Below, one piece after another: positions 1-45,044 of a DNA stretch of 45,044 nucleotides. The notes under the pieces are model-generated. The model saw nothing but the letters and a program-made list of their open reading frames with translations, made no database searches and was not told where the DNA came from. The stretch covers positions 1 through 45,044 of the forward strand of contig NZ_JAFFJX010000028.1 of assembly GCF_016924755.1 (NCBI RefSeq), given 5' to 3'. This DNA is from Longitalea arenae. Lineage in GTDB: Bacteria > Bacteroidota > Bacteroidia > Chitinophagales > Chitinophagaceae. Every line of letters starts with the position of its first letter. The first letter of the stretch is position 1. A program made the translations under genes and the position numbers.

Positions 1-127
1 GAGATTTACCGCCGGCTTCCTTTAGATTCCCCCTCACGAAGGACACCCTTGCCTTTGGTTAACGCTTCCCACTATCAAGGTGCGTTCGGGACTTCCACCC
101 TAGAGTTTGCGCCCGTGCCGGGCGCAC
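1..127 (-). mobile_element. Group IIC intron, 5' end (truncated by window edge)
   Basis: Read on the minus strand from 127 leftward, the sequence starts GTGCGCCCGGCACGGGCGCA and continues with the conserved group II domain I landmarks (CTCTAGGGTGGAAGTCCCGA, then GCAAGGGTGTCC, then GGGAATCTAAAGGAAGC). From memory these follow the order and wording of the Oceanobacillus iheyensis IIC intron. The intron begins 3 nt after the T-run of a terminator hairpin, the usual target of IIC introns. The rest of the ribozyme and the reverse transcriptase lie outside the window. The matching 3' end is at the other edge of the window. Confidence 0.88.
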
Positions 128-130
128 CAC

Positions 131-170
131 AAAAAAGCGGTCTGGCCAGTTTGGCCGGACCGCTTTTTTT
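131..170. terminator. Strong bidirectional intrinsic terminator
   Basis: An A6 run, then a GC-rich stem (GCGGTC-T-GGCC, loop AGTTT, GGCC-G-GACCGC) and a T7 run. It works on either strand. On the minus strand it forms the 5' exon of the intron and its T-run ends 3 nt before the intron start, matching the known preference of group IIC introns for terminators. No gene that it terminates is visible in the window. Confidence 0.9.
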
Positions 171-268
171 GTGCTTCGTAAATATTTTTTCAGGATTTGT
201 CCGGCCCGTTAATTCCCATTCGTCATTTCCCGGTAACTTAAATATGTAATCATCAAAAATTTACTATT

Positions 269-613
269 ATGAAAGATTTTATGTTCATTTTCCGGGGCGC
301 TGCGGAGCAATATGATTTCTCTGCAGAACAAATGCAGCAACACATGCAAAAATGGTTTGCCTGGGTAGATGATCTGAAAGCGAAAAATATTTATTCAGCC
401 GGCGAGCCTTTATTACCTGATGGCAAAACGGTAAAAGGCGCCAAAGCGCTGGTTACGGATGGTCCTTTTGCCGAAAGCAAGGAACTGGTAGGCGGCTTTT
501 TTATCATCAAGGCAGCCTCGCTGGAAGAAGCAACAGAAATTGCCAAAGGCTGTCCCGACCTGCCCCTCGATGGCAGCGTGGAAGTGCGTGAAGTAATGAA
601 AATGGATATGTAA
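269..613 (+). CDS. YCII/DGPF-domain protein
   Basis: A 114-residue protein of the YCII family (PF03795). The signature DGPF lies at residues 64-67, inside the stretch ALVTDGPFAESKELVGGFF, followed by the usual EEA...A..CP end. The family has a ferredoxin-like fold of uncertain chemistry. DGPF proteins are the standard genomic partners of ECF42 sigma factors, and one follows 19 nt downstream on the same strand, so the two are probably co-transcribed. The ATG at 269 gives the normal family length. The gene follows the terminator at 131-170, so its own promoter must lie in about 171-268, where I see no clear TAnnTTTG element. The specific substrate or signal is unknown. Confidence 0.9.
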   Translation: MKDFMFIFRGAAEQYDFSAEQMQQHMQKWFAWVDDLKAKNIYSAGEPLLPDGKTVKGAKALVTDGPFAESKELVGGFFIIKAASLEEATEIAKGCPDLPLDGSVEVREVMKMDM

Positions 614-632
614 TAACCCAAATGATGGTGCT

Positions 633-1919
633 TTGAAAGAACCGGAACAAAACCGCGTGGCGCAACTGATCGATCATCTTTTCCGGCACCAGTCGGGAAA
701 GATGATCGCTGTGCTCACCCGCATCTTCGGCATGCACAACCTGGAAATGATCGAAGATGTGGTACAGGAATCTTTTTTACGGGCCATGCAAACCTGGACC
801 TTCAACCAGCTGCCCGAGAATCCCGGCGGCTGGCTGATGCAGGTGGCGCGCAACCGGGCCATTGATATCATCCGGCGGCATCAGCATTTTCAACACTATT
901 CGCGCGAGCTGGCTACAGAACTACAACAGGAAACAGAACATACCGTGCAACAGTTCTTCGGCGAAGCGGAGATCGCCGACAGCCAGCTGCGAATGATCTT
1001 CGCCTGTTGTCATCCCAGCCTGAAAGAAGAAGACCAGGTGGCGCTCACGCTAAAAACTGTATCTGGTTTTGGCGTTGCTGAAATTGCCCACGCCCTGCTG
1101 ACCAATGAAGCAGTTATCCAAAAACGCTTATACCGGGCAAAACAGTTCTTAAAAGACAACCAGATCGCATTGGATATTCCGGCCGGCCAGGAACTGTCGC
1201 GCCGCTTGGACATTGTTTACACCGTCCTGTACCTGCTTTTCAACGAAGGATACAATTCCGGGACTGCCAATGAATTGATCCGAAAAGACCTCTGCGCTGA
1301 AGCCATGCGGCTTTGCCTCCTGCTTACAGAACATAAAGCAGGCAAACAGCCTACCACCTTTGCTTTATTATCATTGATGTGTTTCCAGGCATCCCGCTTT
1401 GAAAGCCGCATAGATGAAAACAATGCCATTATCTTATTACAGCACCAGGACAGAAGCACCTGGAACAAGGCGCTTATCCAAAAGGGATATGATTTCCTGA
1501 ACCTCTCTTCGCAGGGGAATGACCTTACGGTGTATCATCTTGAATCGGCCATTGCTGCCGAACATTGCCTGGCAAACAGTTTTGCAGCAACCAACTGGCA
1601 ACGCATGCTGCAACTCTACGATCTGCTGCTTGAACGAAAGCAAACGCCCCTGGTCATTTTGAACAGGGCCATTGTATTGGCGCAACTGCATCAAACAGCT
1701 GCTGCGGTGCAGGAAATATGGCAGATCAACGGCATTGAGCAGCTGATGAACACCCAATATATATTCAGCGCGGTAATAGGCGAACTATACATTCAACTGG
1801 GCGATGATCACAATGCCGCCATATTCCTTCAAAAAGCCCTGTCCTTAACCACTTCGCTGGCTGAGAAAAAGCTGATCAGCACGAAACTGGAAACATTGTC
1901 CCGGACAAAGTTGAATTGA
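633..1919 (+). CDS. ECF42-type RNA polymerase sigma factor with C-terminal extension
   Basis: A 428-residue sigma-70 family protein. Residues 1 to about 80 are region 2 (IEDVVQESFLRAMQTW, then ARNRAIDIIRR). Residues of about 110-175 are region 4 (AEIAHALLTNEAVIQKRLYRAK). The remaining 240 or so residues form the helical TPR-like extension typical of ECF42 proteins (LFNEGYNSG, then LLERKQTPLVILNRAI). This group has no anti-sigma factor gene and is encoded beside DGPF proteins, as here. The extension is thought to control activity. The only start that keeps region 2 is TTG at 633, since ATG codons at 622 and 625 are out of frame. The regulon is unknown. Confidence is high for family, lower for the exact start. 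Confidence 0.92.
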   Translation: MKEPEQNRVAQLIDHLFRHQSGKMIAVLTRIFGMHNLEMIEDVVQESFLRAMQTWTFNQLPENPGGWLMQVARNRAIDIIRRHQHFQHYSRELATELQQETEHTVQQFFGEAEIADSQLRMIFACCHPSLKEEDQVALTLKTVSGFGVAEIAHALLTNEAVIQKRLYRAKQFLKDNQIALDIPAGQELSRRLDIVYTVLYLLFNEGYNSGTANELIRKDLCAEAMRLCLLLTEHKAGKQPTTFALLSLMCFQASRFESRIDENNAIILLQHQDRSTWNKALIQKGYDFLNLSSQGNDLTVYHLESAIAAEHCLANSFAATNWQRMLQLYDLLLERKQTPLVILNRAIVLAQLHQTAAAVQEIWQINGIEQLMNTQYIFSAVIGELYIQLGDDHNAAIFLQKALSLTTSLAEKKLISTKLETLSRTKLN

Positions 1920-2055
1920 GGAAGTGGGCAGTGGGCAGTTGGCAGTTGGCAAAATACCTGTTACTTTTACTTAACTACTGCTTTAAACATCATGATTTAT
2001 CAGTTGGCCATTTGCAGTGGGCAGTTGGCTGTTCGCAATTGGCAGATGGCAATAA
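1920..2055. repeat. Degenerate short repeats between convergent genes
   Basis: The gap between two convergent genes holds many copies of a short word of the type GGCAGTTGGCA (GTGGGCAGTTGGCAGTTGGCA near 1924-1950, similar runs at 2004-2053). The words GCAGTTGGC and GCAATTGGC recur and include partial palindromes. No terminator with a clear T-run is seen, so folding of this repeat may serve that role. Similar words appear near 9630 and 11959. Confidence 0.6.
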
Positions 2056-2058
2056 AGG

Positions 2059-3069
2059 CTACTTACTCAGTCTTTGATTCAGCTTATTAACAATCTCCGT
2101 TATGGATATTTTCTCCATGCATTTGAAATGCCCGAGCGGACATTTATCATATCCTATTTTAGAGCAGGGCCGGCAGTACAGGGGCCTTATTTCCATGATA
2201 TCATAAGGCAGTTTGTCTTTCGCTAATTGCTGCGAGGAGGCACCATAATACGGATACATGCCAAACTGCGGCACCGTATTGCCCCATATAGAAATGATCT
2301 GTTTTTTAAAAGCAGAAGCAATATGCATCAACCCTGTGTCATGGCTTATGATGAGTTTGGCGCGGCGCACCAGGTCAGCCGATTCATTAATGTTGAATTT
2401 GCCGCAGGAGTTATAGATCTTATGCGGGTCAACGCTGGCGATCTGCTCACCGGTTGCGCGGTCCTCTTTTCCGCCCAGCAAAATAATGGGATGATCAATG
2501 GCGGCGCAGAGCTCCTTCAGCTTATGGATGGGTAATTTCTTGGTGTTATGCGCGGCGCCGATCACTACCCCAATATAACCGGCCAGGTGGCCTGCGGGGA
2601 TATCGCTCTCCTTCACCTTATCTTTTTCCGGAATAAAATAGTCCAGGCCGCGGCCATCATTCTTTACGCCCAGCGATTTAACCGTTTCCAGGTAGCGGTC
2701 AACGATATGAACATCGGGCAGTACATTCAGTTTAAGGCTGGTGTATATGAATTTCTGAATATTGAGCTTATTGAAAGAAAAGGATTTTCTGCCCAATGCC
2801 TTTTTTACCCGCATGGTACGCAGGTTGTGGTGCAGGTCGATCACATAGTCAAAATTCTCCTGCTGCAAGGGAGCTATCACTGCCTGCAGGTCATCCTGCA
2901 GGTAATGTAGTTTATCAATATAGGGATTGGCCTCCAGCACTGCCCGGAAACTGGATTTGGTGAGATAATGGATCTCAACATCCGGCAACTGGTTCTTCAG
3001 GCATCGGATCACAGGTGTTGTTAAAACAATATCCCCAATGGAGCTAAATCTGATAATAAGGATCTTCAT
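2059..3069 (-). CDS. Glycosyltransferase family 9 (heptosyltransferase-like)
   Basis: A 336-residue GT9 protein. The N-terminal Rossmann half begins MKILIIRFSSIGDIVLTTPV, the classic start of ADP-heptose:LPS heptosyltransferases. The C-terminal half contains VIGAAHNTKKLP, ILLGGKEDRATGE, and SHDTGLMHIASAFKKQIISIWG, the nucleotide-sugar binding face. Such enzymes add heptose or related sugars to the lipid A core on the inner face of the cytoplasmic membrane. ATG at 3069 is preferred to the TTG three codons upstream because it places the conserved MKIL at the terminus. It is the last gene of a minus-strand run, 20 nt after the MFS gene. Donor sugar cannot be told from sequence. Confidence 0.9.
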   Translation of the reverse strand: MKILIIRFSSIGDIVLTTPVIRCLKNQLPDVEIHYLTKSSFRAVLEANPYIDKLHYLQDDLQAVIAPLQQENFDYVIDLHHNLRTMRVKKALGRKSFSFNKLNIQKFIYTSLKLNVLPDVHIVDRYLETVKSLGVKNDGRGLDYFIPEKDKVKESDIPAGHLAGYIGVVIGAAHNTKKLPIHKLKELCAAIDHPIILLGGKEDRATGEQIASVDPHKIYNSCGKFNINESADLVRRAKLIISHDTGLMHIASAFKKQIISIWGNTVPQFGMYPYYGASSQQLAKDKLPYDIMEIRPLYCRPCSKIGYDKCPLGHFKCMEKISITEIVNKLNQRLSK

Positions 3070-3088
3070 AATATTCAATAAACCGGTC

Positions 3089-4309
3089 TCACTGTTCTAC
3101 GTAATTGAGATCTTTATGAAAAGTTTCTTCTGTTAACAAGGCCGACACGATACCGATCACCATCACGACTATGCCGGTGATCATGCCACTGTTTACATAC
3201 CCGGCCGAGCCCTGCAATGAAGTGAATAAAATAGAGATCGGGATCAATGCGCCGCGCACCATATTCGGTACGGTGGTGGCTGCAGTAGCCCGGATATTGG
3301 TACCAAACTGTTCGGCAGCCATGGTTACAAAAATCGCCCAGAAGCCGGTGCCAAAACCGAGCAGGGCGCAGGCGGCATATAAACTGTTCACCGGGGCGCC
3401 ATTCAGATTAAAGAACCATACAATACCAATGGCCGTTAACCCGTAAAAAATGAACAGCGCTTTTTTACGGCTTTTCAACGACTGACTTAACAATCCCACC
3501 GCAATATCGCCAATAGAGATAGCCGCATAGGAAAACATGACGGCTTTGCCCGGATCGACCTTACCCACAACGCCCATTTTTTCGCCAAACTCCTTAGAGA
3601 AAGTGACCAGGATGCCGATCACATACCAGGTAGGCAACCCGATCAGAATACTGGTAAGGTATTTTCTTAATCGTTTGCCATTATTGATCAACATAAAAAA
3701 GTTCCCTTTCGATATGTTGCTATGCTGAATATTCTGGAACATACCCGATTCGAGTACGCCCACCCGCAATAGCAATAACATGAAGCCAAGGCCACCGCCA
3801 ATAAAATAACAGGTGCGCCAGTGGAAGTTCTCTTTAAAGAAGAATGCGACCACGGCACCGGTTAAACCAATACCCGCCACCAGGGATGTACCGACCCCGC
3901 GTTTTTCTTTAGGTAACAGTTCACTTACCAGGGTAATACCGGCGCCCAGCTCACCAGCCAGGCCAATCCCTGTTAAAAAGCGTACAGCTGCATACTGCTC
4001 TACCGTTTGCACAAAACCGTTGGCAATATTTCCCAGGGAATATAAAATGATAGATGCGTATAACACTTTCAGGCGGCCTTTCTTGTCACCCAGAATACCC
4101 CACAAAATACCGCCTATGAGCAAACCGGCCATTTGCACATTGATGATGAACAAACCTTCGGAAGCGATCTGTTCAGGGGTTAGCCTCAGGTCTTTTAGCG
4201 AATCAACACGAATGATACTGAAGAGTAAGAGGTCGTAAATATCAACGAAGTAGCCCAGAGCAGCTACTAGAACTGCCAGGCTAAAGACAGATACTGGTTT
4301 TGATTGCAT
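3089..4309 (-). CDS. MFS transporter
   Basis: A 406-residue major facilitator with about 12 membrane segments. Motif A-like signals follow the second helix (GILWGILGDKKGRLKVLYAS), and helix 5 carries GIGLAGELGAGITLVSELLP followed by PKEKRGVGTS, the pattern of the sugar-phosphate/metabolite:H+ symporter branch of the superfamily. Substrate is not readable. The ATG lies 3 nt after the stop of the upstream DedA gene, so translation is probably coupled. The GT9 gene follows on the same strand. The cluster suggests an envelope or small-solute role, but that is only inference. Confidence 0.9.
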   Translation of the reverse strand: MQSKPVSVFSLAVLVAALGYFVDIYDLLLFSIIRVDSLKDLRLTPEQIASEGLFIINVQMAGLLIGGILWGILGDKKGRLKVLYASIILYSLGNIANGFVQTVEQYAAVRFLTGIGLAGELGAGITLVSELLPKEKRGVGTSLVAGIGLTGAVVAFFFKENFHWRTCYFIGGGLGFMLLLLRVGVLESGMFQNIQHSNISKGNFFMLINNGKRLRKYLTSILIGLPTWYVIGILVTFSKEFGEKMGVVGKVDPGKAVMFSYAAISIGDIAVGLLSQSLKSRKKALFIFYGLTAIGIVWFFNLNGAPVNSLYAACALLGFGTGFWAIFVTMAAEQFGTNIRATAATTVPNMVRGALIPISILFTSLQGSAGYVNSGMITGIVVMVIGIVSALLTEETFHKDLNYVEQ

Positions 4310-4312
4310 TCG

Positions 4313-5293
4313 TTACTTAGTTGGGGGTTGAGATACCTTTTCTTTTTTTCTTCCGGAAAATAATTTTATCAATACAGGGGCAGTGGTTACGACAACTATA
4401 CCCAGTACAATTACTTCGAGGTGTTTCTTCAGGTCAAAATCAAATTGGGTGAAGATCCATTTTTGCAAAAAGTGCCCGGCAATGATCATGCTGAATACCC
4501 AGGCGATACAACCTACCATGTTATAAAAGGAGAATTTCTTTCTATCCATCGCCACGATACCCGCAACAATGGGCGCGAAGGTTCTTACGATGGGTAGAAA
4601 GCGTGCGAAAATGATAGCGCCGCCTCCATGTTTCTCATAAAAATCGTGCGCATCGTACAGATATTTTTTCTTGAACAGGAAACGGTCGCGCCAGTGGAAC
4701 ATGGTTGGACCGATCTTTCTTCCGGTCCAGTAGCCTACGGTATTACCCAATATACCGGCTACAGAGATCAGGGAGATGAGGATGAACAGATCGAGCCATT
4801 CATAGCGCACGCCTTGGAACCCGAATTTTCTGAACAGGTCATCAACCAGGTTGGTGCTATAAATGCCTGCTACGAACAAGAGGCTGTCGCCCGGCAAAAA
4901 GAAGCCCACGAACAAACCGGTTTCAGCAAAAACTATAAAGAGTAAGAGAAAAAATCCACCGTAAACAATATAGAACATGGGGTTCAGCAGATCCTTCCAG
5001 GTAAATTTCTTTTGCAGCACCACCAGCTCCCCTTCTTTCAGCGAAGCGCCGGCTACCGTATAAGGTTCGTGGTGAGCAGCATTGATGATCACGGAATCTG
5101 CCGGGTTTATATTGATCGTTATATAACCCAGGTTATCGGGAGAATAGGTTGTTGTCTGGCCTGCAACCGTCACCGTTAATTTATCAATCGGTGCTTCGTA
5201 CTGATTGGTACATTGAATTCTTATTTGCTGTTGTGCCATAACTCCGGATACTAGCAACACATTCAACAATAAAAATATCAGTCGTTTCAACAT
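4313..5293 (-). CDS. DedA/VTT-domain membrane protein with extra periplasmic N-terminal domain
   Basis: A 326-residue protein. Residues 1-20 are a signal peptide ending VMAQ. Residues of about 21-95 form a small beta-rich region (IRIQCTNQYEAPIDKLTVTV) resembling a carboxypeptidase-regulatory-like fold. From about 105 onward is a full DedA protein (PF09335) with FAETGLFVGFFLPGDSLLF, then GNTVGYWTGRKIGP and the family motif FARFLPIVRTFAPIVAG. DedA proteins act in membrane homeostasis, and some flip undecaprenyl phosphate or other lipids. Most are about 200-220 residues, so the extra domain is unusual. The gene sits between the symporter (60 nt upstream) and the MFS gene (3 nt downstream). Confidence 0.9.
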   Translation of the reverse strand: MLKRLIFLLLNVLLVSGVMAQQQIRIQCTNQYEAPIDKLTVTVAGQTTTYSPDNLGYITININPADSVIINAAHHEPYTVAGASLKEGELVVLQKKFTWKDLLNPMFYIVYGGFFLLLFIVFAETGLFVGFFLPGDSLLFVAGIYSTNLVDDLFRKFGFQGVRYEWLDLFILISLISVAGILGNTVGYWTGRKIGPTMFHWRDRFLFKKKYLYDAHDFYEKHGGGAIIFARFLPIVRTFAPIVAGIVAMDRKKFSFYNMVGCIAWVFSMIIAGHFLQKWIFTQFDFDLKKHLEVIVLGIVVVTTAPVLIKLFSGRKKEKVSQPPTK

Positions 5294-5353
5294 AAAATTT
5301 TTTAATGAATAAGTTTATTTTGTTTGGTTGTTCCCCCTTTGCGGGAATCCTGT

Positions 5354-6865
5354 CTACTCATTTACCAATACCGGATCGGTTGGCGCCATTTCGGGTTTCA
5401 GTTCGCCCTCCCACTTACTTACTACACTCGTTGCCAGGGCATTGCCTACTACATTGGTCATGGTACGGAACATATCACAAAAATGATCGATCGGCAAGAT
5501 CAAAGCAACACCTTCCGGTGGAATTTTAAACATGGCGCAGGTGGCGGTCACCACAACCAGCGAAGCCCGCGGCACGCCTGCAATTCCTTTACTCGTTAAC
5601 ATCAGCACCAGCAGCATGGTGAGCTGCGTGCCCAGGTCAAGATGTATGCCATAAGCCTGCGCAATGGCCAAACTGGCGAAGGTCATGTACATCATACTGC
5701 CATCGAGATTGAAACTGTAACCCAGGGGCAAAATGAATGAAACAATTTTGTCTTTGCAACCAAACCGTTCCAGTTCTTCGGTCAATTTTGGAAAAACAGC
5801 TTCGCTGCTGGTGGTACTGAAAGCGACCAGCATGGGCGAAGCGATCCGTTTTATCAAAGTGCCTACGCGTTTGCCCAGGATCAAATACCCTACCGATAGT
5901 AAGATAACCCATAAAATCGCGATACCTATCAAAAAGAACATCAGGTATTTACCATAGAACAGGAACACTTCCAGCCCCTTGGTGGCGATCACAGCGGCAA
6001 TTGCGCCAAAAACTCCCAGGGGCGCAAAGTTCATCACATAGCCCACCATTTTTAATATAACATGGGCTACGGCATCCAGCGCTTTTACCAGGGTCTTGGA
6101 GTAATTGCCCAGGGCCGACATAGCCACACCAAAAAAAATACTGAAGATGACGATCTGCAGTATTTCATTGGTAGCCATAGCTTCAATGACACTTTTAGGA
6201 AATACGTGCTCCACAAATTTACCCAAAGAAAATTCCTGCGTTTTACCGATCAGGTCTTTGGCGCCGGCAGTATCGGCATTGCTGAGATCAACGGCGTAAC
6301 CAGGTTTTGCCAGGTTAACGATGAGCATACCCAGCAGCAGGCTTACCAATGAAGCGGAGATAAACCAAAGCAGCGCTTTGCCTCCTACCCTGCCAACTGT
6401 TTTCAGATCGCCGAGTTTGGCGATGCCCACTACAAGCGTACAGAAAACAAGCGGTGCAATAATCATTTGAACCAGCCGCAGGAAAATAGTAGTCAATAAT
6501 TTAATATTATCGCTGAACGACTGAATGGCCTTAATGGACGCCGTACCGTGTTTGGGTGCAACCTTGATCTTGTTTAATGTCAACTCCCTGTTGACCTCGT
6601 AAGAAGCGTTCGTATTGGCCACTACCAGCCAGGTTCCGGCGGTTACGGTTGTTTGACGATAAGCAGCAGAATCTTTAACAACCTCGATCGGCTGTTGTAC
6701 TTCTTTCCCCGAGAGAACCAACGTGATAGTGTCCTTTCCCGTATAATCTTTAGCAGGGGAATAGGTAATGTTGTGCCCTGTTCCTACCCGGTGCATCAGA
6801 TAACCCACAATAATACCCGCCGCCATGGCGATCAGTATATAGAGCGTGAGCCTGTTTTTCTTCAT
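5354..6865 (-). CDS. Dicarboxylate/amino acid:cation symporter (DAACS) with N-terminal insertion
   Basis: A 503-residue symporter of the GltP/DctA family (PF00375). The core has IKLLTTIFLRLVQMIIAPLVF, the serine-rich hairpin (AFSTTSSEAVFPKL) and SFNLDGSMMYMTFASLAIAQ, which is the NMDGT-type cation/substrate motif in the variant form NLDGS. It probably imports C4-dicarboxylates, glutamate or aspartate with Na+ or H+. Between the first membrane helix (YILIAMAAGIIVGYLM) and helix 2 there is an insertion of about 85 residues, polar and beta-like (residues 30-115), expected to face the periplasm. This insertion is the odd feature. Likely first gene of the minus-strand run that continues to 2059. 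Confidence 0.93.
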   Translation of the reverse strand: MKKNRLTLYILIAMAAGIIVGYLMHRVGTGHNITYSPAKDYTGKDTITLVLSGKEVQQPIEVVKDSAAYRQTTVTAGTWLVVANTNASYEVNRELTLNKIKVAPKHGTASIKAIQSFSDNIKLLTTIFLRLVQMIIAPLVFCTLVVGIAKLGDLKTVGRVGGKALLWFISASLVSLLLGMLIVNLAKPGYAVDLSNADTAGAKDLIGKTQEFSLGKFVEHVFPKSVIEAMATNEILQIVIFSIFFGVAMSALGNYSKTLVKALDAVAHVILKMVGYVMNFAPLGVFGAIAAVIATKGLEVFLFYGKYLMFFLIGIAILWVILLSVGYLILGKRVGTLIKRIASPMLVAFSTTSSEAVFPKLTEELERFGCKDKIVSFILPLGYSFNLDGSMMYMTFASLAIAQAYGIHLDLGTQLTMLLVLMLTSKGIAGVPRASLVVVTATCAMFKIPPEGVALILPIDHFCDMFRTMTNVVGNALATSVVSKWEGELKPEMAPTDPVLVNE

Positions 6866-7067
6866 GTAGATCCGTTAAAAAGTAATAGGGTGCAATATAA
6901 TATTAAAAGCATAAACCAATTTGAGAGATCGTTTTATCTTTTGCCCCGGGGATGTGGAGAGGATTTAAGAACTCTTTTGAGCAGTAATTTTAAGAAATCC
7001 TTATCTTTCCGACCTCATACATGATTAAAGAAATACTATTCATTCAAAAAACTTCTAACTCGCTCTT

Positions 7068-8708
7068 ATGAGTTTATTTGTCAAAAAACCGTTGGATTCA
7101 TTATTAAATGAAGCAAAGGATACCAGTGGGCATACCCTTAAAAAAACACTGGGCGCCGGTTCCCTTATAGCATTGGGTATCGGGGCCATCATTGGCGCCG
7201 GTTTATTCTCCATTACCGGTGGCGCCGCTGCCAACCAGGCCGGCCCTGCCATTACCATCTCCTTCATAGTTGCCGCTTTGGGTTGCGCTTTTGCCGGCTT
7301 ATGTTATGCAGAATTTTCATCTATGATCCCCGTTGCGGGAAGCGCTTATACATATTCCTATGCTACCATGGGCGAATTTGTAGCCTGGATCATTGGCTGG
7401 GACCTGGTGCTGGAATATGCCGTTGGTGCAGCCACGGTAAGTATCAGCTGGAGCCGCTACCTGGTACGGTTCCTGGCAGATTTTAATATCCACCTGTCGC
7501 CTGCCATAACCGCGGGGCCATGGGATGGCGGCATCATCAATGTACCCGCGGTTTTTGTAGTGATCTTAATGAGTTTGTTACTGGTAAAAGGCACTAAAGA
7601 AAGCGCCTTTATCAATGGAATTATCGTTACCCTGAAAGTGGCCGTTGTGCTGATCTTCATAATCATGGGCTGGAAGTATATTAACAATGCAAACTATACT
7701 CCTTACATTCCTGAGAACACCGGCAATTTCGGTGAGTTTGGTTTCAGTGGCATCATCCGGGCAGCCGCTATCGTGTTCTTTGCATACATCGGCTTCGATG
7801 CGGTAAGTACCGCCGCGCAGGAAGCCAAGAACCCGAAAAAAGATATGCCCTGGGGTATCCTCGGTTCGCTGGCTATTTGTACGGTCCTGTACATCCTGTT
7901 TGCCCACGTAATGACGGGCGTAACCAACTATACTTCCTTCAAGGGCCAGGATGGTATCGCCCCGGTAAAAGTAGCAATTGACCATATGGGTACGCCCGAT
8001 GCGAACGGCGTGGTGCATGCTGATTATCCCTGGTTGAACAAGGCCATTGTACTCGCTATTCTGGCCGGTTATATGTCGGTGATCCTGGTGATGTTGATGG
8101 GCCAGAGCCGCGTATTCTTCAGCATGAGTAAAGACGGTTTGTTACCGCGGGTATTTTCTGAAGTGCATCCAAAGTTCCGCACCCCGGCAAAAAACAATAT
8201 GTTGTTCCTGCTCTTTGTAAGCCTCTTCGCAGCTTTTGTACCGGCCCGGGTGGTGGGAGAAATGACCAGTATCGGCACCCTGTTCGCTTTCATCCTGGTT
8301 TGTATAGGGGTGATCATCATGCGTAAGACCATGCCTAATGCTCCCCGCGCCTTTAAAACGCCGCTGGTACCATTAGTGCCCATCCTGGGTGTGTTCACCT
8401 GTTTGTTCATGATGGTGTTCCTGCCGCTCGACACCTGGATCCGGCTGATAGTTTGGATGATCCTTGGACTTGATATCTACCTCGCTTACGGCGTTCGTCA
8501 CAGTATATTATCGGCCAACAGCCCGACCACTCTCCCCCAGGGTAACAAAGTGGGTGGTATTTGTGGACTGGTGCTTTCCATCGTTTTGGCCATCATAGCC
8601 TTTGTTCATCATATGCTGACACCCGATGACGCCGGCATATTCTATTTTTCGCTGGTCTTTGCCTTGCTGCATGCCATACTATTTGGCTACAAGATGTTTA
8701 AAAAATAA
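7068..8708 (+). CDS. APC-family amino acid permease
   Basis: A 546-residue permease of the APC superfamily, cationic-amino-acid-transporter branch (YfnA-like). The first helix carries GIGAIIGAGLFSITGGAAAN, the unwound substrate-binding motif, and the protein continues with PVAGSAYTYSYATMGEFVAW and IIRAAAIVFFAYIGFDAVST, the typical helix 1, 3 and 6 signatures. About 12-14 membrane helices are predicted by eye. Substrate is likely an amino acid, the kind uncertain. It is divergently transcribed from the symporter at 6865. An intrinsic terminator follows at 8735, so it is a single-gene unit. Confidence 0.92.
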   Translation: MSLFVKKPLDSLLNEAKDTSGHTLKKTLGAGSLIALGIGAIIGAGLFSITGGAAANQAGPAITISFIVAALGCAFAGLCYAEFSSMIPVAGSAYTYSYATMGEFVAWIIGWDLVLEYAVGAATVSISWSRYLVRFLADFNIHLSPAITAGPWDGGIINVPAVFVVILMSLLLVKGTKESAFINGIIVTLKVAVVLIFIIMGWKYINNANYTPYIPENTGNFGEFGFSGIIRAAAIVFFAYIGFDAVSTAAQEAKNPKKDMPWGILGSLAICTVLYILFAHVMTGVTNYTSFKGQDGIAPVKVAIDHMGTPDANGVVHADYPWLNKAIVLAILAGYMSVILVMLMGQSRVFFSMSKDGLLPRVFSEVHPKFRTPAKNNMLFLLFVSLFAAFVPARVVGEMTSIGTLFAFILVCIGVIIMRKTMPNAPRAFKTPLVPLVPILGVFTCLFMMVFLPLDTWIRLIVWMILGLDIYLAYGVRHSILSANSPTTLPQGNKVGGICGLVLSIVLAIIAFVHHMLTPDDAGIFYFSLVFALLHAILFGYKMFKK

Positions 8709-8734
8709 CGATTTTCAGATCTGTTCAATAAAAG

Positions 8735-8763
8735 CCCCGCCTGCCGGCGGGGTTTTGTTTTAA
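8735..8763 (+). terminator. Intrinsic terminator after the APC permease
   Basis: Perfect 7-bp GC stem CCCCGCC, loop TGCC, GGCGGGG, followed by TTTTGTTTT. It lies 26 nt after the stop codon of the permease. Confidence 0.9.
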
Positions 8764-8796
8764 ACAGTGTATGTTGGCTACTTGCCCCAGTTATTT

Positions 8797-8804
8797 TATT
8801 TTTG
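8797..8804 (+). promoter_or_regulatory. Bacteroidota -7 promoter element (TAnnTTTG)
   Basis: TATTTTTG matches the Bacteroidota -7 consensus. It precedes the YebC gene by about 90 nt. The intervening leader holds a short direct repeat (ACCTGTAACCTGTAACCT near 8857-8875). No obvious -33 element was confirmed. Confidence 0.45.
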
Positions 8805-8895
8805 CAACCGTTTTAAGCGCAAGGCGAAGGCCCAAGGCAAAAACCTGGAACCCGGAACCTGTAACCTGTAACCTAAAAAAAGTATAAACTAATAT

Positions 8896-9618
8896 ATGGG
8901 TCGCATATTTGAAGTACGTAAAGCCACCATGTTTGCCCGGTGGGACCGGATGGCCAAACAATTTACCCGTATTGGAAAAGAGATCGCAATCGCTGTAAAA
9001 GCGGGCGGACCTGACCCCAATACCAACCCGGCCCTGCGGCGTTGTTTTCAGAACGCCAAAAGCGTGAACATGCCTAAAGACCGCGTGGAAGCGGCTATTA
9101 AGCGTGCTCAGGGTAAAGAGATGGAGAACTATGAAGAGATCCTGTACGAAGGATATGGTCCGAACGGCGTTGCTATCCTGGTTGAGACCGCAACCGACAA
9201 TCATGTGCGCACCGTAGCCAACGTGAAAGCCATTTTCAACAAAGGCAATGGGACTTTGGGCAACAGCGGCAGCGTAAGCTTCCAGTTCAAAAAAATGGGT
9301 GTGTTTAAACTGAAACCAGAGGGTTTGAACCAGGACGACCTGGAACTTGAACTGATAGATGCCGGTTTGGAAGAAATGGGGGAAGGAACCGGTGAGAATG
9401 GCGAGACTGTGCTGGTGATCCGCGTAGCCTTCAATGATTTTGGCAATATGCAGAAAGCACTGGAAGAACGAAATATCACTCCTATCAGTTCCGAAGTAGA
9501 ATGGATCCCTTCCACTACAGTACAATTACCAGAAGAACAGGCCCAGGAAGTATTGAAACTGGTTGACAAACTGGAACAGGATGATGATGTGCAGAAAGTA
9601 TTCCATAACCTGCAGTAA
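8896..9618 (+). CDS. YebC/PmpR (TACO1) family protein
   Basis: A 240-residue member of the YebC family (PF01709/PF20772). Clear landmarks are the RxxxxTRIGKEI segment, [48 protein letters not shown] and the [20 protein letters not shown] stretch. The family is annotated as a transcriptional regulator, and recent work connects it with translation of proline-rich stretches. Which applies here cannot be told. The usual family N-terminus reads AGHSKWANIKHRK; here it is [20 protein letters not shown], the version common in Bacteroidota. The gene is a single-gene unit with an intrinsic terminator behind it. Confidence 0.93.
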
Positions 9619-9669
9619 TCAATACGCAACTGGCAAAAGGCAATTGATAAAATATAAATTTTTAATTAA

Positions 9670-9697
9670 AAACCGGATGTTGCCATCCGGTTTTTTT
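9670..9697 (+). terminator. Intrinsic terminator after yebC-like gene
   Basis: Stem CCGGATG, loop TTGC, CATCCGG, with A-run before and a T7 run after. It lies about 50 nt downstream of the YebC stop codon and could work on both strands. Confidence 0.9.
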
Positions 9698-9791
9698 ATG
9701 TATGACTGGAACAACATTTGTATCTGTGAGAACATATCCAATCTCATAAAAATGCCCGGCTTCCGGCTATAGAAAATTTACCCGGGCCCCG

Positions 9792-9799
9792 TAATTTTG
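9792..9799 (+). promoter_or_regulatory. -7 promoter element just upstream of the DCC gene
   Basis: TAATTTTG fits TAnnTTTG and ends 7 nt before the ATG at 9807. A transcript starting at the usual distance would have almost no leader. Confidence 0.5.
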
Positions 9800-9806
9800 C
9801 TTAATA

Positions 9807-10217
9807 ATGGCCAGTACCTCTTCAAAATACATTGTGCTCTTTGATGGAGTGTGCAACCTGTGTAACGGGACAGTACAGTTCATTTTAAAAAGGGACAAGA
9901 AGAAACGGTTTGTATTCGGGTCGCTGCAGGGAAAAACGGGACAGGAATACCTGCATAAATACCACCTCCCTACTGATCAATATCATTCTTTCATGCTCAT
10001 TGAAGGAAATGTGTTGTATACACGTTCAACAGCCGTGTTACGTTTGCTGAAACACCTGGGACGTGGGTGGCAATTGATGTATCTGTTTATTTATGTACCC
10101 CAGTCCCTTCGAGATGGCGTATACCGGCTGATTGCCATGAACCGGTATAAACTTTTTGGAAAGAAGGAACACTGCCCGGTACCTACGCTCGAAGAACGCG
10201 AGCGCTTTTTAGAGTAA
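9807..10217 (+). CDS. DCC-family thiol-disulfide oxidoreductase (DUF393)
   Basis: A 136-residue protein of the DCC family (PF04134). The signature DGVCNLCNG includes Asp13, Cys16 and Cys19, the conserved DxxCxxC that gives the family its name. The rest (FGSLQGKTGQEYL, then YTRSTAVLRLLKHLG) is full-length for the family. These proteins have a thioredoxin-like fold and are presumed to be redox-active, but their partners are generally unknown. The gene is monocistronic, with a promoter element 7 nt upstream of the ATG and a repeat-filled gap after it. Confidence 0.92.
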   Translation: MASTSSKYIVLFDGVCNLCNGTVQFILKRDKKKRFVFGSLQGKTGQEYLHKYHLPTDQYHSFMLIEGNVLYTRSTAVLRLLKHLGRGWQLMYLFIYVPQSLRDGVYRLIAMNRYKLFGKKEHCPVPTLEERERFLE

Positions 10218-10228
10218 CAATTCCTCAA

Positions 10229-10292
10229 TTAGCTAATTGCTAATGTGCTAATTGCTAATTTGCTGATGTGCTAATTTGCTGATGTGCTAATT
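10229..10292. repeat. Short tandem repeats of a GCTAATTTGCTGATGT-type word
   Basis: About four adjacent, slightly diverged 15-16 bp copies of the word TGCTAATTTGCTGATG follow the DCC gene. They separate it from the convergent gene at 10373. No coding potential or terminator with a clean T-run is seen in 10218-10372. Confidence 0.7.
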
Positions 10293-10372
10293 AAATACAC
10301 GTTTGCGCGGATAAATTCATCGCTCAGCATTCACTCCTATTTTTCAGTTTATCAACCTTAAGTCTTATCTAG

Positions 10373-10678
10373 TCAACTGGTCAGCTCGTCATCTCTCCTC
10401 ATTCCCTCTTTTACTTCCCGCTGAATGATGGCCTTGAATTTTTTCTCATTATACCACCAGGAGAAAATGGTGGAAAAGGTAACGATCAGGAAGCTGCCAA
10501 CAATGATCTTTATAAGACTTTGGGGCAAACCAAATCCCAGTACCTGGGTTAAAAAGGCTATTACCAGGGCGCAAACAATAGTGCCCATAGTAATATACAG
10601 CAGATAATATTTTACCCGCCCGCCCTGACGCTGTTCTTCCCAGGATTTTATAAATCGCTTTTCGCTTGCTGTTAGCAC
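10373..10678 (-). CDS. Small two-helix membrane protein, unknown function
   Basis: A 101-residue protein that I do not recognise. It has a charged N-terminus (SEKRFIKSWEEQRQGGRVK), two hydrophobic segments (about residues 24-46 and 55-75, separated by GFGLPQS) and a charged, helical C-terminus (NEKKFKAIIQREVKEGMRRD). Both ends are therefore likely cytoplasmic. The start is GTG at 10678, as no in-frame ATG precedes the first hydrophobic helix. It follows the PhzF gene on the same strand by 11 nt, so the two may form an operon. No function is proposed. Confidence 0.75.
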   Translation of the reverse strand: MLTASEKRFIKSWEEQRQGGRVKYYLLYITMGTIVCALVIAFLTQVLGFGLPQSLIKIIVGSFLIVTFSTIFSWWYNEKKFKAIIQREVKEGMRRDDELTS

Positions 10679-10689
10679 TGAATAATTGT

Positions 10690-11481
10690 TTATAGGTCTA
10701 TCTCACCTTTCATATAAAATACGCACTGACCGGCGATGGTAACCCGATCGCCCAGGTTTTCGCACCACAATTCGCCCCCGCGTTTCGATAACTGGCGCGC
10801 ATGTAATGTTTGTTTGTTCAGTTTTTCTGCCCAGAAAGGTATCAGCTGCGCATGCGCTGAACCTGTTACCGGATCTTCATCGATGCCTACGGTAGGGGCA
10901 AAGAACCTTGAGACAAAGTCGGCTTTCGTTCCTTTGGCCGTAAGGATCACTTTATGCCCTGATTTTTTCAATAGGGTAAAATCGGGCTGGCAGTGTTGTA
11001 CAATGGCTTCATCGGCTACTTCCACCAGGTAATCGCGGTGTTTGTGTACACTGGTGAAGGGAATATTGCCCAAAGCGGTAGATAATTCAGCAGGCCATTC
11101 GTTTACGGGTTCTGGTTTCCAGGCCGGGAAATCCATACGGATCCGGTCGAAGCTTTTGGTGACGGTCAGTATGCCGCTTTTCGATTGAAAACGGATCGCG
11201 GGATAACCATAACCCATCACATGAAACAGAACAAAGGCCGAAGCCAGGGTGGCATGACCGCACAGGTTGATCTCTGATTCCGGAGTAAACCAGCGGATCT
11301 CATAATCGGCATCTGGTTTTACCGAGGGCACAAAGAAAACAGTTTCGCTGAGGTTATTCTCCATAGCCAGCCGCTGCATCAAGCTGTCACTGATCCATTG
11401 ATCAAGTGGTATTACGGCTGCGGGATTTCCTCCGAACAGGTGGTTGGTAAAGGCATCGATCTGGTAAAGGGTTAATTTCAT
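10690..11481 (-). CDS. PhzF-family isomerase/epimerase
   Basis: A 263-residue PhzF-like protein (PF02567). It begins MKLTLYQIDAFTNHLFGGNP, and the catalytic Glu lies in NNLSETVFF. The dimer-interface motifs INLCGHATLASA and DEDPVTGSAHAQLIPFWAEK are intact. The fold is that of diaminopimelate epimerase. Most family members outside phenazine clusters are isomerases of unknown substrate, and there are no phenazine genes here. ATG at 11479-11481 is chosen over an upstream in-frame start because the 21 added residues match nothing in the family and lie in a repetitive AT-rich leader. Confidence 0.92.
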   Translation of the reverse strand: MKLTLYQIDAFTNHLFGGNPAAVIPLDQWISDSLMQRLAMENNLSETVFFVPSVKPDADYEIRWFTPESEINLCGHATLASAFVLFHVMGYGYPAIRFQSKSGILTVTKSFDRIRMDFPAWKPEPVNEWPAELSTALGNIPFTSVHKHRDYLVEVADEAIVQHCQPDFTLLKKSGHKVILTAKGTKADFVSRFFAPTVGIDEDPVTGSAHAQLIPFWAEKLNKQTLHARQLSKRGGELWCENLGDRVTIAGQCVFYMKGEIDL

Positions 11482-11544
11482 AACAAAAGGGCATTGGATG
11501 GTGAAAGGCGGCAATAGACAATAAGCAATAGACAAAAAATACAA

Positions 11545-11910
11545 TTAGTATTTATCTGGGTTGTTGACCATATGGCCTAATAGCCTGCCTGTTTCCTTAT
11601 TTTTTTCTGATAAAGCTTTATATTTCTCTTCACTAATATACTTACACCCAACTGAAAAATCCAACCATACACTTGTTTCGCTATTTTCCATATCAGCATC
11701 AGATATTTTAGATACAAAATAAGCGGGGTAAGATTTTTTCCTATAGGATTCATCAATGTTTGCGCAAACACTCCGCGATGATCTTCTTATTTGATCGGTA
11801 AGTGAATATCTCTCTTCGTTCGGAAACGTTTTTGACACCTCAAATATTTCCATCGCCAAATCAAAAGCAAGTCGATAAACCTTTGTTTCTTTGAAATTTT
11901 TAACACTCAC
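11545..11910 (-). CDS. Four-helix-bundle protein (23S rRNA IVS-protein family)
   Basis: A 121-residue protein of the S23/IVP family (PF05635, TIGR02436). Recognisable parts are KVYRLAFDLAMEIFEVSKTF at the start, the motif YSLTDQIRRSSRSVCANIDE, and a final helical stretch with GRLLGHMVNN. Relatives were first found in intervening sequences of 23S rRNA genes, but in Bacteroidota they are common as free-standing genes, as here. Function is unknown, with a basic surface that may bind nucleic acid. The start is GTG at 11910. Its base composition is more AT-rich than the flanking genes, which fits a mobile or late-acquired gene. Confidence 0.88.
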   Translation of the reverse strand: MSVKNFKETKVYRLAFDLAMEIFEVSKTFPNEERYSLTDQIRRSSRSVCANIDESYRKKSYPAYFVSKISDADMENSETSVWLDFSVGCKYISEEKYKALSEKNKETGRLLGHMVNNPDKY

Positions 11911-11958
11911 GGCAGCTGGTTAATATCTATTAATCAACTAACCAAAGCCTGTACTCTT

Positions 11959-11987
11959 TGCCAATTGCTTATTGCCAATTGCTTATT
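11959..11987. repeat. Tandem 14-bp repeat (two copies)
   Basis: TTGCCAATTGCTTA occurs twice in a row just before the end of the E1 gene. The same family of words (GCAATTGGC, GCAATAGACAATAAGC) is found near 11500-11540, 9630 and 2040. Confidence 0.65.
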
Positions 11988-11989
11988 GA

Positions 11990-14383
11990 TTACTCACTCA
12001 TCATCTCCTGGATCACATCCACTATCTGCTCCACATTGGGCTTGCTGAAATAATCGCCATCGCTGCCATAACTCGGCCTGTGCGCCTGACCGGTAATGGT
12101 ACGCGGCGATACATCGAGCCAGCGATAGCCGCCCTGCTCTTCCAGCACTTTATTATACATATATCCAGCCGCACCACCCGGCACATCTTCATCTATGAAC
12201 ACGATGCGATTGGTCTTTTTCAGCGAATCCATGATCATATGATTCACATCGAAGGGCAACAGGGTTTGTACGTCAATGATCTCGCAACTGATACCCGATT
12301 TTTCGAGTATGGCAACTGCTTCGCTGATGATCCGCAACACACTTCCATAAGAAACGATAGTGATATCAGTTCCTTCCTTCAGGATCTCAGGAACCCCCAG
12401 CGCCACTTTATAATTAACCAAATTGGAAGGCAACTTCTCTTTTAGGCGGTAACCGTTCAGGCATTCTACCACTACAGCCGGATCATTGCCGTGCAACAAG
12501 GTATTGTACATACCGGCCGCCTGCACCATATTCCGCGGCACGCAAATGTGCATGCCCCGCAGGGAATGCAGCATCATTCCAATGGGCGAGCCACTGTGCC
12601 AGATGCCTTCCAGCCGGTGGCCCCGGGTGCGTACGATAAGCGGACAACTTTGCCTTCCTTTTGTACGCCAGTACAAGGTGGAAGCATTGTCGCTCAACTG
12701 TTGCAGTCCGTACAACATGTAATCGATGTACTGTATTTCGGCTATAGGACGAAGGCCTCGGATGGCCATGCCTATCCCCTGCCCGATGATCGTGAGCTCA
12801 CGGATAGAGGTATCGAAAATGCGGTTCTCTCCATATTTATTCTGCAAGCCGGCAAAACCCTGGTTCACATCGCCGATCTTGCCAACGTCTTCCCCGAAAG
12901 CCAGTACTTTCGGATTGCTGGCAAACAGCTCATCGAAGTAGTGGTTCAGGATCTCATACCCGTTCAGCATAGGGGCATCGTTGGCAAACTCCAACGGTGT
13001 GGTAGTTACTTTCAGCGGGCTCTTTGGGCTTTCATCATACAGGTAGCTGCCATAGGTTTCGTAGCCTTCCTTGCGTAATTGCTGATACATATTTTTCACG
13101 TCAGCAATCAAAGGCGAGTTTCCGGCAGCCTGTATCGCTTTATGTAATGCTACAATCGCATCTTTACGCAAGGGCTCGCGGTTGGCCGCCAGCGCATTTT
13201 TAGCAGCGGCTATTTCACCGGTAGGATCAGCGCCCTGGCCGATCAGGACATCGAGCAGCTCCACGCATTTAGCTACAATCTGTTTAACAGGTACTATGTA
13301 TTTTTCCCAGGCGCGCTGTTTGCTTTCGCGAACCATGTCCTTGGCTCTGGTTTCAATGTCTTCCAGTTCTTCCTCACTGGCCAGGGTATTTTCGAGGATC
13401 CATTCGCGCATTTTTTTGTTTCCATCCCATTCGCGTTCCCAGGCGAGGCGCTCGGGTGATTTATACCGTTCGTGGCTGCCCGAGGTAGAATGGCCTTGCG
13501 GCTGGGTCACTTCCTCTACATGGAAGAGGGCGGGAATATGCGTTTCGCGCATGCGGCGGATCGCCGACTCAAAAACTTCGCACATGCCAGCATAATCCCA
13601 GGCCTTTACTTTATAGATATCAAAACCATTGGTGTTCTCTTTTTTCTGCATGCCACGCATGGCTTCTGAAATAGAACCTTTGATGGTTTGCATGCGGCGG
13701 GGAACAGAAATGCCATAGCCATCATCCCACACAAAAACGGCTAAGGGTATTTGCAACACACCTGCTGCATTCAGCGCCTCCCAAAAGTGTCCTTCCGACG
13801 TAGAAGCGTCACCGATAGTGCAGAAACAAATTTCATTACCGTTGTTGCTCAGGTGTGTCAAATGTTTCAGCACATCCGAATGGCGGAATAATTTAGAAGC
13901 CAGGGCCATTCCCAACGCACGGGGCATTTGTCCGGCCGTAGGGGCCAAACCGGCTGCTATATTCTTACGGTTAACCAGGTCGAGCCATTCGCCCTGTGCA
14001 TCAACGATGGGCGTGGCAAAATGGGAATTCATCTGGCGGCCGCCACTATGCGGATCATGCGCCGTATCGGGATCGGCATATAATTGTGAAAAGAATTCTT
14101 CGACGGTGGCCTGGCCGGTGGCAAAAGCAATTGTTTGATCGCGGTAATAACCCGACAGGAAATCGCCGGGCTGGAAAAACTTCGAAGCGGCGATTTGCGC
14201 TACTTCTTTGCCATCACCAAAAATGCCGAACTTGGCTTTACCGGTAAGTACTTCTTTACGACCCAGTAAACTGGCCTCCCGGCTTTCGCAGGCCAGGCGG
14301 TAATCTTTTAGAACTTCTTCGCGAAATTTATCGAAAGACAGCTTCTCGCCGGCAAGCGATTGATTGTGAGTGCTATTTTCCAT
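11990..14383 (-). CDS. Fused 2-oxoacid dehydrogenase E1 alpha/beta (thiamine diphosphate)
   Basis: A 797-residue single-chain E1. Residues of about 10-400 correspond to E1 alpha: GQATVEEFFSQLYADPD, then the thiamine diphosphate motif starting IGDASTSEGHFWEALN and ending WDDGYGIS, then the phosphorylation-loop region HSTSGSHERYKSPE. From about 460 on is E1 beta: FGEDVGKIGDVNQGFAGLQ, TRGHRLEGIWHSGSP, and FIDEDVPGGAAGYMYN. It would decarboxylate a 2-oxoacid, by sequence nearest the branched-chain (2-oxoisovalerate) group, and pass the acyl group to E2, which is not encoded nearby. Such fusions are usual in Bacteroidota. A TAnnTTTG element lies 4 nt before the ATG. Confidence 0.93.
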   Translation of the reverse strand: MENSTHNQSLAGEKLSFDKFREEVLKDYRLACESREASLLGRKEVLTGKAKFGIFGDGKEVAQIAASKFFQPGDFLSGYYRDQTIAFATGQATVEEFFSQLYADPDTAHDPHSGGRQMNSHFATPIVDAQGEWLDLVNRKNIAAGLAPTAGQMPRALGMALASKLFRHSDVLKHLTHLSNNGNEICFCTIGDASTSEGHFWEALNAAGVLQIPLAVFVWDDGYGISVPRRMQTIKGSISEAMRGMQKKENTNGFDIYKVKAWDYAGMCEVFESAIRRMRETHIPALFHVEEVTQPQGHSTSGSHERYKSPERLAWEREWDGNKKMREWILENTLASEEELEDIETRAKDMVRESKQRAWEKYIVPVKQIVAKCVELLDVLIGQGADPTGEIAAAKNALAANREPLRKDAIVALHKAIQAAGNSPLIADVKNMYQQLRKEGYETYGSYLYDESPKSPLKVTTTPLEFANDAPMLNGYEILNHYFDELFASNPKVLAFGEDVGKIGDVNQGFAGLQNKYGENRIFDTSIRELTIIGQGIGMAIRGLRPIAEIQYIDYMLYGLQQLSDNASTLYWRTKGRQSCPLIVRTRGHRLEGIWHSGSPIGMMLHSLRGMHICVPRNMVQAAGMYNTLLHGNDPAVVVECLNGYRLKEKLPSNLVNYKVALGVPEILKEGTDITIVSYGSVLRIISEAVAILEKSGISCEIIDVQTLLPFDVNHMIMDSLKKTNRIVFIDEDVPGGAAGYMYNKVLEEQGGYRWLDVSPRTITGQAHRPSYGSDGDYFSKPNVEQIVDVIQEMMSE

Positions 14384-14387
14384 GCGA

Positions 14388-14395
14388 CAAAAATA
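14388..14395 (-). promoter_or_regulatory. -7 promoter element directly before the E1 gene
   Basis: On the minus strand TATTTTTG ends 4 nt upstream of the ATG at 14383. With the normal spacing of Bacteroidota promoters the transcript would begin at or next to the start codon. Confidence 0.5.
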
Positions 14396-14608
14396 TTAAT
14401 ATTCACGCCAATTTGCGGGGTTGTTAAAAAAATGTCACAAGCCCAAAATTTTATTGGCTGAAAGGCCGTTAAAAATGTAATTTTGAACATGTTAGCGTTA
14501 CATGTGTTATTCCCATCGATGAACAGTGTAACCATTTTAACACCAGAAAGTTTCGGGGATATTGTGTAGTTTAGTAATGAGCCGCCAAAAACCTTAAATT
14601 TTGTACGT

Positions 14609-15064
14609 ATGAAGAGTTTGTTATTACTGGTTTGTTTCTCCGCTTTTGCGTTTGTTTCGAAGGCACAAACATCCACCGGAACTACGCCAGCCGCTACTAA
14701 ACCTGCGGAGGTAGTTCAGTTAAAGGAAACCTCTTATGATTTCGGAAAAATTCCGCAAGGTCGCCCTGTTACGCATAACTTTGAGCTCGTGAACATCGGC
14801 AAGGAGCCCCTGATGCTGGAGAACGTTCAGGCATCCTGCGGTTGCACCACTCCTGAATGGAGCAAAGAGGCCATTCAGCCAGGCGCAACCAGTGTTATTA
14901 AAGTAGGTTACAATGCAGCCAATGAGGGTGCATTTAATAAAACCATTACCATTATCTACAATAATAACCAGACAAAGGTCCTGAACATTACAGGTTCGGT
15001 TTATAAAGGCCCTACAACCTCTGCTCCTGTAAATGCGTCTTTATCATTATTGAAAAACAATTAA
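14609..15064 (+). CDS. DUF1573 secreted protein, first of a tandem pair
   Basis: A 151-residue exported protein. Residues 1-20 form a signal peptide (LLLLVCFSAFAFVSKAQ). The rest is a DUF1573 domain (PF07610), an Ig-like beta-sandwich with ETSYDFGKIPQGRPVTHNFE, the hallmark ASCGCTTPEW and the closing NKTITIIYNN. The domain is related to HYDIN/ASH-type modules, which bind or decorate other proteins. Function in Bacteroidota is unknown. It is followed 12 nt later by a paralogue, and together they form one transcription unit that ends at the terminator at 15561. Confidence 0.92.
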   Translation: MKSLLLLVCFSAFAFVSKAQTSTGTTPAATKPAEVVQLKETSYDFGKIPQGRPVTHNFELVNIGKEPLMLENVQASCGCTTPEWSKEAIQPGATSVIKVGYNAANEGAFNKTITIIYNNNQTKVLNITGSVYKGPTTSAPVNASLSLLKNN

Positions 15065-15076
15065 AAACATAAACTC

Positions 15077-15523
15077 ATGAAAAGATTTGTATTAGCTTTT
15101 GCAGCATTGATCCTGACGGCCGGCGTTTTTGCACAGACTGCTCCTGCTGCTACCGTTAATAAAGCTGATAACTTTGTAAAATTCAAAGAATTAGTGCACA
15201 ACTTTGGAAAGATCAAACAAGGTGTGCCTGTTACATACAACTTTACTTTTTCTAACATTTCTGATAAACCCGTAGTTATTGAATCAGCAAGCGCTTCCTG
15301 CGGCTGTACCACGCCCGTAAAACCAGAAGCTCCTGTTGGCAAAGGGAAAGAAGACAAGATCACTGCCGGATTCAATGCGGCGGCCGCCGGCCCCTTTAAT
15401 AAAACTATCTATGTAAAAGTGGCCGGGGTTGATCAGCCTTTGGAATTGAAAATTACTGGCGAAGTTCTGAACGCAGAAGACTACGCTAAATTCGAAAAAG
15501 AAAAAGGAAACAAAAAAGGATAA
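15077..15523 (+). CDS. DUF1573 secreted protein, second of a tandem pair
   Basis: A 148-residue paralogue of the preceding gene: signal peptide (residues 1-19, ALILTAGVFAQ), KELVHNFGKIKQGVPVTYNF, the shared SASCGCTTPV motif, and FNKTIYVKVAGVDQPLELKI. It has a lysine- and glutamate-rich C-terminus (KFEKEKGNKKG) that the first copy lacks. The shared motif and order show a tandem duplication. Likely periplasmic or surface, function unknown. The gene is followed by a strong terminator. Confidence 0.92.
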   Translation: MKRFVLAFAALILTAGVFAQTAPAATVNKADNFVKFKELVHNFGKIKQGVPVTYNFTFSNISDKPVVIESASASCGCTTPVKPEAPVGKGKEDKITAGFNAAAAGPFNKTIYVKVAGVDQPLELKITGEVLNAEDYAKFEKEKGNKKG

Positions 15524-15560
15524 TTCCTCTGAAGTAGAAAGTAATAATCGATTTATACTG

Positions 15561-15594
15561 ATCCTCACGGCGAAAGCAGTGAGGATTTTTTTTT
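15561..15594 (+). terminator. Intrinsic terminator after the DUF1573 pair
   Basis: Perfect 8-bp stem ATCCTCAC / GTGAGGAT with a 10-nt loop, followed by a T-run of about 8. It lies 38 nt after the stop codon of the second DUF1573 gene. Confidence 0.92.
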
Positions 15595-15743
15595 AACCTA
15601 TTGTTCAAGATGCCTGTTTGTGCCGGCTATAATCCATTGAAAGTCATTACACCTGAAATTAACCAGTCTACCAGAACAGTATTTTTTGTAAATACCAGAT
15701 TCTCAATCAGAAACAAAGCATTTAGAACATAAAACCAGTACCC

Positions 15744-15751
15744 TATATTTG
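15744..15751 (+). promoter_or_regulatory. -7 promoter element directly before the aminotransferase gene
   Basis: TATATTTG fits TAnnTTTG and ends 4 nt before the ATG at 15756. The protein starts with family-conserved residues, so the ATG is likely correct and the transcript is nearly or fully leaderless. Confidence 0.55.
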
Positions 15752-15755
15752 CGAA

Positions 15756-16949
15756 ATGCTAACACTTAGTAGTCGCGGCAAACTGATGCCGCCATCACCT
15801 ATTCGGAAACTGGTGCCTTATGCGGAGGGCGCCAAAAAAAAGGGTATTAAGGTGTATCACCTGAACATAGGCCAGCCAGATATTGAAACACCTGAGCCTA
15901 TTTTGAACGCTGTGCGTCACGCAGACTTCAAAGTGCTGGAGTACAGCCATAGCGCCGGTAATGAAAGTTATCGCCGTAAACTGGTGCAGTATTATAAAAA
16001 GACAGGTATTGAAGTAGATCATACCCAGATCATAGTTACCACAGGTGGTTCAGAAGCCATTTTATTCGGCTTCATGAGCTGTCTCGATGCCGGTGATGAG
16101 GTGATCATTCCGGAACCGTTCTATGCCAACTATAATGGATTTGCAGTAGCAGCCGGTATCAAGGTGGTTCCGGTGACCTCTCATATTGAAAATGGTTTTG
16201 CCCTGCCCCCCATTTCAGCATTTTCGGCACTGGTTACGCCTAAGACGAAAGCGATACTCATTTGCAATCCCAATAACCCTACCGGTTATTTATACAGCCG
16301 GGAAGAAATGGAAACGCTGAAACAGATCGTGCAGGAGCATAACCTGTACCTGTTCTCAGATGAAGCCTACCGGGAATTTTGCTATGGCGGCGAACATATA
16401 AGCGCTATGCATTTAAAGGGGGTAGATGACAATGTGATATTAATGGATACGATATCGAAGCGATACAGCGCCTGTGGTGGCCGCATAGGCGCGCTGGTTA
16501 CCAGGAACCGGGAGGTGCTGGATTCGGTAATGAAGTTTGCCCAGGCAAGGTTAAGTCCGCCCTCATTCGCCCAGATCCTGGGAGAAGCCGCGGTAGACCT
16601 GCCCGATAATTATTTTGATGCTACCAAAACAGAATACCAGAAAAGGCGCGACGTGCTGGTGAAAAGGTTGAATGCGATGGAGGGAGTAAGTTGTCCGAAC
16701 CCCGGCGGTGCATTTTATGCCATGGCGCGTTTACCCATCGACGATGCGGATGTTTTTTGCCAGTGGTTACTGGAGTCATTTTCGTTTAACGGACAAACCC
16801 TGATGCTGGCGCCGGCTAGTGGTTTCTATGGAACACCCGGGCTGGGGAAAGACGAAGTGCGGCTGGCATATGTATTGAATGTACATGATCTGAATAAAGC
16901 AATGGATTGCCTGGAGCAGGCGTTGAAAGAATATCCGGGCAAGAAATAA
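15756..16949 (+). CDS. PLP-dependent class I/II aminotransferase
   Basis: A 397-residue fold-type I aminotransferase. The N-terminus MLTLSSRGKLMPPSPIRKLV is the normal start of this Bacteroidota group. Substrate and cofactor sites are visible: NPNNPTG at 171-177, SDEAY with Asp202 and Tyr205, and the Schiff-base lysine Lys235 in DTISKRYSACGGRIG. Near the C-terminus, LAYVLN has the arginine-preceded context (EVRLAYVLN) that binds the substrate carboxylate. Probable aspartate or alanine-type transaminase; donor not assigned. Single-gene unit flanked by a promoter element and two terminators. Confidence 0.93.
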   Translation: MLTLSSRGKLMPPSPIRKLVPYAEGAKKKGIKVYHLNIGQPDIETPEPILNAVRHADFKVLEYSHSAGNESYRRKLVQYYKKTGIEVDHTQIIVTTGGSEAILFGFMSCLDAGDEVIIPEPFYANYNGFAVAAGIKVVPVTSHIENGFALPPISAFSALVTPKTKAILICNPNNPTGYLYSREEMETLKQIVQEHNLYLFSDEAYREFCYGGEHISAMHLKGVDDNVILMDTISKRYSACGGRIGALVTRNREVLDSVMKFAQARLSPPSFAQILGEAAVDLPDNYFDATKTEYQKRRDVLVKRLNAMEGVSCPNPGGAFYAMARLPIDDADVFCQWLLESFSFNGQTLMLAPASGFYGTPGLGKDEVRLAYVLNVHDLNKAMDCLEQALKEYPGKK

Positions 16950-16972
16950 TATAACTAGTACGTATACCACCT

Positions 16973-17010
16973 AAGGTTGTTCCGCCAGTTGGCCGGAGCA
17001 GCCTTTTTTT
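16973..17010 (+). terminator. Intrinsic terminator after the aminotransferase
   Basis: Ten-bp stem GGTTGTTCCG / CGGAGCAGCC (two G-T pairs), loop of nine, then T7. The apex TCCGCCAGTTGGCCGGA resembles the palindrome TCCGCCAGCTGGCGGA seen in the tRNA debris at 24.1-26.9 kb. Confidence 0.88.
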
Positions 17011-17042
17011 GTGACTAATCAGGCGCCGGTGCCCAAGATTTA

Positions 17043-17066
17043 AAAGCTCCGTCAGGGAGCTTTTTA
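17043..17066. terminator. Bidirectional terminator between convergent genes
   Basis: AAAAGCTCC, loop GTCA, GGGAGCTTTTT. Seven base pairs with A- and T-runs on both sides. It lies 10 nt past the 3' end of the small minus-strand gene at 17076 and also serves the plus strand. Confidence 0.85.
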
Positions 17067-17075
17067 TTTACAGGC

Positions 17076-17306
17076 TCATGCCGCCACTGCAGTTATTTTT
17101 CTTCCCAATAGCCTGCTTACGATCTTGTAGTAGCGGAGCGGCGTTATCTCGTTCACGCTTTTATGATCCGGCACAAATCCGGTGCCGCGACACATCTCCT
17201 GAAAGGATATCATGGCTTCCGGTTTCGTTTTGGAAGCAACCACCAGTTTCCTGCGCCGTCTGGCGCCTGCTTTGCTTTCTTTCACCGTTATAATAAAATA
17301 AGGCAT
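17076..17306 (-). CDS. Small basic protein, unknown function
   Basis: A 76-residue protein with no family that I recognise. It starts MPYFIITVKESKAGARRRRK, with a strongly basic patch at about residues 15-25, and continues with PEAMISFQEMCRGTGFVPDHKS and a C-terminal basic stretch (YYKIVSRLLGRKITAVAA). It ends 10 nt from a bidirectional terminator, it has an ATG, and the opposite strand is not conserved-looking, so I think it is real. The pI is high, so nucleic-acid or ribosome contact is possible, but this is only inference from composition. Confidence 0.6.
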   Translation of the reverse strand: MPYFIITVKESKAGARRRRKLVVASKTKPEAMISFQEMCRGTGFVPDHKSVNEITPLRYYKIVSRLLGRKITAVAA

Positions 17307-17993
17307 GGCCCGCGTTTAAAAGTTACAGACACCTTTCGGCCAAATTATCAATAAACCAGTGTTTGCTCTTTTCTGCCTTTTTTATTTTCCCGATAATAAG
17401 GGCATTCTTTTAGCGGGCGGTAAATTAAATGATCGTCCAAACCGTGAGGATCTGTAGCGGCTAAATATAAAATCCCGTTTGGGGTAAACCACGACGGGAC
17501 TTCCATATACGGGTATTAAAATTATTCAAAGCAATGTTAGCCAGTATGCAACTGCAAGCTGCATGCACGTTAGTGCTTATGCTGCACAATACGCCTTTTG
17601 GCGGATTTGGTGTTTACGTTAACAAAAAAAACGGTTCATTCATCATACCTTAAAGAATAACCAAGGTAAGGGCATGATGCGGGTACGGATCCAGGAAGTA
17701 AGCGTATATATTTTGAAAGGATATTAGTTTTGAAAAGAGGGGGCCAGATAAAAATAACGCCCCCGGTTAAATCCAATATCCTTTGAATATCCTGCTTCTT
17801 ACATTACAACTTTTATTCCAACTGTGATGCAATTCTACTCTTTCTTTACAGTAAATTTTGGAACCTGTATTTTCTAACAATAACGCACCCCTGTTATCGT
17901 AATATTACGAAGCGTGAGGAAGTTTTAAATGATCAGTTATAATGTATGATTAAAATGAAATCGTGGCGCCTTTGACAGGGCATATACCGGTAT
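17307..17993. repeat. Non-coding stretch with a large imperfect inverted repeat (17697-17801)
   Basis: About 690 nt without a credible gene. At 17697-17801 two arms of about 28 nt (each containing the word AAAGGATATT or its complement AATATCCTTT, and GTAAG / CTTAC at the outer ends) enclose a second stem, GAGGGGGC at 17737-17744 and GCCCCCGG at 17759-17766. The result is a branched or long imperfect hairpin. A further hairpin-like pair TCCCGT/ACGGGA occurs near 17476-17500. No T-run follows the main structure, so it is not an ordinary terminator. Confidence 0.6.
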
Positions 17994-18791
17994 CTAAATT
18001 TTAGAAGGCGCCACTCCAAACGCATTTTTAAATGCATGCGAAAAATGCGACAAGTCTTCAAAACCAACTTCCAGGTATACATCGGAAGGTTTGCTTCCTT
18101 TTTCTTTGATGAGATAATGGGCTTCCTGCAGTCTCTTCTGCAACAACCAGTTGCCGGGGGACGTATGAAAGATCTTTTCAAAGTCACGTTTAAATGTGGC
18201 CAGGCTTCTGCCCGTGAGGTAAGCAAACCGGCTCAAGCCCACATTGAACTGATAATTAGTAAGCATGAATGCTTCGAGATCGATCTTGCCTGGTTCTGAA
18301 AAATCGAACAACACATTCTTCAGAGCCGGCTGATCTCGAAGTAACAGCAGTACCGCTTCTTTTACTTTTAATGACAACAAAACTTCATTCTCTTCAGGCG
18401 GCAATCCTGCGTAAGGGATCAAAGAATCCATGTAGGCTTTGTAAAGTGGATGCGGATTGAGCCTGATCATGGAAACAGGCGTATGGTCTTTGTCAGCACT
18501 ATACCCATATTCCCTGCCCATATTACGCAACGTTGCCTGATCGAGGTAAATAGAAATAGACTTAAACTCGCCGCCTTCCGGTGGCTGCTTTAAAAACTTG
18601 GCCAGTTGATTTCTTTTGATGAAACGGAAATCACCGGGCGAAAACCGGTGGTCGCCATGACCATCATTAATGGTAAGTGTACCCGAGATCTGGTAGCTGA
18701 AGACATGGTCCTGAATAAATTGTTCACCCCCACGACTCGTTTTGTAGTAGCAGGAGTAAACAATTTCAGGTTTTGACGGCTGTTGAGCCAT
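17994..18791 (-). CDS. AraC-family transcriptional regulator (SDR-linked)
   Basis: A 265-residue regulator. Residues 1 to about 160 are a cupin-like sensing domain (HVFSYQISGTLTINDGHGDH). The last 100 or so residues form the AraC DNA-binding pair of helix-turn-helix motifs: NVGLSRFAYLTGRSLATFKRDFEKIFHTSPGNWL, shown here only by its ends, then VYLEVGFEDLSHFSHAF followed by FGVAPSKI. Start ATG at 18791 is preferred to an upstream TTG at 18815. It follows the SDR gene by 27 nt on the same strand, so the SDR and its regulator are probably one operon. An equivalent SDR-AraC pair occurs at 38007-39732. Confidence 0.93.
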   Translation of the reverse strand: MAQQPSKPEIVYSCYYKTSRGGEQFIQDHVFSYQISGTLTINDGHGDHRFSPGDFRFIKRNQLAKFLKQPPEGGEFKSISIYLDQATLRNMGREYGYSADKDHTPVSMIRLNPHPLYKAYMDSLIPYAGLPPEENEVLLSLKVKEAVLLLLRDQPALKNVLFDFSEPGKIDLEAFMLTNYQFNVGLSRFAYLTGRSLATFKRDFEKIFHTSPGNWLLQKRLQEAHYLIKEKGSKPSDVYLEVGFEDLSHFSHAFKNAFGVAPSKI

Positions 18792-18818
18792 AGTATCAGA
18801 CGATTTGTTCAGCAAAGT

Positions 18819-19703
18819 TTAGCTTTTTCCGCCAAGAATCGATTTACCATATTCCGTTTCCAGGAAATTCTCGGCAGCATCATGGTCGGTAGAAAGGGTT
18901 ACCGGTAACCATTTTTCGAATTCCGCTTTCCTGTCTTCATCTGCCTGCCGTAACAAGCCAGCGGCTTCACTGCCCAATACGAGGTGAACCGGCGGCTGTG
19001 GATGTTCAGTTATACTGATCATAACCTGCGCCGCTTTAACAGGGTCGCCTACGGGAATAAATTTACCGCTTTGAAAAAATTCAACTCTTTTATTCACCGA
19101 TTCTTCATAACCTTCAACGGCAGGTGCATAGCTCATAGATGCTCCGGCCCAGTCGGTACGAAAACCGCCCGGCTCTACTGAAGTAACCTTTATACCCAGT
19201 GGGGCAACTTCTTTGGCCAGCGCTTCAGTAAAGCCACCAAGACCGAACTTAGCTGCCTGGTAAATAGAAAGGGCTGCATTACCTACACGGCCACCCAATG
19301 AACTGATCTGCAAAATGCGGCCGCTGCGCTGATTACGCATATAGGGCAATACTACCCGGGTAACGTTAATAGGAGCATAGAGGTTCGTTTCAAGCTGACT
19401 GCTCACCTGTTCATCGGTAAATGCTTCTGCGGCGCCAATAATACCAAAACCGGCATTATTCACCAGCACATCTATGCGTCCGAACCTTTTAATAGTTTGC
19501 TCAACAGCATTGACGATCGCTGTTTTACTGGTAACATCCAGTGGAAGCGGCAGAAGCTGTTGTGGATATTTTTCGGCGAGCTCAGCTAACTGTTGCGGTT
19601 GGCGTGCCGTAGCAGCCACCCGATCACCTTTTGCCAGCACAGCCTCTGTAAGGGTTCTTCCCAATCCCCGGGAACTTCCTGTAATAAACCAAACTTTTGA
19701 CAT
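18819..19703 (-). CDS. Short-chain dehydrogenase/reductase (SDR), AraC-linked
   Basis: A classical SDR of 294 residues. The cofactor motif is TGSSRGLG at the N-terminus, with NNAG in the fourth strand, and the catalytic Ser and Tyr-x-x-x-Lys are in ISSLGGRVG and IYQAAKFG. The region after YxxxK (KEVAPLGIKVTSVEPGGF) fixes the fold. It likely reduces or oxidises a small carbonyl/alcohol with NADP(H), as an ARQ follows the second strand. Start at ATG 19703 (MSKVWFITG) is chosen over MNT at 19712. The AraC regulator follows by 27 nt. A second SDR operon ends just upstream at 19798. Confidence 0.93.
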   Translation of the reverse strand: MSKVWFITGSSRGLGRTLTEAVLAKGDRVAATARQPQQLAELAEKYPQQLLPLPLDVTSKTAIVNAVEQTIKRFGRIDVLVNNAGFGIIGAAEAFTDEQVSSQLETNLYAPINVTRVVLPYMRNQRSGRILQISSLGGRVGNAALSIYQAAKFGLGGFTEALAKEVAPLGIKVTSVEPGGFRTDWAGASMSYAPAVEGYEESVNKRVEFFQSGKFIPVGDPVKAAQVMISITEHPQPPVHLVLGSEAAGLLRQADEDRKAEFEKWLPVTLSTDHDAAENFLETEYGKSILGGKS

Positions 19704-19797
19704 AGTATTCATTTTTTGATACCACAAAGTTGGTGATTGCAGAACTGTTCCGGTTGGCTTAAAAGCTCAAAGATGCTTGGTTTAAAAGCTCACTGGC

Positions 19798-20544
19798 TTA
19801 CACCTCTATCCCATTGAATCTCTTTAAAGTAATCTCTGGTGACTGCAGAAATGAATGATATACATCCTTGGTCAGCCCCGGCCTTATGGCGTATTCATTT
19901 TTTTGCAGTGCGTTGTAAATGTCTTCGGCAACTACATCAGGCGATAACTTATCGGCACTGAAGCCTTTGGTCATATCGGTATCAACAAAGGGCGGAAACA
20001 CTTCGAACAACTGGATATGAGGATGTGTTCTTTGCAGCACCAGCCTTAATGATTGGGAATACGAATGCAGGGCCGCTTTTGTCGCACTGTAAGTTGCTAT
20101 TACGGTGTTAGGCAAATACGACACAATTGATTCAATATTCACGATAGCTGCTTCTTTACTGGCTTTAAGCAAGGGCAACAGGCGTTCTGTAAGCCTTACT
20201 ACAGAAAGATAATTCAGGTCCATTTCAAACTTTGCTTTTTCGTAAACGCCCTCTGTACTTTCCAGAGGATACGCAGTTACCACGCCGGCATTGTTTACCA
20301 GGATATCTAAACCACCAAATGTAGCATTTACCTGTTGAACCAGGTTCTCAACATCAGTACTATTGGTAACATCCGCAACGATATAAGATGCCTTCGGCAA
20401 ACGGGCAACGGCCTCTTTTAATTTGTCTTCTCTTCTGCCAACCAGAATAAGATTATTACCTTTTAGTGATAATACTTTGGCTATAGCAAAGCCAATACCG
20501 GTACCACCTCCTGTTATAAGGATGGTTTTGTTTTCAATGTTCAT
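19798..20544 (-). CDS. SDR oxidoreductase (DltE-like), TetR-linked
   Basis: A 248-residue classical SDR with TGGGTGIG (residues of about 11-18), LVGRREDKL after the second strand, NNAGVV, and the catalytic YSATKAALHSYSQSLR. The pattern of CFPPxVDTDMT-like residues (VFPPFVDTDM) fits the DltE/YciK-type branch. Substrate unknown. A 16-bp perfect palindrome lies 29 nt upstream of its ATG and an almost identical one precedes the adjacent TetR gene, so this gene is probably the target of that repressor. Both genes run on the minus strand. Confidence 0.93.
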   Translation of the reverse strand: MNIENKTILITGGGTGIGFAIAKVLSLKGNNLILVGRREDKLKEAVARLPKASYIVADVTNSTDVENLVQQVNATFGGLDILVNNAGVVTAYPLESTEGVYEKAKFEMDLNYLSVVRLTERLLPLLKASKEAAIVNIESIVSYLPNTVIATYSATKAALHSYSQSLRLVLQRTHPHIQLFEVFPPFVDTDMTKGFSADKLSPDVVAEDIYNALQKNEYAIRPGLTKDVYHSFLQSPEITLKRFNGIEV

Positions 20545-20573
20545 ATTGTTTGTTTTTAATTAGCTGACCATTT

Positions 20574-20589
20574 TATACCGATCGGTATA
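20574..20589. promoter_or_regulatory. Probable TetR operator before the SDR gene
   Basis: TATACCGATCGGTATA is a perfect 16-bp palindrome, 29 nt upstream of the SDR start at 20544. A copy with one changed base lies at 21211-21226 before the TetR gene. Shared palindromes in front of a TetR gene and its neighbour are the normal layout of such repressor circuits. Confidence 0.85.
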
Positions 20590-20609
20590 TTATTGCGTAA
20601 AAAAAAGGA

Positions 20610-21197
20610 CTATTGGCAATAGTCATCAATTTCCTGCTTCAAAGAATCAAGAATGATTTGTAATTGTTTGTTGTTCCCCTGCAGGCGGGCGATCCACATA
20701 CCGCCTTCGATCATCGCAAAGGCTTTTATAGAAAAGGTTTCGGGATCAAAGGATCTTTTGAATTCACCGGCTTCAATACCTGAGCGAACGACTTTTGCGA
20801 TCAGGTTTTCTGTAGCGAGGATAGCTTTATTAACTTTCTGTTTTACGATGGGATTGGTATCATCTGCTTCTGTACCAAAATTTAACAGTGGGCAACCATA
20901 GGTGTTTTCCTGAGAAACGACTGCAAGATAATATTCGAAAAGAGCAAACAGTTTGTCCTTGTTCGAATTTGCACGGGACATGGCCATTACTATATCGGCC
21001 CCTACCCTTTTTGCCAGGTAATCAAAAGCTTCCAGGCAGATCTCGTCTTTACTTTCAAAATTGCCGTAAACACTACCCTTGGTAAGCCTCGTAGCTTCAA
21101 CAATATCATTGATAGAAGTACCGGCCATTCCTTTCTTATTTATGATGGGGGCTGCTTTTTCAACGATAAAATGTCTTGTACGCTCTGCTTTTGTCAT
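20610..21197 (-). CDS. TetR/AcrR-family transcriptional regulator
   Basis: A 195-residue TetR protein. The N-terminal helix-turn-helix is MAGTSINDIVEATRLTKGSV followed by YGNFESKDEICLEAFDYL. The ligand-binding part includes AIEGGMWIARL-like residues (FAMIEGGMWIARLQGNN), of the TetR_C group often seen with SDR targets. ATG at 21195-21197 gives the normal length, while longer upstream starts would lie on top of the operator. Its own promoter carries the palindrome at 21211-21226, so it probably represses itself as well as the SDR gene at 20544. Confidence 0.93.
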   Translation of the reverse strand: MTKAERTRHFIVEKAAPIINKKGMAGTSINDIVEATRLTKGSVYGNFESKDEICLEAFDYLAKRVGADIVMAMSRANSNKDKLFALFEYYLAVVSQENTYGCPLLNFGTEADDTNPIVKQKVNKAILATENLIAKVVRSGIEAGEFKRSFDPETFSIKAFAMIEGGMWIARLQGNNKQLQIILDSLKQEIDDYCQ

Positions 21198-21210
21198 AAC
21201 ACCACAAAAA

Positions 21211-21226
21211 TATACCGATTGGTATA
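21211..21226. promoter_or_regulatory. Probable TetR operator before tetR
   Basis: TATACCGATTGGTATA, a 16-bp palindrome with one mismatch, lies 14 nt upstream of the TetR ATG. It differs from the SDR operator at 20574-20589 by one central base. It is therefore an autoregulatory site. Confidence 0.82.
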
Positions 21227-21279
21227 ATTTACCAAATATTTTTTTGGGTGTATCTATGCAGCACATAATATGCTGATTA

Positions 21280-23118
21280 TTACTCGTCGAAATAATGTTT
21301 TAATTTTTTGAGGCGCGAAATAATGGCCCCTTTGGTGCGGCCAAAGTGCGCCGCGATCTTACTGATGGAAGTACCATTATCATAATACTCTTTAAGCTCA
21401 TCATCCTGATCGGGCGACCAGGGTTTGTAAGCGTCCTTGTTGATCTCCCTTTGTTGAAGCACATTGTAAGCCCTTTCTTTTGGCGAAGTAACGGTTGATC
21501 TTTTCTTAACGGTAGATTGTTTTAACGCGGCTCTTTCTGTTAAATAGCTATTGTTGGTAAGCTCTTTTTCCCTGGCTTTTACTTTGATGATCTGAGCAGA
21601 AACAGGAAAATCTTTTGGCACCAAGGTATCGGGGATATACAATTTGTTTTTAGTGCGGGTAATGGCCACGTACAGCAGGTTGATTTCCTCGTTGAGCCTG
21701 GCCTTATCGAAAGCTACGGTTTTGTCGCTTTTATGCTTTTCTTTAAGGTCCTTCAGTTTGCTTTCGGTGAGAAAATCGTTTACCAGGTACACCACATCGT
21801 ATTCCATTCCTTTAGAACGGTGAACGGTTGAAAAGATCATTTCGGCTTTGCTGCGGTCTTCATCGCCGGTATGCAGTTCTTTCAGTGATTTAATGATGCC
21901 ATGCACTTCATTTCCATATTCCCGAACGATTTCGATCATGGTAGCCAGCTGGTGATCTTCGGTTTTTTCTACGTATTCTTCCAGTTCGTCAATATTATTC
22001 ATAGAGCCTACCAGTTCGTCGCGGATCCGGTCACGGTTACCATTGTATAAACTCAATACATCATAAAGCGAAGCGCCATCATCGGCATAGGTATAGGAGT
22101 TGATATTTCCTTCGAAGTAGATATGCTTCACTTTGGGATTGTCAGTGATAAAATCAATGGCCTTCAGCAAAAGGCCAAGGTTCGTACGGGCAATGGTTGC
22201 TTTTACAACTTCTTTTTGCGAGGTGCCCTTACCGGTAATGGCAACCGGTTCACATTCGAACAAATGATTTTTCCAGGAGAGAATATTGGTGGCGAGATGG
22301 GCGATTTCCTGGGTAAAACGAAAACTGGTTGATAATTGTAAAGTATTGAAATTAGCTTTATCGAGCGAGTTAACGGCATGCCGCCAGGCATAGATCTGTT
22401 GATGCGTGTCGCCAACTATCACTTTAGTCGCTTTTTGCTTCATGAAAACGTCGAGCATAGCGGCAGAAGCGTCCTGGGCTTCGTCGAACAAAATATAATC
22501 GTAAGGTAGATCGGGATTGGACAACTGAAATTTCTTCAGATAAAAATCATGGGTGATCTCGATCTCCCCTCTGTCCATTTTAGCCAGCAGCAAGCGGGTG
22601 CCATCCTCGATGAATTTATAAAAAGAGCGGGCGAAAGCTTTGGCGTTTGCATCTGCAATGGTATCGAGATAGTTCAGGTCCTGCACTTTGGCTTTGTCGC
22701 TATTACAGAAATAAGCAACGAATTTGCTGATGTGGTTAGCGATCACAAACTCTGCATGTTTTTCACCATTGCTGCGGATGCTAAGGAGCTGACATATTTC
22801 ACTGTTCTTGTAGCCCTGGGCTTTTACTTTGTAATTGTGTTTGAATACGATATGTTTATAAGCGAGGGAGTGAGCCGTTTCAACCTTTGTATTGGTTAAT
22901 CCGTATTCAGCAAATTTGCGCGTAGCTTCTAATTTTACCGATTTATTAAAGGCGAGGTACAGGATTCGGGCATTGGCGGGCCGGGAAGCGGCGTATTCAA
23001 TAATGGTTGTTGTTTTACCGGAACCCGCAACCGCGTTGATGCGAAGATCCCCTTTGGAGTTAATGATAGCCGTTTGCTGATCTGTCAATACCTGTTTACC
23101 GCGACCTGACTTAGCCAT
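21280..23118 (-). CDS. UvrD/Rep-type superfamily 1 DNA helicase with C-terminal HTH
   Basis: A 612-residue SF1A helicase. Walker A is AGSGKTT at residues 31-37; motif II is DEAQD in LFDEAQDASAAML; then VGDTHQQIYAWR (motif III), LSTSFRFT (IV), STVHRSKGMEYDVVYL (V), and LLYVAITRTKNKLYI (VI). It is closest by eye to the FBH1/PcrA-like helicases. The last 50 residues (WSPDQDDELKEYYDNGTSIS, then AAHFGRTKGAIISRLKKL) form a helix-turn-helix, an added DNA-binding tail that UvrD proper lacks. It is a single-gene unit. Function is probably unwinding in recombination or repair. Confidence 0.93.
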   Translation of the reverse strand: MAKSGRGKQVLTDQQTAIINSKGDLRINAVAGSGKTTTIIEYAASRPANARILYLAFNKSVKLEATRKFAEYGLTNTKVETAHSLAYKHIVFKHNYKVKAQGYKNSEICQLLSIRSNGEKHAEFVIANHISKFVAYFCNSDKAKVQDLNYLDTIADANAKAFARSFYKFIEDGTRLLLAKMDRGEIEITHDFYLKKFQLSNPDLPYDYILFDEAQDASAAMLDVFMKQKATKVIVGDTHQQIYAWRHAVNSLDKANFNTLQLSTSFRFTQEIAHLATNILSWKNHLFECEPVAITGKGTSQKEVVKATIARTNLGLLLKAIDFITDNPKVKHIYFEGNINSYTYADDGASLYDVLSLYNGNRDRIRDELVGSMNNIDELEEYVEKTEDHQLATMIEIVREYGNEVHGIIKSLKELHTGDEDRSKAEMIFSTVHRSKGMEYDVVYLVNDFLTESKLKDLKEKHKSDKTVAFDKARLNEEINLLYVAITRTKNKLYIPDTLVPKDFPVSAQIIKVKAREKELTNNSYLTERAALKQSTVKKRSTVTSPKERAYNVLQQREINKDAYKPWSPDQDDELKEYYDNGTSISKIAAHFGRTKGAIISRLKKLKHYFDE

Positions 23119-23136
23119 AATCCTGAATTAAAAATA

Positions 23137-23160
23137 AAAGGCTTCAGCGCGGAAGCCTTT
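23137..23160. terminator. Hairpin AAAGGCTTC / GAAGCCTTT before the helicase
   Basis: A perfect 9-bp inverted repeat with loop AGCGCG, 18 nt upstream of the helicase start. It has an A-rich side and only T3 on the other, so it may act as a weak terminator or a leader structure. The same stem (AAGGCTTC / GAAGCC) makes up the terminators in the tRNA debris at 25.6, 26.7 and 26.8 kb. Confidence 0.5.
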
Positions 23161-23273
23161 AACCAGGCTGCGAAGATGACCGATTTTTGGAATTTGAACA
23201 AGAATTCAGCGTTTAAAGTTGCCAGTCCAAAACATCTGGCGGGTTACTGACAACACCGGTGGTTTTGCACTTT

Positions 23274-23940
23274 GGCCGGTCGGAAATTTTACGCCACCAA
23301 TTGGGTTCAGGCCATTCGCGACCGGCATTTGACACCGCCGATGGGGATGGAGCGATCGACGACCGGCATTTGACACCGCCCACAGAGATGGAGCGATTGC
23401 CCGGTCGGAATTTCAGATCACCGGCCGGGTTTGAGCCTTCACCCGTCAAAAATTTCAGATCACCGATCAATTTGGAGCCTTCGCCCACTAATTTGACGTC
23501 GCCTTCGAGCAGTCGGGGGACGAAATCGATCAACCCGATGACGCCACCCATCTTGTTCATGAGATTTCCGATCATTTCGCAGCCTCCGCCTGTTGGGATG
23601 AAGACCTTTCCGACCGGGATGAACCCAACGCCTATCGGGAATAAGGCGTCTCCCAGCAGGCAACAGCCTTCACCGGTTAGGTCGGTGCTCTCTCCCATCG
23701 GTTGTCCAGTCCCAACCCGCTCGGTGGATGATCTCTCCCGTCTGGACGGAGCCTTCGCCCACAGGGCGGAAGATATTTTGTATCGGGCGCAGCCTTTCCC
23801 CCGCGGGAAGAAGGCTTCTCGCACCCGGTGGATGCTATTTTCGATCGGTTGTCAGTCTTCGTCGCGCTGGCGGATGATATTTCCGATGCGGTAAAAGCCT
23901 TATCGCATCGGCAGGGTGACATGCTGATTTTGCTAATAGC
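23274..23940. repeat. Array of about thirty degenerate 21-bp repeats
   Basis: Consecutive units align at exact 21-bp steps from about 23316 to 23714 and then with 19-22 bp steps to about 23940. Examples: 23589 CCTGTTGGGATGAAGACCTT, 23610 CCGACCGGGATGAACCCAAC, 23631 CCTATCGGGAATAAGGCGTC. A consensus is roughly CC(g/c)ATCGG then GATGAAG then CCTTT. In the left part a 42-bp higher-order unit is visible (GACCGGCATTTGACACCG twice, AATTTCAGATCACCG twice). Since 21 is a multiple of three, both strands stay open for about 200 codons, giving heptad proteins (GDLKFLT GEGSNPA on minus). Coding status is therefore unclear. Confidence 0.85.
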
Positions 23941-24071
23941 TTTGCACTTGAGGCCGCTAACTTTTCAAATTGGAAAGAGGTTATGCGGCCAGTTTCCAGC
24001 GGTCAAGCCGATTTTCTTAAAGAATTGTGTCAGAACTGCTTAATAAAATTTTCAGGAAAGCGATTTTTTTC

Positions 24072-24079
24072 TATTTTTG
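24072..24079 (+). promoter_or_regulatory. -7 promoter element before the tRNA-Met array
   Basis: TATTTTTG followed by CACCCC fits TAnnTTTG. It lies about 40 nt before the first tRNA-like fragment and 195 nt before the intact tRNA-Met, so it could drive the whole array. Confidence 0.5.
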
Positions 24080-24118
24080 CACCCCATTATTTCAAGCACG
24101 CTAAGTGAGGATTAATGG

Positions 24119-24157
24119 GAGCGTTGAATTCATATCCGCCAGTGGGCGGAATGGGGG
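24119..24157 (+). repeat. tRNA-Met-derived fragment with palindrome
   Basis: GAGCGTTGAATTCAT (compare GAGCGTTGGATTCAT of the intact tRNA) is followed by ATCCGCCAGTGGGCGGA, a palindrome variant at 24135-24150. The preceding 20 nt are only loosely similar to a D arm and the T arm is missing. A degraded partial copy. Confidence 0.65.
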
Positions 24158-24166
24158 CAACGAAAC

Positions 24167-24240
24167 GGCGGGATAGCTCAGGTGGTTAGAGCGTTGGATT
24201 CATATCCGCCAGCCGGCGGACTCGGGTTCGACCGGATCAC
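24167..24240 (+). pseudogene. tRNA-Met pseudogene invaded by a 16-bp palindrome
   Basis: The first 37 nt (24167-24203) are identical to the 5' half of the intact tRNA-Met at 24273, ending in GGATTCAT with the CAT anticodon. Then ATCCGCCAGCCGGCGGA replaces the 11 nt that should supply the 3' anticodon stem and variable loop. CTCGGGTTC of the T arm follows, but the remaining T stem and acceptor strand are diverged (GACCGGATCACTAG). No cloverleaf can form, so it is not a working tRNA. Confidence 0.85.
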
Positions 24241-24272
24241 TAGAAATCTCAGAACGGTCTTAAAACATAATT

Positions 24273-24346
24273 GGCGGGATAGCTCAGGTGGTTAGAGCGT
24301 TGGATTCATAACCCAAAGGTCTCGGGTTCAACTCCCGATCCCGCTA
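24273..24346 (+). tRNA. tRNA-Met (anticodon CAT)
   Basis: A 74-nt cloverleaf. Acceptor GGCGGGA/TCCCGCT (G1-T72 wobble), D stem GCTC/GAGC, anticodon stem TTGGA/CCCAA with A31-C39 mismatched, loop TTCATAA with CAT, T stem TCGGG/CCCGA with loop TTCAACT, discriminator A. The CCA end is not encoded. CAT could also be an initiator or a lysidine-modified Ile tRNA. The first pair being G-T and no three G-C pairs in the anticodon stem argue against initiator; Met elongator is favoured over Ile2 with moderate certainty. A strong terminator follows 7 nt later. Confidence 0.95.
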
Positions 24347-24353
24347 CACTGAC

Positions 24354-24391
24354 AAATGGCTTAACGATAGTTAGGCCATTTTGATTTTTTT
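24354..24391 (+). terminator. Terminator of the tRNA-Met gene
   Basis: Twelve-bp stem AAATGGCTTAAC / GTTAGGCCATTT (one G-T pair), loop GATA, followed by TTGATTTTTTT. Confidence 0.92.
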
Positions 24392-24743
24392 CAAACTTTT
24401 TTATCTTCCGAATAGTAAAACTGACACCTTTAAGTGTTTCTATGTAAAACCATTTAGCCCGCACAGGTTAAATCGGGAACTGCTAGTCAGTTAATCATTG
24501 CCTTTACTCCTCATTCACGTTCACATTTCCTAAAAAACCATTGCATTTGTTCGAAGGCTGGCACTCATCACAATTTGTGACTGCGGAGGCGAAGCATTGT
24601 CTATTAGAATAAGAATATTTGCTTTGGAAGATAAGTAAGAGATAAAATTGCCAGATATGCATAACTTGAGTATGTCTGTTGGATCTGTCTTTTTCAATAA
24701 ATGTAATTATAGTGTAAGGTGGAGCTAGCGAGTTTAAAAAGAA

Positions 24744-25094
24744 TCAATCAATTTCAACTATAGCAACATCAGAAGTTATTAAAATTTTTACTCCTTGGAC
24801 AACTCCTGCATGAATTCGTTCCCATAATTGCCGACTACCCATGTTACCAACCCTGATATTGATTAATTTCGGCGGAGTTCCTAACCGGTTAATCAGTTCA
24901 GGAAAATCAGCATCTTTGGAAATTAAGATTACCCTTCCTTGTTTTTTTGCTTTCTCGTAAATTTCTCTATCCGTTAGAAAGTGTAAAGAAAGGCTATAAG
25001 AAGATTTGACGACCAAACCGGTTTGTTCAGCCATCCATTTGGCAATTATTGGAGAAATATTGGTATCGATCCAGATTTCCCAATCAGGCTGCAT
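24744..25094 (-). CDS. DUF5615 PIN-like toxin candidate
   Basis: A 116-residue protein of the DUF5615 family (PF18480), a PIN-like fold. It begins WEIWIDTNISPIIAKWMAEQ, with the conserved Asp of the first strand, then the signature VILISKDADFPELINRLGTP, and RVGNMGS near the centre. Relatives are the presumed ribonuclease half of toxin-antitoxin pairs in which the antitoxin is a DUF433 protein. The upstream gene at 25084-25317 is exactly that, overlapping by 11 nt. It lies between the tRNA-Met gene and a repeat of the tRNA 3' end, so it is probably mobile cargo. Confidence 0.9.
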   Translation of the reverse strand: MQPDWEIWIDTNISPIIAKWMAEQTGLVVKSSYSLSLHFLTDREIYEKAKKQGRVILISKDADFPELINRLGTPPKLINIRVGNMGSRQLWERIHAGVVQGVKILITSDVAIVEID

Positions 25095-25317
25095 GAATGA
25101 CTACTGTGTTTTTGATTTTCATTGAAGCATATAGGAGGGCTGCTGCAATATCCTGCTTTTCGAGAACAGGATGTTGCTCAAGAATTTCTGCCTCGGTAAG
25201 ACCACTGGACAGTAATTCCAATATATCACTTACAGGAAAACGCAAACCACGTATCGTGGGTTTGCCTCCCATTAGCCCAGGCTGTATAGTAATTCTATCT
25301 AAAAGTGGCGAAGTCAT
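25084..25317 (-). CDS. DUF433 antitoxin candidate
   Basis: A 77-residue DUF433 protein (PF04255), a winged-helix DNA-binding fold of antitoxin type. It starts MTSPLLDRITIQPGLMGGKP and carries the family core ITIQPGLMGGKPTIRGLRFP with the DILELLSSGLTEAEILEQHP helix pair. It would bind its own promoter and neutralise the downstream DUF5615 protein. The 11-nt overlap (stop within the toxin start) indicates translational coupling, with the antitoxin first as usual. The pair resembles the VapBC-like arrangement, but activity is inferred from family and gene order only. Confidence 0.9.
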   Translation of the reverse strand: MTSPLLDRITIQPGLMGGKPTIRGLRFPVSDILELLSSGLTEAEILEQHPVLEKQDIAAALLYASMKIKNTVVIHAA

Positions 25318-25578
25318 TTATATAAAATTTATCCTCGTATACAAATCTAACATAAAAGTAAGATCTGTGTACCCTAGAAGTGTAAAAAGCATTAATGTAT
25401 TGGCTGTCAGTGTCTTAATGCAATCGCCATCTCTCAATTTAACTGTAATTGTATTTAATTTTGACAGATATGGCAAATTGAAGGGAACTGGTTGGCCGGA
25501 AATATACTTTTAAGTTCTTTGTCAGTCAGACAAACTGTCAAATCAATCAAATCCTGTATTAATCGGTTAGACTTTTCG

Positions 25579-25627
25579 CCCCATCCCGCTACTCGAAAAG
25601 GCTTCAATATTTGGAGCCTTTTTTATT
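25579..25627 (+). repeat. tRNA-Met 3' end remnant plus terminator
   Basis: CCCCATCCCGCTA at 25579-25591 repeats the acceptor end of the tRNA-Met. Four nt later AAAAGGCTTCAA, loop TATT, TGGAGCCTTTTTT forms a terminator. The upstream 5' half is absent. It marks the far side of the segment that holds the DUF433/DUF5615 pair. Confidence 0.75.
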
Positions 25628-25667
25628 TGGTCATTATCGTTCAGTTAGCGTTACGCTGCTGCCAATT

Positions 25668-25688
25668 AGGTTCAACTCCCATTCCCTC
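25668..25688 (+). repeat. tRNA T-arm remnant
   Basis: GGTTCAACTCCCATTCCC matches the T loop and 3' strand of the tRNA-Met (GGTTCAACTCCCGATCCC) with two changes. A bare fragment. Confidence 0.55.
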
Positions 25689-25752
25689 GGACAGGATAAC
25701 CTTTCTTAGAAAAGAATAGTCAGCCTGTATTATGCAAATGACTTTGAAGAGT

Positions 25753-25959
25753 TTAGGGTCTGTTACCTAGCACACCAACATTTATTGATATATGTTTGTC
25801 TTGTCCGCTATAAAAAACGTGAAATTGGTCAATATTTGTGACATACGCAGCAACAATATAATGTGTAGCGCTATTGGAAAGAGCAACGAAATTAAACTCT
25901 TTTGATTTTAGGAAGGTAACGGTTTCTTTTGCATAAACATCAGCGGTTATTTTCGCTGT
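25753..25959 (-). pseudogene. 5'-truncated coding remnant, unknown family
   Basis: An open stretch of 68 codons with no usable start codon, bounded upstream by TGA at 25960-25962 and ending with TAA at 25753-25755. The translation looks protein-like: ADVYAKETVTFLKSKEFNFV, then NIDQFHVFYSGQDKHISINV and GVLGNRP at the end. I do not recognise the family. The lack of a start, and placement among tRNA debris, suggest the 3' end of a gene that was cut by rearrangement. Confidence 0.5.
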
Positions 25960-26127
25960 TCAGCTTCAGTTCCGGCGTGACGGGAACACTGATGAACAAC
26001 AGAAATAAGTATCAGCTATAAACATTAATTTGGCTTCGGCTTCTGCAGAGCGGCGCTATTATCTTGACTGCAGCAATACTGAGAGTGGATAGTCCTTTTA
26101 CCAAAACACGCTTTAAACCTACAACAT

Positions 26128-26618
26128 ATGAAGAAAAAATTTTTCCCCTGCAAGTATAGTCTTTGCTTCTTTATGACAATGCTTTTCACTTTTTCCGTTC
26201 AATTCTTAACGGCACAATCAACAAGTGCTCAGGAGAAAATGCAATTAGGGACTTGTTGGCGCGGTTTTACGAAGGTTGGAATACTCATGATGTGGAAAAG
26301 ATGGTATCTGTATATGCTGACGATATAGACCATATCAATGTTTTTGGGGAATGGCATAAAGGCAAGCAAGTGATGAAAGAAGCCCTTGCTCAGTTTCATG
26401 CAGGACCAGCAAAGAATAGCCAGAAAGCATACACCATCGAAAAGATAAGATTTGTAAAGCCTGATGTGGCAGTAGTACAAGTGCGCTCAATAAGTACCGT
26501 AGGCAATATCGGCACATATGTCCTAGACAAGGCGACCGGTAAATGGCTGGTAGTTAGCTTTACAAATGTCGGGTATGAACTGAAGCCAACAGAAACAAAA
26601 AGTTTCGGAAATGAGTAG
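26128..26618 (+). pseudogene. Secreted SnoaL/DUF4440-like protein, frameshifted
   Basis: The ATG at 26128 opens a clear signal peptide (MKKKFFPCKYSLCFFMTMLF, continuing to FLTAQSTSAQE) that soon runs into nonsense in that frame. The other frame carries, from about 26240, a good SnoaL/DUF4440-type body: NAIRDLLARFYEGWNTHDVE, then VYADDIDHINVFGEWHKG, through LDKATGKWLVVSFTNVG. The two halves fit as one protein of about 160 residues if one base is missing near CAGGAGAAAATG (26231-26242). Either a real -1 frameshift or an assembly error at the A-run. The family includes steroid isomerase-like and unknown enzymes. Nearby debris favours a dead gene. Confidence 0.75.
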
Positions 26619-26621
26619 ACA

Positions 26622-26643
26622 GGCAGTCGATCGGCTGACTGCC
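26622..26643 (+). terminator. Weak hairpin after the SnoaL-like gene
   Basis: GGCAGTC / GACTGCC, seven base pairs with a GATCGGCT loop, 4 nt past the stop codon. No T-run follows, so termination is uncertain. Confidence 0.4.
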
Positions 26644-26699
26644 GAGCTTATAAGTCGCTAAAAGCAATTAAGTCGGCTAGTAACTGGTTCTGGAATTGT

Positions 26700-26746
26700 C
26701 CCCATCCCGCTACAAGGTAAAGGCTTCAGATTTGAAGCCTTTTTTA
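26700..26746 (+). repeat. tRNA-Met 3' end remnant plus terminator (second)
   Basis: CCCCATCCCGCTA at 26700-26712 again copies the acceptor end of the tRNA-Met. AAAGGCTTCA, loop GATT, TGAAGCCTTTTTT at 26719-26745 is a terminator close in sequence to the one at 25596. The 5' part is missing. Confidence 0.75.
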
Positions 26747-26755
26747 TTTGATCAG

Positions 26756-26847
26756 CGCGTTGGATTCATATCCGCCAGCTGGCGGACTCGGGTTCAACTC
26801 CCGATCCCGCTACTAAGACAAGGCTTCACGGAAGTGAGGCCTTTTTT
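26756..26847 (+). pseudogene. tRNA-Met pseudogene with perfect palindrome, plus terminator
   Basis: Starts GCGCGTTGGATTCAT (anticodon stem and CAT), then ATCCGCCAGCTGGCGGA with the perfect 16-bp palindrome at 26771-26786, then CTCGGGTTCAACTCCCGATC and CCGCTA, identical to the intact tRNA 3' half. The acceptor 5' strand and D arm are absent. AAGGCTTCAC, loop GGAA, GTGAGGCCTTTTTT at 26820-26847 is its terminator. The palindrome takes the place of the same 11 nt as at 24205. Confidence 0.8.
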
Positions 26848-26854
26848 ATTTAAG

Positions 26855-26920
26855 TGTGGGTTCAACTCCCATCCCGGGTAGATCAAAGAATTTCAGCGTG
26901 GGTTCATATCCGCCAGCTGG
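26855..26920 (+). repeat. Further tRNA T-arm and palindrome debris
   Basis: GTGTGGGTTCAACTCCCATC (T arm) then CCGGGTAG, followed at 26897 by GCGTGGGTTCATATCCGCCA with a truncated palindrome (TCCGCCAGCTGG at 26909-26920). The palindrome is cut at its centre and joined directly to the gene fragment that follows. Confidence 0.65.
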
Positions 26921-27045
26921 CTATTTTTAGCGAATATGATGTTCACCTGTGCAATCTTTACTCTGAACAAGATATCATTGAAGATGTAGCCGAGGTATTT
27001 TTTGAAGACGGTTATATGGCAGAAAAATTGAACCTGATCCTATGA
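26920..27045 (+). pseudogene. 3' gene fragment joined to the palindrome
   Basis: 41 codons plus stop, reading AIFSEYDVHLCNLYSEQDII, then EDVAEVFFEDGYMAEKLNLIL. The sequence is acidic and helix-like and looks like the C-terminus of a real protein, but I do not recognise it. There is no native start: the 5' side ends abruptly in the half-palindrome, as expected from a recombination junction. Confidence 0.5.
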
Positions 27046-28197
27046 TTACAAACTTAGCTTATTCATGTCCAACGCTATTGCAGATGGCGTGTAGCCTCGT
27101 ACTTTAAACACCTGCCTGTTAGGAGGTAGGTAATTGGCTTCGCCACCCCGACGGGTATAAACTGCAATCGCAGCGCCGCCACCGAAAGCACCGGTGAAAG
27201 GCGGGGGATACGCTTTTACAATTGCAATGTCTGTCATGGGTATATTGGCGATCTGTTGGGCCGACACCCTTACTTCATCCAGATAGAACGTTACCCCGCC
27301 GCCACGCCACGTGGCAGCGCCTGTTGATGCAATTTGCAACCCGGCAACCCTGCCTTGCAAGTAGTTAAAAACATTGGGAAACCCAATCGCACTGGGGTCA
27401 TCCATAATACTAATCAAGCGCTCGTCTCCTGACCGGAACAAGCCGCTGACATGTTCTTCATTAAATTGCTGCCCCCGGGTTCTGGCGGTGCTCCTTACAA
27501 TGACCGCCGGCAGCGTAGTACCGCGGTCTGCAAAAAGCGCCTCTGGGGTTTCAACAGGCTTGTTCAGGGTTGGCCGCACCGCTGCTGGCGGGTTACCTAT
27601 GTAAAATGTTCTGCCTGCAACGGCCAGGGGTTCATAGCTGGAATCAAGTTGACTACTGATGCTGATATTCAGCGACTGGTTATTGTCTTTTGTTCGCTGG
27701 AAAGCTAACAATGCATTGTCTTCAAACAGCCAGTTACGGATAGCGAAGGTGCCGTCCGGCGCCACAGTTACTTTCTGCTCGTCCCAGTCGCCAGTTTTGG
27801 TGAGAAGCATCGCTTGAATACTACCGATGTTCCTGTCGTCTTTTATCTGGCCAATCACTTCGAAAAATCGTTGCTGCAAGCCCGCCAGCAACGTGTATTT
27901 GCCGAGGGGCAAGGAATCGGGTAAGAAAATTTTACCAGAAGCTCGCCCTTCGATCACCGGCCAGCGGAGGCGGGTGCGCCGGCCTTCTTCGTTCTCAATC
28001 ACCAGCTCCATTGTTGCCAGGGATTGGTTCAGTAGTTGGCCACCGCCATCTTTATAATCCACTGTTACAAGTAATGAATCGCCGGGTGGAAAGACGTTTT
28101 TGTTGAGTTTTATATCTAACCGGCCTGTCGTCTGCTGAGCCTGTACGGAAGCCGGCAGCAGCAAGGCGATAAGGGGTAATAAAAAGATGCTTTTCAT
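27046..28197 (-). CDS. Secreted protein with MG2-like and TonB-plug domains, no barrel
   Basis: A 383-residue exported protein. Residues 1-21 are a signal peptide ending ASVQAQ. The next 100 residues look like a macroglobulin MG2 domain (LNKNVFPPGDSLLVTVDYKD, then LPLGKYTLLAGLQQRFFE). The C-terminal half is a TonB-dependent receptor plug: DERLISIMDDPSAIGFPNVF, LQGRVAGLQIASTGAATWRG, then VTFYLDEVRVSAQQIANIPM and GGGAAIAVYTRRG. The beta-barrel is missing, and the protein ends KVRGYTPSAIALDMN, so it is an orphan plug. Similar carriers of alpha-2-macroglobulin and plug domains are common in Chitinophagaceae. ATG at 28197 fits the signal peptide better than 28209. Confidence 0.85.
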   Translation of the reverse strand: MKSIFLLPLIALLLPASVQAQQTTGRLDIKLNKNVFPPGDSLLVTVDYKDGGGQLLNQSLATMELVIENEEGRRTRLRWPVIEGRASGKIFLPDSLPLGKYTLLAGLQQRFFEVIGQIKDDRNIGSIQAMLLTKTGDWDEQKVTVAPDGTFAIRNWLFEDNALLAFQRTKDNNQSLNISISSQLDSSYEPLAVAGRTFYIGNPPAAVRPTLNKPVETPEALFADRGTTLPAVIVRSTARTRGQQFNEEHVSGLFRSGDERLISIMDDPSAIGFPNVFNYLQGRVAGLQIASTGAATWRGGGVTFYLDEVRVSAQQIANIPMTDIAIVKAYPPPFTGAFGGGAAIAVYTRRGGEANYLPPNRQVFKVRGYTPSAIALDMNKLSL

Positions 28198-28878
28198 ACA
28201 TATACCCAATCAATATTGAAGCCAGCAGCCCATATTAAAATAAAAAATAAAGATAAAATTCACGAGGTCTGCGCTTACCCAATTGAAGCCGGCGCTCTCA
28301 AAAGCATGTTGGGGTCACTGTCAAATAACGGTTGCTTCCCAGCCAGGGATGCAGTGTTTCCATCAAGGATGCTACTTGCGGCAGCCTACCTCCCTGTTTC
28401 ATTCGGTGTTTATAAGCCACCGGGCAAGCGATTACAGTTGTGGTAGTTTTTTCCAGTTTTGAGGAAGCAGCCCTTCAATATTGGCGGTAGTAAACAGGTG
28501 CATGTCGCCAATACATCCTTCGGTAGCCTCATGATGTGCCATAGTATTGAGAGTGCACTGAGATAGCACTAAGATAGCTCTAAGATAGCAGATAGCTCTA
28601 ACACAGCTCTGCAGACCAAGTGCGCAAGAGCACTCCCTCACCAATCGTAGACAAGTCTGTAAACACTCTTAGAGCACTCAACACCAACTTTTGTAGCACT
28701 TGTCTCGTCCTAACATAGCTATACAGGTGAAGAATAAATCCTGAAGCAACTATACATTCTGTTAAAATTGATTTCCAGGTGGTTCAACTGTAACGATTAG
28801 CGACGGACGTTAACAGCGCAACGAGCAAGATGTGACAAATAAAAGTTTTTTAAGAACTTTGACATTTTGCATGGTCAT
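28198..28878. repeat. Non-coding stretch with 11-bp repeats (28558-28613)
   Basis: About 680 nt between divergent genes. Short 11-bp units of type AAGATAGCTCT occur about five times at 28558-28613 (CTGAGATAGCA, CTAAGATAGCT, CTAAGATAGC, CTAACACAGCT). Echoes such as AGAGCACTC follow to about 28690. Short open frames here (for example minus 28432-28540 with MAHHEATEGCIGDMHLF) lack the support needed to call them genes. Confidence 0.5.
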
Positions 28879-29355
28879 ATGAATACAGCACGAATACTAA
28901 ATTGTAATCATTCGGATTTTTTACAGATCCTTGCCGACATCGAAGATTTCTGGGGAAGCAACAGAACGCTTTCATATCATCATCCCATGTTTTTTAATGA
29001 ATTTGGAAACACGGCATTTGTGATAAAAAACGACGAGAAGGTAATTGCTTATCTCTTTGGTTTTTTATCACAGACTGAACACACCGGTTATGTTCATCTT
29101 GTCGGGGTTAGACAAACTCATCAAAATAAAGGATTAGGCAAAACCCTTTACAATCATTTTATAGCTTACCTAAAAAGCATCGGTATTTACAACTTAAAAG
29201 CCATCACAACGCCAACAAATGAAAAATCAATACACTTTCATTTGGCTATGGGAATGCAAATGACCGGAATTGAAAATGAATACGGCATAAAGGTGATTAA
29301 AGACTACTCAGGCCTGGGGCAGCACAGAGTGGTCTTTAAGAAGAAACTTGACTGA
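28879..29355 (+). CDS. GNAT-family N-acetyltransferase
   Basis: A 158-residue acetyltransferase. It has the beta-alpha core LVGVRQTHQNKGLGKTLYNH, where QNKGLGK is the acetyl-CoA pyrophosphate loop (R/QxxGxG), and ends with SIHFHLAMGMQMTG and a C-terminal VVFKKKLD. The substrate is unknown. ATG at 28879 is preferred over the TTG at 28867. The gene is clearly more AT-rich than its surroundings, which suggests recent acquisition, in line with the debris upstream. It is followed by a short coding remnant and then by a second GNAT gene. Confidence 0.88.
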   Translation: MNTARILNCNHSDFLQILADIEDFWGSNRTLSYHHPMFFNEFGNTAFVIKNDEKVIAYLFGFLSQTEHTGYVHLVGVRQTHQNKGLGKTLYNHFIAYLKSIGIYNLKAITTPTNEKSIHFHLAMGMQMTGIENEYGIKVIKDYSGLGQHRVVFKKKLD

Positions 29356-29377
29356 AAAAACATCGAACCGTTCATAA

Positions 29378-29503
29378 GGATTGCAACAGGCGGGCGCGAG
29401 TATCGCATCAATCGGTTACGAGGAAACCAAACCATTCACATACCAGGATTATAAATGGCTAAAAAACACTATATCACAACGAAAGGCATCACTGCAACTA
29501 TAA
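29378..29503 (+). pseudogene. Truncated coding remnant
   Basis: Open from 29378, closed by TAA at 29501-29503, reading AGASIASIGYEETKPFTYQD then YKWLKNTISQRKASLQL. It looks like the C-terminus of a protein whose start is lost; TAA precedes it at 29375-29377. I do not recognise the family. It lies between two acetyltransferase genes in a region with other broken genes. Confidence 0.45.
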
Positions 29504-29526
29504 CTTTTTCTTCCTAACTTACGGCT

Positions 29527-30003
29527 ATGCCAGTTATACAACTTCGCAGCCCGGTATATACCGACCTGGAACATTTCTTCCGCTTTCAACTCGACGAAGA
29601 AGCTTGTCACCTTGCTGCGTTTATGCCAAAAGATCATCGCGACAGGGATGCCTTCATGAAGAAATGGGATCGACTGCTAAATGATGAAAGCATTAACACC
29701 CGTACCATCCTGGTGGATGGCGCCATTGCAGGCAGCGTATCTAAATTTGTCATGGATGGTGATGCAGAAATAACTTATTGGGTAGACAAGCCATACTGGG
29801 GACAGGGAGTTGCTTCTGCTGCTCTCATGCAGTTCCTTACGATTGAAAAGACACGACCCATTTTTGGCCGCGTAGCTTTCGATAACATAGGTTCACAACG
29901 TGTATTGGAGAAATGTGGCTTTGTAAAAATAGATACGATCCGCGGCTTTGCCAATGCACGGGCTGCAGAAATAGATGAATATGTTTATAAACTGATATCC
30001 TGA
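29527..30003 (+). CDS. GNAT-family N-acetyltransferase (RimJ/RimL type)
   Basis: A 158-residue protein. It begins MPVIQLRSPVYTDLEHFFRF, the acceptor-side signature of the RimL branch, and has the acetyl-CoA loop KPYWGQGVASAALMQFL followed by VAFDNIGSQRVLEKCGFVKI, the closing beta-alpha motif. The catalytic and CoA elements are all present. Substrate unknown; relatives act on ribosomal or small-molecule amines. The DUF1801 gene follows on the same strand with 32 nt between, so co-transcription is possible. Confidence 0.92.
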   Translation: MPVIQLRSPVYTDLEHFFRFQLDEEACHLAAFMPKDHRDRDAFMKKWDRLLNDESINTRTILVDGAIAGSVSKFVMDGDAEITYWVDKPYWGQGVASAALMQFLTIEKTRPIFGRVAFDNIGSQRVLEKCGFVKIDTIRGFANARAAEIDEYVYKLIS

Positions 30004-30035
30004 AAATAATTCTATAGCACACTTTTCTTTCTTAT

Positions 30036-30422
30036 ATGGCTACAGAAAAGATCAAGTCCCTGGTTCAGCTCTATGCTTTGCTGCCTGAAAACGAAAAAAT
30101 AATCGTTGATGTATTGAGGCATATCGTTATCGACACCCTTCCCGGATATTGCAAAGAGAAACTTTCATTTAATGTACCTTACTTCTATGGCAAAAAGGGA
30201 ATTTGTATTATCTGGCCCGCTACAGTCCCCAGAGGTGGGATCAAAGAAGGTGTGCTCTTCGGATTTTGGTATGGCAACAAACTTAATGACGTTGACAATT
30301 ATTTAACGCAGGGAACCAATAAGCAGATCTTCTATAAAATTTATAAAGCTCCGGAGGAGATCAACCAACGGAAAATAGTTCGCCTCTTACAAGAAGCCAT
30401 TAAGCTGGATAAGCAATGGTAG
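30036..30422 (+). CDS. DUF1801-domain protein
   Basis: A 128-residue protein with a single DUF1801 domain (PF08818). Typical segments are EKIIVDVLRHIVIDTLPGYC, LSFNVPYFYGKKGICIIWPA and GVLFGFWYGNKLND. The fold is a beta-barrel with helices; no enzymatic activity is known. The gene is full length for the family. It lies between a GNAT gene and the methionine aminopeptidase gene and may be read with the GNAT gene. Confidence 0.87.
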   Translation: MATEKIKSLVQLYALLPENEKIIVDVLRHIVIDTLPGYCKEKLSFNVPYFYGKKGICIIWPATVPRGGIKEGVLFGFWYGNKLNDVDNYLTQGTNKQIFYKIYKAPEEINQRKIVRLLQEAIKLDKQW

Positions 30423-30489
30423 GACCGGTATTGCCTGTTGCTTCTACCTTCGCTTTAAACCACCAAAAACGCACCCGTCAATAATTTCA

Positions 30490-30497
30490 TACCTTTG
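30490..30497 (+). promoter_or_regulatory. -7 promoter element before the map gene
   Basis: TACCTTTG matches TAnnTTTG, 19 nt before the ATG at 30517. It lies in the intergenic gap after the DUF1801 gene. Confidence 0.5.
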
Positions 30498-30516
30498 CTG
30501 GCCGAAAAAGGAAAAT

Positions 30517-31281
30517 ATGTCAATAACCAGGGAATCGGAATTGTCAGGAATGCAAAAAGCAAGTGAAGCCGTTGCATTCACATTAAAGGAAATGATCAAT
30601 TATGCCCAACCCGGCATGAGCACCAAAGAGCTGGATGAGTTTGGAGGGCAGGTCCTCGCCGGCTTTGGCGCAAGATCAGCACCTTATCTGACATACGGCT
30701 TCCCGGGCTGGACTTGCATAAGTGTAGGCAATGAATTCTGCCACGGTATACCCAGGGCCAATCGCATTTTGAAAGAGGGCGACCTGATAAATATTGACGT
30801 TTCTGCCGAGCTTGCTGGCTTCTGGGCCGACAATGGCGGCTCCTTTGTTCTTGGAAATGATGTGAATCAACATCAAAAATTAGTAGATACCTCCAAACAG
30901 ATCCTGCGCCATGCGATCAGCAACATCAGGGGCGGCGTAAAAATAGCAGATATTGGGCACCTCATGGAGACAGAAGCCCGGAAACATGGCTATAAAGTTA
31001 TTAAAAACCTGGGAGGGCATGGGATCGGCCGCGGCCTTCATGAAGAACCGGCAGAATTGCTGAACTACAGGAACCGTTCCGACCTGAGAAGATTTAAGAA
31101 AAATTCGGTCGTAGCCATTGAAACCTTTATTTCCACCACCTCTACCTATGCCGTGGAACTCAACGACGGCTGGACGATGGTTGGCAACAAAGGAGGTTTT
31201 ATGGCGCAACACGAGCATACCATCGTCATTACCGATGAACAACCTATTATACTAACGGAAATGAATGGGATCTTTAATTAA
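30517..31281 (+). CDS. map: Type I methionine aminopeptidase
   Basis: A 254-residue M24 peptidase. All metal ligands are in place: an Asp in INIDVSAELAGFWADNGG (two aspartates in the DxxxxxxxxxxD pair), His in LGGHGIGRGLHEEP, Glu in VAIETFIS and Glu in MAQHEHTIVI. The auxiliary His in GNEFCHGIP is also conserved. It removes the initiator methionine from new proteins. Length fits the shorter type Ia form. A promoter element lies 19 nt upstream of the ATG. Bacteroidota often have more than one map gene; this stand-alone copy is not next to secY or adk, so it may be a second copy. Confidence 0.93.
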   Translation: MSITRESELSGMQKASEAVAFTLKEMINYAQPGMSTKELDEFGGQVLAGFGARSAPYLTYGFPGWTCISVGNEFCHGIPRANRILKEGDLINIDVSAELAGFWADNGGSFVLGNDVNQHQKLVDTSKQILRHAISNIRGGVKIADIGHLMETEARKHGYKVIKNLGGHGIGRGLHEEPAELLNYRNRSDLRRFKKNSVVAIETFISTTSTYAVELNDGWTMVGNKGGFMAQHEHTIVITDEQPIILTEMNGIFN

Positions 31282-31529
31282 ACCCTGGTATCAGGCATTC
31301 CACTCAAACCTTAAGAAATCTCAACAGTTTATTATTATCCACAAGATAATTTTTAAACAACCCTTTCCTTACATTTGTCTTCCCTATAACCCCAATAGCT
31401 AAGCTATCTTTCAAACGATTTACCTTCTTCACTGCCAGTAACAAAAGCCTCCTGCACAATTGTTTCCTTTCCTTAACAGGTTAGGCCAACCCGTATGTCA
31501 TTTTCAGAACCAAGTAAATAAACCATCTA

Positions 31530-33626
31530 ATGAAAACACCGAAAAAACCAATTGTCCTGTTTGTAAGCCTTTTCATCTGCGTATGGGGCTTTGCACAAAC
31601 ACCTGTTGCCATCAATGGCCAGCTAAAAGTAGTAGGCACCAAGCTAACCAACCAGAACGGCTATCCTATCCAGTTACGCGGGATGAGCTCCCACGGCATT
31701 CAATGGTACAGCCAATGTCTTACCGATGCATCGCTCGATGCAGTAGCCAATGACTGGGGGGCAGACATCTTCCGCATTTCCATGTATATCCAGGAAGGCG
31801 GTTATGAAACCAATCCCACCCACTATACCAATCTCGTAAAAACACTGGTGAATAAAGTAACCGCCCGCGGTATGTATGCGTTGATCGACTTTCACATGCT
31901 CACACCCGGTGATCCCAATCACAATACCAGCCGCGCCATTACCTTCTTTACAGAAATGGCGAATACCTTTAAAAACAATAACAATATCCTCTACGAGATC
32001 TGTAATGAACCGAATGGCAATGTAAGCTGGGCAAGCATTAAGAACTACGCCAACCAGGTGATCCCCGTCATCAGGGCCATCGACAACGACGCGCCCATCA
32101 TCGTAGGCACCAGGGCCTGGTCATCACTTGGTTTATCAGAAGGTAGCAGCGCACAGGAGATCATAAACAGTCCGCTCAACTACCCCAACCTCCTGTACAC
32201 CTTTCATTTTTATGCCAGAAGCCACCGCGACGCTTACCTCAGTCACCTGGATTGGGCCAGTGACCGGCTGCCCATCTTCGTTACCGAATTTGGTACCCAG
32301 GAGGCCTCCGGCGATGGTCTTAACGACATGGCCATGTCGCAACGCTATTTAGATCTCATGCGCACGAAAAAGATCAGTTGGGTGAACTGGAACTACAGCG
32401 ATGATTTCAGAAGCGGCGCTGTGTGGACAACCGGTACCTGCAACGGCAATAACTGGACAACCAGCCGCCTCAAAGAAGCGGGTCTGTTCATTCGCAATAA
32501 CATGTTGAATCCGGCTGATGATTTCGGCGGAGGAACAAACCCAAATCCCGAAAATATTGCCCTGAATAAACCGGTTACTGTTTCTTCTGTTGAAGACGGA
32601 ACACTAACAGGTCCCAATGCAGTAGACGGCAATGGGGCTACCCGCTGGGCCAGTGCTGAGGGCATCGATCCGCAATGGATCACGATCGACCTAGGCAATT
32701 CTTATAACATCAACCGCATCCGCATTAATTGGGAAGCTGCCTATGGTAAAAACTTCCTCGTGCAGGTCTCTACCGACAACAGCAAATGGAACACCGTCCG
32801 CGACGTGCAAAACAATACTTCCCTAAGCAACGATTATTCCGGCTTAAGCGCTACCGCCCGGTATGTACGTGTTTACGGTACTGCCCGTGGTACCACCTAT
32901 GGTTATTCTATATACGACCTGGAAGTTTACGGCACGGTGGCAGGCACCCCGAACAATATTGCGCTTAACAAAAACGTAACCGTATCATCTGTTGAAGGCG
33001 CTGCATTCACAGGCAATTATGCAGTTGATGGCAATGCATCAACCCGCTGGTCGGCCACCCTCTATGTTGATCCGCAGTGGATCACGGTTGACCTCGGCGG
33101 CCAGTATACCGTCTCGCGGATCAAATTGGCATGGGAAGCCGCCTATGCAAGGGATTACCTGGTGGAAGTATCTGCAGACAACGTCAACTGGACAACCGTC
33201 AAAAACGTCAGCGGCAATACTTCACTCACAAACGATCATACCGGATTGTCGGCAACCTGCAGATATGTTCGGATGACCGGCACCGCCCGTGGGTCTCAAT
33301 ATGGCTATTCTCTGTATGAATTTGAGGTGTATGGGTCGGCCGCTACCGCACGTGTGACAGCTGCAGCAAGCACTGAAGCTGAGATCCTGTCCCGGCGCAT
33401 CCAGGTATACCCGGTTCCATCAAAAGATGAGGTCACCATCACCTTACCCGAAAGCAACCAAAAAACCCGGATCGTCGTGACCGACCTTACCGGTAAAACC
33501 TACTATACTGGTTCTGCATCGGGCAATGTTCATAAATTGCACATTAATAAATATCCTGCAGGCATCTATGTAGTACAACTGATCAACGGGGATAAAAAGA
33601 TCATCAAAAGGATCGTCAAAAAATAG
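31530..33626 (+). CDS. Secreted GH5 glycosidase with two discoidin domains and T9SS tail
   Basis: A 698-residue exported enzyme. Signal peptide 1-22 (LFVSLFICVWGFAQ). GH5 domain of about 30-335: the acid/base Glu160 lies in YEICNEPNG and the nucleophile Glu253 in FVTEFGTQ, with HFYAR before it; closest to the endoglucanase (GH5_2-like) subfamily. Two F5/8 type C (CBM32-like) domains follow, about 345-465 and 480-600, each beginning with NIALNKPVTVSSVE or NIALNKNVTVSSVE. The last 80 residues (IQVYPVPSKDEVTITLPESN, GKTYYTGSASG, YPAGIYVVQLING) are a type IX sorting domain. It probably cleaves beta-glucan outside the cell. Confidence 0.95.
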   Translation: MKTPKKPIVLFVSLFICVWGFAQTPVAINGQLKVVGTKLTNQNGYPIQLRGMSSHGIQWYSQCLTDASLDAVANDWGADIFRISMYIQEGGYETNPTHYTNLVKTLVNKVTARGMYALIDFHMLTPGDPNHNTSRAITFFTEMANTFKNNNNILYEICNEPNGNVSWASIKNYANQVIPVIRAIDNDAPIIVGTRAWSSLGLSEGSSAQEIINSPLNYPNLLYTFHFYARSHRDAYLSHLDWASDRLPIFVTEFGTQEASGDGLNDMAMSQRYLDLMRTKKISWVNWNYSDDFRSGAVWTTGTCNGNNWTTSRLKEAGLFIRNNMLNPADDFGGGTNPNPENIALNKPVTVSSVEDGTLTGPNAVDGNGATRWASAEGIDPQWITIDLGNSYNINRIRINWEAAYGKNFLVQVSTDNSKWNTVRDVQNNTSLSNDYSGLSATARYVRVYGTARGTTYGYSIYDLEVYGTVAGTPNNIALNKNVTVSSVEGAAFTGNYAVDGNASTRWSATLYVDPQWITVDLGGQYTVSRIKLAWEAAYARDYLVEVSADNVNWTTVKNVSGNTSLTNDHTGLSATCRYVRMTGTARGSQYGYSLYEFEVYGSAATARVTAAASTEAEILSRRIQVYPVPSKDEVTITLPESNQKTRIVVTDLTGKTYYTGSASGNVHKLHINKYPAGIYVVQLINGDKKIIKRIVKK

Positions 33627-33658
33627 CTATTGGCTTATTGCAGTTCAATCATCAAACA

Positions 33659-33684
33659 GGGGCGCCGCTTGCGGCGCCTCTTTT
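33659..33684 (+). terminator. Intrinsic terminator after the GH5 gene
   Basis: Eight-bp stem GGGGCGCC / GGCGCCTC with a six-nt loop, followed by TTTT. It lies 33 nt after the stop codon. Confidence 0.88.
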
Positions 33685-33771
33685 AGCTTCAGCCGACGCC
33701 GTTCATCCCTTTTCAGCCAAAAGGTACAGCCTGGTCCCGCATTTGCATAGCTGACTGTAAACTTGTTTACT

Positions 33772-34011
33772 ATGATCGAGCATCATAAAATAAACGGTAA
33801 AGATGTGTGGGTAGAAGTGATTGAACAACCTGCAGGCAGGGAAAACCCCAACACTATTCCAACTGAATATTTTAAGGCCCGCTATTATCTTGCCGAACCG
33901 CCATCCGCGAATGCCGAATGGATCAATAATGAGGATGGAGAACCACAATTATTTGAATCGCCTGTTGCAGCCCTTACCTTTGCCACAAAAAAGTTGATGA
34001 ACACCATTTAA
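33772..34011 (+). CDS. Small conserved-looking protein, unknown function
   Basis: A 79-residue protein starting at ATG 33772 (MIEHHKINGKDVWVEVIEQP). The sequence continues through TEYFKARYYLAEPPSANAEW and ends VAALTFATKKLMNTI. It is probably soluble and cytoplasmic, without a signal peptide. The upstream TTG at 33763 is less likely as a start. I do not recognise a named family. It has its own region between a terminator and the convergent hydroxylase gene. Confidence 0.6.
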   Translation: MIEHHKINGKDVWVEVIEQPAGRENPNTIPTEYFKARYYLAEPPSANAEWINNEDGEPQLFESPVAALTFATKKLMNTI

Positions 34012-34092
34012 CTCCTGTCATAAAATAGTTCAATAGCAGAAAGTACTGAAACCGATACGGTCTTTAACATAACAGCACAAACGCGGTTGCAT

Positions 34093-34959
34093 TTACACTT
34101 TAGTATCTGCTGCCGTATTACGTTCAAACGCTTCATCAAACAAGGGGCTTTCGGTTTTTCTCCACTTGTCCCAAAAAGTAAAGTAAAGGCCGAAATTATA
34201 TTTGAACTGCTTATGATGCAGCGCGTGATGCGTTGCGCCAATAAACCATTTCCCCAATATATGTTTATGAAAGCGGGCTGGATAAAGCTCTATATCGAGA
34301 TGATTGATCACACTGCTGAATGTCATAATGGTTAGCTGCAGCAGGATGACAACCGGATGCATGGGAATGATCATAAGAATGACGGGCAACGAAACAGACA
34401 AAAGCAATCCCTCTAATGGATGAAAAGAGAAAGCCGTCCAGGGAGAGGTGATATTACTCTGATGATGTATTTTATGTATTACTTTAAAGAGCTTTGGGGT
34501 ATGCAGCTCCTTGTGGATCCAGTAATAATAAGTTTCATCCAGCAGCATGGATACCAGGAGGCTTAGCGGCAGCCACCACCATCCATATGCTGTAAGATCG
34601 GTATAGATCTTAGTATATCCGTTTTGCCATAGCAGGATCATCGTTGTTCCCACAAACGCGAATATTACAGCCGTTAACATACTCCAGCTTATTTCTCTAT
34701 GTAATTGGCTGCGTGAGAACGCTTTCTTACTGATCTTTCTTTGTTTCCACCGGTAAGGGAACCAGATATAAAATACGAGGTAGAACAAACCTGACACCAG
34801 GAAATACCTGCCCACGATTATGGCAAAGAACACGATAAGCGTTATCGTGAACCACAATGGCTGCGATACGTCTGGAATGAACATATAACAAAGGTAAGTA
34901 TTACGGCCTATGAGGGATACCACATCACCACTTATTCCTGTTACCAGAGCAGCTTCCAT
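34093..34959 (-). CDS. Fatty acid hydroxylase/sterol desaturase family protein
   Basis: A 288-residue integral membrane protein with about four hydrophobic regions. The di-iron histidine clusters of the superfamily (PF04116) are visible: HKELH, then HKIHH in FKVIHKIHHQSN, the NHLDIELYP segment with FHKHILGKW, and THHALHHKQF. The enzyme would hydroxylate or desaturate a lipid, fatty acid or sterol-like substrate with molecular oxygen in the cytoplasmic membrane. The exact reaction is not known. Length is typical. It is convergent with the small gene at 33772 and divergent from the barrel gene at 35140. Confidence 0.92.
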   Translation of the reverse strand: MEAALVTGISGDVVSLIGRNTYLCYMFIPDVSQPLWFTITLIVFFAIIVGRYFLVSGLFYLVFYIWFPYRWKQRKISKKAFSRSQLHREISWSMLTAVIFAFVGTTMILLWQNGYTKIYTDLTAYGWWWLPLSLLVSMLLDETYYYWIHKELHTPKLFKVIHKIHHQSNITSPWTAFSFHPLEGLLLSVSLPVILMIIPMHPVVILLQLTIMTFSSVINHLDIELYPARFHKHILGKWFIGATHHALHHKQFKYNFGLYFTFWDKWRKTESPLFDEAFERNTAADTKV

Positions 34960-35139
34960 CCCTGGTTAGACATCGCTGGCTTCACGTTGTTGTGGCCTTT
35001 ACCTGTTAACGGGTTGAGGTAAAACTTGCGCACTAATGGAGTTTGTACGATATGGTCTGTTACTATATTGATGCCTATTTATCATGCCGGGTCATTTACA
35101 TCTGGGTATGATTTTTTTGCTTCCGTATTAAAACGGTTT

Positions 35140-35724
35140 ATGAAAAAAATAATTACACTGCTGATAACTTCGCATTTGATCATTGGAGCACATGCTCAGA
35201 TCCAGAAAGGCAATATACTGGTGGGTGCCGACATTGCTGATTTCGATCTCAGCTTAAATGAAGGAGGTAACTTCTCATTTTTCCTGGAACCGAAACTGGC
35301 GTATTTCTTTTCAAATAATCTGGCATTGGGCGGATATCTGAACTTCGGCCTGGTAACGTCCAAAGGGGGCGGCGAAAGTATTGATTATGGTATTGGTCTG
35401 TTAGGACGTTACTACCTCGGCACGGATATTAACGTCGTTCGTAACTCCCGTTTTTTCCTGGAAGGAAATGCAGGTATTGAAGGCACCAATCCTGCGTCCG
35501 GTGAGAACACCAATGGTTTGGGTTTAGGTTTTGGGCCGGGCTGGACTTACTTCCTCACTCAAAATGTAGGTCTTGAAGCATTGCTGAAATACAATGGTAT
35601 TATTGGATTCGGTGAAAGAGTTACATCTAGTGACCTGCGCCTTTCTGTTGGTTTCCAGATCTACCTTCCTTCCGCCCAATTAAGAAGAAGACTGGAATCA
35701 GGTGGAGATAACCGGAAACAATAA
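35140..35724 (+). CDS. Outer membrane beta-barrel protein (OmpA-like/porin family)
   Basis: A 194-residue exported barrel. Signal peptide of about 19 residues (MKKIITLLITSHLIIGAHAQ). The body has alternating hydrophobic strands with glycine and aromatic girdles (LALGGYLNFGLVTSKGGGES, GNAGIEGTNPASGENTNGLG, GFGPGWTYFLTQNVGLEALL). The last strand is LSVGFQIYLP, after which a basic tail (RRRLESGGDNRKQ) follows. ATG at 35140 is used because the 38 residues before it carry no features of the family. Outer-membrane location is inferred. The ligand is unknown. Confidence 0.85.
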   Translation: MKKIITLLITSHLIIGAHAQIQKGNILVGADIADFDLSLNEGGNFSFFLEPKLAYFFSNNLALGGYLNFGLVTSKGGGESIDYGIGLLGRYYLGTDINVVRNSRFFLEGNAGIEGTNPASGENTNGLGLGFGPGWTYFLTQNVGLEALLKYNGIIGFGERVTSSDLRLSVGFQIYLPSAQLRRRLESGGDNRKQ

Positions 35725-35769
35725 ATATGCATGGTGTTATGCCGGATAACAGCAATGAAAGGCGATCAT

Positions 35770-36537
35770 TCAACCGGTTGAACGCAGCTTTTTCATCGCT
35801 GTTAATTTTTTAACCATGGCTTTCAAACTGATCGCATTGAACGCTGCATAACCATGCTGATCGTTATCAAAGTATACATATACCTTTTTTTTCTGGCTCT
35901 GCCATTCCATACATAGTTTCGCCCATTTGTTAAGACTTGCCCTGTTATAACTGTCCTGATATTTGTTTGCAGAAGGCCCATGCAGCCGCACATACACAAA
36001 ATCGGCCGTAACCTTTAATGGCGATAAATGGCCACCCAATTCATAAATGCAAAAAGCACAGTTGTATTCCTGCAACAATGTGTACACTTCTTCATTGTAC
36101 CAGGTATCATTTCTAAACTCAAATACATAACTATAGCCCACTGGCAGCGCCTGCAGAAAGGCTTTTAACCGCTCTACATTCACTTTCCATTTCGGAGGTA
36201 ACTGAAATAAGATAGGACCCAATTTTTCTTTAAGCGGAGCAATACTGTTAAACAACCTTGTTAATGGTTCTAGTGGCCTGGTTAGCTTTAGATTGTGCGT
36301 TATGAACCGGTTCGCTTTGATAACAAAGAGGAACTTCCGGGGCGAATTTTGATACCATCCTTCAAAAACTTCCCGCGGTGGTAACTTGTAAAATGAATTG
36401 TTTATTTCAACAGTATCAAAATACTTTGTGTAGTAATTGAATTGCTGTTTAGCATTCGTTCCGGCCGGGTAAAAGGTGCCCAGCCAATGTTTATAATGCC
36501 AACCGGAAGTTCCTATATATATTCTTGCCCTGGCCAT
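35770..36537 (-). CDS. DUF72 (YecE-like) protein
   Basis: A 255-residue TIM-barrel-like protein of the DUF72 family (PF01904). It begins YIGTSGWHYKHWLGTFYPAG and has the typical EINNSFYKLP, PLKEKLGPILFQLPPKWKVN, YVFEFRNDTWYNEEVYTLL and ADFVYVRLHGPSANKYQDSY segments. The family is widespread with no proven function; an active-site pocket is conserved. It lies downstream of, and on the same strand as, the PQQ-type sugar dehydrogenase gene, 46 nt apart. Confidence 0.93.
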   Translation of the reverse strand: MARARIYIGTSGWHYKHWLGTFYPAGTNAKQQFNYYTKYFDTVEINNSFYKLPPREVFEGWYQNSPRKFLFVIKANRFITHNLKLTRPLEPLTRLFNSIAPLKEKLGPILFQLPPKWKVNVERLKAFLQALPVGYSYVFEFRNDTWYNEEVYTLLQEYNCAFCIYELGGHLSPLKVTADFVYVRLHGPSANKYQDSYNRASLNKWAKLCMEWQSQKKKVYVYFDNDQHGYAAFNAISLKAMVKKLTAMKKLRSTG

Positions 36538-36583
36538 ATCAAAAGCCGAAAAAAACTATGCCATAGCCAGTTACATATACTGC

Positions 36584-37831
36584 TTACTTCTTCCCTATGC
36601 GATACATTCTACCTGCATCGGTAACGGCATACAAGGCGCCATTTTTGCCAACAGCAACATCCCTGAAACGCTGGTTTTCCTGCTCCAGAAAACGCTCTTC
36701 GCCGGTCACTTTATTATTTTCAATTACCAGCCGTATCAAATGCGGCTTGTTCAGGGCAGCCACAAACAGATTGTTCTTCCATTCTGGTATGAGGTCAGCA
36801 TTGTAAAACGTCATTCCACTGGGCGATACTACCGGGTCCCAGTAATAAACCGGTTGCTCCAGGCCTTCCTTTTGTGTAATACCATCTCCTATTTTTCCGC
36901 CGCTGTATTCTTCGCCGTAGGAAATGGTGGGCCAGCCGTAATTCTTAGCCGGGCGAATAAGGTTGATCTCATCGCCTCCCTGGGGTCCATATTCATTTTC
37001 CCAAAGATCGCCGGTTTCAGGATGCCATGCCAGGCCCTGCACATTGCGATGGCCATAGGAATAAATTTCAGGCCGCGCATTGTTTTGTCCGGCAAAAGGG
37101 TTCCCACTGGCAGGTTTGCCATCGGTGGTTATGCGAACCAGTTTGCCCAGGCCTGAATTTAAAGACTGCGCCTGGGGCCTTGTTTCCTTGTCTGAGCGTT
37201 CACCCGTGCTCACGATCAGGTTACCCGATCTATCGAAAAGGATGCGGCCACCATAGTGAAGATTGCTGTTGTGCGCTGGTGTAGCGCGGTAAATGACTGT
37301 GGCATTTTCGATCTTTTTCTCATCGGCAGACAATTTTCCTTTTGCCACACTGGTAAGGTTTCCGTTTTCGACGTTCTCAGAAAACACCCAGTACACCATT
37401 TTATTATTGGCAAAAGCCGGATCGAGGGTTAGTCCCAGTAAACCACCCTGGCCCCGGTAATTTACCGGTGGCAGGCCAGTAATAGGTTCGCTGACTTTTC
37501 CTTCTGCCGTAACAATGCACATGGTGCCTCCTTTCTGGGTGATCAGGAACCGGCCGTCTGGCAACACGGCAATACCCCAGGGGTTTTTAAGATCAGAAGT
37601 GATCACCACAGCTTCATAAGGCGTTTTTGTCGCAACGCGGCCAATCCGCGTTTGCCCGGGAAAGGCGGGTTTATAAGAAGTATTAGGCGATCTGTTCTCC
37701 ACAGAAGAGCCGGAGGTATCGGGGCTGTTGTCCGCAGCAATGTTCGATCCTTCTACAGCAGTTTGATTATTGTCATTACAAGCTATGGCAAATACTGCAA
37801 GACAAAGCGTTAGGCTGACGATCTTATGCAT
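36584..37831 (-). CDS. PQQ-dependent sugar dehydrogenase-like lipoprotein
   Basis: A 415-residue lipoprotein: the signal sequence MHKIVSLTLCLAVFAIACND has a lipobox ending in Cys18. Low-complexity linker (SSVENRSPNTS) then a six-bladed propeller of the glucose/sorbosone dehydrogenase family (PF07995): PWGIAVLPDGRFLITQKGG, RGQGGLLGLTLDPAFANN, GGRILFDRSGNLIVSTGERS, HRNVQGLAWHPETGDLWENE, YGPQGGDEINLI, and DPVVSPSGMTFYN. This matches the soluble aldose dehydrogenase (YliI/Asd) type, which oxidises sugars using PQQ. Membrane-anchored on the periplasmic face or outer membrane. No PQQ synthesis genes are visible, so cofactor supply is not shown. Confidence 0.92.
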   Translation of the reverse strand: MHKIVSLTLCLAVFAIACNDNNQTAVEGSNIAADNSPDTSGSSVENRSPNTSYKPAFPGQTRIGRVATKTPYEAVVITSDLKNPWGIAVLPDGRFLITQKGGTMCIVTAEGKVSEPITGLPPVNYRGQGGLLGLTLDPAFANNKMVYWVFSENVENGNLTSVAKGKLSADEKKIENATVIYRATPAHNSNLHYGGRILFDRSGNLIVSTGERSDKETRPQAQSLNSGLGKLVRITTDGKPASGNPFAGQNNARPEIYSYGHRNVQGLAWHPETGDLWENEYGPQGGDEINLIRPAKNYGWPTISYGEEYSGGKIGDGITQKEGLEQPVYYWDPVVSPSGMTFYNADLIPEWKNNLFVAALNKPHLIRLVIENNKVTGEERFLEQENQRFRDVAVGKNGALYAVTDAGRMYRIGKK

Positions 37832-38006
37832 ATAATTATTTTTAACGACCGGAAATTAAAGAAAACAATTAACAACCATTCAGATCAATGTTTATGCCGG
37901 GCCGGCCCTGCGCCCCCGCCCCATTCCGATTTGGCTACTATAAGCTCCGATCAGGCTACATCCGGGAATAAGCGGTAATGCAATTTTGTATAACAAATTA
38001 CAAAAA

Positions 38007-38807
38007 ATGAAAACGATTTTTATTACAGGAGCCTCTACAGGCCTGGGAAAAGCAACAGCTAAATTATTTGCATCAAGAGGCTGGAAAGTCATTGCCACCA
38101 TGCGTAAACCGCAAAATGAAAAAGAGCTTGATAAGATCGACAACATCACTTTGTTGCCCCTGGATGTTACAGACCCTGTGCAGATCAAAGAAACCACCGC
38201 GAAGGCAATGCATTCAGGTGATATTGACGTGGTCTTTAATAACGCGGGTTACGGTTTGATGGGGCCGCTGGAATCTACCTCTGATGAACAGGTCGTACGC
38301 CAGTTACATACCAATCTTTTAGGCGTTATCAGGGTTACACAGGCATTCATTCCTTTTTTCCGTGAAAAAGAAAAGGGACTCTTTATCAATACCACCTCTA
38401 TAGGAGGGTTGATCACCTTCCCCTTCTCTTCCGTTTATCATGCCACCAAATGGGCCCTGGAAGGCTGGAGCGAAAGTATGGGCTTTGAATTAAAGAAGAT
38501 CGGCGTAAGCATTAAAACAGTTTCCCCCGGCGGCATTAAAACAGATTTTTTGAACCGCTCTGCTGATATGACTTCACACCCTGCCTATGAACAATGGATG
38601 AACAAGATGTTTTCACAGATCAATGAAGATCATTTTACTTCGGCAGAACAAATTGCAGAGGTGGTTTATGAAGCTGCTACAGACGGAAAAGACAAATTAA
38701 GATATGTTGCGGGAGAAGATGCAAAGGCGCTGTATGCACAACGCCTGCAGCTGGGCGATGAAGCATTCAGGAAACAAATGGAAGAAACCTTTTTAGCGCT
38801 TTCTTAA
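38007..38807 (+). CDS. SDR oxidoreductase, second AraC-linked copy
   Basis: A 266-residue classical SDR. The cofactor site is TGASTGLG, followed by IATMRKPQNEK, then NNAGYGLMGPLE, and the catalytic Ser and YHATKWALEG. The Rossmann pattern is complete, and KTVSPGGIKTDF closes the substrate side. ATG at 38007 is used (MKTIFITGAS) instead of the upstream TTG at 37986. The AraC gene follows 13 nt after its stop. The gene order is the same as the SDR-AraC pair at 18-19.7 kb, though the two SDR proteins are clearly diverged. Confidence 0.93.
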   Translation: MKTIFITGASTGLGKATAKLFASRGWKVIATMRKPQNEKELDKIDNITLLPLDVTDPVQIKETTAKAMHSGDIDVVFNNAGYGLMGPLESTSDEQVVRQLHTNLLGVIRVTQAFIPFFREKEKGLFINTTSIGGLITFPFSSVYHATKWALEGWSESMGFELKKIGVSIKTVSPGGIKTDFLNRSADMTSHPAYEQWMNKMFSQINEDHFTSAEQIAEVVYEAATDGKDKLRYVAGEDAKALYAQRLQLGDEAFRKQMEETFLALS

Positions 38808-38820
38808 TTAACTTTATTAA

Positions 38821-39732
38821 ATGAAAAAGGAAGACAAGATCCCTTATCAATTCAATGCTATATCCGACTTACACCGGGTGCTGGGCTTACCAAAGCCCCT
38901 GCATCCGCTGGTAAGCCTGGTAGACAATACACAGATCTCGGTTGATAAAAACAAGTTGCCCGAATCCTTTTTACTCAATTTTTATAAGATCTCTTTTAAA
39001 GCAGCCCTGGGAGGAAGGATCAAGTATGGGCAGAACTATTATGATTTTGATGAAGGAGGCATGGCCTTTACAGCACCCAACCAGGTACTGGCAGTATCCG
39101 ATGAAACGGAATACAGGGGGCACACCTTACTCTTCCATCCTGATTTTATCAGGAATTATCCGCTGGGAAAAAGCATTAAAAATTTTGGCTTCTTTTCCTA
39201 TTCGGTCAATGAGGCCCTGCATTTGTCAGAAAAAGAAAGAACGGTCATTACTACCATTATGCGTAATATCGAAGAGGAATTACAGGTGATAGATGATTCA
39301 AGCCAGGATATTATCGTAGCCCATATTGAATTACTGTTACATTACAGCAACCGCTTCTATAAGCGCCAGTTTATTACCCGGAAGGCGGTGAATCATGATC
39401 TGCTTACAAAAATGGAAGCGCTGCTAAGTGATTACTTTAATAACGAAACTGCTTTGATGAAGGGCCTGCCTACCGTACAATATCTTGCCGCCGAGCTTAA
39501 CGTATCACCGCATTACCTAAGCGATATGCTTCGCTCGCTGACCGGACAGAATGCCCAACAACACATCCAGGAGAAAGTCATTGAAAAAGCCAAGGAAATT
39601 TTATCCATCAGCAATTTATCAGTCGCGGAAATAGCCTATCAGCTGGGTTTTGAACACCCGCAATCTTTCCATAAATTCTTTAAAAAGAAAACTAATATCT
39701 CGCCCCTGCAATTCAGGCAATCGTTTAACTGA
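38821..39732 (+). CDS. AraC-family transcriptional regulator, second SDR-linked copy
   Basis: A 303-residue AraC regulator. The N-terminal part is a cupin-like sensor (FLLNFYKISFKAALGGRIKY, MAFTAPNQVLAVSDETEYRG). The C-terminal DNA-binding region has the two helix-turn-helix motifs (VQYLAAELNVSPHYLSDMLR, VAEIAYQLGFEHPQSFHKFF). The operon with the SDR gene 13 nt upstream suggests that it controls that enzyme. The ligand is unknown. The response regulator gene lies 79 nt downstream on the same strand but is separated enough to be independent. Confidence 0.93.
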   Translation: MKKEDKIPYQFNAISDLHRVLGLPKPLHPLVSLVDNTQISVDKNKLPESFLLNFYKISFKAALGGRIKYGQNYYDFDEGGMAFTAPNQVLAVSDETEYRGHTLLFHPDFIRNYPLGKSIKNFGFFSYSVNEALHLSEKERTVITTIMRNIEEELQVIDDSSQDIIVAHIELLLHYSNRFYKRQFITRKAVNHDLLTKMEALLSDYFNNETALMKGLPTVQYLAAELNVSPHYLSDMLRSLTGQNAQQHIQEKVIEKAKEILSISNLSVAEIAYQLGFEHPQSFHKFFKKKTNISPLQFRQSFN

Positions 39733-39811
39733 TCTCCAGATTTCCCGATCGGCAACAGCTAAGAAGTTGGCACGCTTTTTTAATAGCGTGAAGCACAAAC
39801 CACCTTCTTGT

Positions 39812-40192
39812 ATGAAAGTCAAAGCCACAAAACATGCCCCCAAAAAGGTATTGATCATCGAGGATGAGGGAGATCTCTGCTTATTATTGAATATTCTGTT
39901 AGATGAAAAAGATATGGAGGTAGAACATGTTCAAAGCCTTGCAAAAGCTGAGGAATACCTTCTACAGGAACAACCTAGTTTGGTGTTGTTAGACAACCGT
40001 TTACCTGACGGGTTCGGGATAGACTTCATCAGCTTTATTAAAAAGCATCATCCTGCTACGAAGGTGATCATGATAACCGGTGTAGATGCGGCTGCCTCTG
40101 ATGTTGCTATTGAAAACGGCGCTGATGTCTTTCTCAAAAAACCATTCACCAAAGCCGAATTATTCAAATCAGTCAACGACGTATTGAATTAA
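39812..40192 (+). CDS. Single-domain response regulator (CheY-like)
   Basis: A 126-residue receiver domain with nothing attached. Acidic pocket residues are Glu17, Asp18 and the phosphorylated Asp61 (in LVLLDNRLPDG), with Thr89 (in VIMITG) and Lys110 (in FLKKPFTK). ATG at 39812 is used; upstream codons are not part of a receiver. No histidine kinase is nearby, so its partner is probably an orphan kinase elsewhere. It may act as a phosphotransfer or output-by-binding protein. Confidence 0.93.
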   Translation: MKVKATKHAPKKVLIIEDEGDLCLLLNILLDEKDMEVEHVQSLAKAEEYLLQEQPSLVLLDNRLPDGFGIDFISFIKKHHPATKVIMITGVDAAASDVAIENGADVFLKKPFTKAELFKSVNDVLN

Positions 40193-40211
40193 GTTGTAAT
40201 AACCGATCGCT

Positions 40212-40424
40212 TTATTCTGCTTCCGGGTCCACCACATCTGTCTGGGCTACCCGGCCAACCTGCCCGTCTTCCAGCCGAACTTTTATTCCCCGCGAATGAT
40301 AGGCTGCTGAAGTCAGCAGGTCTTTCACTATCCCATATGTTAACTTACCGGTACGTTGGTGCTTTTTTAGTATAATGGCTACTTCCTGCCCGGGATAAAT
40401 GTCTTTTCTGTATTGGCCATCCAT
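40212..40424 (-). CDS. ywbE: YwbE family protein (DUF2196)
   Basis: A 70-residue protein that matches the YwbE family (PF09962). It begins MDGQYRKDIYPGQEVAIILK, has KHQRTGKLTYGIVKDLLTSA and closes with HSRGIKVRLEDGQVGRVAQT. Small, probably SH3-like. The start is ATG at 40424; an upstream in-frame start would add residues not found in the family. It overlaps no other gene and ends a short minus-strand pair with the arginase-family gene 48 nt upstream. Function unknown. Confidence 0.9.
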   Translation of the reverse strand: MDGQYRKDIYPGQEVAIILKKHQRTGKLTYGIVKDLLTSAAYHSRGIKVRLEDGQVGRVAQTDVVDPEAE

Positions 40425-40472
40425 AGATAAAATGCGCTGTTGATTACCGCAAAAATAGATCATTTCAAAAAA

Positions 40473-41375
40473 TTATACATCGAATGCCCTGCCGAGGCTT
40501 TCAACAATATTGCGGGCAATTTTTCTGTCAGGATCGAAAGATGGGTTGTAGATAGTTACACTGATACCTGCAATATTTACAGACATTAATAAGTTTTGTA
40601 AGATGTATTCAAGTTGGGAGAAGGAAAGTCCGCCTGGCAGGTGGTACTCCACTGCAGGGTTTATATCGTCAGCCAAAACATCTGTATCGAAATGTATCCA
40701 GAACGATTCAACGGGTAATTGATGTGCGTGTAATAAAGTGTCGGCCATCACTTTTTCAATGCCGCGCTCTTCAATGTCGGCCATGCTGAAACATTTGATT
40801 ATTGTTTCTCTTATATCGCGGCTGCCAAACCCCATCGCTTCTTCTATATCTCTTTGTCCGATATGAATGACGTGTTCATCCTTTACATAAGGTTGCAGGT
40901 CATGAATGTTTGTTAAAATGGCGGGCCCCCGCCCTGTTACAATGGCGAGGTCCATATCGGCTACTTCGCCCGTAGTAGACTTCTCCGGTTCATAAAAATC
41001 GGCATGCGCATCTATGAAGATCAGTCCATAGGAACCGATACGTTTTAAAGCAGCCATTATGCCGATGAGAATACTGCAATCACCGCCTAAAATGAATGCA
41101 AAGCGGCCACTGTTGATCACCGTGTTTACCTCCTTTCCTAAAATGAGTGAAAACTCCCTGATCAATGCAGGATTCAGGCAATGGGTTTGCGGGTCTCTTT
41201 CTTTGTTATAAAAATCATTAAGTGTTTGAACCTCTCTTACAGGAAGTTCTACCTGTAACCGGCCGGCCAAACCAGCGGCCAACAGCGTTTTGGCAAGATC
41301 CTGTACGCCGGTCGGCCGTAAACCCAATATGGAAGGGGCAGCAATGATCTCTATGTCGAATCTTTTTCCTGCCAT
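40473..41375 (-). CDS. Arginase/agmatinase/formiminoglutamase family enzyme
   Basis: A 300-residue ureohydrolase-fold protein. Metal-binding motifs are GGDCS around residue 98-101 (the first ligand, normally His in GGDHS, is Cys100), FIDAHADF (Asp122, His124, Asp126) and HFDTDVLADD (Asp230, Asp232). The tail HLPGGLSFSQLE is typical. The Cys form is found in a sizeable branch of arginase-like proteins, so the enzyme may still bind manganese and hydrolyse a guanidino compound. Which one is not known. It shares the minus strand with ywbE. Confidence 0.9.
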   Translation of the reverse strand: MAGKRFDIEIIAAPSILGLRPTGVQDLAKTLLAAGLAGRLQVELPVREVQTLNDFYNKERDPQTHCLNPALIREFSLILGKEVNTVINSGRFAFILGGDCSILIGIMAALKRIGSYGLIFIDAHADFYEPEKSTTGEVADMDLAIVTGRGPAILTNIHDLQPYVKDEHVIHIGQRDIEEAMGFGSRDIRETIIKCFSMADIEERGIEKVMADTLLHAHQLPVESFWIHFDTDVLADDINPAVEYHLPGGLSFSQLEYILQNLLMSVNIAGISVTIYNPSFDPDRKIARNIVESLGRAFDV

Positions 41376-41436
41376 GAAAAAGTTTCCAATTTGTACGCAA
41401 CAAATGAGCCAATGCAGGGCCTAACGTCAGGAATTG

Positions 41437-41444
41437 TATCTTTG
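41437..41444 (+). promoter_or_regulatory. -7 promoter element before the RimJ-type GNAT gene
   Basis: TATCTTTG matches TAnnTTTG and ends 10 nt before the ATG at 41455, leaving room for only a very short leader. Confidence 0.5.
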
Positions 41445-41454
41445 CCGGGTCATC

Positions 41455-41988
41455 ATGAAAATCTTTGCCGAAACAAACCGATTGATTTTAAGAGAGATCC
41501 TTCCAATGGATATCGATGAATACTTTGAGCTGGATGCTGACCCGGACGTTCACCTGTATTTAACCAGCCAACCGGTTCAAAATAAACAACAGATCGCCGA
41601 TTCCATTCAGTTTATCAGACAACAGTATATCGATAACGGTATCGGCCGGTGGGCGGTGATTGATAAAAGAACAAACGCGTTCATGGGATGGGCAGAGTTA
41701 AAGCTGATCGCTGAATTAACAAATAATCACATTAATTTCCTGGACCTTGGTTACAGGTTGATCAAGAAATACTGGGGACAGGGCTTTGCTACCGAAGCAG
41801 CGCAGGCATCGCTTACCTATGCCTTTGATGTTTTACAGGCCCCCGAAGTATTTGCCCATGCGCATGCGGAAAATATCGGATCCAATAAAGTACTTAGCAA
41901 AGCTGGTTTAACACTCACCGGCTCATTTGTACATCATGGAATTAAATGTAATTGGTATCGAATTGATCGAAAAGATTTTCAGCGTTAA
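41455..41988 (+). CDS. GNAT-family N-acetyltransferase (RimJ/RimL type), third copy
   Basis: A 177-residue acetyltransferase. It begins MKIFAETNRLILREILPMDI, the RimL N-terminal strand, and has LDLGYRLIKKYWGQGFATEA with the acetyl-CoA loop and HAHAENIGSNKVLSKAGLTL at the end. All core residues of the fold are present. The target is unknown. Start at ATG 41455. It is unlike the two GNAT genes near 29 kb. Single gene with its own promoter element. Confidence 0.92.
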   Translation: MKIFAETNRLILREILPMDIDEYFELDADPDVHLYLTSQPVQNKQQIADSIQFIRQQYIDNGIGRWAVIDKRTNAFMGWAELKLIAELTNNHINFLDLGYRLIKKYWGQGFATEAAQASLTYAFDVLQAPEVFAHAHAENIGSNKVLSKAGLTLTGSFVHHGIKCNWYRIDRKDFQR

Positions 41989-42030
41989 CAGCGGATCCAT
42001 TCAACAAGCGTATCGATAACCTTTTTTCAA

Positions 42031-42038
42031 TAAATTTG
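42031..42038 (+). promoter_or_regulatory. -7 promoter element of the EamA leader
   Basis: TAAATTTG fits TAnnTTTG. It lies about 210 nt before the EamA start, so the transcript has a long 5' leader that contains a mini open frame and hairpins (42056-42140). Confidence 0.5.
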
Positions 42039-42055
42039 CACTAGAAACAAACGTT

Positions 42056-42128
42056 ATGGCGCTCAGATCATCCTTTTCTATTCTTCCCCCGCCCGTCATT
42101 TAACAGGCAAATAGCTGTCGGTTAAATG
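42056..42128 (+). other. Possible leader peptide and stem-loop in the EamA 5' region
   Basis: An ATG at 42056 starts a 15-codon frame ending TAA at 42101-42103. It reads MALRSSFSILPPPVI, with three prolines in a row (CCC CCG CCC) near its end. A perfect 8-bp inverted repeat, CATTTAAC at 42097-42104 and GTTAAATG at 42121-42128, overlaps the stop codon. A smaller pair ATTGCA/TGCAAT lies about 10 nt later. Translation stalling at the prolines could change folding. No experiment supports this, and the frame may be chance. Confidence 0.35.
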
Positions 42129-42246
42129 TTACCATTGCATCTGCTGCAATCCATTCCCCATTACTTTATGTAAGCGGGCCTTCAGTTGTTTTGTCTGTCT
42201 CTTCTTCAATTTTCCTCTTTTCAACATTCAAAACAACGAATAGACA

Positions 42247-43125
42247 ATGTCTAAATATATTCTCATGGTTTTTACCGGAGCCTGCAGCTACGGTATTTTG
42301 TCTACTTTGGCAAAGCTCTCCTACAAAGAAGGATTCAATGCGGCACAGATCTCGTTTGTGCAGGCCGTTTTGGGCGCGCTGGTACTCTGGTCACTCGTTT
42401 TATTAATGAAAAAGAACAGCTATACAAACAAACAAGCCACCATCTCCTGCAAAACCTGGCTGCTGCTCTTTTGCACCGGCGCTTTGATTGGTCTTACTAC
42501 TTTTTTATACTACTTGTCGGTAAACTATATACCTGCGTCTGTAGCCATCATCCTGTTAATGCAATTTACCTGGATGACGGTACTGCTCGACTGGTTCCTG
42601 TTAAAGAATAGGCCAGGCATCCGGTTATTCCTGGCCCTTGCCTTCGTATTCATCGGAACATTTATGGCAACAGGCGGCATCGATCTGGCCAAAGACCTTT
42701 CCTTTAAAGGTATTGTCATCGCCGCCGCCTCAGCGGCTCTATATGCGGTTTATATAGTTGCCAATAGCAAGACAGGTAAACAAACAGTACCGCTTACCAG
42801 AAGCGCCATTATGGTCACCGGTGCTGCTGCCGCTATTTTTATCGTCAACTGTCATCATTTATCGACTGGCATTCCATATAATTTATCGTTCTTTAAATGG
42901 ACAGGCATGCTGGCTTTATTCGGCACCATCATTCCGCCACTCTTATTTGCAGTAGGCATCCCTAAAATAGGAGCATCCGTCAGTTCCGTGCTCATGGTAG
43001 CTGAAATGCCGGTGGCGATTATTTGTGCGGCTATCGTGCTGCAGGAGCCTATCCATTGCATTCAATGGGCCGGTATCATCATTATGCTTTGTGCTATTGT
43101 TTACCTGAATATAAACAGGCGTTAA
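42247..43125 (+). CDS. EamA-family (DMT) transporter
   Basis: A 292-residue protein with ten predicted membrane segments, made of two EamA repeats (PF00892). The first starts MVFTGACSYGILSTLAKLSY and the second about residue 150 (GIVIAAASAALYAVYIVANS). Typical positions include the helix 3-4 loop (GALIGLTTFLYYLSVNYIP) and the final helices (PVAIICAAIVLQEPIHCIQW). Family members export amino acids or other metabolites. The substrate is not known. A long leader precedes the gene, and a hairpin that may be a terminator follows. Confidence 0.92.
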   Translation: MSKYILMVFTGACSYGILSTLAKLSYKEGFNAAQISFVQAVLGALVLWSLVLLMKKNSYTNKQATISCKTWLLLFCTGALIGLTTFLYYLSVNYIPASVAIILLMQFTWMTVLLDWFLLKNRPGIRLFLALAFVFIGTFMATGGIDLAKDLSFKGIVIAAASAALYAVYIVANSKTGKQTVPLTRSAIMVTGAAAAIFIVNCHHLSTGIPYNLSFFKWTGMLALFGTIIPPLLFAVGIPKIGASVSSVLMVAEMPVAIICAAIVLQEPIHCIQWAGIIIMLCAIVYLNINRR

Positions 43126-43140
43126 GACAGGAAAGTGAGT

Positions 43141-43211
43141 GACCTGTAAGGCTTGCGGGGCATTTGCGTAAACAGTCGGTTGCTGCGGACCTTACAGGTC
43201 AGGCACTTTTT
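43141..43211 (+). terminator. Long inverted repeat ending in a T-run after the EamA gene
   Basis: An 11-bp perfect pair, GACCTGTAAGG at 43141-43151 and CCTTACAGGTC at 43190-43200, encloses about 38 nt and is followed by AGGCACTTTTT. The outermost bases (AGTG / CACT) extend the stem with an internal bulge. This resembles an intrinsic terminator with a large loop. It lies 15 nt after the EamA stop codon. Confidence 0.6.
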
Positions 43212-43240
43212 AATTATATTGCTCTTCTATTCTTCCATGT

Positions 43241-44089
43241 ATGAAACTGGTATATAAAAATGCAAAGACGGCAGGCGAATGCAAGCTGATCTTTGAAGAA
43301 GATGAATTTGACCGGCAGTTCTATGGTAAAGACCGGAAAGATAAATTGCTGACCATCGCCTGGAATAAGGGCCTGTCGCAAAAGGTCACGATTGACGGTA
43401 TTGAATATGAGTTCCCGGCTGGTACCCTGCTCTGCCTGATGGTGAGTCAAACATTCAGCTTCTCAGATTGCAGCGGCATTGTAGCCTGGCAATTTAACCG
43501 GGAATTTTATTGTATCGTTGACCACGACAAGGAAGTAAGCTGCGTCGGTTTCTTATTCTTCGGTGCTCAACAGACCATGTTTACCTCGCTTAACAAGGAA
43601 AACAGCCATAAAATTGATCTGCTGCAGCAAATGTTCATTGAAGAGTTTGCGACCGTAGATAATATCCAGGAAGACATGTTGCGCATGTTATTGAAAAGGC
43701 TCATCATCATCGCCACCCGCCTGGCCAAACAGCAGTTTTTGCCGGAAACTGGACTGCCCGACCAAAAGCTGGACATCATCCGGCAATTCAATCTGTTGGT
43801 GGAAAATCACTATAAAAAGGAGCATAGCGTAAAATTCTATGCCGACCAGGTGAACCGTTCGCCCAAAACCCTGTCGAACCTCTTTGCCCTGTATAATAAA
43901 AAATCACCGCTGGCCATCATCCAGGAGCGCATTATCCTGGAGGCGAAGCGGCTGCTGCTCTACACCGATAGATCGGCCAAGGAAATTGCTTACGAACTGG
44001 GATTTGAAGATGCGGCCTATTTCAGTAGTTTCTTCAAGAAGAGCACCGAGGTCTCTCCCTCAGAATTTCGTAGTACGCAAAAAGTGTAA
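43241..44089 (+). CDS. AraC-family transcriptional regulator
   Basis: A 282-residue regulator. The N-terminal half is a cupin-like sensor domain (GTLLCLMVSQTFSFSDCSGI, then AWQFNREFYCIVDHDKEVSC). The C-terminal 100 residues have the DNA-binding helices: SVKFYADQVNRSPKTLSNLF and AKEIAYELGFEDAAYFSSFF, ending VSPSEFRS. It is followed 240 nt later on the same strand by the AhpD-like gene, which may be its target. This arrangement of an AraC regulator next to a small redox gene is common in Bacteroidota but not proven for this pair. Confidence 0.92.
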   Translation: MKLVYKNAKTAGECKLIFEEDEFDRQFYGKDRKDKLLTIAWNKGLSQKVTIDGIEYEFPAGTLLCLMVSQTFSFSDCSGIVAWQFNREFYCIVDHDKEVSCVGFLFFGAQQTMFTSLNKENSHKIDLLQQMFIEEFATVDNIQEDMLRMLLKRLIIIATRLAKQQFLPETGLPDQKLDIIRQFNLLVENHYKKEHSVKFYADQVNRSPKTLSNLFALYNKKSPLAIIQERIILEAKRLLLYTDRSAKEIAYELGFEDAAYFSSFFKKSTEVSPSEFRSTQKV

Positions 44090-44331
44090 TGCCGAAAGTT
44101 TAACACTCCTTCCTGCAAAGGGTACTTTTCGAATACATTCGGCAAGCCCGGCATTGGGGGTTAACGTTCAGCCTCCGGCGCCCCGTGTTGGCGTTTTGCG
44201 TTGTATGTTCTGCCTTCCGCCTTTTTAGGGAAAAAAGCACAAGCCTTCGGGAAATGTGTCCATTTTTATCAGCCCTTTTGATTTGCAATTTTACATCGTC
44301 AATAACGACAAACAAATCAAAAGATAAAAAA

Positions 44332-44880
44332 ATGAGATCGTTCAAAGTTCCTACAAGAGAAGAAGTATCAGCTAACAACCAGGCCATTTTCGATACCCTG
44401 CAGAAAAAACTGGGCAAAGTTCCCAACCTGTACGCTACTATGGCCTATTCCAAAAATGCCTTAGGCAATTACCTGGCCCTGCAAAGCGCTCCGAGTTCAT
44501 TAACCTCAAAAGAAAAAGAAGTGGTGAACCTGGTAGTAAGCCAGGTGAATGATTGTGACTATTGTTTAGCCGCTCACACGACCATTGGCAAATTAAACGG
44601 CTTTAGCGACCAGCAGATACTGGAGATCAGGACCGGCGCTGTTTCATTCGATAAGAAACTGAATGCCCTGGCTGCGCTTACAAAAAGTTTTGTTGAAAGT
44701 GCCGGCCGACCCGATGCGGCCCTGGTAGAAAACTTTTTCGAAGCCGGTTATACCAACGAGAACCTGGTAGATACCATCGTGCTCATCGGCGATAAAATAA
44801 TTACCAACTACCTGCATGGTGTCACTAAAGTGCCGGTTGATTTTCCCGCCGCTCCTGCATTATCAGCTGCTGTTGCATAA
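44332..44880 (+). CDS. Carboxymuconolactone decarboxylase/AhpD-like protein
   Basis: A 182-residue member of the CMD/AhpD family (PF02627). The active site is the CxxC in NDCDYCLAAHT: Cys75, Cys78 and His82. ATG at 44332 is chosen; longer upstream starts add residues that do not belong to the family. Relatives are hydroperoxide reductases or unknown alkylhydroperoxidases. There is no AhpC gene nearby. The gene lies 240 nt after the AraC regulator. An inverted repeat follows at 44891, then the intron 3' end. Confidence 0.92.
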   Translation: MRSFKVPTREEVSANNQAIFDTLQKKLGKVPNLYATMAYSKNALGNYLALQSAPSSLTSKEKEVVNLVVSQVNDCDYCLAAHTTIGKLNGFSDQQILEIRTGAVSFDKKLNALAALTKSFVESAGRPDAALVENFFEAGYTNENLVDTIVLIGDKIITNYLHGVTKVPVDFPAAPALSAAVA

Positions 44881-44890
44881 AGATCACAAC

Positions 44891-44916
44891 CGGCCATGGC
44901 TTAAATCCGTGGCCCG
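44891..44916 (+). terminator. Hairpin between the AhpD-like gene and the intron
   Basis: GGCCATGG at 44892-44899 pairs with CCGTGGCC at 44908-44915 (one G-T pair), loop CTTAAAT, ten nt after the stop codon of the AhpD-like gene. The next bases are not T-rich before the intron begins at about 44919. It may be a terminator with its T-run displaced by the intron, or a weak structure. Confidence 0.5.
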
Positions 44917-44918
44917 GT

Positions 44919-45044
44919 ATCGAGTAGGAAGTAAGGGATTACTTCCCTTACTGTCCTCTCACACCACCGTACGTGCCGTTCGGCATACGGCGGTTCATTA
45001 AACATAAACAGTTTTAGGAAGGCTTTACAATGTCTGTTAGACTA
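44919..45044 (-). mobile_element. Group IIC intron, 3' end with domains V and VI (truncated by window edge)
   Basis: On the minus strand domain V is at about 44996-44962: GAACCGCCGTATGCC, loop GAAC, GGCACGTACGGTGG, with a CGC triad and a two-base bulge on the 3' side. Then GTGTGAGAGG, and domain VI formed by AGTAAGGGAAGTAATCCCTT and ACT, then TCCTACTCGAT, where the intron ends. From memory this is almost identical in layout to the Oceanobacillus iheyensis IIC intron, which has the same CGC triad. The upstream part and reverse transcriptase are outside the window. The right-hand 126-127 nt of the contig are thus intron. Confidence 0.88.

Follow-up and report, generated by a model that had tools for sequence, protein, structure and literature searches.

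Why should several broken copies of one tRNA gene carry the same short palindrome at the same place? The question is raised by a window of 45,044 nt from Longitalea arenae (the whole stretch of DNA analysed), in which the first-pass annotation had noticed a 16-bp palindrome within copies of tRNA-Met and had suggested a small mobile or recombinogenic element that targets, or grew within, the anticodon loop.

Partial tRNA-Met copies in the window and in genus-mates

Direct reading of the sequence confirms the palindrome, with three full occurrences (24135, 24205 and 26771) and a truncated one (26909), all in partial copies of an elongator-type tRNA-Met gene (Table 1). In the copies at 24167-24232 and 26754-26813, AACCCAAAGGT of tRNA-Met is exchanged for ATCCGCC(AGCC or AGCT)GGCGGA, with GATTCAT on the 5' side of the palindrome and CTCGGG on the 3' side; the precise, repeated replacement is real. 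The left junction had been said to persist in two further fragments, and it does so at 24113-24156, whereas the fragment at 26890-26921 reads GGTTCAT instead and its palindrome ends after base 13 of 16. The segment 24167-24207 is 98% identical to the 5' part of the intact tRNA-Met, and window positions 24269-24381 are 93% identical to locus L194. Units like that at 26754..26851 occur in tandem repeats among genus-mates. Four tRNA-Met 3'-end fragments, near 25579, 25669, 26699 and 26858, were absent from the original list. No GIY-YIG ORF was found in the window (tblastn, E 1e-3, two queries), and we read the window as a derivative array, lacking the nuclease gene, of a tRNA-gene-specific element.

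Table 1. Pieces of tRNA-Met and neighboring features, in window coordinates
Feature	Coordinates	Strand	Basis
UvrD-like helicase gene, syntenic anchor, outside the element	21280..23118	-	Pfam; tblastn in Met loci of seven genus-mates
Upstream partial tRNA-Met copy, degenerate; hairpin 24135-24150, centre AGTG, left junction only	24113..24156	+	Sequence, repeat finding
Upstream partial copy with tRNA 5' part, hairpin at 24205-24220 with centre AGCC, and beginning of T arm	24167..24232	+	Sequence; match ending at 24207 (see text)
Intact tRNA-Met(CAT), elongator type by eye	24273..24347	+	ARAGORN; Rfam tRNA 65.8 bits at 24273-24346
Terminator-like sequence 3' of intact tRNA-Met, resembling empty site of genome G122	24348..24395	+	Sequence identity
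Downstream-copy remnant: tRNA 3' end and terminator	25579..25630	+	Repeat families D3, D7
Lone T-arm fragment	25669..25686	+	Repeat family D4
Downstream-copy remnant: tRNA 3' end and terminator	26699..26749	+	Repeat families D3, D7
Downstream partial copy beginning near tRNA nt 22, with hairpin at 26771-26786 (centre AGCT), entire 3' half and terminator	26754..26851	+	Sequence, repeat finding
T-arm and 3'-end fragment	26858..26876	+	Weak match (E 1.24), repeat family D4
Left-junction fragment with truncated hairpin 26909-26921	26890..26921	+	Repeat families D2, D9; sequence

Comparison of the syntenic locus bears out the instability of the array: in seven genus-mates sharing the UvrD-like anchor, partial tRNA-Met copies vary from none to several (the Met locus of an additional genome, G117, was omitted from this count because its stretch contains no UvrD anchor; locus L199). 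The Met loci of nine genus-mates contain no GIY-YIG ORF within the stretches seen. At the tRNA-Phe locus of L. arenae itself a GIY-YIG ORF adjoins the tRNA, and tblastn found no such ORF in the corresponding stretches of nine genus-mates, where a hairpin remnant in G120 and a fragment in G124 were observed. Empty and filled alleles, as expected of a homing element, thus occur at one site, together with remnant states; these states fit gain of the ORF as well as loss. An island likewise appears to sit at tRNA-Phe in this genus.

The palindrome is not confined to tRNA genes. There are 22 occurrences of TCCGCCNNNNGGCGGA in the 7.28-Mb genome versus none of a reversed control and about 0.19 expected by chance (calculated from the base composition of the window). 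Among the 17 places inspected, five lie in duplicated tRNA genes (C19 three times, C34 and C1) and 12 outside them. A palindrome located mainly at non-tRNA sites had been named as evidence against the original proposal, and in part this is what the genome holds, with at least 12 of the 22 occurrences outside tRNA genes. A pattern scan across genomes gave 113 matches in 85 stretches, of which 106 lie no more than 20 nt from a T-loop motif or 2 kb from an intact tRNA-Met on the same strand; the pattern, which comprised the left junction TCATA and the entire stem, favours tRNA-Met and perfect hairpins, and this loose context rule can be passed by chance, as loci L116 and L136 appear to do by eye. 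Assembly chimeras are an unlikely source of the copies because the same layout is present in many assemblies, including single-contig ones.

GIY-YIG ORFs beside tRNA genes

The junction seen in the window recurs in tRNA-Met copies of many Bacteroidota, often next to a small ORF for a GIY-YIG nuclease, and such an ORF is present in 40 of the 85 stretches from the pattern scan. The original interpretation finds partial support: the replacement stands, but the palindrome forms only a part of the unit, and related loci pair it with a GIY-YIG ORF and an intact tRNA. Three of the five GIY-YIG matches in the L. arenae genome are small ORFs, each adjoining a tRNA gene (Met, Phe and Pro).

Within the family to which the organism belongs we collected 90 loci (30 loci and 60 regions chosen among the family matches, one being the Phe locus of L. 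arenae itself). A tRNA gene lies within 500 nt of the GIY-YIG ORF in 81 of them, on the same strand in all 81, and many isoacceptors are represented. Eight of the remaining nine have a tRNA fragment, and no tRNA sequence was found at the ninth, L184. In a survey of the phylum, matches were obtained in 249 of 395 genomes, using as a query an alignment (A2) built solely from ORFs of the window's family. A same-strand tRNA was present in 43 of 46 loci, made up of 30 top matches and 16 hand-picked regions, or in 40 of 43 distinct places once three pairs representing the same place are merged (L288/L316, L307/L319 and L287/L321); four of the places were already among the earlier loci (L285, L286, L296 and L302).

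The usual layout has the ORF between an intact tRNA and partial copies, all on one strand. A complete element comprises an intact tRNA gene, a same-strand nuclease ORF and at least one partial copy of the same tRNA that has a hairpin within, or in place of, one arm. In tandem arrays each unit measures about 315-450 bp and contains the ORF (a gene of ~250 bp), a tRNA piece and a terminator; judged by its size, the unit has no integrase gene inside it. With Met-type queries only, and at the thresholds applied, no phage, plasmid or viral collection yielded the ORF, and we rejected these as carriers on the same searches. We also compared the terminators after the intact tRNA and after the 3'-half copy in 42 Met loci. 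The two are unrelated by score in 18 loci, a group that includes all three loci from a single species, Niabella ginsengisoli; in 20 loci they resemble each other more closely than do 99% of pairs taken from different loci, which local duplication would fit as well, and four loci are intermediate.

The ORF of the related loci is predicted to encode a member of the GIY-YIG nuclease superfamily. The one protein scanned matches PF01541 with 63.8 bits against a cut-off of 22.6. Residues Y5, G18, R26, H30 and E63 are invariant and Y16 nearly invariant in 33 Met-type sequences, while in 20 diverse sequences Y16, G18, R26, H30 and E63 are invariant and Y5 nearly so; we take these six to be the GIY-YIG active-site positions. 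The AlphaFold model has a mean pLDDT of 94.6, and a sequence comparison with solved structures scores two UPF0213 proteins highest. The ORF is under purifying selection, with a median dN/dS of 0.16 over the 36 unsaturated pairs left after 436 of 472, saturated or undefined, were dropped.

Hairpin pairing and nuclease lineages

The suggested tie between palindrome and anticodon loop did not survive the comparison, as in other tRNAs it is the D or the T arm that bears the hairpin. In general a GC-rich hairpin splits, or takes the place of, the D, anticodon or T arm of partial copies, and the copies are cut off in many different ways. A homing element would be expected to remove the cleavage site from the filled allele; here replacement of the arm is seen in the partial copies, but the intact tRNA beside the ORF retains it. 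At least five terminal pairs form in 131 of 184 two-sided partial copies versus 3.5% of shuffles, and among 37 inserts picked by their flanks alone 32-35 pair at each of positions 1-6, using differing Watson-Crick pairs (both lists contain a small number of native arms, and some places appear in them twice). Pairing in the flank-selected inserts is maintained through compensatory changes.

On the nuclease tree, loci of one hairpin class tend to group together across different tRNAs. On a tree of 61 loci, hairpin class changes 11 times versus 31-37 in shuffles and tRNA type 23 times versus 42-46 (ranges from 20 of 60 shuffles); the two counts are not like for like, since the hairpin has fewer classes. 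In the coding, Phe was set to TCCGCC by hand, GCCCCGC was merged into TCCCGC, TTCCGC was counted within TCCGCC and CCCCGA within TCCCGA, and rows with an unclear tRNA or no assigned hairpin were left out. On the GIY-YIG tree of the Met loci, which is weakly resolved, host order is clustered (12 changes versus a shuffled mean of 16.9), so that much vertical descent is possible; this tree is too weak to decide between vertical and horizontal descent.

A putative tRNA-gene-specific element and its alternatives

We consider that the palindromic tRNA-Met copies are probably gene-less remains of a tRNA-gene-specific element built around a small GIY-YIG nuclease gene and spreading in a homing-like manner. 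Cleavage, its target and the mode of spread are putative. The nuclease would nick or cut either a tRNA gene or the hairpin, the latter perhaps in single-stranded form, and repair from an element copy would then insert the ORF and hairpin and rebuild a working tRNA, allowing the host to survive. Hairpin copies could serve as homology arms that lack the cut arm, and possibly as the recognition site of the nuclease itself. Unequal recombination between copies may grow and shrink the arrays and may remove the ORF while hairpin copies stay behind, the state of the window's array. Several observations count against this proposal: the intact tRNA beside the ORF retains the arm, which leaves its putative immunity to the nuclease unexplained; hairpins also lie outside tRNA genes; the two terminators are alike in 20 of the 42 Met loci; the window and the Met loci of the nine genus-mates have no ORF in the stretches seen; no tRNA sequence was found at L184; Met-type queries did not find the ORF in the phage, plasmid and viral collections; and host order is clustered on the Met tree. 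Among the open-access papers listed in literature searches, no description of such a tRNA-hairpin GIY-YIG element was seen.

More tentatively, the one-gene family across Bacteroidota may be a natural cleave-and-rescue system acting on essential tRNA genes. Each nuclease lineage, linked to a DNA hairpin of its own and to one tRNA or a few, would then break one arm of the native tRNA gene and supply a working copy beside the nuclease gene.

Part of the published account of SegB describes a free-standing GIY-YIG homing endonuclease of T-even phages that is linked to tRNA genes and reported to cut inside them, and proposes amplification via short homologies after the cut (PMC13096335). The elements described here share with SegB the type of nuclease and the linkage to tRNA genes (PMC13096335). 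SegB is phage-borne, and that part of the account mentions no hairpin-marked partial tRNA copies (PMC13096335); the present elements, in contrast, reside in bacterial genomes and their lineages are tied to single tRNA genes.

A second family invites comparison. Ssn is a small, single-domain, site-specific GIY-YIG nuclease acting on single strands, and both the Ssn/UPF0213 proteins and the ORF found here are small single-domain GIY-YIG proteins. It is conceivable, if rather unlikely, that the hairpin is the cognate site of a nuclease of this type with a role in DNA uptake or recombination rather than homing. The clustering of hairpin class across different tRNAs, the UPF0213 structures and the hairpins away from tRNA genes would all agree with this explanation, which alone accounts neither for hairpins inside pieces of the neighboring tRNA nor for an ORF placed between intact and broken copies. 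We know of no Ssn unit that has tRNA copies as flanks and includes an intact tRNA.

We give little credence to an RNA-level role. On this view tRNA-like transcripts containing the hairpin would work as decoys or regulators, and the GIY-YIG protein would have tRNA or tRNA precursors as its target. The copies do lie on the tRNA strand, their hairpins pair and some retain a loop resembling the native anticodon loop; however, they are truncated in many different ways, and GIY-YIG domains are known chiefly as DNA nucleases.

Integrative islands that target tRNA genes leave a displaced tRNA piece and keep a working tRNA, and both features recur in the element described here, which differs in its unit of about 315-450 bp, its single small nuclease ORF and the hairpin in the displaced copy. 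Leftover attachment sites of an integrase island, or ordinary tRNA duplication and decay, combined with a chance terminator-like hairpin, seem very improbable. Some window pieces are plain fragments and there is the apparent island at tRNA-Phe, but the same junction recurs across Bacteroidota, flank-selected inserts still pair with compensatory changes, and the selectively maintained ORF is same-strand in every tRNA-adjacent family locus. Plain decay is disfavoured in particular by the conservation of junctions and pairing.

REP elements with RAYT transposases and Rickettsia palindromic elements are likewise palindromes repeated in a genome. The present hairpin differs from them in its place within duplicated tRNA genes, where it splits an arm or stands instead of it, and in its clustering with a GIY-YIG gene lineage. 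We reject, as the least probable reading, a REP-like hairpin moved by a Y1 (RAYT-type) transposase into tRNA copies: the palindrome is repeated and the genome has two Y1_Tnp matches, as the suggestion of REP-associated transposases would have it, but the 3.2-3.3 kb around each contain other short palindromes only and no TCCGCC..GGCGGA palindrome, and it is on the GIY-YIG tree that hairpin class clusters.

If the element proposed above is real, the tRNA genes of many Bacteroidota carry very small one-gene selfish elements; we know of none smaller than these (a gene of ~250 bp in a unit of about 315-450 bp). A context and a likely target would be gained for many of the phylum's small GIY-YIG proteins, and the correspondence of hairpin class with nuclease clade would provide natural, directly testable pairs of nuclease and site. 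Spread would become measurable at the repeated empty and filled sites, and a class of tRNA pseudogenes and palindromes that has seemed puzzling, the window's own among them, would be explained.

The tRNA-Met array and its counterparts in the same genome

The window is an entire contig of the Longitalea arenae genome, which comprises 7.28 Mb in 40 contigs. Two partial copies lie upstream of its intact tRNA-Met gene and several pieces lie downstream. The first-pass annotation had described a palindrome that replaces part of the anticodon arm in such copies with recurrent junctions, and these junctions were confirmed for the three complete palindromes and the one truncated palindrome that the copies contain. 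A tblastn search of the window with two queries detected no GIY-YIG ORF. The DUF5615 ORF may form a toxin-antitoxin pair with a possible small partner gene adjoining it, which was noted by eye only.

Features of the tRNA-Met contig and their positions in the window
Feature	Position	Strand	Remark
GC-rich degenerate repeats and long opposing ORFs	23213-23894		upstream of the tRNA array
Intact tRNA-Met(CAT)	24273-24347		
DUF5615 (PIN-like) ORF with possible small partner gene	24744-25513	minus	Pfam for the DUF5615 ORF; between the intact tRNA-Met and distant 3'-half copies
SnoaL-like ORF	26163-26618		between two tRNA-array remnants
Group II intron match	44919-44995	minus	Rfam; contig end

The exact stem of the palindrome occurs at 22 places in the genome, and at least 12 of these are outside tRNA genes (17 of the 22 places were examined). 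After an intact tRNA-Met of the other type, contig C34 has, in this order, a degenerate duplicate carrying the same terminator as well as the palindrome, a small GIY-YIG ORF, and another palindrome-bearing piece with one mismatch. The palindrome is also found in the D arm of a tRNA-Cys duplicate on contig C1. On contig C11, an intact tRNA-Phe and a copy with a hairpin in place of the D arm enclose a GIY-YIG ORF, with two further hairpin copies upstream, and on contig C12 a broken GIY-YIG ORF adjoins tRNA-Pro, and an upstream partial copy has its anticodon arm replaced by another hairpin. Because of the ORFs on C34, C11 and C12, three of the five GIY-YIG matches in this genome are small ORFs adjoining tRNA genes. 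Contig C11 also contains two compact tRNA arrays with partial tRNAs (L364, L365), one of which has the same kind of palindrome directly upstream.

Distribution of the nuclease and its association with tRNA genes

A pattern scan of the genome contig collection with TCATATCCGCCAGYTGGCGGA returned 85 stretches containing 113 matches, 106 of which have a tRNA context under a loose rule. An intact same-strand tRNA-Met lies within 2 kb of a match in 64 of the 85 stretches, and a GIY-YIG ORF is present in 40. In a common arrangement along the strand, partial 5' copies bearing the hairpin precede the intact tRNA, which is followed by the ORF and then by the hairpin with the tRNA 3' half; the ORF unit is sometimes in tandem, and many loci show part of this arrangement only. 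The clearest exceptions to the tRNA context are locus L136 and the repeats of one Candidatus Neomarinimicrobiota genome (L116, L124, L133, L138, L144), where a non-tRNA repeat carries TTCATATCCGCCAGYTGGCGGATGACACTA.

Searching the Chitinophagaceae with the Phe-type protein gave matches in 73 of 117 genomes. An ARAGORN tRNA was located within 500 nt of the ORF in 81 of the 90 loci examined (within 300 nt in 80), on the same strand in all 81 cases; the tRNAs include Phe, Met, Arg, Leu, Lys, Glu, Val, Asp, Asn, Ala and Pro. In eight of the nine remaining loci blastn detects a tRNA fragment at E 1e-3; the ninth, L184, shows none. Across the Bacteroidota, matches with E-values of 1e-10 or lower occur in 249 of 395 genomes, and of 46 loci examined, which represent 43 distinct places, 43 (40 places) have a same-strand tRNA within 500 nt. 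Among the other three, a contig end truncates L283 and L291, and at L296 the ORF is followed by a tRNA 3' half that carries a hairpin. Two layouts were seen, tRNA-ORF-hairpin copy and hairpin copy-ORF-tRNA, and single-contig genomes contain tandem arrays of five ORF units.

The protein consists of a single GIY-YIG domain, encoded in the Met type by an ORF of about 80-95 residues, and its conserved positions are consistent with the active site. PDB matches by sequence are two UPF0213 proteins and SLX1, and the AlphaFold model has a mean pLDDT of 94.6. Values of dN/dS range from 0.05 to 0.44 with a median of 0.16 (36 unsaturated of 472 pairs).

Hairpin pairing and hairpin classes

Pairing was assessed in 184 two-sided partial tRNA copies from 96 loci, in which the left border of the insert falls in the anticodon region (86), T region (53) or D region (45). 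At least five terminal base pairs are formed by 131 of the 184 inserts, compared with 3.5% after shuffling. When 37 anticodon-region inserts from 25 loci were chosen by their tRNA flanks, with pairing not a criterion, each of positions 1-6 was paired in 32-35 of them. Different Watson-Crick pairs occur at several positions, hence pairing has been kept through sequence change. Many of the stems start with TCC and finish with GGA.

On a tree of the GIY-YIG proteins from 61 loci, hairpin class changes 11 times, versus 31-37 times when shuffled, and tRNA type changes 23 times, versus 42-46 (20 of 60 shuffles in both cases). The same tRNA can be associated with different hairpins across nuclease clades; examples are Met, Arg-TCT, Leu-CAA, Asp and Arg-ACG.

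Locus states and the proposed element

The same UvrD-like gene anchors the Met locus in seven genus-mates. In one of them, G119, this locus has a 300-base stretch in common with a Niastella caeni record, and another, G120, has 120 bases in common with a Niastella soli record. In the stretches seen, this locus is empty in G122, has an upstream copy only in G124, downstream copies in G120, G118 and G119, and both in G121 and G071, and the GIY-YIG ORF is absent from all seven. The Phe locus, which in Longitalea arenae holds the ORF and hairpin copies, is represented by a hairpin copy without the ORF in G120 and by a fragment in G124; tblastn detected no ORF beside tRNA-Phe in the stretches of all nine genus-mates. 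One hairpin copy at the G120 locus (L331) carries two different hairpins, in the D arm and the T arm. In G117, a Phe-type ORF-hairpin unit is found at a distance of about 30 kb, preceded by a displaced 3' part of the tRNA, a placement that we infer fits later insertion of an island. In G117 and G119, tRNA-Phe likewise appears to be occupied by an integrative island (L355, L333, L337), with GGTCTAACATAGGTCTAACA as a shared motif.

Terminators following the intact tRNA and the 3'-half copy were compared at 42 Met loci. The pair scores as unrelated in 18 loci, consistent with an element that carries a terminator of its own. In 20 loci its similarity exceeds that of 99% of between-locus pairs, consistent with local duplication, and four loci are intermediate.

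No description of the combination of tRNA copies, hairpin and GIY-YIG ORF was found among the top-ranked open-access papers. Systems for comparison are the Ssn nuclease family, REP/RAYT systems, Rickettsia palindromic elements and cleave-and-rescue drives. A plain homing model is weakest in one respect, since the arm missing from the copies is retained in the working tRNA. This could be reconciled by low expression, by inefficient cutting of the resident allele, as has been argued for SegB (PMC13096335), or if the nuclease recognises the hairpin instead. We think that a tRNA gene is parasitised by a lineage of nucleases, and that its insertion would be accompanied by the rebuilding of a working tRNA copy.
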